A DNA stretch of 32,590 nt. Origin: Chloroflexaceae bacterium. Lineage in GTDB: Bacteria; Chloroflexota; Chloroflexia; Chloroflexales; Chloroflexaceae. The stretch lies in assembly GCA_012032475.1 (NCBI GenBank), contig JAAUSY010000027.1, positions 1 to 32,590 of the forward strand, read 5' to 3'. The notes beneath the pieces are model-generated. The model was not told the origin of the DNA and did no database searches. It was given only the letters and a program-made list of their open reading frames with translations. Positions within the stretch are counted from its first letter, which is position 1. Each line of letters starts with the position of its first letter. Shown one piece after another: positions 1 through 32,590 of the stretch. A program made the translations under genes and the position numbers.

Positions 1-2
1 AA

Positions 3-1205
3 TCAAGTCATCTCCGAGCGGGCCATAGTGCGTGTTCTGGTAGACGACGGTTCCGTCGAGCCGGACTTTGCGCGTCTCGACCTTGGCGTTGGCGAGGCCG
101 CCTCCGTTGCCATCGCTTCGGCGTCGGCGGCTTCACGCGCTTCGGCAGCTTCGCGTTCTTCCTCCAGCAGCGTCGTCGCGCTCTTAATATCAATGCGCCA
201 GTTGGTGAGCTTGGCCGCCAGCCGCACGTTCTGCCCTTCGCGCCCAATTGCCAGCGAGAGTTGCTTGTCCGGAACCACCACCATCGCCGCCCGATCATGC
301 TCATCCAGATGCACTTCGACCACCTGGGCCGGAGACAGCGCATTGGCAATGAACTCTTTGGGGTCGGACGACCACTGCACCACATCTATCTTTTCGCCGT
401 TCAGTTCGTTGACGATGTTCTGGATACGGATACCGCGCATCCCGACACACGACCCGACCGGGTCAATGCCATCTTGCTGGGCCGCGACGGCCACCTTGGT
501 GCGCAGCCCTGGTTCACGGGCAATGGACTTAATCTCGACCGTTCCGTTGTAGATTTCCGGCACTTCCATCTCAAAGAGGCGCAGTATCAGATTCTTATGC
601 ACCCGCGAGACGATGAGCCGCGGCCCGCGCTCCTCGCGGCGAATCTCCGTCAGATAGACGCGCAGCCGTTGTCCGTGGTAATAGCGGTCGCTCTCGACCT
701 GCTCTTTGGGCGGCAAGATCGCCTCGGCCTTGCCCATCTCAAGGATAATGTTTCCTTTTGCCATGCGCTGGACCGTTGCAGTCACCAGGTCGCCTTCGCG
801 GTCCATAAACTCGCTATAGATATAGTCCCGCTCAACTTCTTTGATACCCTGGAGCACCACCTGTTTGGCGGTCTGGGCCGCAATGCGCCCGAAATCCCGC
901 GGGGTGCTTTCGATGAAGATGGTTTCGCCAATCTGGACGTTGGGCTTCACCTGGCGGGCAACCGAAAGCTCCACCTCAAACCGATCATCGTAGACTTCTT
1001 CGACCACCTGCTTTTCGGCATAGACACGTGCCACACCCGTCTCAGGGTCCATCTTGACGGAGATTTCTGTGGGAGGAGGATTGTTCCCCAGGGTCCGTTT
1101 GTAGGCGGTGACCAGGGCCTTTTCCATGACATCAATAATGGCCTCCCGTGGGATGCCACGCTCTGCCGCAATCTGGGAAATGGCAGCATAAAAATCGCTC
1201 TTCAT
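3..1205 (-). CDS. nusA: Transcription termination/antitermination factor NusA
   Basis: This 400-residue protein binds RNA polymerase and nascent RNA and modulates pausing, termination and antitermination in the cytoplasm. The N-terminal domain (residues about 1-130) begins with the typical MKSDFYAAISQIA stretch. An S1 domain follows (about 138-190), then two KH domains (about 215-275 and 285-345) with visible GxxG loops GMRG and GREG. The last 50 or so residues are Ala/Glu-rich and then basic, and carry no acidic-repeat domain of the E. coli kind. The length suits non-proteobacterial NusA. The ATG start overlaps the stop of a possible 17-codon upstream ORF. The gene is complete, ending 2 bases inside the left edge. 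rimP, its common upstream partner, is absent; instead there is a leader of about 400 bases. Identification is secure. Confidence 0.97.
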   Translation of the reverse strand: MKSDFYAAISQIAAERGIPREAIIDVMEKALVTAYKRTLGNNPPPTEISVKMDPETGVARVYAEKQVVEEVYDDRFEVELSVARQVKPNVQIGETIFIESTPRDFGRIAAQTAKQVVLQGIKEVERDYIYSEFMDREGDLVTATVQRMAKGNIILEMGKAEAILPPKEQVESDRYYHGQRLRVYLTEIRREERGPRLIVSRVHKNLILRLFEMEVPEIYNGTVEIKSIAREPGLRTKVAVAAQQDGIDPVGSCVGMRGIRIQNIVNELNGEKIDVVQWSSDPKEFIANALSPAQVVEVHLDEHDRAAMVVVPDKQLSLAIGREGQNVRLAAKLTNWRIDIKSATTLLEEEREAAEAREAADAEAMATEAASPTPRSRRAKSGSTEPSSTRTRTMARSEMT

Positions 1206-1255
1206 AGAAATAGCGGCGCGGAAACCCCCCGGCTTGGCGCGGGTGGAGCAAGCAC
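1202..1255 (-). CDS. Possible 17-codon upstream ORF coupled to nusA
   Basis: A near-perfect Shine-Dalgarno (AGAAAGGAGGAG) at about 1258-1269 on the minus strand precedes a GTG at 1255, not the nusA ATG, which lies some 50 bases further on. From this GTG a 17-codon ORF (VLAPPAPSRGVSAPLFL) ends in a TGA that overlaps the nusA start as ATGA. The arrangement resembles a translationally coupled leader peptide. The SD-to-GTG distance is short (about 4 bases). The nusA ATG itself has no good SD at normal spacing. The peptide sequence is unremarkable, so the ORF may serve only to deliver ribosomes. Confidence 0.35.
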   Translation of the reverse strand: MLAPPAPSRGVSAPLFL

Positions 1256-1325
1256 CGCTCCTCCTTTCTGGTCTGGCATTCGGTGTGGCGGCTGACGCGA
1301 ACGGTTCACTTTTGCCCTACAACAA

Positions 1326-1350
1326 GAAAAGTGGGAGCAACCCACTTTTC
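1326..1350 (-). terminator. Terminator-like hairpin in nusA leader (possible attenuator)
   Basis: A perfect 10-bp inverted repeat GAAAAGTGGG/CCCACTTTTC encloses a 5-base loop. Read on the minus strand the stem ends in TTTTCTTGTT, as in an intrinsic terminator, and lies between the predicted nusA promoter and the nusA start, about 120 bases before it. NusA stimulates intrinsic termination, so a terminator in its own leader could give autoregulation. That role is inference. Confidence 0.5.
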
Positions 1351-1614
1351 AGGAACGCTATGGCACCGATACCCCTGATTCCCTACCATAGAGACACACC
1401 CGGCCCGCTTTGCTTCTTTCCGTCCATCCCGTCGGGCTTTGTTTCGCTGGTCTCTTTCGCCTGGTTTGCTTCCTCCGCAGCTCTGGCCTGCTTCGCTTGC
1501 CCCGCCCGGCTCAACTTTGTTCGCCCGGACGTTCGGTGAGAAGAAAGCCCATGACCTGATCAAGACATGATAGTTCGGACCAGAATGTGCCAATCCTGTC
1601 TCTACGCAATTTTT

Positions 1615-1643
1615 AGTATAGCATTTCCGGAGGGCTTTTGCAA
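1615..1643 (-). promoter_or_regulatory. Predicted nusA promoter (TTGCAA-17-TATACT, extended -10)
   Basis: On the minus strand TTGCAA (1643-1638) is separated by 17 bases from TATACT (1620-1615), and the -10 is preceded by TGC, giving an extended -10. Initiation would be near 1608, leaving a leader of about 400 bases before nusA. A CGGAGG/CCTCCG dyad surrounds the -35 box. Confidence 0.6.
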
Positions 1644-1703
1644 ACCTCCGAAAAAGCTGCGATACCCGGTCGTAACTCCTGCGGGTATCATCAGAATGGG
1701 GTA

Positions 1704-1732
1704 TTGCGGTTCCCTACCCATTCTGGTATAAT
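1704..1732 (+). promoter_or_regulatory. Predicted promoter with overlapping 9-bp dyad
   Basis: TTGCGG (1704-1709), a 17-base spacer and TATAAT (1727-1732) with TGG just upstream make an extended -10 promoter about 35 bases before the next start. The perfect inverted repeat CAGAATGGG (1692-1700) / CCCATTCTG (1717-1725) brackets the -35 box and abuts the -10, an operator-like position. Confidence 0.6.
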
Positions 1733-1765
1733 CGCTCAGAAGCTGTGAAGAAGAGGAGGGATGGA

Positions 1766-2586
1766 ATGGTTTGCGCTCCGTGGCGATCCCTGATGCTCGC
1801 CATCCTGTCGCTGTCCAGCCTGGCGTTGCTGTCACCTGCGGCGGCCCATCTGGTGGGGTGCTCTATGTTCAGGATGTGATGGAGAAGGCCGAGCACTATA
1901 CGGGCAAGGAGATAACCGTTGATGGAGCCTATATCTGGCGACCTGGCGACCCGGACCTTTCGGTGCTGGCCCCTGGCTTCAGCACGCTCGATAGTGGCCT
2001 GGATGCTCAGCCGCTTGGAGACCAGATCTGGGTCGAAGGCTTTCCGGAAGCAGCGCTGAGCGACCTTCATCGTCCTGGCGATTCGGTCTACGGGTTTGTC
2101 CGCGTGACCGGCACGTTCGAGGCCGCAGGCGGCTATGGCCCCGATGGCAGCTACGCCTATCAACTCCGCGCCACGGACGCCCGGAGCATCGAGCGTATCA
2201 AGCGGGTTGCGCACACGATAGGCCCGGAAGATGTCCCTTCGGGGGAGGGGGCCGTGTCATTGGCCGAACTCCAGAGAGACCCGACCCGCTACCACGACCA
2301 GGTGATCACCACGCAGGGCTACTATTTCTGGAATCAAATGATATGGGTTCTGGCCGAAGGAGTGGCAACCGAGGAAGACGGCAGTAGTCCGCAACCGATG
2401 GGCACCCCCATCTGGATGGAGGGCTTCCCCCCCGACCAGTCTCAGAAATTGAACCTGGGACCCAACAATAGCTATGTCTGGGGGTTGGTCGAAGTGACCG
2501 GCACCTTCCAGACCGGTGGCGGGTTTGGCCGCAACGGAGCCTACCAGAGCATCTTCCAGGTCCAGGAAGCCAGGCCGCTTCCGTAG
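1766..2586 (+). CDS. Secreted two-domain protein of unknown function, frameshifted
   Basis: AGGAGG at 1754-1759 is 6 bases before ATG 1766, which opens a clear signal peptide (MVCAPWRSLMLAILSLSSLA, then LLSPAAAH). That frame stops after 37 codons, while the rest of the protein continues in the next frame to 2586. Restoring one G in the GGGG at 1855-1858 joins them into a 273-residue exported protein. The mature part is an internal duplication: two domains of about 100 residues share the order xITVDGxYxW, QPxGxxIWxEGFP, VxGxVxVTGTF and GGxGxxGxY. The fold may be a small beta-barrel of OB type, but I do not recognise a named family. Its own promoter lies just upstream; rimI follows after 62 bases. 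The frameshift could be a sequencing undercall or a real lesion. Confidence 0.7.
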
Positions 2587-2648
2587 CCAGGAAGCCAGAA
2601 ACCAGGGTAGGCACATTCCCTTTTGTCTGGGACCAAGAGACCAGGATT

Positions 2649-3350
2649 GTGGGCTACTTCTTCATTGAGACCATGACGGAGAAGGACATCAAGCCGGTGC
2701 AGGCCATTGAGCGCCTGAGCTTCGATGTTCACTGGTCCGACGAGATGTACCGGCGCGAATTGCGTCAACCCCAGGTCAATCGCTACCTCGTCGCCCGTTT
2801 CAGCCCGACCTTTCCCGCGCCGCGTGGTTCGCCCCCGCTGCCCACCGTTCGCAGAAAACCGTTCGCGGTTCCGCTGCTGGACCGCCTCCTGGGGGGAGGT
2901 GCGCCCGAACCTTCGCCTTCTTCGCCCTCACCTGCGCCCGACCCGATGGTCGGCTATGCCGGGATAGCGGTGGCAGTGGATGAAGGCCACATCACCACGG
3001 TGGCGGTCCATCCATCCTACCGCAGACGTGGGATAGGCGAGTTGCTCCTCAATGGCTTGATAGACCTTGCCGTCGAGATGCACGCGGCCATGCTAACCCT
3101 CGAAGTGCGGGTGTCCAACCTTGCGGCCCAGAACCTCTACCTCAAGTATGGTTTTGTGCCTACCGCGCAGCGCCCCCGCTACTACGACAACGGTGAGGAT
3201 GCCCTGATTATGTGGACGGAGCCGCTCCAGAGTCCGGCCTATCAGACGCGGCTGGGGTCTTTGCGCGAGCAACTCTTCAGCCGGCTGCGGGCGCAGGCCG
3301 AAGACCAGACCACGGAACCTGCCTCCCTCACCACCCCAGTATCCCCTTGA
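2649..3350 (+). CDS. rimI: GNAT N-acetyltransferase, RimI-like
   Basis: This 233-residue protein has the GNAT fold of ribosomal-protein alanine N-acetyltransferase. The N-terminus (ETMTEKDIKPVQAIERLSFD) is typical of RimI. The acetyl-CoA loop is VHPSYRRRGIGELLL (about residues 120-135), followed by LEVRVSNLAAQNLYLKYGF, which matches the RimI C-terminal half. A proline-rich insertion of about 45 residues (about 55-98) splits the N-terminal half, and a tail of about 35 residues follows the domain; both are longer than in enterobacterial RimI (about 148 residues). The start is GTG with only a weak SD (CCAGGA). The 3' end overlaps the convergent radical SAM gene by 23 bases. The exact acceptor protein cannot be told from sequence. 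Confidence 0.85.
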   Translation: MGYFFIETMTEKDIKPVQAIERLSFDVHWSDEMYRRELRQPQVNRYLVARFSPTFPAPRGSPPLPTVRRKPFAVPLLDRLLGGGAPEPSPSSPSPAPDPMVGYAGIAVAVDEGHITTVAVHPSYRRRGIGELLLNGLIDLAVEMHAAMLTLEVRVSNLAAQNLYLKYGFVPTAQRPRYYDNGEDALIMWTEPLQSPAYQTRLGSLREQLFSRLRAQAEDQTTEPASLTTPVSP

Positions 3351-4380
3351 GCATCGGCCAGAGCGGACTGACAGCAAGCTGGTCTGGCGTTGCCCGTCCC
3401 TGGTAGACCAGGTCGGCCAGTTCTCGGTGGAGCTTTGCCATATGCTTGCGCCCCTGCGCCATGTCATAGAAGGCATAGTGTTTGAGGAGCAAGGCCGCCT
3501 CGTTGGGCGGGAGGAGCTTGCCCGCATACACCTTGTGTGGAATGCGGGCAGCGAGCGTTACCAGGTCGCACCGATAGACCAGGTCAGTGTTGCAGCGGGT
3601 TCGGTAGGTCGCGTTGGGCAACGTCTGGGTGCCATAGAGGTCGCGGTAGTAGTCCGGTGGGTAGGAACCGATACGGGCCAGCATTTCGCTGATGCGGTTG
3701 AAGTGGCCCCGGTCGGGGATATCGAGAAAATCCCAGACGACGAAATCCACCCCGATATCGTAGCAGGCTTGCAGAAGCCCCGAAAGGACGTTGTTGGTGT
3801 CGTTCACATAGGGCAATACGGGGATCAGGGCGACCCCAACGGGGATGCCGGCCCGTTTCAGGGTCGCCAGCGTTTCCAGGCGCGAGGCCGGCGAGGGGCT
3901 TTTTCCCTCCAGACGCTCGGCAATGGGCGGAGTCAGCGTCAGGATCGTCATCATGACGATTGCCAGGCTCCGTTCATTGATGCGCTGGAGCAGGGGAAGG
4001 TCCTCCAGCACGCCGGTCCCTTTTGTCAGGACCAGGCAGGGTTGCCCGGCATCGGCAAAGAGCTGGAGGATTTGACGCGTAATGCGGTAGGTTTGTTCGA
4101 TGGGTTGGTAGGGGTCGCTCAACGCCGTGATACCAACCAGGTCACCCCGACTCACTGTGGTGAGTTCTTCGGCCAGCCGGTGGGGGATATCGAGCGGCAC
4201 CCGCACCATCTCGTTCAGCGGGCGAGTGTGGTAGACCCACCCATCGCAGTAGGGGCAGCCGAATTCGCACCCGGCGTAGATGCTCATGGTGTAGGATGAG
4301 AGAAAAAACTCGTTGATGGACGGGCGGCGCGGGCCAAGCACCGGGCCGGGGGGAAAGTGGTCTCGAATATAATAGGCCAT
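3328..4380 (-). CDS. Radical SAM protein, spore photoproduct lyase-like (SPL) family
   Basis: The 350-residue protein carries a radical SAM cluster motif C-x3-C-x2-C (CEFGCPYC, about residues 38-45) after an N-terminal segment ending in SSYTMSIYAGC, as in the SplB/Rv2578c-like group. Downstream stretches such as GITALSDPYQPIEQ and TRQILQLF, and a central LTKGTGVLEDLPLL, agree with that family. Members cleave or modify substrates through a 5'-deoxyadenosyl radical; true spore photoproduct lyase repairs DNA thymine dimers, but many members have unknown substrates. The gene lies 85 bases downstream of the proline-rich membrane protein on the same strand and overlaps rimI tail-to-tail. The start has only a weak SD (CAGGT). 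Confidence 0.85.
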   Translation of the reverse strand: MAYYIRDHFPPGPVLGPRRPSINEFFLSSYTMSIYAGCEFGCPYCDGWVYHTRPLNEMVRVPLDIPHRLAEELTTVSRGDLVGITALSDPYQPIEQTYRITRQILQLFADAGQPCLVLTKGTGVLEDLPLLQRINERSLAIVMMTILTLTPPIAERLEGKSPSPASRLETLATLKRAGIPVGVALIPVLPYVNDTNNVLSGLLQACYDIGVDFVVWDFLDIPDRGHFNRISEMLARIGSYPPDYYRDLYGTQTLPNATYRTRCNTDLVYRCDLVTLAARIPHKVYAGKLLPPNEAALLLKHYAFYDMAQGRKHMAKLHRELADLVYQGRATPDQLAVSPLWPMLKGILGW

Positions 4381-4465
4381 ACCGTTACCTGCAATTTTCT
4401 ATCTTCAATCCACAACGCGCTGTCTCCAACGAACGAACGCTCCCTGCGCAACCGAAGCTCCCAGG

Positions 4466-5536
4466 CTACTCTTGCTGCTCCGCTTGTTCCACTTGCTCGG
4501 TCTCGTTCCCGGTGGTTCTCCCCGTGGTGATGAAGAACGAGACGATACGGTCTTCCTGGTTGCCCTGATAGTGGACCAGAAAATCCCCCGGATCACTATC
4601 GGGGGTGACCGTTCCAGGGGGCTGCATACCGGGCCAGGCCATGGATTCGGGGTAGCGTTGGATGAGCCACTCACTGTGGTAGACATCCACGGTTGACGAA
4701 TGGTCGTGGTAAGTTTCGAGCAGCGTGGCATCCTGGGGGATGAACCGGCGGGCTATTTCTCTGGCGTCGTCAAGGGGGAGGGCAGCCTCATCCCCCCAGA
4801 TACGTTCCAGATACCAGATATGGTTGTTCTTGTGGGGGATAACGCGAAAGGCTCCCTCGTTATACGCAATGAATCCGGCGACTTCTCCTTCGGGCGCTCC
4901 GTGCTCCTGCTCCCACGTCTCCAGGTCCAGGCCAATGCCCTGGGACATCTCCAGGGCAGGGGACGTATTTCCGTCTGTCCCAGGGGAAGGGGCCGGAGAA
5001 GGAGTCGGAGCGGGTTGGGATGATTGCCGGTCTGGCGGCGGAGGTGCGGGGGCCGGGTAGCTCCCAGGCGCAGTCGGACGCGCTGCCGGTGGCGGGTAAC
5101 TCCCAGGCGCAGTCGGACGCACCGCCGGTGGTGGGTAGCTCCCAGGCGTAGCCGAGGCCGTGGGCGATGGCGCACGGGTCGGCGGTTCGGGAGAAGGGGC
5201 GGGGGGAGCCGTTGGTTCGGGAATGGGCGTGGCCGTCGGTTCCGTCGCGGGAGGGGCCACACTGGTATGGGTGGATTGCGGGGCTTCGGTGGCTGGTTCG
5301 AGCATATGGGGGACAAAAGGCGAGGTTTCTTCGTCCGGGAGGGTGCGCGTTGCCGTGAGCGTCAGCGCAGCCGAAAGGGTCGTTCCGTCGGGCGGTTGCT
5401 CGCCGTCGTGGCGAGGTTGGCGGTCTCCCTTGACCAGTCCGACCAACCCGATCACCAGCAGAGAGAGCACCAGCGTGAGGCTGAAGCCCGCAAGAAAAGG
5501 ATACCTGAGCAGGATGTTCCGCAGCGGGGTAACCAT
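4466..5536 (-). CDS. Membrane-anchored protein with Pro-rich stalk, unknown function
   Basis: The 356-residue protein has one N-terminal transmembrane segment (about residues 13-35, rich in L, V, I, G). A Thr/Pro-rich linker of about 150 residues follows, containing a 13-residue tandem unit PGSYPPPA(V/A)RPTA. A folded C-terminal domain of about 160 residues begins near the words GLDLETWEQEHG. The layout suggests an extracytoplasmic domain held away from the membrane. A region with GFIAYNEGAFRVI and IWYLERIWGDEA might be a ligand-binding fold, but I recognise no family. The tail is Glu/Gln-rich. No good SD precedes the ATG. It sits between a small unknown gene (43 bases upstream) and the radical SAM gene, suggesting one transcript. 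Confidence 0.75.
   Translation of the reverse strand: MVTPLRNILLRYPFLAGFSLTLVLSLLVIGLVGLVKGDRQPRHDGEQPPDGTTLSAALTLTATRTLPDEETSPFVPHMLEPATEAPQSTHTSVAPPATEPTATPIPEPTAPPAPSPEPPTRAPSPTASATPGSYPPPAVRPTAPGSYPPPAARPTAPGSYPAPAPPPPDRQSSQPAPTPSPAPSPGTDGNTSPALEMSQGIGLDLETWEQEHGAPEGEVAGFIAYNEGAFRVIPHKNNHIWYLERIWGDEAALPLDDAREIARRFIPQDATLLETYHDHSSTVDVYHSEWLIQRYPESMAWPGMQPPGTVTPDSDPGDFLVHYQGNQEDRIVSFFITTGRTTGNETEQVEQAEQQE
5061..5151. repeat. 39-nt in-frame tandem repeat encoding the PGSYPPPA stalk
   Basis: Units start at 5061, 5100 and 5139, each 39 bases (13 codons) apart. The first two are nearly identical; the third degenerates after about 12 bases. They encode a proline-rich linker of the membrane-anchored protein on the minus strand. 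Confidence 0.85.
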
Positions 5537-5579
5537 GGTGCGTGGTGCGTGTTCAAGGGATCATCGGCAAGCAGGACGC

Positions 5580-5813
5580 CTACGTCCGGGGCTTGTCCGG
5601 TGCCGTAAACTGCTGGACAACATCGGGGTTGCGGAAGAGGCGGATCATCCCCATCGCAACATCGGGGCCGAACAGGATACTCAGCCGGTCACCCGAAAAG
5701 GTATCCTGCGCCCCATGAATGCCCACCCCATCTTCGTAGAACGTGATGCTGAGGTCGCCCGCTCGATAGACAAAATGGCCGTTTTCGTGGGTGATGGTAT
5801 AGTCCTTGTTCAT
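5580..5813 (-). CDS. Small protein of unknown function (77 aa)
   Basis: The ATG at 5813 has a strong SD (AGGAGGGA) 7 to 9 bases upstream on the minus strand, and the composition is protein-like with alternating hydrophobic residues (HFVYRAGDLSITFYEDGVGI). It has no signal peptide, membrane segment or motif that I recognise. It precedes the proline-rich membrane protein by 43 bases and is probably cotranscribed with it. The gene begins about 50 bases after the terminator of the tRNA operon, so it either has a promoter I cannot see or depends on read-through. Confidence 0.65.
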   Translation of the reverse strand: MNKDYTITHENGHFVYRAGDLSITFYEDGVGIHGAQDTFSGDRLSILFGPDVAMGMIRLFRNPDVVQQFTAPDKPRT

Positions 5814-5863
5814 GGCGCTGCTTCCCTCCTGGGTCTCACCTTATCCCTGCCGCGCTGGTTCCG

Positions 5864-5895
5864 AAAAAAGAAAATCCCCGCCACGAGGCGAGGAT
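5864..5895 (-). terminator. Intrinsic terminator of the tRNA operon
   Basis: On the minus strand a 9-bp stem ATCCTCGCC/GGCGGGGAT with one T-G pair and a TCGT loop is followed by TTTCTTTTTT. It begins about 28 bases after the CCA end of tRNA-Gln, a canonical position and form. Confidence 0.85.
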
Positions 5896-5922
5896 GGGGG
5901 CCGGTTGCTGGCACTTGCCATA

Positions 5923-5996
5923 TGGCTGGGGAACAGGGATTCGAACCCCAACTACCTGATCCAGAGTCAGGCGTTCTACCATTAAACTATTCCCCA
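5923..5996 (-). tRNA. tRNA-Gln (CTG anticodon)
   Basis: The acceptor stem TGGGGAA/TTCCCCA is perfect. The anticodon stem CCTGA/TCAGG holds the loop CTCTGGA, giving anticodon CTG, which reads CAG (Gln). The T-arm contains GTTCGAATC. The discriminator is G and CCA is encoded in the genome. The TGGGGA start resembles other bacterial tRNA-Gln. It is the second gene of a two-tRNA transcript. Confidence 0.95.
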
Positions 5997-6011
5997 CTCC
6001 GTTCGTGGTAG

Positions 6012-6098
6012 TGGTGCCGAAGGTGGGATTTGAACCCACACGAGCTTTCGCTCACTGCCTCCTGAGGACAGCGCGTCTGCCGATTCCGCCACTTCGGC
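6012..6098 (-). tRNA. tRNA-Leu (CAG anticodon)
   Basis: The acceptor stem GCCGAAG/CTTCGGC is perfect. The anticodon stem CTGTC/GGCAG holds loop CTCAGGA, giving anticodon CAG, which reads CTG (Leu). A long variable arm (about TGAGCGAAAGCTCG) marks it as a class II tRNA. The discriminator A and CCA are encoded. It lies 15 bases upstream of tRNA-Gln in the same transcript. Confidence 0.95.
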
Positions 6099-6175
6099 CC
6101 GCCTCAAGCCTCCCCCACCCGGTTCCCCCGGCGGAAGTGACGGGACCATTGCCGCACACTTCACCTACGCCGGAT

Positions 6176-6204
6176 ATGATACCTCCCTGCGGAGGTTTTG
6201 TCAA
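6176..6204 (-). promoter_or_regulatory. tRNA operon promoter (TTGACA-17-TATCAT)
   Basis: On the minus strand a consensus TTGACA (6204-6199) is followed after 17 bases by TATCAT (6181-6176), about 75 bases before the tRNA-Leu 5' end. The spacer holds a perfect dyad ACCTCC-CTGC-GGAGGT (6181-6196). Confidence 0.75.
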
Positions 6205-6253
6205 GAGGGTGGAATGTTGAGGTATGGGAAAGATGTTGTTCTTTAATTGCTTC

Positions 6254-6282
6254 TTGACATGGCTACCTTTGAGCAGTATGAT
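6254..6282 (+). promoter_or_regulatory. rny promoter (TTGACA-17-TATGAT)
   Basis: A consensus -35 TTGACA (6254-6259) and a TATGAT -10 (6277-6282) are 17 bases apart. Initiation near 6289 gives a leader of about 140 bases before rny. A second TATAAT at 6299-6304 lacks a matching -35 or TGn. Confidence 0.75.
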
Positions 6283-6427
6283 ACTGATATCATTGGGGTA
6301 TAATAGCTCGCAACCGCCCACAAGCGGCGGGGCGTCTATCCATCATAGAAGAGCAAGAATGACCACCCTGTTCGGGGTGAAAGCACGTTAATAACTGCAT
6401 AACGTAGAGATATCAGGAGGGCTATAC
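6283..6427 (+). other. rny 5' leader with two small hairpins
   Basis: The gene-free region 6099-6427 holds divergent promoters for the tRNA operon and rny. The rny leader contains CACCC/GGGTG (6364-6368 and 6375-6379) and ACGTTA/TAACGT (6385-6390 and 6400-6405), then an AGGAGG SD at 6415-6420, 7 bases before the GTG start. I recognise no riboswitch. Confidence 0.45.
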
Positions 6428-7963
6428 GTGTCATCAGAGCTTCTCTGGGCCGTGCTGTTCCTCATGATCGGGCTTGCCACCGGAGCTGCTCTGGGTACCT
6501 TCTGGTTGCGTATCAATACGAACAATCGTATTGTGAACCGAGAAACAAGAGCGCGGTTGTTATTGGAGGAAGCACGTTCTCAGCAAAAGGAGATTTTGTT
6601 ACAAGCAAAAGATGAAGCGTTACGTATTCGGAATGAAGCAGAAGTCGAACTCAAAGAGTCGCGTCTGGAGCTGAAGAAGCAAGAAGAGCGGTTGCAGCGC
6701 AAAGAAGAAACTCTGGACCGAAAGATTGAGGGATTGGAACGACGCGAACGACAGACCCACCACCGGGAACGGCAGACGGAACATTTGTATCAGGAAGCCG
6801 AGCAGATGAGAACCCGGCAGGTGCAGGAGCTAGAACGTATCTCTGCTTTGTCTCAGGAGGAGGCGCGGGAATGTATTCTGGCGAAAGTCGAACACGAGGC
6901 CCGCGATGATGCTGCTCGTCGTATCCGCGCCATCGAACAGGCAACGCGTGAAGAGGCGGAGAAAACGGCGCGGAAGATTATCGGCCTGGCGATTCAACGC
7001 TGTGCCTCTGAATATGTGTCGGAGATGACGGTCTCAACCGTCAATCTTCCGAGTGAGGAGCTAAAGGGGCGTATCATCGGGCGAGAAGGCCGCAATATCC
7101 GGGCATTCGAGCAGATTACCGGGGTTGATATCATTGTTGATGATACTCCTGAAGCCGTTACCCTCTCGTGTCACGACCCGGTGCGCCGGGAGGTGGCCCG
7201 TGTAGCGCTCATCAAATTATTGAAGGATGGTCGTATCCATCCCGCCCGAATTGAGGAGGTGACGCTTAAAACGCAGCACGAGATTGACCAGATTATGCGT
7301 GAGGAAGGCGAACAAGTGGCCTATGAAGCCAATGTGCAGGGGTTGCACCCCGACCTGATCAAGCTCCTTGGTCGGCTCAAATATCGCAGCAGCTACGGGC
7401 AGAATGTGTTGCAGCACTCGCTGGAGTGCTCGTTGCTCGCCGCGCATATGGCCGCCGAACTGGGGGCGAATATCAATGTGTGCAAGACCGCAGCCCTGTT
7501 GCACGACATTGGCAAGGCGGTTGACCACGAGGTTCAGGGGCCGCACGCCCTGGTCGGGGCAGATATCGTCCGCCGGCTCGGTCGGTCTGCGGCGATTGTC
7601 CACGCGATAGCGGCGCACCATGATGACGAAGAGCCGCAAACGGTTGAGGCATTTCTGGTGCAAGCTGCGGACGCGATTTCGGGCGGTCGGCCCGGGGCCC
7701 GCCGCGAAACCCTGGACCTCTACATCAAACGGTTAGAGGCCCTGGAGTCCATCGCCACATCCTTTCAGGGGGTCCAGCGGGCCTTTGCGGTCCAGGCTGG
7801 CCGGGAGGTGCGGGTGATGGTCCAGCCTGATACCCTCGATGACCTTGCCACCATCCATCTTTCGCATATGGTTGCCAAGAAAATCGAGGAAAACTTGCAA
7901 TACCCAGGGCAAATTAAGGTGACCATTATCCGTGAGACGCGAGCCGTTGACTACGCTCGCTGA
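6428..7963 (+). CDS. rny: Ribonuclease Y
   Basis: This 511-residue membrane-anchored endoribonuclease starts RNA decay. It has an N-terminal transmembrane helix (about residues 5-25), a long Glu/Arg/Lys/Gln-rich coiled coil (about 30-195), a KH domain with [15 protein letters not shown] (about 214-228), and an HD domain with the metal-binding HDIGK (about 359-363), HALVGADI and HHDDE. The length is normal for the family (about 510-520). The GTG start is chosen because AGGAGG lies 7 bases upstream and the membrane helix follows directly. rny next to spoVS is a frequent pairing in several phyla. The gene has its own promoter, divergent from the tRNA operon. Confidence 0.97.
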
Positions 7964-8005
7964 TCCCACAATGGTCATCCGTGGAGACGGACGAGTGAAC
8001 GCTCT

Positions 8006-8052
8006 GACGACCGACGAACCGACGAACGGTCGAACCGTCGAACTGTCGAACC
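8006..8052. repeat. Degenerate 8-nt intergenic tandem repeat
   Basis: Five units fit the pattern G(A/T)CGAAC(C/G/T), beginning GACGAACC at 8013 and ending GTCGAACC at 8052, with a partial unit before them. They lie between rny and spoVS and are one of several such intergenic tracts in this window. Confidence 0.75.
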
Positions 8053-8110
8053 AATGGACCTATAGAGATCAATACCAACCACTGATCACAACGACTAAGA
8101 GGAGGAACGC

Positions 8111-8449
8111 ATGAACGTAATCCAATCACTTCCAATGGCTCGTGCTGTCGGTGCAAACCATGATCAGGCATTTGAGCACGAAAGTTCTGCTGAGGTCTTG
8201 AAAGTTTCCACTCGTTCGCGGCCAAGCGCGGTCGCCGGGGCAATTGCCGGGGTTATTCGGGAGCATGGCGTTGCCGAGGTCCAGTCCATTGGGGCCGGGG
8301 CAACGAACCAGGCCATCAAGGCTGTAGCGATTGCTCGCAGCTATTTGCAGGACGACGGACTGGATATCACCTGTGTTCCATCGTTCATTGACATTGACAT
8401 TGACAACCAGGAACGCACGGCAATTCGGTTACTGATTGAACGACGGTAA
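8111..8449 (+). CDS. spoVS: Stage V sporulation protein S (SpoVS)
   Basis: The protein has 112 residues; the conserved SpoVS core runs from about residue 28 to the end (EVLKVSTRSRPSAVAGAIAG, then IGAGATNQAIKAVAIAR and ERTAIRLLIE). SpoVS is a small Alba-like protein that affects sporulation and septation in Bacillus; it also occurs in non-sporulating phyla, so its presence does not prove spore formation. An N-terminal extension of about 25 residues precedes the core. The ATG has a good SD (AGAGGAGG, 6-7 bases upstream). It follows rny after a repeat-bearing gap and ends at a strong terminator. Confidence 0.95.
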   Translation: MNVIQSLPMARAVGANHDQAFEHESSAEVLKVSTRSRPSAVAGAIAGVIREHGVAEVQSIGAGATNQAIKAVAIARSYLQDDGLDITCVPSFIDIDIDNQERTAIRLLIERR

Positions 8450-8462
8450 GCACAACTGAAAG

Positions 8463-8507
8463 AGCGCAGCAGGGAGAGGAAAGGCCCCTCCCCGGCTGCG
8501 CTTTTTT
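8463..8507 (+). terminator. Intrinsic terminator after spoVS
   Basis: An 8-bp stem AGCGCAGC (8463-8470) / GCTGCGCT (8495-8502), extended by inner GGGAG/CTCCC pairing, is followed by a run of six T (8502-8507), 14 bases after the spoVS stop. Confidence 0.9.
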
Positions 8508-8539
8508 GCCATCGCAAGGGAAGGGGCCGATCATCGCCT

Positions 8540-8584
8540 GGATGACTCGGATGACCCGGACGGCCCGGATGACCCGGATCTCGG
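8540..8584. repeat. Degenerate 9-nt intergenic tandem repeat
   Basis: Five consecutive 9-base units based on GGATGACCC occupy the gap between the spoVS terminator and the next gene. They are GGATGACTC, GGATGACCC, GGACGGCCC, GGATGACCC and GGATCTCGG. Confidence 0.8.
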
Positions 8585-8611
8585 TATCAGCAACCAGAAC
8601 CATATCACGTC

Positions 8612-10461
8612 ATGGAAGAAATTGCCCGATTCCTTCTAGGAATACCCCCATTCAGCCAGTTGTCGCCTGAGCAGGTTGAGCAAATTGGCAATGAAATGCA
8701 AATCGAATATTTTCCCGCTGGGGAAAATATCATCGTGCATCATGGCCCACCGAGCGCCTATCTCTACATTGTGCGGCAGGGCAGCGTGGACTTGCTCCGC
8801 GAACATGAACACGGGGTGCAAATTCTTGATACCCTGGGTGAAGGGGAGATTTTCGCCTATCCTTCGCTGATACGCAACAAGCCCCCCATCGCCACCGTGC
8901 GGACCCGCGAGGAAGTGCTCCTCTACCTGCTGCCAGCGGCTACGTTTCACCAGTTGCGGCGCACGATACCCCTCTTCAACCGCTTCTTTGCCACCAGCGC
9001 CATCGAACGGATTTCGCAGCGGCTCCAGGCGCACGACGCGAATGCTGCGCCCGAACTGTTCCGAATGCGTCTGCGCGACCTGATACGATACCGCCTGGTC
9101 AGCATCTCGCCCGACGCCAGTGTGCGCGAGGCGGCCATGCTCATGAGTCAGCACGATGTTTCCTCGGTTCTGGTCGAGTCTGACCCGCCGGGGATTGTGA
9201 CCGACCGCGATTTGCGCAACCGTGTGCTGGCGGCGGGGCTGAGCGATGCCACGCCCGTGACCAGGGTCATGACCTCGCCGGTGCTGACGCTGCCGACCGA
9301 CAGCCTGGTGTTCGAGGCGCTCGTCACGATGCTCCAGCGGAAGTTTCACCACATGCCGGTGGTGGAGGGCGACCGGATTGTAGGGATGGTGACCCACAGC
9401 GATATCCTGCGCCAGCAGAGCAAGAACCCGCTGTTTTTGCCGCGTCAGCTCCAGCGGGCCAGAACCGCGGACGACTTCCGCGCCTATGCCGACCAGGTCA
9501 CGGCAACCGTCGGGTCGCTGCTGGACGCCGGGGCGCGGGTGAACGACCTGGGCCATGTCGCCTCGGTGGCGTATGATGCGCTGGTCGTCCGGCTGCTTCA
9601 GGATGCCGAAGCAACGCTGGGTCCCCCCCCCTGCCCCTATGCCTGGCTCGCGTTTGGGAGCGAGGGGCGATACGAACAGGTCCTCCGCACCGACCAGGAT
9701 AACGGTCTGGCGTATGCGAGCGACGCGCCCTCCGGTGCGGCGGAATATTTTGCAGCCCTGGCCGAACAGGTCGTCGGGGCGCTGCTCGCCAGTGGGTTTC
9801 CTCCCTGTCCGGGCAAAGTGATGGCGACCAACCCGGAGTGGCGGCAGCCGCTGGATGTCTGGAAAAGCTACTTCGAACAGTGGATGAGTATGCCCAGAGA
9901 ACACACGCTGCTGCGGGTAGCGGCATTCTTCGATTACCGCCCGGTGTACGGGTCGCTGGAGGTCGAATCGGTGCTGCGCCCGGTGATACGCCGGGGCCGT
10001 GAGAACCGGGTCTTCCTGGGGCGGCTTGCGCGGGTGGCCCTGCGACAACATGCCCCGCTGAGTTTCTTTCGTCAGTTGGTACTGGAACGCAGCGGCGAAA
10101 CGCGTGACCTGATTGACCTGAAGGTGCGGGGAACCACCCTCGTCGTTGACCTGGCGCGGCTGTTTGCGCTTGAGGCGGGGTGCCCCCGAACCAACACGGT
10201 GACTCGCCTGCACCACTGCGTGGAGCAGAGCAGTTTGAGTCCGTCTGGGGCGGACGACTGGTGGCAGCGTTCGAACTGATGAGCCTGCTGCGCCTGCGCT
10301 ATCACTATCAGCAGATACGGCGCAATATTCCTCTGACGAACCAGATTCCGGTTTCGTGGTTGACCGCGTTGGAGCGGCGCGAACTCAAGGAGGCCTTATG
10401 GGCAGTCGCACGCATTCAGCAGAACATCGAGCTTCTCTTCCAGACCGATTTGTTCGCGTGA
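8612..10461 (+). CDS. cNMP-binding/CBS/DUF294 nucleotidyltransferase-like protein, frameshifted
   Basis: The first frame gives 555 residues: a cyclic-nucleotide-binding domain (about 8-130), a CBS pair (about 155-275, with VTDRDLRNRVLA and MPVVEGDRIVGMVTHSDIL), then a DUF294 nucleotidyltransferase-like domain with GSEGRYEQVLRTDQDNGL (from about 350). The C-terminal DUF294_C domain breaks off into SADDWWQRSN-like residues, while its expected end (LVAAFELMSLLRLRYHYQQI to LLFQTDLF) is read in the next frame to 10461. Restoring one base near GGGG at 10247-10250 gives a 616-residue protein of normal domain content. Family members are thought to be regulatory nucleotidyltransferases resembling GlnD; the substrate is unknown. 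The stop overlaps the GTG of the exonuclease gene (GTGA), suggesting coupling. The start lacks a clear SD. Confidence 0.85.
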
Positions 10462-11192
10462 GGTCACTGGTTCGCTGGTGGCGCTCTGTGGTGGCCCGCC
10501 TGGTGGACCCGCGCCGCCTGGAGGACCTCCCCGTGGTCGTTCAAGACTATCTGAATGCGCCCGTTCCTGCCGGGCGGTTGCCATGGCGCGATGTCCCCTA
10601 TACCGTGCTGGATATTGAAACCAGCGGCCTCGACCCGCGATGGGATTCGATTCTGGCTATTGGGGCGGTGGATATTGAAGGGGGGCGGGTGCGGCTCGAC
10701 CGGCGCTGGTATAGTATGACACGTCCTCCGGAGCCTTCGAAGGTCGCGGCCGCATCCATTCGTATTCACGGCTTGCTGCGCCAGGAACTCGCCCAGGCTC
10801 CACCGCTCGAACCCGTCTTGCTCGAACTGCTGAGCCGCTTGCAAGGGCGGGTGCTGGTGGTCCATATGGCCGCTATTGATGTCAAGTTCCTTGACCGGGC
10901 GCTGCGGAAGCACTTTCGGGTCCGGCTGCGCGGCCCGGCCCTGGATACCGCACGAATCGGGGGGGTGCTGCTGCACAATGAGCGCATGATGAGCGGAGAC
11001 GATGAACGCCCCCGCGATACGACCCTGCGTTCGCTGGCGAAGCAGGCGAAGATACCTGTTCATCCCCAACACAACGCGCTCAGCGACGCGCTGACAACGG
11101 CCCAACTCTTTCTCTACCAGGCAACCCGGCTCCAGAAGCAGGGCAAGGACACGTTTCACAAGTTGCTGCGGGTGGGGGGATGCCTGAAGTAG
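10458..11192 (+). CDS. DnaQ-like 3'-5' exonuclease
   Basis: From GTG 10458 the protein has 244 residues. It shows the DEDDh exonuclease motifs: Exo I DIETSGLD (about residues 51-58), an Exo II region around VVHMAAIDVKFLDRAL, and Exo III HNALSDALTTAQLF with H-x4-D. It is related to the DNA polymerase III epsilon proofreading domain but lacks the polymerase-binding tail, so it may act alone on DNA or RNA ends. The start is chosen because it forms a GTGA overlap with the restored DUF294 gene. DUF294 proteins and DnaQ-like exonucleases are recurrent neighbours in other bacteria. Confidence 0.88.
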   Translation: MRSLVRWWRSVVARLVDPRRLEDLPVVVQDYLNAPVPAGRLPWRDVPYTVLDIETSGLDPRWDSILAIGAVDIEGGRVRLDRRWYSMTRPPEPSKVAAASIRIHGLLRQELAQAPPLEPVLLELLSRLQGRVLVVHMAAIDVKFLDRALRKHFRVRLRGPALDTARIGGVLLHNERMMSGDDERPRDTTLRSLAKQAKIPVHPQHNALSDALTTAQLFLYQATRLQKQGKDTFHKLLRVGGCLK

Positions 11193-11353
11193 GCGGGGGG
11201 CAATGGATTGAGATCGGATTGAGATCTGGCGAAACAACTTTCCGGAAGCAGCAAGCGCTTTCGGGTCGAGCATTTGCCCATCATAGAAGGACACAGAGGC
11301 TCCCCGCTGGGCTGATCGGCGCTGGCAGGGGGTGGTGGGTGGTTTCTGATTTG

Positions 11354-11362
11354 TGATATACT
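11354..11362 (+). promoter_or_regulatory. Candidate extended -10 promoter (TGATATACT)
   Basis: TGA followed by TATACT lies about 95 bases before the DUF4013 start. No good -35 is seen 17 bases upstream, so the call rests on the extended -10. The gap 11193-11457 shows nothing else convincing. Confidence 0.4.
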
Positions 11363-11457
11363 GGGTTGGTTTCTACTTCGTCCGGGTAGGATTCTTCGGA
11401 AGCAGGTTCCTGGGTCGTCGTTCTGGTCGTAGGAGCAATACGGGAGGAGAAAGATCT

Positions 11458-12099
11458 ATGAGTGTCAATGTGAACATCGGACAGTCGTTCAGTTTTATCA
11501 CCGCAGATCGGGGATGGTTGCAGAAAATCGGCTACGGCGCGGTCGCGATGCTTATCCCCTTCGTGGGGGCCGCAACGCAGGTCATCGAGACAGCCCGGAA
11601 CGTTGCCCAGGGGAAGCCAGACCCCCTGCCGACGTGGAAGATGGACGAGACGCTCGGCCCGCGGTTGATGCGTGGGGTCTACGCATGCCTCATATCCCTG
11701 ATCTACGCGATCCCCATGATTGTCATTCAGATGGTATTCAATATCCTTATGGCAATGACCAAAAGCGGCGTTGCAACGATGATTGGCTGTCTGGCCGCTC
11801 CGGTCAACCTGGTGGTGTTCATCGCCACCGTGTTGGTGGTTCTGCCGGCGCTCGTGCGGTATGTACAGACCGACAACTGGAGAGCCGCGCTGGATTTCCA
11901 GAAGGTTATCGGGATGCTCCAGGAATCGCCGCAGCTCTGGCTGATCCTGCTGCTGGTGGATATCCTGGCAAGTGTGATTACGCTCCTTGGTCTGGTTGCC
12001 TTCATTATCGGGGTTTTTGTGACCATGGCTATCGGGTGTGCCGTCTTTGGTCATGCCCTGGGACAAGTCGCATCGCAGATGGAGAGTGCTTCCCAGTAG
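11458..12099 (+). CDS. DUF4013 family membrane protein
   Basis: The ATG at 11458 has a strong SD (GGAGGAG, 8 bases upstream) and gives 213 residues. The sequence opens with SFITADRGWLQKIGYGAVAM, then shows about four hydrophobic segments (about residues 25-40, 70-95, 105-135 and 155-190), and contains the GxxxQVIETARNVAQGKPDPLPTW stretch typical of DUF4013. The family is predicted to be a multi-pass inner-membrane protein of unknown role. A longer frame extends upstream to 11353 but has no SD and a basic, unlikely N-terminus. A strong hairpin follows the stop by about 40 bases. Confidence 0.85.
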   Translation: MSVNVNIGQSFSFITADRGWLQKIGYGAVAMLIPFVGAATQVIETARNVAQGKPDPLPTWKMDETLGPRLMRGVYACLISLIYAIPMIVIQMVFNILMAMTKSGVATMIGCLAAPVNLVVFIATVLVVLPALVRYVQTDNWRAALDFQKVIGMLQESPQLWLILLLVDILASVITLLGLVAFIIGVFVTMAIGCAVFGHALGQVASQMESASQ

Positions 12100-12136
12100 G
12101 TCCGTCCGGCCATCTCTCGCGGTGAACCTTCGCCAA

Positions 12137-12171
12137 TACCCTCCCGCAGGCCCCCAACTTGCGGGAGGGTA
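12137..12171 (+). terminator. Strong 12-bp hairpin, possible terminator without T-tract
   Basis: TACCCTCCCGCA (12137-12148) and TGCGGGAGGGTA (12160-12171) form a perfect 12-bp stem with an 11-base loop, downstream of the DUF4013 gene. No T-run follows on either strand, so it may act as an RNA end protector or an unusual terminator. Confidence 0.5.
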
Positions 12172-12197
12172 GATGAACTGAACATCGGCATCGAGGA

Positions 12198-12228
12198 CTG
12201 AATCAAGGGCTGAATCAAGGGTTGAACG
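12198..12228. repeat. 12-nt tandem repeat before the phosphatidyltransferase gene
   Basis: CTGAATCAAGGG occurs at 12198-12209 and 12210-12221, followed by a partial unit TTGAACGG. The second copy's AAGGG also serves as the SD of the next gene, 7 bases before its GTG. Confidence 0.75.
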
Positions 12229-12783
12229 GTGGCGCTCAAACCGGAGGAAGTCTTTCATCCACGGGTCTTCCTGTATCCTTCCAATATGCTGTCCCTTGGG
12301 CGGTTGCTGGTGCTGCCGCTCATCGTCGTGTGCCTGACCCGCCCCGGCCGGCGGCGCGAGGCCCTGGTGCTCCTGGGGCTTTCGATGCTCACCGATGTGC
12401 TGGACGGCCCCATCGCTCGCTGGCGGGGTGAGGTTTCTCCCCTGGGAGAAATGCTCGACCCGGTGGCCGACAAGGTCGTGATAAACACGGTCGCGGTGAC
12501 GCTCTCGTGGACGCGTCAGATTCCCTGGTGGATGACCGGCCTGTTCCTGCTGCGCGATATCGGAATTGTCGCGAGTGGTATCATGCTGTACCGTCGGAGA
12601 GCGCACATCGCGACATCGCTGGCGCTGGGGAAGGCAACCACCGTGGTCATGACGGTGGCGCTGCTCCTCTGGATTGCCGATGGGCCGCGCAGCGGCAAAC
12701 CCGCTCTGATGGTGACATTGTTCATCGCGGCGCTGTCGGCCTGCCAATACTGGCATCGCTTCTCCCACCTGATGCGCGGGTAG
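12229..12783 (+). CDS. CDP-alcohol phosphatidyltransferase family protein (PgsA-like)
   Basis: The 184-residue membrane enzyme carries the full family signature D-x2-D-G-x2-A-R-x8-G-x3-D-x3-D (about residues 61-86: DVLDGPIAR, then LGEMLDPVADK), which binds metal ions and the CDP-alcohol. Five to six hydrophobic helices surround it. The family makes phospholipids such as phosphatidylglycerophosphate or cardiolipin precursors; which alcohol is used cannot be read here. The GTG start has AAGGG 7 bases upstream, contributed by a tandem repeat. It is followed after a repeat-filled gap by the DUF2085 gene on the same strand. Confidence 0.88.
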   Translation: MALKPEEVFHPRVFLYPSNMLSLGRLLVLPLIVVCLTRPGRRREALVLLGLSMLTDVLDGPIARWRGEVSPLGEMLDPVADKVVINTVAVTLSWTRQIPWWMTGLFLLRDIGIVASGIMLYRRRAHIATSLALGKATTVVMTVALLLWIADGPRSGKPALMVTLFIAALSACQYWHRFSHLMRG

Positions 12784-12800
12784 GAGCGGGGAAGGTAGAG

Positions 12801-12845
12801 CGGACGGAACGGACGGGACGGACGAGACGGACGGGACGAACAGGA
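12801..12845. repeat. Degenerate 9-nt intergenic tandem repeat
   Basis: Five consecutive units built on CGGACGGGA fill the gap between the phosphatidyltransferase and DUF2085 genes: CGGACGGAA, CGGACGGGA, CGGACGAGA, CGGACGGGA and CGAACAGGA. Confidence 0.8.
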
Positions 12846-12864
12846 CAGATAAGGCGGCTCATTC

Positions 12865-13407
12865 GTGCCTGCTGGAGACAGTTTACTTGACCGCGGGGTT
12901 CGCTGGGTCCTGGCGCGCTGGCTCGCCATCGCCAACAGCCTGGTGCTGCTGTATGGCGGGCTGCCGTGGCTCTCCCCCATCCTGATTGCCTTTGGATATC
13001 CGCGCCTGGGGGAGATGGTGTTTCGGTGGTATACGCCGCTGTGCCACCAGGTTCCGGCGCGTTCGTTCGAGGTGCTGGGGCACCAGGTGGCGTTCTGTCA
13101 CCGCGAAACCGCCATGTACACCGCGCTGCTGGTGGGCGGGGTGCTCTACGGATGGGTGCGCGGGGCCATACGCCCCATCAGTCTGCAAGACACCGGGTTG
13201 TTGCTGCTGCCCATGGTGCTGGATGGCACGACCCACCTGCTCGACGATATGCTCCCGTGGGTTGCGCTGCGGGGGGGTGGGGATGGCATCGGAACGTTCA
13301 ACTGGTGGATGCGGATGGTGACTGGGGTGCTGTTCGCGGCCGCCATCGTGCTAGGGGTCTACCCGCGCCTGGACCGCCACCTTTCACCTCGCCCCAACAA
13401 TGAGTGA
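12865..13407 (+). CDS. DUF2085 family membrane protein
   Basis: The 180-residue protein shows the DUF2085 pattern: a Leu-rich N-terminal helix, then LCHQVPARSFEVLGHQVAFCHRETAMY (in two parts: LCHQVPARSFEVLGHQVAFC and HRETAMY, about residues 58-84) with conserved Cys and His residues, followed by three or four more hydrophobic helices. The Cys/His pairs might bind a metal or form disulfides; no activity is established for the family. Start is GTG; the SD is weak and the true start may differ by a few codons. It ends 34 bases before the convergent response regulator. Confidence 0.85.
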   Translation: MPAGDSLLDRGVRWVLARWLAIANSLVLLYGGLPWLSPILIAFGYPRLGEMVFRWYTPLCHQVPARSFEVLGHQVAFCHRETAMYTALLVGGVLYGWVRGAIRPISLQDTGLLLLPMVLDGTTHLLDDMLPWVALRGGGDGIGTFNWWMRMVTGVLFAAAIVLGVYPRLDRHLSPRPNNE

Positions 13408-13441
13408 CGAGTGAGGGCAGGGAGGTCCTCCCCCCTCTTCC

Positions 13442-14209
13442 TCATTCCTCCTCGCCTTCCGGTCCTTCCCGCTCCGTCCCTGCTGCCGAATAGAGCGTGT
13501 CGGGGGCTTCAATCCACCCCCGCCGCATGGCATAGAGCACCGCCTGGGTGCGGTCGTTGAGCGAGAGCTTGCGCAAGATGGCGGAGATGTGGTTCTTGAC
13601 CGTCTGGGTGCTGATACCAAGTTCGTCGGCAATGTCCCGGTTGCTTCCCCCAATGGCAATGCGCTCCAGCACCTCTATCTCCCGTTCGCTGAGCGGGGTG
13701 AAGAGCGGGAAGTCAATATCGGGGGTGGTCGCCAGTTCCTGGGGGAGGTTGCGAAACTGCGCCAGCAGCCGGCTGGCAATCTTCGGTTCCTCCATCACCA
13801 CATCGTTGATGACGTATTCGCCGCGGGCCACGCGGCGCAACACATCGAGCAGTTCTCCGGGTTTGACATCTTTGGAACGGTAGGCCGCTGCTCCAGCTTG
13901 CAGGGCCAGGAACGCCTGTTCGTCGTTTTCATGCATGCTGAGCATAATCACGCCCACGCCGGGATACTGGCGGCGCAACTGGCGGGTCAGGTCCAGGCCA
14001 TTGATACCCGGCAGGTTCAGGTCAACGAGCACGACGTTCGGTTCCTGACTGTGGTCAATGATCCCAAGCCATTCGAGGGCTTCCTCGGCACTGGCGGCCT
14101 CACCAACGATGAGCACATCGCTGGCGGCTTCGAGGGCGTAGCGAACCCCCTGACGAAAGAGCGGGTGGTCATCCACAATCAGCAGTTTTACGGAAGCGTT
14201 GGAGGACAT
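13442..14209 (-). CDS. NarL/FixJ-type response regulator
   Basis: The 255-residue protein has a receiver domain (about residues 7-125) with acidic pair DD (VDDHP), phosphoacceptor Asp in VLVDLNLPG, and the conserved Lys in YRSKDV. A LuxR-type helix-turn-helix follows (about 172-232: TPLSEREIEVLERIAIGGSN, then RDIADELGISTQTVKNHISAI). A linker of about 45 residues and an acidic tail frame the output domain. No histidine kinase is encoded nearby, so the partner is elsewhere. It is the last gene of a three-gene minus-strand operon; its start overlaps the end of maf by 22 bases. Confidence 0.95.
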   Translation of the reverse strand: MSSNASVKLLIVDDHPLFRQGVRYALEAASDVLIVGEAASAEEALEWLGIIDHSQEPNVVLVDLNLPGINGLDLTRQLRRQYPGVGVIMLSMHENDEQAFLALQAGAAAYRSKDVKPGELLDVLRRVARGEYVINDVVMEEPKIASRLLAQFRNLPQELATTPDIDFPLFTPLSEREIEVLERIAIGGSNRDIADELGISTQTVKNHISAILRKLSLNDRTQAVLYAMRRGWIEAPDTLYSAAGTEREGPEGEEE

Positions 14210-14943
14210 GGCAGCGGTTCCTTTCGCTGGCGGCGGAGCCAGCTATGATAGGCAGCGACCGGGTCGTTCAGCCCGGTGATGCCGGCAGCCGTGAGCAGGT
14301 GCCAGGTCGCCGGGAGGGGCAGCCCGACGACGGAGGTATAGCTGCCCACAACCTGGGAGACGAAGCGCCCCCCCTCGCCCTGGATGCCATAGGCCCCGGC
14401 TTTGTCCAGGGGTTCGCCAGAGGCAACATAGGCCGCAATGGCCCCGGCCTGGAGCGGACGGAGCGTCACCTCAGTCGCGACCAGGTCCACGCAGAAGTGA
14501 CCCTCTGGCCGCGGCGTGCTGCAATAGACGCACAACCCGGTATAGACCGTATGCCCGCGCCCGGCGAGGCGGGTGAGCATATCACGGGCGTGGCTGGCAT
14601 CGCGGGGCTTGTTCAACACCTCACCGTCCAGCACCACGATGGTGTCCGCTCCAAGCACCACCCCGGCCTCGGCCACCGTCTGCGCCCCGGCCTCCGCGCC
14701 AGCCTCGGCGGAGGTGGCGGAGATAGCAACACGGGCGGCCTGCACTTTCTGCCAGGCCAGCCGCGATGGATGCACGGCCGGCGGCAGCGGGAAGGGGGGG
14801 AGTTCTGGCTGGCCTTCGGATGGGGCAGCGCTGCCCGATTCTTCGGCGCTGGTGGCGACGACGGAAAAAGAAACCCCCAGCAGCGCCAGCAGTTCGCGGC
14901 GGCGCGGCGAGGCCGAAGCCAGCACCAGACGGGGTTCAGGCAT
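14188..14943 (-). CDS. maf: Maf-like nucleoside-triphosphate pyrophosphatase
   Basis: The ATG at 14943 opens MPEPRLVLASASPRRRELL, the hallmark Maf N-terminus. GADTIVVLDGEVLNKPRD and AYGIQGEGGRFV supply the other Maf motifs. Maf proteins hydrolyse non-canonical or damaged NTPs, such as dTTP/UTP or m7GTP, to monophosphates. At 251 residues it is longer than usual (about 190-200), because of an Ala/Glu/Pro-rich insertion of about 50 residues (about 35-90) before GADT, plus a basic tail. The frame is open further upstream, but that part overlaps the His-rich gene and looks non-protein. Its start overlaps the stop of the His-rich gene by 8 bases, pointing to coupled translation. Confidence 0.93.
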   Translation of the reverse strand: MPEPRLVLASASPRRRELLALLGVSFSVVATSAEESGSAAPSEGQPELPPFPLPPAVHPSRLAWQKVQAARVAISATSAEAGAEAGAQTVAEAGVVLGADTIVVLDGEVLNKPRDASHARDMLTRLAGRGHTVYTGLCVYCSTPRPEGHFCVDLVATEVTLRPLQAGAIAAYVASGEPLDKAGAYGIQGEGGRFVSQVVGSYTSVVGLPLPATWHLLTAAGITGLNDPVAAYHSWLRRQRKEPLPCPPTLP

Positions 14944-15193
14944 GGTGGTCGCTGGCTCTGGAGGCATCGTCTGGTACGCGAGTGCCTGGTGGGATATTCG
15001 AAATTTCGACGGAGGCCGCGGTGGCTTCGTCCTCATCCTGGTGGCTTCCCTGCCCGTGGTCGTGCTCGTGCTCAGGGCCGTGGCCGTGGCCGTGGCCGTG
15101 GCCCATCCCGTACTCAATAATCTCGCTGGCCCGTCTGATGCGTCGGTCATACTCTTTGTTCACGGTCTGAACAAACTGGTGGAATAGACTCAT
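14936..15193 (-). CDS. Small His-rich protein, possible metal binder
   Basis: The 85-residue protein starts with an ordinary segment (MSLFHQFVQTVNKEYDRRI, then RRASEIIEYGMG), followed by a His-Gly run (HGHGHGHG) and a His/Glu/Asp stretch (PEHEHDHGQGSHQDEDE) spanning about residues 30-56, and a tail of about 29 residues. Such tracts bind Ni, Zn or Cu in metallochaperones, but no family is recognised. In DNA the run is a GGCCGT hexamer repeat (about 15076-15100), so part of it may be repeat expansion. It is the first gene of the operon with maf and the response regulator, under a good promoter. Confidence 0.7.
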   Translation of the reverse strand: MSLFHQFVQTVNKEYDRRIRRASEIIEYGMGHGHGHGHGPEHEHDHGQGSHQDEDEATAASVEISNIPPGTRVPDDASRASDHHA

Positions 15194-15245
15194 AGGCTCC
15201 CGCCCTCTCTCGATATGAATGGCTCATTCCAACTGGCTATGATTG

Positions 15246-15274
15246 ATTATACCCGGTCTGGGGGGAGATTGCAA
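15246..15274 (-). promoter_or_regulatory. Promoter of the His-rich/maf/regulator operon
   Basis: On the minus strand TTGCAA (15274-15269) and TATAAT (15251-15246) are exactly 17 bases apart, and lie about 55 bases upstream of the first gene. Confidence 0.7.
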
Positions 15275-15328
15275 CGTCGCCGGTCAGCCCCTGTGCATCC
15301 CAATCTTCATCATCGCGCCCCAAAAGCA

Positions 15329-15504
15329 TGGTAGAATAGCAGCACCGGGAGGCGCACCTCTGCGCGGTTCCTGATAACCAAAGAAGCAACGACGTTATCC
15401 CAGAGACCTGGGCAGTCGCAATTCCCTCCTGTTTCTCCCTTCGCAGCAAGCAACGGCTGCGGAGCGCATTCACGGAACCCCCTGACCCGCACCTGTCGTA
15501 TAAT
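15329..15504 (+). promoter_or_regulatory. Candidate promoters of the UPF0104/GT39 operon
   Basis: The gene-free stretch 15194-15548 holds two plus-strand candidates: an extended -10 TGGTAGAAT at 15329-15337, and TATAAT at 15499-15504 without a good -35. Between them is a CGCAGC/GCTGCG hairpin (15442-15447 and 15456-15461) with no T-run, and a repeated CCTGACCCGCA (15481-15491 and 15522-15532). I recognise no riboswitch. Confidence 0.4.
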
Positions 15505-15548
15505 GGGGGCGAGCACGAAATCCTGACCCGCAGACAGAAAGGCAACCC

Positions 15549-16580
15549 ATGCAGCGAGTTCACCGATGGCCCCGCGCTCTGACCTATGTCCGGTATATCG
15601 TCACCACCGGACTGCTCATCTCCCTCATCCTCATGGCCGACCCAGCGAAAATACTGGAAGAGTGGCGTTCGGTTGACCTGGGGTTGCTCGGTCTGGCGCT
15701 GGCGCTGCAAATCGGCGGGGTCGCCGTGAGTTCTGCCAAATGGAGCGTCCTGCTGCAATCGCGGGGGCAGCAGCAGCCCTACCCCTGGTTGGTGAGCGCC
15801 TACCTGGTCGGGCAGTTCGCCAACAACTTCCTGCCTACCGGGGTCGGCGGCGATGCCGTGCGCGCCATTCAGCTTGGCCGCCGTATCGGGAGCCTGAGCC
15901 AGGCCAGCGCATCAGTGTTCATAGACCGGCTGACGGGGTTTCTGGCCCTGAGCCTGATTGCCAACGGGGCTTTGGTGCTGGCCTGTACGGGCGTGGCCGG
16001 CGGACGCATTGAGACCGACGGATGGCTCTACCTGGTGACTATCGGGTTTACGCTGGCCGGGGTGGCGGTCGCTGCCGGGTGCCTGCTTGCGCCATGGTTC
16101 TCCCGTCGGATGGGGGCACGGCTGCCGGAGGTCCTACGAACCCCGATAGAACGGGTGGCACAATCGCTGGCCGACTACTTTCCCCAGGGGCGGGCGCTGG
16201 TGCTGGTGCTGGGCATCTCGTTGCTCTTCCAAACCACCTGGGTGGTGATCAATATCGTCTGCGGCCTGGCACTCAACATCCAGGCTCCGCTGCTGCTCTA
16301 TGCACTGATGGCCCCGCTGACGGACATACTGGGGTTGCTGCCGGTCTTTGTCAATAATATGGGCGCACGCGAACTGATTTTTACCCTCTATCTCTCGCAG
16401 GTCGGGGTGTCCCCGGCCACCGCCCTGGCGCTCGCGTTCCTTGTGCTGTCGGTGCGTCTTATCGTCAGTGTTCTGGGGGGATTGGTGATGCTGGTCGGCG
16501 GAGCCGATTTTCAGATTGGCCGCAAGAGCCAGTCCCCCCCACCAGACCCTCAGCCGGACCCGCTCTCGCGTGAGTCATAA
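15549..16580 (+). CDS. UPF0104 / lysylphosphatidylglycerol synthase TM-region flippase-like protein
   Basis: The 343-residue integral membrane protein has about eight hydrophobic helices. It carries the family landmark FLPTGVGGDAVRAIQLGR (about residues 95-112) and a second conserved region DILGLLPVFVNNMGARE (about 256-273). The family contains the MprF flippase domain and archaeal AglD-like proteins, which move or modify lipid-linked substrates. It overlaps the next gene, a GT39-type glycosyltransferase, by 11 bases, suggesting that the two act on the same lipid-linked sugar. The substrate cannot be deduced. Confidence 0.85.
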   Translation: MQRVHRWPRALTYVRYIVTTGLLISLILMADPAKILEEWRSVDLGLLGLALALQIGGVAVSSAKWSVLLQSRGQQQPYPWLVSAYLVGQFANNFLPTGVGGDAVRAIQLGRRIGSLSQASASVFIDRLTGFLALSLIANGALVLACTGVAGGRIETDGWLYLVTIGFTLAGVAVAAGCLLAPWFSRRMGARLPEVLRTPIERVAQSLADYFPQGRALVLVLGISLLFQTTWVVINIVCGLALNIQAPLLLYALMAPLTDILGLLPVFVNNMGARELIFTLYLSQVGVSPATALALAFLVLSVRLIVSVLGGLVMLVGGADFQIGRKSQSPPPDPQPDPLSRES

Positions 16581-18732
16581 CCGCAACTATCATCATCACC
16601 ATCGCATTATCCCCACCCTGCTGCTGTTCGGGTTGGCCCTGGGGCCACGGGTGCTGGCGGGCCACTTGGTGACCGTTGACGAAGCCTACCACTGGTTCGA
16701 GCGGGTTGAACGCTTCCTGGCATACGTTCAGCAGGGCGACTACGCTCATACGAACCTCATCGGGCATCCGGGTGTGACTACCATGTGGCTTGGTTCTCTG
16801 GGACTCCTGGCGCACCAGAAGCTGGCGGACCTGGGCTGGCTCGCCCACGCCAACGCCGACTCGGCGCTGTACCGGGCCTTCCTGCGCGGGCCGGTGGCAT
16901 TGGCAAATGCGCTCAGCGTGGTAGGAGCCTGGGTGCTCCTGCGGCGGCTGTTGAACCCGCGGGTCGCGCTGGTCGCGGCGCTTCTGTGGGCCACCGAGCC
17001 ATTTCTCGTGGCCCACAGCCAGTTGCTCCACCTGGATGGCCTGCTCACCTCGCTGGTTCTGCTGGCGCTCCTGGCGGCGATAGCGGCTTTCCCTTTGCCT
17101 GAATGGAGCAGCGAACCTGGATCAGGGCAGCGTCAACCCATCCCGTTGCGATTACGGTGGGGGATGCTCGCTGGTTCGGCGGTGGCAGGTGGGCTGTCAT
17201 TCCTGACCAAATCGCCTTCGGTCATCCTGCTGCCGATGGTGGGATTGATTGCGGCGGTCGGGGTGTTCAGGATGGCAGCAGAGCCGCAAGCGCAGGAAGA
17301 GCCGCAGCAAGAGCGCCGCAGCAGGGTCAGGGTCCTGACCCAGGTCGCTGGTCGTCTGGGGTGGGTGCTGCTGGTGTGGGGAGGCATTGCCGCGGCGGTG
17401 TGGGTCGCGCTCTGGCCTGCGGCGTGGGTTGACCTGCCCGGCGCGGTGCGTCGGGTGGTGCTCCAGGTCACCTACGAAGGCGCATCACCGCACGGGTGGG
17501 GCAACTTCTTTCTGGGGCAGGCCGTTGACGATCCGGGGCCACTCTTCTACCCGGTCGTGCTGGCCCTGCGGATGACCCCCTGGACGATGGCCGGGTTGGC
17601 GGCGGCCGGGGCGGCCGGGTTGGTCGAGGCGTGGAGGAGCCGGCAGGGAGACCAGCAGCAAAGGAGGGAAACGCGAGTACCGCGGCTGTCACCGCTGGCG
17701 TTGCTGGCGCTCTATGCGCTGCTTTTTCTGGCAATGATGAGCCTGCCTCCCAAGAAGTTCGACCGCTACGTGCTGCCGGTGTTCCCGGCCCTGACGATTA
17801 TTGCCGCCTCCGGGCTGGTCAGGCTGGCCGGGTTGGTCGGGTCTGGAACCTCGCGCCTGCTGCGTCCCCCGCTCATGGTTGCCACGGCTGCCGTGGGGTT
17901 GGGCGGGCATCTCCTGTGGTACCACCCCTATGAACTGGCCTACTACAACCCGCTGCTCGGCGGCGGGGCAACTGCGGTGGAAGCGCTGCCGGTCGGGTGG
18001 GGAGAAGGGTATGAACAGGCCGGGGTGTTCATCTCGGCGCAGCCGAACGGGTGCGAGCGACCCACCGCCACCTGGTTCGCTCCGGTCCTCTATCGGTTCC
18101 TGTGCAACCACTGGGTCGTTCCGCTCGATGCAGTGTTCGAGCCGGGCACGGTAGACTACGCGGTGCTGTATATTGACCAGATACAGCGCGACAATAAGCC
18201 GCACGCGACGGCCATGCTCCGCACCACGCTTGAGCCGCTCCACACGGTCTGGATTCACGGCATTCCCTACGCCGAGGTCTATCAGCTTCCGCTGCCCAAT
18301 GCTCACCGCGTGGACGCTGACTTTGGCCCGGCTATTCGTCTTCGCGGCTACGACCTGGCGACTTCGGCGGTACGCACCAGTGGGGTAATGACGCTGACCT
18401 TGCAATGGGAGCCGCAAGGACCGGGAACCATTGCCGAAGACTACCAGATGCTGGTCCATGTGCTGGACGCCAGCGGCAGCCGGGTGGGGCAGATTGATGT
18501 GCCGCCTGGGGGGCCGCGTGCGCCCACCAGCACCTGGTTGCCGAATAGCTACATCACCTGGATACACCCGGTCCCGGTGCCGCCCGACCTGCCTGCGGGG
18601 AGCTACTACGTGGCGGTTGGCCTCTACCGCCCGGATGATTTTGCGCGGCTGCCGGTGCGCGGCTCGCCGCAGCCTGGTTCCCCCAACGACGGCCCCAATG
18701 TGCTGATGCTCGACCCCGTTACCATTCGATGA
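16570..18732 (+). CDS. GT39-like (ArnT/PMT type) membrane glycosyltransferase
   Basis: From GTG 16570 the protein has 720 residues. After a short His-rich N-terminus and one helix, an acidic pair in VTVDEAYHW (Asp37-Glu38) occupies the position of the catalytic Asp of GT-C enzymes. GHPGVTTMWLGSLG and about ten further helices follow, with PPKKFDRYVLPVFPALTIIA (about 397-416) typical of ArnT/PMT proteins. The last 150 or so residues are a soluble beta-rich domain (LRGYDLATSAVRTSGVMTLT, then LQWEPQG). Such enzymes transfer sugars from polyprenyl phosphate outside the membrane. The GTG start overlaps the flippase-like gene by 11 bases; an upstream TTG at 16516 is possible. The 3' end overlaps the convergent ATPase by 109 bases. 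Confidence 0.85.
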   Translation: MSHNRNYHHHHRIIPTLLLFGLALGPRVLAGHLVTVDEAYHWFERVERFLAYVQQGDYAHTNLIGHPGVTTMWLGSLGLLAHQKLADLGWLAHANADSALYRAFLRGPVALANALSVVGAWVLLRRLLNPRVALVAALLWATEPFLVAHSQLLHLDGLLTSLVLLALLAAIAAFPLPEWSSEPGSGQRQPIPLRLRWGMLAGSAVAGGLSFLTKSPSVILLPMVGLIAAVGVFRMAAEPQAQEEPQQERRSRVRVLTQVAGRLGWVLLVWGGIAAAVWVALWPAAWVDLPGAVRRVVLQVTYEGASPHGWGNFFLGQAVDDPGPLFYPVVLALRMTPWTMAGLAAAGAAGLVEAWRSRQGDQQQRRETRVPRLSPLALLALYALLFLAMMSLPPKKFDRYVLPVFPALTIIAASGLVRLAGLVGSGTSRLLRPPLMVATAAVGLGGHLLWYHPYELAYYNPLLGGGATAVEALPVGWGEGYEQAGVFISAQPNGCERPTATWFAPVLYRFLCNHWVVPLDAVFEPGTVDYAVLYIDQIQRDNKPHATAMLRTTLEPLHTVWIHGIPYAEVYQLPLPNAHRVDADFGPAIRLRGYDLATSAVRTSGVMTLTLQWEPQGPGTIAEDYQMLVHVLDASGSRVGQIDVPPGGPRAPTSTWLPNSYITWIHPVPVPPDLPAGSYYVAVGLYRPDDFARLPVRGSPQPGSPNDGPNVLMLDPVTIR

Positions 18733-21011
18733 TAGCCGAGATGATAGCCACGCGGCACGACGAGCGCCCCCGCCGGAGCCAGGTGGGTCATACCCACCAT
18801 CCCCAGAACGTACATCGCCCCGGCCAGCAGCAGCACCAGGACCACAATCCGAAGCATTGCCAGCAGCCACCGGACCACCCGCGAACGGGACGAGCGTGCG
18901 CCGGCCCGCTGTTCCCTGCGCTGCTCCTGCACAGCGAGCGCCAGCAAATCGGCGGCGTCCTGGTAGTCAGGGCGGATGGCGATCACCGCGGTGAGCGCCT
19001 GGAGCGCCTGAGACCACCGTTTCTGCTTCAGTGCGCCGAACCCCTGGGCGTAGCGCTGGCTCAACTCGTGCTCCTCCCGCATCTGCTCCAGGGCATCCTG
19101 CCACGATGTTTCCCCTGGTCCTTGCGCAACCAGCCATTCATAGAGCGGGATGGCCTCTTGCCACTGTTCCCGCCGGGCATACTGGCGGGCTTCGTCTTCC
19201 TTCTCTTTCAGTTCAGCCCGCCGTTTCGACGCGATCACCTGCATCAGGGCTTCGGGCAACGAGGGGTCGTCGGGGTGCTGGCAGGCCAGGCGGTCATAGA
19301 CCTCGATGGCACTGTCCCACTCCTGCTGCGCTTCGTGGCTTCTGGCGCGGGCTAACTCTGCTTCCAGAGCGCGTTTTTGCTGCAACATCCCCACGAAGGT
19401 GACGCGCTCGCTCACTCCGGCTTCCTGATATGCGACCATGGCCGTATCCAGGTCATCATCTTCTAGTGCCCGGTTGCCGCGCTGCACCCAGATACGCGTC
19501 CGGCGCTGCTGCGCGGTGGTTTCCTGGGGCGCAAGGTGGAGCACCCGCTCGTAGATGAGGCATGCCCCTTCTTCGTCGCCGGCCTGTTCCATGGCCTCCC
19601 CCTGTACCAGGAGCGTCTGCACCAGGGGATAGCGGGCGGCATCCTCATCATACCGATAGGCTTCTTCCAGTTCGCGGATGGCTTCGTCCAGACGGTTGCG
19701 CTCGCGGAGGATTTTGGCCCGCAGCAACCGCGCCTTCAGATGGTTGGGGTTGAGGTTGAGCGCCTGCCCCAGAAGACTCCTGGCATTGTCCATGTCGCCC
19801 TGCTGGTAGAAACCATGCCCTGCCTGGTAGAGGGTATCGGCCAGAGGGACAATGCGATGCTGCTCTTCCTTGACTCGGGGCAGCGGCTTGCGGCTGGCTA
19901 TCCAGCGGCGCAGCAGTTCAACGAGGAAGCCGTAGCTCCCATGCTCGCACCGCAGCATCTCCCATTCGACCAGCACATTGGGGGCCTGGTCGAGTTCGCC
20001 AATCAGGATGCGAATTCCGTGATACTGAAGGATGTTCTGGATTTCGTCGCGGGTCAGCATGCGCTGCTCGTCAGCGGCGCTGGCGATAGCGGCAAAAATC
20101 ACCCGCTCTGCTGGGGGCAAGCCATCCCAGATCCATTCGAAGACGTTCTGCCCGGCCTCCAGCGCCCCCGGAATTGCCGCTTCTACCTCCGGGAGGTCAA
20201 TGGTTGGTACCCCTTCCGAATGGTCATCATAGGCGTTGCTCCAGATGGTCCGGCAGAGCAACTGGATGAAGTAGGGGTGTCTGGCGGTCAGGGCCAGAAT
20301 ATGCGCGATGGCATCTTCCGTGAAAGTCAGGGTTCCTTCTCGTTCGGCGGTCAGCACGAGAGCGCGGGCGTCGGCTTCATCCAGCACCGAAACGCGCTTG
20401 TAGGCTGCCGCCTTGAACAGGGCTTTCATCTCGATGGAAAGGTCGTCGGCTTTGCGCCCGATGACAAAGACGAACCCCAGGCGCGGTTCTCCTTCCAGCA
20501 GTTCGCGCAGGTAGGGGAAGAAGACCCGCGGTCCGGCGGGGTAGGGCAACCGCTCTTCGGTGGAGGTGTCCAGCACGTCGAATTCATCGAACAACAGCAC
20601 CGGGCGGCGCTCGTCGCCCAGGGCTTTGTAGAACGCTGGCAGGAATTTCTGGCGGAAGAAGCGGCCTTCATCATCGAACGCATCGGGGCTGCCCGGCGCT
20701 TTCCCTACCTCGGCGGCCATGGTCGAGGCCAGCTTGAACAACACCTGCCCCAGGGGTTTGCGGGTGTGGTCAACCAGGTCGAAGTAGACCGGGAGAAACC
20801 GGTCGGTGGCAAGGCGAGATTTGAGCTGGAGCAGAATAGATGTTTTTCCGATGCGGCGCTGCCCGAACAACACGACGGCGTTCTGGTCCGGGAGGGCCAG
20901 TTCGGTTTCGACCAGGTGAAAGATATCCTCACGTCCGAAAAAGCTGTGGGGCTGGTTCAGCTTTCGCCCGGCAATGTAGGGGTTGTGGGGGATGGAGTCA
21001 ACCATCATCAT
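18624..21011 (-). CDS. AAA/STAND-like ATPase with TPR array and C-terminal membrane anchor
   Basis: The ATG at 21011 has GGAGG 7 bases upstream and gives 795 residues. FFGREDIFHLVE (about 23-34) opens an ATPase domain with Walker A GQRRIGKTS (about 48-56) and Walker B VLLFDEFDVLD (about 137-147). A winged-helix-like region precedes a run of TPR-like helices (about 388-690, e.g. ADTLYQAGHGFYQQGDMDNA). One transmembrane helix follows (about 712-738). The last 40 or so residues are read from the antisense of the GT39 gene and look non-native, as if the original stop had been lost. The design (switch ATPase, repeat sensor, membrane anchor) suits signalling or defence proteins, but no function is proven. 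It diverges from the helicase-HNH gene. Confidence 0.85.
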   Translation of the reverse strand: MMMVDSIPHNPYIAGRKLNQPHSFFGREDIFHLVETELALPDQNAVVLFGQRRIGKTSILLQLKSRLATDRFLPVYFDLVDHTRKPLGQVLFKLASTMAAEVGKAPGSPDAFDDEGRFFRQKFLPAFYKALGDERRPVLLFDEFDVLDTSTEERLPYPAGPRVFFPYLRELLEGEPRLGFVFVIGRKADDLSIEMKALFKAAAYKRVSVLDEADARALVLTAEREGTLTFTEDAIAHILALTARHPYFIQLLCRTIWSNAYDDHSEGVPTIDLPEVEAAIPGALEAGQNVFEWIWDGLPPAERVIFAAIASAADEQRMLTRDEIQNILQYHGIRILIGELDQAPNVLVEWEMLRCEHGSYGFLVELLRRWIASRKPLPRVKEEQHRIVPLADTLYQAGHGFYQQGDMDNARSLLGQALNLNPNHLKARLLRAKILRERNRLDEAIRELEEAYRYDEDAARYPLVQTLLVQGEAMEQAGDEEGACLIYERVLHLAPQETTAQQRRTRIWVQRGNRALEDDDLDTAMVAYQEAGVSERVTFVGMLQQKRALEAELARARSHEAQQEWDSAIEVYDRLACQHPDDPSLPEALMQVIASKRRAELKEKEDEARQYARREQWQEAIPLYEWLVAQGPGETSWQDALEQMREEHELSQRYAQGFGALKQKRWSQALQALTAVIAIRPDYQDAADLLALAVQEQRREQRAGARSSRSRVVRWLLAMLRIVVLVLLLAGAMYVLGMVGMTHLAPAGALVVPRGYHLGYHRMVTGSSISTLGPSLGEPGCGEPRTGSRAKSSGR

Positions 21012-21086
21012 GAAAACGCCTCCAAACAGCACAAGGAAAGGAATGGTAAGGGAATGGGTCTGCAAGAACCAGGACATCTGAGGGTT

Positions 21087-21095
21087 ATGATAGCA
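21087..21095 (-). promoter_or_regulatory. Extended -10 promoter for the ATPase gene
   Basis: On the minus strand TGC precedes TATCAT (21092-21087), about 75 bases before the ATG. No -35 of note is seen. The start would lie near 21080. Confidence 0.5.
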
Positions 21096-21287
21096 TGAAG
21101 CCCTGGGGACAAACATGTCGTTCTGGTTACAAAAGGCTTTCAGCAGACCACCTTTCCCCATATTCCATCAGGGGGAGTCCCATGCGGTGGGCGTGGCTGG
21201 AGGAGAATACGCGTGGGTACGGTGCGTACAAGCGCGGCCCGGCATGGCAGTCGGGTGCATCGCATGTCGTTATCATTGATAGTCGCC

Positions 21288-21316
21288 TTGCGGGAAAACC
21301 CTACCCGTGCTATTCT
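21288..21316 (+). promoter_or_regulatory. Promoter for the helicase-HNH gene (TTGCGG-17-TATTCT)
   Basis: TTGCGG (21288-21293) and TATTCT (21311-21316) are 17 bases apart, and TGC stands before the -10. The spacer contains CCCTACCC, also found in the spacer of the promoter at 1704-1732. An 11-base palindrome TATCATTGATA (21271-21281) lies just upstream. The rest of the divergent gap 21012-21384 shows nothing I recognise. Confidence 0.6.
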
Positions 21317-21384
21317 ATCCCTGGTATCTCCCACCGGAATCATACCGATCCCGCAAGCAAGACAGGAGCAGGAGGAAAAGCACA

Positions 21385-24042
21385 ATGTCCGAACCGCCAG
21401 CAGTAAAATGCTATCGCGTCTACCATCTCATCAAGGCTCGCCAGAATCGTTCCCAAAAAGTTCCCGCTGCTCACCAGAATTCATCGTTGGGGAAACTCCG
21501 TGGATGGTTTGAGGGGAAACCGTCCCCGTCGGGGGGAATCCTGGTTTTGCCGACCGGCGCCGGAAAGACGTTTACCGCCGTTCGGTTTCTCTGCGAAAAG
21601 CCGCTCTCTGGTGGCTACAAGGTGCTGTGGCTTGCCCACACCCACCACCTGCTCGAACAGGCGCTCGAAAGTTTTGGGCCGGGCAACGAAACCATCGGAA
21701 GAAACACCGGGTATGAGGTGGGACGCATAGACGAACCCAAAACCCATCTGCGGGTGCGTGTGGTTTCGGGAGCGCCCGGCCATTGGCCCGTCAAAACTAT
21801 CAGCCCCGATGATGATGTACTGATTTGTACGCTTCAAACGGTCATTCGCGCCTACTGGCAGGAACACCCGACCATCAAAGCATGGCTCGAATCTGCCAGG
21901 GGAAAGCTCTTCATTGTCTTCGATGAAGCCCACCACTCGCCAGCCCCAGGCTACCGAACCTTTGTGAATGCCTTGCGCCAGCAGTATCCGGGCCTGTCTC
22001 TTCTGGGATTAACCGCCACTCCCACCTACACGGACTCCAAAAAACAGGGGTGGTTGTCCAGGCTCTTCCCCCAGGGCATCATCCACCAGGAAAAGATAAC
22101 AGACTTGATCGCTAATCGCATTCTGGCACAGCCCGTTTTAGAGCAATACCCGACGGAATTTCACCCGGAGTTCGATGAGCGCGAGTACCAGAAATGGGTT
22201 GGAACCTACCGCGATATTCCCGAATACGTCATCAGCAAGCTGGCAGAAAGCCGCGAACGCAATATGCGCATTGCCTCGACCTATGTGAACAACAAGGAGA
22301 AGTTTGGCAAAACAATCATCTTTGCGGACCGGTGGTTTCAATGTGACCAGTTGCGGGAGTTTCTCCACCAGCGCGATCCGTCCATCCGGGCAGACGTCAT
22401 CTATTCCCACGTAGACGCCAATCCGGGCAGCGTTGAGGCGAGAAACGAACGCACGCGGGACGAGAACACGAAGGTGCTGGAGGCATTCCGTCGGGGCGAA
22501 CTGGATGTCCTGATAAACGTGCGTATGCTGACAGAGGGGACCGATGTTCCGGATGCGCAGACAGTCTTTCTCACGCGCCAGACCACCAGCAGTATCCTGC
22601 TGACCCAGATGATCGGAAGAGCCTTGCGCGGCCCGGCCTTTGGTGGCACCGAGAAAGCCTATATTGTCTCCTTCATAGACGACTGGCGGCACCTTATCAA
22701 CTGGGCAGAGTGGGAACAGATCGCCGAAGGGATAGCAGATGATGGTGTCCCGGAACGGGGGGAGCGTCCGCCGCTCTATCTCATTTCCATCGAACTGGTG
22801 CGCCAGCTCAACCGTCAGATGGACAGCGGGGTCAACATCGCGCTGAAGCCCTTTTTGTCGCTCATGCCCATCGGGTGGTATCTCGTGCAGTTCCAGACTC
22901 TTGTCCGGGATGAAAGCGGTGCAGAAACTGACAACCTGGAAGAAGTGCAGCAACTGGTCATGGTCTATGACAATGAGGAGCAGGGCTACGGCAATTATAT
23001 CGAGCACCTCAAGACCGCAGACATTGCCGCCTTCACCGATGTGGGGGCCCTGCTGGAGGATTACAGCAACACGCTGCAAACCTGGTTGGAACACTTCTTT
23101 GGAGGGGTTGACGACCCGATGGGTGGCGATTTGCGGCGCAATCTCTGGCATATCGCCCGGCACATGGCGCAGGAAGAGCGCACCCCTCCTACGTTCTTCC
23201 GGTTCGAGGAGCGCAATCACCACGACCTGGATGCTCTGGCCCAGAAAGCGATTGACGAAAACCATACGGTCAGGCAGATCCGGCAAATGCTGGAGCAAGA
23301 ATATCGCCGCACCGACTGCTACTGGGAAATTATTTATCCATCCTACGGGTTATTCAAATCCCAATTCGATGCCTGTATGAATCGCATCTTTGAGATCGGG
23401 TCTCCTCCTCATCCTGACAAGGGTAATCCGGGGGTTGTGAACGGTAGCGATCCTCGCCCTACGGAACCGTCGGAGGCGGTGAAGCAGCAGGTCAAGCAGC
23501 GCGATGGCTACCGCTGCCTGTGCTGTGGTGAGACTAACCGGCGGTTGCTCCAGGTGGATCACGTAGCGCCTAGCTACCTGGGGGGCGACAATTCCCTGGG
23601 CAACCTCCAGACCCTGTGCGGCTACTGCAATAGGCACAAAGGCATCAGCGAGATAAACTTTCGGCATAATTGCACCCTGCTGAGCCAACCCCCGGAAAAC
23701 CTGCCTCTGCTGGACTACCCAGGAATGTATGAGGCCAGCGAACTTGACGTATGGGAAACATTTCTGCGGCGAATCATCAACTTCTTCTATCGCTGTGCAG
23801 CAGTCGAGAGTGTGACGATCAAGAGCCGGGGGGAATATTTCTGGAACTGGCACATATCTTTGTACGAGGGGAATAACCCCCGCTGGTTGGAACGATACCT
23901 GGGGTATCTCCTGGGCAAAATCCGGGAAGCTCGTGATGATGCTGGTTGCCAGGGGCCGGAGCAACTGACCATTGTGGCTCCCGACCTTCCCAAAATCACC
24001 TATCCTCCAGTTCCGGTCTCAGGAGGGAGCCGCACCCGGTAA
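21385..24042 (+). CDS. DEAH-box SF2 helicase fused to an HNH nuclease
   Basis: The ATG at 21385 has AGGAGG 9 bases upstream and gives 885 residues. Helicase motifs run in order: Walker A LPTGAGKT (about 55-62), DEAH (about 180-183), TATPT (about 209-213), MLTEGTDVPDA, and QMIGRALRG (about 408-416). A middle region of about 280 residues has no recognised domain. A zinc-type HNH nuclease follows (about 700-755): CLCCG, then LQVDHVAPSYLGGDNSLGNL, then CGYCNRHKG. About 130 residues with WETFLRRIINFFYR and FWNWHISLYEG come after it. The layout resembles helicase-nuclease effectors of restriction or phage defence, but no methylase or modification gene is nearby. The last 43 bases overlap the convergent DUF2298 gene. 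Confidence 0.9.
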   Translation: MSEPPAVKCYRVYHLIKARQNRSQKVPAAHQNSSLGKLRGWFEGKPSPSGGILVLPTGAGKTFTAVRFLCEKPLSGGYKVLWLAHTHHLLEQALESFGPGNETIGRNTGYEVGRIDEPKTHLRVRVVSGAPGHWPVKTISPDDDVLICTLQTVIRAYWQEHPTIKAWLESARGKLFIVFDEAHHSPAPGYRTFVNALRQQYPGLSLLGLTATPTYTDSKKQGWLSRLFPQGIIHQEKITDLIANRILAQPVLEQYPTEFHPEFDEREYQKWVGTYRDIPEYVISKLAESRERNMRIASTYVNNKEKFGKTIIFADRWFQCDQLREFLHQRDPSIRADVIYSHVDANPGSVEARNERTRDENTKVLEAFRRGELDVLINVRMLTEGTDVPDAQTVFLTRQTTSSILLTQMIGRALRGPAFGGTEKAYIVSFIDDWRHLINWAEWEQIAEGIADDGVPERGERPPLYLISIELVRQLNRQMDSGVNIALKPFLSLMPIGWYLVQFQTLVRDESGAETDNLEEVQQLVMVYDNEEQGYGNYIEHLKTADIAAFTDVGALLEDYSNTLQTWLEHFFGGVDDPMGGDLRRNLWHIARHMAQEERTPPTFFRFEERNHHDLDALAQKAIDENHTVRQIRQMLEQEYRRTDCYWEIIYPSYGLFKSQFDACMNRIFEIGSPPHPDKGNPGVVNGSDPRPTEPSEAVKQQVKQRDGYRCLCCGETNRRLLQVDHVAPSYLGGDNSLGNLQTLCGYCNRHKGISEINFRHNCTLLSQPPENLPLLDYPGMYEASELDVWETFLRRIINFFYRCAAVESVTIKSRGEYFWNWHISLYEGNNPRWLERYLGYLLGKIREARDDAGCQGPEQLTIVAPDLPKITYPPVPVSGGSRTR

Positions 24043-26653
24043 ATCACCACCTCGCCCTGCTGAAAGACCGGCTCCGCAATCGTATCGAACTTCGCCAGGC
24101 TCTCGGCAGAATAGGCGCGGCGCTCCAACCCACCCACGTAGATATACGTCACCCCGTATTTTGCCAGCAGGTCAAGCGCCTCTTGCGGGTCGAGCGTGGC
24201 ATAAATCGTATCAACGTCCTTCTGACGGGGGTCAAGCTCCTGCTTTGCGGCCTCATCGCCACCGCGCCACTGCCGCTCGTGCCCAACCCACCCGATGACC
24301 GTGGGGATGCCCGTGCTGGCAGAGACCCCCGCATGCCCTTCGGGGCTGTAGGAGCCACCGCCCGGCGGGACCATTTCAAGGAGCACCTGGTCTGGCGACG
24401 CATGCTCGCGCAGCCACGCAATAGATGCCTGACCGGCGCTGGTGTGCTCGCGGGGGGTGCGACCGCTCAATCCCACCAGCGTCCCCTGCTCAGCCATACG
24501 GCCCAGGGTGAGCGCCGGGAAGACCAGCGCCCCGGCCAGGAACCCCACAAAGAGTACGCCCACCGACCAGCGCACCAGGTGCTCCGGGTTCAGGCGGGGG
24601 GCCGGGCGGACCGGCGCTGAACAGCGGTCAGTCTTCTCCTCCCCCATCCTCTCCTCTTCCTCCCCTTCCTGGGGAGCGGGGGCGGGCGATGGCGGGTTGC
24701 TGGTGGTCGCCGGGGTTGGCGAAGGCTGCGCTATCAACCACCAGAGCGCGTATCCCGCCAGGGTGCCCCACAGCAACCAGACCTGGTAGTAGAACTTGAA
24801 AATCGTATTCATCCGCGTGTTAAACACATCACGAATGTACATCAGGTCGGTTCCGAAGAGGATAGCCCCCCCCAGGGCCACCACGAGGAGCACGAAGCTC
24901 TCGGCAGGGCGGGTGGCGCGGTACATCGCCCGATAGAAGGCAAAGAGCGCAAGCGCTGCCATCGAGAGCAGCGGAAAGCCCACCACGACCCCGACCACCA
25001 GGGCAGCCGGGAAGAGCCAGGGCAGCAGCGAGGGGCGTTGCTCATCGGGTTCGGGTTGGGGGTGAGGTTGGGGGAGCAGGGGCTTTGCCAGGTAGGCAAA
25101 GGCAATGAGCGGTGCGGCAAAGAGGCCAAAAATGATCAGGAAGGCATGTATCCCCGTCCGCGAGGTGCTCACCGGCGCGACCATCTGGGTGAACTTTGAT
25201 AGGATGGGCACGCTGGTGAGCGGTTCGCCGGAGCCGACCAGCGAATGGAACGTCAGGTAGAAGGGCGTAAACAGCGCAAACGAAACCAGGACCACCAGAC
25301 CACCTTGCCATCCCAACCGTTTCCAGGGGAACGCGTCGGGGTCATCGTTGTGCCGCACCTGGAGCAAGAACAGCGCCCCCAGGTAGAGCAGCAGGTAGGT
25401 CGGCAAATCCCAACTATTGATGACATAGAGGCTCCCCAGAATGAGTCCTGTGAGCAGCACATCGAGCCACCCCCGCACCCCAGGGGCAGCAAGGTACGGG
25501 TCGGGCCGTGCCAGGGTTGCCAGCGCTAGCGCCAGCGCCAGCAACCCGAAAGGCAGCGCCATCACGTGCGGGTGCATATCGCCAAGCCAGAAGCTAAAGA
25601 AGGGGAATTCGGTGATGTTGTACAGCCGCACGCTTTCGTTTTCGGGGGGGGTGGGGGGGGGTGCTCGTCCCACAGGGCCCGCGAAGGCCACCACCAGTTG
25701 AAGTCCTCAACATGGTCGCCCCGCTCTATCGTCTCGAACGTGCCGAAGTCGCTCGTGCGGACCGGGGAGGGCAGGTCAATGGACGTTTTTCCCTGGAGCG
25801 ACTGGCTCAGAGCCGAAACAAGCTGCGGCCCATCCAGCGCCACCACGCGCTCGTCCCCCACGATGACTTGCAGTGCCCCGGCCTGGTTACCTGCCAGCAG
25901 CACCAGCACCACCCCCAGAAGCATGAGCAGTGCCCGAACCGGCGTTGAGCGGCGCAGGAAGGCGAGCCAGGTGGTTGACGGACGCTCGCCGCCGGTCGTC
26001 AGGGCGACCAGGTTGGAAAGGATGCTCGCAACGCCGATAGCCGTCAGGGCAAAGATCAGTGCCAGCGAAAGGTTGAACGCGACCGGCGGCTCCAGGCCGC
26101 TCAGGAGCGCCACCGAAGCCATAACCAGGTAGCCAAAATAGTAGTAGTTGATGCTATAACCAGCCAGCCACGGGTCGGGCGGCGGAAAGCTATCACTGAT
26201 GCGGATAGCATTCAAAAAGGCATAGTCCATTGGGCGTTCGGTGCCCCACGGGTCGGGGACGTGCGCCCGTATCCACGCCAGCAAGAGCAGCGCCACCACG
26301 AACAGCACCTCGTACGCGACGATATCGAGCCAGTGGGTTCGCAGGTAGGGCAGGGGCGAAAGGGAGCGTATCCCGTTTGTGCCTTTCTGGTCGCTGGTTT
26401 TCCAGGCCAGGAAGACCCCCCCTCCCCCCAGCAGCACCAGCAGCACCAGCAGCAGCGGTCGTCCGAAGGGAGCTAGGCCAAGCATCGCCAGCATCCAGGC
26501 TCCATAGCAGATGAGCAGCAACCCCAGGCTTTTGCTCAGGGCATAGCCGCGGTCGGGCAGGGCGCGGAAGAAGCAGGTGGTGATGGGCAGGCCCGCCAAC
26601 CCGACCACCTGAACGGTGAGCCACCATCGAACGATATCAGCAACATCAGCCAT
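24000..26653 (-). CDS. DUF2298 membrane protein (first copy), frameshifted
   Basis: The gene is read in two frames that join across a C-rich tract (minus strand) at 25661-25644. The N-terminal half (363 codons, from MADVADIVRWWL) ends in a proline run, and the next frame resumes at PPENESVRLYNITEFPFFSF. One added C yields an 884-residue protein. It has about 15 or more hydrophobic helices, with landmarks INYYYFGYLVMASV, ITEFPFFSFWLGDMHPHVMA and YIYVGGLERRAYSAE near the C-terminus. DUF2298 proteins are large GT-C-like membrane proteins common in Chloroflexota; a glycosyltransferase role is plausible but unproven. No SD precedes the start. It follows the second, longer DUF2298 gene by 40 bases. 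Confidence 0.85.
25644..25661. repeat. Homopolymer pair G8-T-G9 within a coding region
   Basis: Eight G (25644-25651), one T, and nine G (25653-25661) lie in the DUF2298 gene exactly where its frame breaks. Such a tract is prone to replication slippage and to sequencing miscounts. Confidence 0.95.
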
Positions 26654-26663
26654 ATCTAAGGTC

Positions 26664-26712
26664 CATCATTCATCATTCATCATTCGTCATTCATCATTCG
26701 TCATTCATCATA
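26664..26712. repeat. 7-nt tandem repeat between the DUF2298 genes
   Basis: Seven consecutive 7-base units C(A/G)TCATT begin at 26664; the last reads CATCATA. The tract spans the last six codons (MMNDE and stop) of the longer DUF2298 gene and most of the gap before the shorter one. Confidence 0.9.
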
Positions 26713-29700
26713 TCCAGAAGGTTCTGGGCGTCTTCCTGAAATTGATTGGCGGGAGCCTCGCGCAGGTAGCGTTCAAGATACTTCCTCGCCGCACGGTCGT
26801 CTCCCTGCTGATACTGGAGCAGTCCCAGGGTGTAGTAGGCCGCCGGCTCGACCGGGGTTGTCGTGATAGCCTTGTTGAGGGCATTTTCGGCAGCTTCCAG
26901 GTGCCCCCACCGATAGCGGGCGCTGCCCAGTTTGTACCAGTTGAATGAGGTGGGGTGGGTGTGGGCCGCGTGCTCAAAGACTGCGTCGGCCTCGTCATAG
27001 CGCCCCAGGTGCTCCAGCGCGTCGCCCCAGACATGGTGCAGAAAGACGTCGTCTGGCTGAAACCTCGCCGCAAGCTGGAGCACCTCCACGGCATTGTCGT
27101 ACTGGTCCAGCGCCATATAGCGCTGTGCCAGCTCGATAGCCAGGGCGCTGTTGGTCGGGTCTGCGGCCACCTGCTCTTCTAATGCTTCCAACGGTTTCAT
27201 CGCTTCCAACGTTTGCAACGTTTGCGACGCTTCCGGTTGCTCCTGGGTTGGCGATGTGGCCGGGTCGGGCAGGTCTTCGGGGGCCGCGGGAAGACTGGGC
27301 GATTCCCCCGGCTGCTCCTCGCCGGCGTAGGGGACTCCTCGCACGCGGTAGATAGTCACGCCATCCTGCTGGTAGGCCACATCCAGGAACATGCCCACCA
27401 TCTGCTCAAACTTGCGCAGCCCTTCGGCGGGGTAGAACGCCCGCTCGACACTGCCCACATAGAGGTAGTTCACCCGGTAGGTATCCAGAATGTCGAGGGC
27501 AACGGTGCGGTTGGGGGTCCGAAAGAGGGTTTCCACATCCCGGTCGCGCTGGCGGACCGCCTCCGGGTCGCGCTGTTCGCTCTCGTGCAGCGAACTGACG
27601 ATAGTTGGCAGGCCGGTGCTGGCGGCCACCCGGATGCCGTAGGTGCGGTAGAACCACAGGCCCGATTGCGCCACAATCGGGGTGCCGCGAATGTGCTCGT
27701 TCAGCCAGGCTATCCCCTGAGCGTCGGGTTGCAGGTCCACCGCCACCCCGTCGTAGGTAAATTCGGCATCTTGCAGAAAGGCAAGGCCGTCCAGGGTTGG
27801 CCCCGTTGAGACGGGAAAGCGGGTGGCAAGGCGACTGGGGGTGCCGACCAGGGGGAAGATGGCGGCTATCAGCACCAGGGGAGCCAGTGCCAGCAGACCG
27901 ATGGTCTGGGCTGCGGTCCCCCCGATGGCCTGCCGGCGGGGGAGGGGCGATGCCCAGGCCAGCAGGACCACCCCCCGCCCCAGGCGGTGCAACCCCCGCA
28001 GCAGCAGGGGCAAACTGGCCGCCGATGCCAGAGAAAGCAGCGTCCAGATATGCATCCCGAACTTGAAGACGGTATTCATGCGGTAGGCTTCGCCTCCCTG
28101 GAGGTGGTCACGGATGAAGACCGTTTCGATGCCAAGCGAGAGGACCAGAGCGAGCGTGGCGAGGAAGAAGACGAACCACACCGGCGGGGACACCCGGCGC
28201 GAGAGCAGCAGTACCCCCCCGGTCACTATCAGCGCTGCGAGCCAGAAGTGCAACCCTGAGATGCTCAGGAACGGGGAGGGGTGGGTCAGTGGCTCGGCCA
28301 ACCAGAACAGGACGACCACACCGGTGATGAGCAGGAGCCTCCCGAACCACGAGAGGAACAGCCGGGCGCACGAGGGGTGGCGGTGGGGCGATGGGTTGGC
28401 AAACCACGACAGAAAGCGCCAGACCGCTCCCCCCATCACCGGCAGCAGCACCGCCAGGAACAACCCGTACAGCACGAGGTAGTCGCGGAGGTAGGTGCCA
28501 TCGCGGACCCACCCGATGCCAGAGACAAAGGCGTGGTAGTGGGTGAAGAACGGGAGATAGAGCAGCAACCCGGCTCCGGCCAGGAGCACGGCGAGCACCG
28601 CGGCACGAACCAGCCGGGCGAGGCGGAACCGGGTGCTGGCGAGGCTGCCCCGGCCCTGCCCCCCGTTCGACGGCTGAGCCTGACGGACCCGCCAGGCTGC
28701 CCCGGCCAGTGCTCCGCCCACCAGCAAGGCGCAGGTTGGAAAATCCCACGAGTTGGTTGCCGCCAGCGCACCGAGCGTCAGCGCGGTCAGGATGAGGGTG
28801 GCGAGGGTAGCGAAGTTGCGGCTTTCTCCAGGCGGTGGGCGCAGATGATGGTGAAAAAGGTAGGGTGCGCCGCCTTTCCGCAGGAACAGTTGATAGGCCA
28901 GGGCAATCGCCAGCAGCATGATGGGCAGCGCCATCAGGTGGGGGTGCAGGTCGGCATACAGGAAGCTCCAGAAGGGAAATTCGTTGATGGTGAAGGAGGG
29001 CGCAGTGATGACCCGGCTCGGCCCCACAAACCAGTCACCCAGGCGCGGGCCAAGGTTCGCCAGTCGCTCCAGCAGCGACGGTGAGGGGGGCAAGGGGGCA
29101 AAGAGCGCCGACCAGACCGGCGCGAGGCCCCGCGACCAACCAATCTCAAAGGCACTTGCCAGGTTGCCCGACCCGGCCAGGAACAGCGCCCCCACCAGGC
29201 CATAGCGGATACGCCCGGTGAGGTGCTGCACCACCTGATACCCTCCCACCAGCGTGAGGGCAAAGAGTGTGGGCAGCACCAGGTTGAAGGCCACCGCGGG
29301 CCGGATGCCGGTGGCCTTGATGGGCAGCGAAACCAGGTAGAACCCGTAGTAGTAGTAGTTCACGTAGCCGTCGCTGAAGAACGGGCTGTAGGGTGGCATC
29401 ACCGGGCTACGAAGTATCGCATTGAGAAAACCGAACTCCATGGGCTTTTCGCCGCCCCAGACGGGGTGCCACAGGTCCGGGTTCAGGGCACGGAGCCAGG
29501 CAAACAGACCAAAGCCAGCGAAAAAGAGGACTTCGCTTGCCAGGATGTGGCGGCGGCAGCGCCAGAGGTGGGCGAAGAAACGCCCCACTCCCATCCGCAC
29601 GACGAGCGCGAGGTTTGTCACCAGCACCACGGTTAATCCGCCCAGAACCCCCCACCGGGCATAGGACCACACCCCCAGGCTGGTGGGGAGCCAGACCGCG

Positions 29701-30074
29701 TAGCCGACCAGGAGCAGACCTATCAGCCGCGCCCACCCCACTCCGGCATCGTGCCAGGGAATCGGGCCAGCAGACACCGCAACTGCCAGGGGGAGGCCAA
29801 GCAGTGTGAGGCCATAGAGCGCGACCGCCCAGGTTGCCAGGGCGGCCCACGAACTGGTATTTGCCCAATCGTTCCAGGCAAATTCATTGACTGGCGGAAG
29901 CTGGTTGACGGGTTCGTCCAGCATCAGAGGGGAGGGGGCGTCCGGCGCAGACGCGGGAGCCTGGCGACACCCCCAGGTTCCACCGAGGAAGAGGAGGAGA
30001 GAAAACAGCAGGATAACCCCGGCGGCGCGCACGGTGGGACCTTGCGGTGGTCGTTGTCGCAGGATTGGCTTCAA
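26694..30074 (-). CDS. DUF2298 membrane protein with C-terminal TPR domain
   Basis: The 1126-residue protein starts with a hydrophobic segment (ILLFSLLLFLGGTWGC), perhaps a membrane anchor or lipoprotein-like leader, though its lipobox is imperfect. About 18 helices follow, with VNYYYYGFYLVSLPIKATG and INEFPFWSFLYADLHPHLMA (DUF2298 landmarks), then a soluble region ending in YLYVGSVERAFYPAEG. After a Pro/Glu-rich linker the last 160 residues are TPR-like (e.g. LAQRYMALDQYDNAVEVLQL). The start is TTG at 30074, the only start codon after an in-frame stop; GTG at 30032 is an alternative. The TPR tail is absent from the neighbouring copy. A GT-C glycosyltransferase role is inferred from the fold only. 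Confidence 0.9.
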   Translation of the reverse strand: MKPILRQRPPQGPTVRAAGVILLFSLLLFLGGTWGCRQAPASAPDAPSPLMLDEPVNQLPPVNEFAWNDWANTSSWAALATWAVALYGLTLLGLPLAVAVSAGPIPWHDAGVGWARLIGLLLVGYAVWLPTSLGVWSYARWGVLGGLTVVLVTNLALVVRMGVGRFFAHLWRCRRHILASEVLFFAGFGLFAWLRALNPDLWHPVWGGEKPMEFGFLNAILRSPVMPPYSPFFSDGYVNYYYYGFYLVSLPIKATGIRPAVAFNLVLPTLFALTLVGGYQVVQHLTGRIRYGLVGALFLAGSGNLASAFEIGWSRGLAPVWSALFAPLPPSPSLLERLANLGPRLGDWFVGPSRVITAPSFTINEFPFWSFLYADLHPHLMALPIMLLAIALAYQLFLRKGGAPYLFHHHLRPPPGESRNFATLATLILTALTLGALAATNSWDFPTCALLVGGALAGAAWRVRQAQPSNGGQGRGSLASTRFRLARLVRAAVLAVLLAGAGLLLYLPFFTHYHAFVSGIGWVRDGTYLRDYLVLYGLFLAVLLPVMGGAVWRFLSWFANPSPHRHPSCARLFLSWFGRLLLITGVVVLFWLAEPLTHPSPFLSISGLHFWLAALIVTGGVLLLSRRVSPPVWFVFFLATLALVLSLGIETVFIRDHLQGGEAYRMNTVFKFGMHIWTLLSLASAASLPLLLRGLHRLGRGVVLLAWASPLPRRQAIGGTAAQTIGLLALAPLVLIAAIFPLVGTPSRLATRFPVSTGPTLDGLAFLQDAEFTYDGVAVDLQPDAQGIAWLNEHIRGTPIVAQSGLWFYRTYGIRVAASTGLPTIVSSLHESEQRDPEAVRQRDRDVETLFRTPNRTVALDILDTYRVNYLYVGSVERAFYPAEGLRKFEQMVGMFLDVAYQQDGVTIYRVRGVPYAGEEQPGESPSLPAAPEDLPDPATSPTQEQPEASQTLQTLEAMKPLEALEEQVAADPTNSALAIELAQRYMALDQYDNAVEVLQLAARFQPDDVFLHHVWGDALEHLGRYDEADAVFEHAAHTHPTSFNWYKLGSARYRWGHLEAAENALNKAITTTPVEPAAYYTLGLLQYQQGDDRAARKYLERYLREAPANQFQEDAQNLLDMMNDE
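27183..27236. repeat. 9-nt tandem repeat inside the DUF2298-TPR linker
   Basis: Six degenerate 9-base units such as CGCTTCCAA and CGTTTGCAA encode, on the minus strand, the linker residues SQTLQTLEAMKPLEALEE. It resembles the intergenic repeats elsewhere in the window, but here it is in frame. Confidence 0.7.
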
Positions 30075-30125
30075 CCCGAACTCGATGTGCCTCGAACACT
30101 ACGCTGGTCTATTGGCTCCTCGTCT

Positions 30126-30134
30126 ATGATACCA
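30126..30134 (-). promoter_or_regulatory. Extended -10 promoter of the DUF2298 pair
   Basis: On the minus strand TGG precedes TATCAT (30131-30126), about 50 bases before the TTG start and just after the ferredoxin stop. No clear -35 is visible. Confidence 0.45.
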
Positions 30135-30144
30135 CATCCGCTCG

Positions 30145-30378
30145 TCACCTGAAGAATTTGCGGTTTTTCTCGATGTAGCTTTTCCACTCGTCGGGGACCG
30201 AGTCGGCCACGAAGATAGCCGTGACGGGGCACTCCGGCTCACACGCGCCGCAGTCAATGCACTCATCGGGATTGATGTAGTACTGGTCCTCTCCCTCGTA
30301 GATGCAGTCTACCGGGCAAACCGCCACGCACGAGGCGTCTTTCACTCCAATGCACGGTTCACAAATGACATAAGCCAT
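30145..30378 (-). CDS. 7Fe-type ferredoxin (copy 1)
   Basis: ATG 30378 with AAGGAG 9 bases upstream gives 77 residues. Cys9-x7-Cys17-x3-Cys21-x3-Cys25 and Cys40-x2-Cys43-x2-Cys46-x3-Cys50 are the pattern of FdxA-like 7Fe (one 3Fe-4S, one 4Fe-4S) ferredoxins, with an extra Cys6. The tail [14 protein letters not shown] is shared with the second copy. It would carry electrons in the cytoplasm; partners are unknown. A longer frame to 30438 has no SD and a basic, unlikely N-terminus. It has its own extended -10 promoter. Confidence 0.93.
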
Positions 30379-30437
30379 ATCATGGTGCTCCTTCCTGATA
30401 TCCTTATCCTTATACCTGCTTACCTTGCCTTCAATCA

Positions 30438-30446
30438 ATGATACCA
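30438..30446 (-). promoter_or_regulatory. Extended -10 promoter of ferredoxin copy 1
   Basis: On the minus strand TGG precedes TATCAT (30443-30438), about 60 bases before the ferredoxin ATG. It lies at the end of the terminator of the upstream ferredoxin, so the two genes are probably expressed separately. Confidence 0.5.
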
Positions 30447-30501
30447 GAGAACAGAGAGAGCACCGAGGAGCCGCTCAGAGATGAGGTTCTTCCCTCGGTG
30501 C
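30445..30501 (-). terminator. Terminator after ferredoxin copy 2
   Basis: On the minus strand a perfect 9-bp stem GCACCGAGG/CCTCGGTGC (30501-30493 and 30468-30460) with a 24-base loop is followed by TCTCTCTGTTCTC. The T content is moderate, and a long gap (75 bases) separates it from the ferredoxin stop. Confidence 0.6.
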
Positions 30502-30576
30502 CTGCTAATTGCTCCGAAACTTCGGAAGTTGTCTGGTCCTTCATCGGAGGAACCGGTTGGTCCCTCCCGGCGCTAT

Positions 30577-30813
30577 CTAGCCCTCGAAAAACTTCCGGTT
30601 CTTTTCAATGAAGCTCTGCCATTTTCCTGGGACATCGCTTTCCGGGAAGATGGCCTCGACGGGGCACTCATACTGGCATGCGCCGCAGTCCATACACTCG
30701 TCGGGGTTGATGTAGTACTGGTCATCCCCTTCGTAGATGCAGTCCGACGGACAAACTGCCACACACGCGGCATCCTTTACCCCGACACATGGTTCGCAAA
30801 TGACATTCGCCAT
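30577..30813 (-). CDS. 7Fe-type ferredoxin (copy 2)
   Basis: ATG 30813 with AAGGAG 11 bases upstream gives 78 residues. The Cys pattern is identical to copy 1, and about three quarters of residues match, including EPC(I/V)[15 protein letters not shown] and the IEKNRKFF tail. The two are tandem paralogues. Differences concentrate around the second cluster (CMDCGACQYECPVEA instead of [15 protein letters not shown]), which could tune potential or partner choice. A separate promoter and terminator surround it. The Crp/Fnr gene lies upstream. Confidence 0.93.
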   Translation of the reverse strand: MANVICEPCVGVKDAACVAVCPSDCIYEGDDQYYINPDECMDCGACQYECPVEAIFPESDVPGKWQSFIEKNRKFFEG

Positions 30814-30874
30814 GCTCTGAAATACTCCTTCATAGCAACTAAAATAACGACACGTTCTCTTGTGACCTTTCCTG

Positions 30875-30883
30875 ACTATAGCA
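30875..30883 (-). promoter_or_regulatory. Extended -10 promoter of ferredoxin copy 2
   Basis: On the minus strand TGC precedes TATAGT (30880-30875), about 62 bases before the ATG. A weak -35 (TAGAAA) lies 18 bases upstream. Confidence 0.5.
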
Positions 30884-30938
30884 TGGGGTCTTTCGAAATT
30901 TCTACTACCAAAGTCCCATAGCGCTGTGTGCCCCACCC

Positions 30939-30962
30939 ACGGGTTGCTCCGGAGCAACCCGT
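30939..30962. repeat. Perfect 24-bp palindrome after the Crp/Fnr gene
   Basis: ACGGGTTGCTCC is followed directly by its reverse complement, 6 bases after the Crp/Fnr stop. As RNA it folds into a 10-bp stem with a CCGG loop. No T-run follows on either strand, so it is either a terminator of unusual type or a DNA-binding site upstream of the ferredoxin promoter. Confidence 0.7.
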
Positions 30963-30968
30963 CGCTCG

Positions 30969-31646
30969 TCAGGGGAAGGGTTCGCGGTTCCCGCTGACGA
31001 TGCGGGCCAACCCTTCGGCGTTGAGCACAATGATACGCCCACGCTCCAGGCGCACGAGTTTTTCCTCGGCAAAGCGGCGCAGCGCCCGCCCGGCAATCTC
31101 GCGCACGGTTCCGGTGCGTTCGGCAAGCTCCTGGTGGGTGATTTCGGCGGTGCCTTCTCTGGCCTCCGTGAGCAGTTGCCGCGCCAGTCGTTCACGGACC
31201 GAGCGAAAGGCCAGGTCCTCGACCAGGGTCACCAGTTCGCGCAGTTGCTCGGCCATCTCGCGCAGGGCGGCCAGGGCCAGGTCAGGGTGCTGGCATATCA
31301 GGTCCAGCACATCCTGACGGGGGAGCAAGAGACATTCGACCGGGCTTCTGGCCTGGGCGGTAGCGTGGTTGGGCTGACCATCGAAGATGGGCCCGCTGTT
31401 GAAGTTTGCTCCCGGCCCGACCATTTCCAACATCTGTTCGCGACCATCCTCTGCGGTGCAGGTCAGGCGCACCCGACCGTGCAGCACAATAAACAATCCT
31501 GGGGGTTGTTCGCCCTCGAACATGATATATTCGCCGGGGCGGAACGCACACCGGCGCACCCGGCGGCTGATATCTCTCAGCGTTGGTTCGTCCAGGGAGG
31601 CAAAGAGTGGGATAGCGCGGAGTTCTCGTTCGTCGAAGGGTTTCAT
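30969..31646 (-). CDS. Crp/Fnr family transcriptional regulator
   Basis: The 225-residue protein has an N-terminal cyclic-nucleotide-type effector domain (about residues 8-125, with FRPGEYIMFEGEQPPGLFIV and a degenerate PBC-like segment GANFNSGPIFDGQ), a dimerisation helix, and a winged helix-turn-helix (about 160-215) with ITHQELAERTGTVREIAGRA. The canonical cAMP-binding residues of Crp (GE-x6-RSA) are not evident, and no Fnr-type N-terminal Cys cluster is present, so the ligand is unknown. The TATAAT box lies 7 bases before the ATG, suggesting a leaderless transcript. It is upstream of the ferredoxin pair on the same strand. Confidence 0.93.
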   Translation of the reverse strand: MKPFDERELRAIPLFASLDEPTLRDISRRVRRCAFRPGEYIMFEGEQPPGLFIVLHGRVRLTCTAEDGREQMLEMVGPGANFNSGPIFDGQPNHATAQARSPVECLLLPRQDVLDLICQHPDLALAALREMAEQLRELVTLVEDLAFRSVRERLARQLLTEAREGTAEITHQELAERTGTVREIAGRALRRFAEEKLVRLERGRIIVLNAEGLARIVSGNREPFP

Positions 31647-31653
31647 GCCCCCT

Positions 31654-31659
31654 ATTATA
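31654..31659 (-). promoter_or_regulatory. -10 box TATAAT implying leaderless Crp/Fnr mRNA
   Basis: TATAAT (31659-31654 on the minus strand) ends 7 bases before the ATG at 31646. With the usual 6-8 base spacing, transcription would begin at or beside the start codon. The AGGGGG between them is too close to act as SD. No good -35 is seen. Confidence 0.5.
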
Positions 31660-31690
31660 CAGGATTTACCCGGTGGGCCTCGTCGGAAGC

Positions 31691-31900
31691 CTACACGTCC
31701 CGCTCATCGCGCATGAGGTCGTCCAGACTCACTTCGAAGTATTCGGCTATCTGGAGCAGCAGGTCGGCGTGGGGCTTCTTCTGTCCCTGTTCTAGTCTGT
31801 GGGTATGGGTCTTGCTGAACCCCAGAACCTCTGCAAGTTCCTGAAGTGACATACCCCGGCGCTGACGGAGTATCCGCAGCTTCTCCCCAAAACGCTTCAT
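31691..31900 (-). CDS. XRE-family helix-turn-helix regulator (copy 1)
   Basis: The 69-residue protein is a single Cro/C1-type HTH domain: RILRQRRGMSLQELAEVLGF then SKTHTHRLEQGQKKP. The C-terminal DLLLQIAEYFEVSLDDLMRD completes the five-helix fold. Such small proteins repress their own operon or serve as antitoxins. The ATG lies 11 bases after the stop of copy 2 and lacks a good SD, suggesting translational coupling. A mosaic relation with copy 2 is described in the findings. No toxin gene is visible next to it. Confidence 0.93.
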   Translation of the reverse strand: MKRFGEKLRILRQRRGMSLQELAEVLGFSKTHTHRLEQGQKKPHADLLLQIAEYFEVSLDDLMRDERDV

Positions 31901-31911
31901 TTCACGAAAGC

Positions 31912-32121
31912 CTACACGTCCCGCTCATCGCGCATGAGGTCGTCCAGGCTCACTTCGAAGTATTCGGCTATCTGGAGCAGCAGGTCGGCGTGGGGCTTCT
32001 TCTTACCAAGTTCCAGTTTGTTCAGGTGAGCTTTGTCAAAGCCGAACACCTGGCTGAGTTCTCGTAACGACATTCCTCGCTGCTCACGCAGCTTCCGCAG
32101 CTTCTCCCCAAAACGCTTCAC
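31912..32121 (-). CDS. XRE-family helix-turn-helix regulator (copy 2)
   Basis: From GTG 32121 the protein has 69 residues, aligned end to end with copy 1; a TTG at 32139 would add six residues. The HTH reads KLREQRGMSLRELSQVFGFD then KAHLNKLELGKKKP, followed by the same C-terminal half as copy 1. The weak SD (AGGTG) is about 7 bases upstream of the GTG. It is first in the two-gene operon and lies behind a structured leader with an extended -10 promoter. Autorepression through the dyads in that leader is possible. Confidence 0.9.
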   Translation of the reverse strand: MKRFGEKLRKLREQRGMSLRELSQVFGFDKAHLNKLELGKKKPHADLLLQIAEYFEVSLDDLMRDERDV

Positions 32122-32132
32122 CAGGACACCTG

Positions 32133-32161
32133 TTGACAAAGAGGGTAATCTATGGTACCCT
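32133..32161 (+). promoter_or_regulatory. Plus-strand promoter candidate (TTGACA-17-TACCCT)
   Basis: A consensus TTGACA (32133-32138), a 17-base spacer and TACCCT (32156-32161) preceded by TGG. It points into the structured region 32168-32236 and away from the XRE genes. Any product would be a non-coding RNA or a long leader of the gene at 32412. Confidence 0.45.
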
Positions 32162-32167
32162 TACACC

Positions 32168-32185
32168 GTAGACCATGAAGTCTAC
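32168..32185. promoter_or_regulatory. Operator-like dyad GTAGAC-6-GTCTAC
   Basis: A perfect 6-bp inverted repeat (32168-32173 and 32180-32185) with a 6-base centre lies upstream of the XRE genes. Its size and place fit a binding site for a small XRE dimer, but it would also fold as RNA in the leader. Confidence 0.4.
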
Positions 32186-32198
32186 AAAATATTCCGGC

Positions 32199-32227
32199 GG
32201 CTCCCCGTGTTCCGGTCACGGGGAGCC
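32199..32227. repeat. Strong 11-bp hairpin in the XRE leader
   Basis: GGCTCCCCGTG (32199-32209) and CACGGGGAGCC (32217-32227) form a perfect stem with a 7-base loop. A 12-base palindrome GCCAGTACTGGC (32225-32236) partly overlaps it, so two folds are mutually exclusive at their junction. On the minus strand the stem is followed by GCCGGAATATTTTG, a poor terminator tail. Confidence 0.65.
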
Positions 32228-32260
32228 AGTACTGGCAAAAAACGGTGCAAGTACGCAGGC

Positions 32261-32269
32261 ATTATAGCA
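32261..32269 (-). promoter_or_regulatory. Extended -10 promoter of the XRE pair
   Basis: On the minus strand TGC precedes a perfect TATAAT (32266-32261), giving a leader of about 130 bases before GTG 32121. The -35 is weak (CCGGCA). Confidence 0.55.
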
Positions 32270-32353
32270 CAGAGCGCAGGTGATGCCGGTGTCTGACGGC
32301 CAGGGTCAGTACGGGAGCCTGAAAACCACCCGCTAGCCAGGACCGCAGCCGTA

Positions 32354-32362
32354 TGCTATCAT
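32354..32362 (+). promoter_or_regulatory. Extended -10 promoter of the coiled-coil gene
   Basis: TGC precedes TATCAT (32357-32362); a TAGCCA -35 lies 17 bases upstream (32334-32339). The start would be about 45 bases before the GTG at 32412. Confidence 0.55.
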
Positions 32363-32411
32363 GACTGATAAGGGTTGCTGCAACTGAAGCAGGGAGCGAG
32401 GTGGTACATCC

Positions 32412-32590
32412 GTGACGATTTTCTCGATACCAGAGCGTGTCGCGTGGCTGGAAGACCTGGTAGCTGAGACAACGCGCAACATTGATCGCCTGATTGACCA
32501 GACGAAAGAGACCGACCGCCGTATGGCCGAGACCGACCGCCGTATGGCCGAGACCGACCGCCGTATGGCCGAGACCGACCGTCGGTTGGC
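32412..32590 (+). CDS. Coiled-coil protein with ETDRRMA heptads, partial at right edge
   Basis: GTG 32412 (GAGG about 10 bases upstream) opens a frame reading VTIFSIPERVAWLEDLVAET, then TRNIDRLIDQTKETDRRMA, followed by further ETDRRMA heptads to the end of the window. The heptads make a charged coiled coil. In Chloroflexota and cyanobacteria such N-termini often lead into a PD-(D/E)XK-like domain (DUF3782-type), but that part is outside the window. It has its own extended -10 promoter and lies beside the XRE pair. Confidence 0.75.
   Translation, partial: MTIFSIPERVAWLEDLVAETTRNIDRLIDQTKETDRRMAETDRRMAETDRRMAETDRRL
32508..32590. repeat. 21-nt in-frame tandem repeat (ETDRRMA)
   Basis: Units start at 32508, 32529, 32550 and 32571. 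The first three are identical at every base; the fourth has changed by its end and is cut by the window edge. The perfect identity indicates recent expansion. Confidence 0.95.

Follow-up and report, generated by a model that had tools for sequence, protein, structure and literature searches.

Segmental concerted evolution by intragenomic gene conversion is known from the homA/homB and babA/babB genes of H. pylori, in which a 3′ segment is homogenised while another segment keeps diverging (PMC2795765), and gene conversion has been described between the adjacent PE_PGRS17 and PE_PGRS18 genes of Mycobacterium tuberculosis (PMC1762029). Here we describe two adjacent genes, A and B, in a window of 32,590 nucleotides from a Chloroflexaceae bacterium (contig JAAUSY010000027.1) that resemble the first case in their homogenised 3′ segment (PMC2795765) and the second in the local conversion of neighbouring paralogues that we propose for them (PMC1762029). 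There are also clear differences. The hom and bab genes encode long outer-membrane proteins with a variable middle, whereas the family of A and B consists of 70-codon tandem transcription factors in which the boundary separates the DNA-reading half from the half formed by helices 4 and 5; PE_PGRS17/18 is a polymorphism within one species and, unlike A and B, lacks a preserved functional core set against homogenised ends. The process itself is known in bacterial paralogues; what is new, as far as the open-licence literature that we searched goes, is its repeated action in minimal helix-turn-helix (HTH) regulators, and in that literature we found no direct precedent for conversion in tandem HTH regulators.

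In fold and length the A and B proteins resemble the controller (C) proteins of restriction-modification (R-M) systems (C.AhdI, 1y7y; C.BclI, 2b5a), SinR, CylR2 and the 434 and P22 repressors (Foldseek TM about 0.7-0.8). They are encoded beside a Crp-type regulator and ferredoxins, however, and no R-M gene was recognised in the window, where the contig stops about 470 bp upstream of B.

Two small regulators with identical ends and different cores

Genes A and B each have 70 codons for 69 amino acids and lie 11 bp apart (Table 1). A single Cro/C1-type HTH domain is found by Pfam in both products (HTH_31, HTH_3 and HTH_19 over the Pfam cutoffs in A; HTH_3 and HTH_19 in B), and the AlphaFold2 model of A, with a mean pLDDT of 96, contains five helices at residues 4-14, 19-26, 30-37, 45-55 and 59-63, the third of which is the predicted recognition helix by its place in the fold. 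Together with the PDB matches, this identifies A and B as XRE (Cro/C1-type HTH) proteins with an HTH_3-type five-helix domain; the nearest solved folds, from Foldseek and profile matches, include CapH, DdrO, C.AhdI, C.BclI and SinR. We infer that both act as autoregulated repressors. Two inverted repeats upstream of B are candidate operators that, with arms of 6 bp, may have arisen by chance. Also upstream of B is a perfect 11-bp hairpin, GGCTCCCCGTG/CACGGGGAGCC, a possible terminator. An open reading frame that continues past the contig end contains ETDRRMA in tandem, and this repetition may account for the contig ending at that point. On the other side, A and B are followed by a Crp/Fnr-type regulator gene and two ferredoxin genes, the latter assigned from the translations of their reading frames.

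Table 1. Positions of features in the window
Feature	Position	Strand	Basis or description
XRE gene A	31900..31691	-	ATG start; ORF, Pfam, AlphaFold2 model
XRE gene B	32121..31912	-	GTG start, alternatively TTG at 32139; ORF, Pfam
Shared 27-nt 5′ block in A	31873..31899	-	pairwise comparison
Shared 27-nt 5′ block in B	32094..32120	-	pairwise comparison
Diverged core of A	31783..31872	-	codons 10-40, with the last part of helix 1, helix 2 and the predicted recognition helix (30-37)
Diverged core of B	32004..32093	-	codon comparison
Shared tail tract in A	31687..31782	-	last 30 codons and 4 bp beyond the stop; 95 of 96 nt as in B
Shared tail tract in B	31908..32003	-	1 mismatch in 96 nt relative to A
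Two inverted repeats, AGGGTA-8-TACCCT and GTAGAC-6-GTCTAC	32142..32185		upstream of B; candidate operators
Perfect 11-bp hairpin	32199-32227		upstream of B; possible terminator
ORF with tandem ETDRRMA repeat	32508-32590	+	runs off contig end
Crp/Fnr-type regulator gene	30969-31646
Two tandem ferredoxin genes	30145-30957	-	ORF translations

Comparison of the two genes reveals three segments. The first is a run of 27 identical nt that opens with base 2 of the start codon and takes in all of codons 2-9. Over codons 10-40 the same codon is used only at positions 12, 17, 21 and 37; 13 codons are synonymous but different and 14 change the amino acid, so that 17 of the 31 residues are the same. Codons 41-70 are identical save for a silent AGT/AGC difference at codon 58, and the identity ends 4 nt beyond the stop, bar a few more matching bases. 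The sequence-only reading had given 24 identical bases at the 5′ end, 90 bases with one silent change at the 3′ end, and between them 31 codons with about four in common and divergence even at synonymous positions; the ends prove slightly longer, at 27 and 96 nt, and the description of the middle holds exactly. On the structural model, the junction of core and tail lies in the loop between the recognition helix and helix 4, and the tail comprises the loop after the recognition helix, helices 4 and 5 and the C-terminus.

The contrast holds at synonymous sites alone. Among positions with a common amino acid in A and B (M and W excluded), the codon is the same at 3/16 in the core, at 27/28 in the tail (Fisher p=1.4e-7 for core versus tail) and at 8/8 in the 5′ block (p=2e-4 for core versus 5′ block). 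None of 100,000 random redistributions of the 41 differences over sites produced 92 consecutive nt with one mismatch or none, and a MaxChi2-type test places the breakpoint at codon 40 (p=0.0005, the floor of 2,000 shuffles). The 5′ block is also unusual, because identity over codons 2-9 is found in 0 of 3,382 pairs whose members come from different arrays or loci. As a control, the two tandem ferredoxin genes of the window, 74% identical in DNA, have no identical block. A and B thus display two marks of segmental conversion: near-identity confined to a tract, synonymous sites included, and a significant breakpoint between diverged and identical sequence.

These data bear on the idea that a recent duplication was followed by rapid diversification of the core, through positive selection or targeted mutation. 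The predicted recognition helix sits in the core, and a change of specificity would be selected. However, the synonymous codons of the core are as different as those of unrelated family members, which selection on the protein cannot bring about, and orthologue-like pairs have similar rates in core and tail. The synonymous-site comparison leads us to reject a hypervariable core, and we consider this history extremely improbable.

Shared tails in neighbouring genes of other arrays

The family to which A and B belong is patchily distributed. In the host genome (4.6 Mb in 310 contigs) a permissive search returned 22 matches, including arrays on contigs C257 and C109; family members occur in 20 of 41 Chloroflexaceae genomes at E<=1e-12 and in 11 of 400 genomes of the phylum at E<=1e-20, with many copies in the Anaerolineales HSG24 and HSG25 and single copies in two Leptolyngbya-type cyanobacteria. 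A search of plasmids gave distant relatives only, all below 60% identity. A profile of eight paralogues had no sufficiently conserved stretch for a scan of genome contigs, for which a single protein served as the query.

A survey of XRE genes in the genome and its relatives, one of the checks proposed in the sequence-only reading, found shared tails with different cores well beyond the window: the pattern is present in 7 of the 11 tandem arrays examined, namely those of the window, C257 and C109 in the host genome and G014 C159, G008 C49, G425 C4 and G425 C40 in other Chloroflexota. Genes 3, 4 and 5 of C257 have a block of tail and spacer of 216 bp that is 88-94% identical, with homology extending about 150 bp into the spacer, and cores that are about 50% identical. 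In C109, genes 1 and 2 have about 68 bp in common, with one mismatch and one inserted G; this G, in a T/G run inside the common tail, shifts the frame of gene 2 (L054:5835-6054, +). The tails of G014 C159 are shared among four genes. In G024 C322 the 5′ start and the spacer are shared and the tail only partly so, and a significant mosaic is absent from 3 of the 11 arrays (G015 C175, G425 C199 and G016 C308).

The breakpoint test, another of the proposed checks, is significant in five arrays, where 8 of 21 same-array pairs reach the floor of the single-breakpoint test (p=0.0005). The breakpoints are spread over codons 33-54, and this spread argues against one fixed recombination site. A cassette/shufflon or diversity-generating system would have a fixed site with a dedicated recombinase or reverse transcriptase next to it; breakpoints that vary in this way do not point to one, and no recombinase was recognised among the few array neighbours examined.

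The excess of tail identity is found between neighbours. Within arrays, codon agreement is 0.37 in the core (background 0.32-0.35) and 0.70 in the tail (background 0.37-0.41). Mean core/tail identity is 0.59/0.82 in arrays, 0.54/0.61 between different loci of the same genome and 0.51/0.59 between genomes, and tails at least 85% identical were seen in 9/19 same-array pairs and about 1/1,414 other pairs. Sharing of tails between dispersed copies of one genome was rejected, with 0/220 same-genome pairs at that level. Because the excess is restricted to array neighbours, homogenisation appears to need adjacency, as expected for local conversion, and local conversion of the ends is favoured over import of a core.

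Two other explanations were weighed against this pattern. If a nucleotide-level constraint such as RNA structure or an overlapping signal held the tail identical, tails would be near-invariant, as they are inside arrays; the tails of different arrays, however, including those of the same genome, are at background in their fraction of same codons (0.37-0.41). This comparison between arrays refutes the explanation, to which we give practically no weight. The second is that the identical ends are an assembly collapse or chimaera, an objection already raised in the sequence-only reading. The window is indeed a draft contig of a genome in 310 contigs, and contigs elsewhere are broken at repeats of this sort, L093 for instance ending within a copy. 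Against this, the tails of A and B can be told apart at the silent site and again soon beyond the stop, as can their outer flanks; the pattern recurs in independent assemblies and in other genera; and repeats of about 96 bp should fall within the usual read length. An artefact of this kind is therefore highly unlikely.

We conclude that A and B are probably old tandem paralogues whose ends were recently overwritten by short-tract local gene conversion, with their cores kept different. Of the two origins offered in the sequence-only reading, conversion of the flanks between old paralogues is thus the one supported, by recurrence, by breakpoints in five arrays and by restriction to neighbours; a cassette-like exchange of the core, discussed below, is less favoured.

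Whether tails or cores were copied

Several arrays indicate which segment moved. In G008 C49 each core groups with that of L107, a gene of another genus (G017), rather than with its neighbour's (bootstrap 0.9985 and 0.97), and the two tails are nearer to each other than to the tail of L107 (bootstrap 1.0 and 0.996). The first gene and L107 have diverged equally in core and tail (0.78 and 0.79), so the core is not fast. On these sequences, the tail in G008 C49 appears to have been copied after the split of the genera. C257 has a like conflict: the genes closest to its cores lie on different contigs or in different genomes. In both arrays, then, the paralogues are closer to each other than to their orthologues inside the tract and not outside it. 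Uniform divergence along the gene in relatives, which the sequence-only reading had named as evidence against the mosaic, is approached in orthologous single-copy pairs, where core and tail are near even (0.86/0.89 and 0.78/0.79); in these it indicates that the core is not simply fast.

A gene in G425 C40 (L158:1435-1710, -; Anaerolineales HSG24) carries its own complete tail and after it, in frame, 79 bp that duplicate the tail of the neighbouring gene. The extra copy is identical to the last 22-25 residues of the neighbour and is joined at a 9-bp microhomology, TTGGAATTG. To judge from the sequence, this gene is a direct fossil of a tail copied without its core.

These observations weigh on the alternative that a recent whole-gene tandem duplication produced A and B and that recombination, with its anchors in the conserved 5′ end and around codons 40-45, then gave one of them the core of a diverged donor. 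Both ends of A and B are identical, not the tail alone, and the shared sequence spans the start codon to just beyond the stop, like a 221-bp duplication unit. However, no donor core was found in the genome, where no core matches that of A at more than 63%; the cores of C257 and G008 are those of ordinary old paralogues with relatives elsewhere, and it is the tails that are anomalous; the tail was copied alone in G425 C40; and most other arrays lack a shared 5′ block. For A and B we hold an exchanged core to be unlikely.

In the case of A and B, neither core is significantly nearer to any gene elsewhere than to its partner's core (bootstrap values of 0.21 or lower), and it is from saturation at synonymous sites, not from topology, that we take their split to be old. 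That the same process acted on them as in G008 C49, C257 and G425 C40 is suggested by analogy together with this saturation.

A possible mechanism and its consequences

The most likely mechanism is non-reciprocal short-tract recombination between neighbours, which would overwrite the ends of paralogues that had long stood in tandem, or else a switch of template from one neighbour to the other at short homologies. The separate 5′ block of A and B would require a second tract or a second event. Tracts covering the core might seldom start, the cores being too diverged for pairing, a self-reinforcing situation that would need no selection. Alternatively, conversions covering the core might be lost to selection, since the two regulators would then read the same operator. 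Conversion of the tail would be tolerated, helices 4 and 5 forming the dimerisation side in related regulators of the 434 and C-protein type. Each of the two forces, rare starts or loss by selection, would leave the cores different and the ends similar, and the data fit both.

From the fold, A and B may dimerise through the tail, which would give them a common dimerisation face. Among C proteins the size of this interface varies, from 710 square angstroms in C.AhdI to 1040 in C.Esp1396I, and in C.Csp231I extra C-terminal helices do most of the dimerisation work (PMC3115060). One could imagine the arrays as combinatorial regulators, in which conversion is kept for the common face of helices 4 and 5, heterodimers act on hybrid operators and different tails insulate one array from another; we think this decidedly unlikely.

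Through conversion of this kind, minimal transcription factors encoded in tandem would be able to swap half a protein at once and so keep distinct DNA-reading parts on a common scaffold. The arrays would then be natural half-swapped regulators in which specificity and dimerisation are separable for testing, and whole-gene XRE trees from such arrays would mix two histories.

The surroundings of the arrays vary. The four tandem XRE genes of G014 C159 (L092:530-3503) adjoin genes for a BglI/SfiI-like restriction endonuclease and an N6/N4 DNA methylase, and these regulators may act as C proteins there. In G425 C199 two tandem XRE genes lie upstream of an HsdM-type methylase gene (L159:1770-4039). 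The remaining arrays sit near unrelated genes, with no evident common target.

Two variants of the gene layout were also seen. Proteins of 215-248 residues (L058:2537-2998 and L059:2211-2675) have two family HTH domains in a single reading frame, resembling a fusion of tandem genes; inspection by eye found no homogenised tails in these two. In G024 C510 (L166:1533-1966) an XRE gene is seemingly split, with residues 1-36 and 30-69 encoded about 200 bp apart, which suggests a small insertion.
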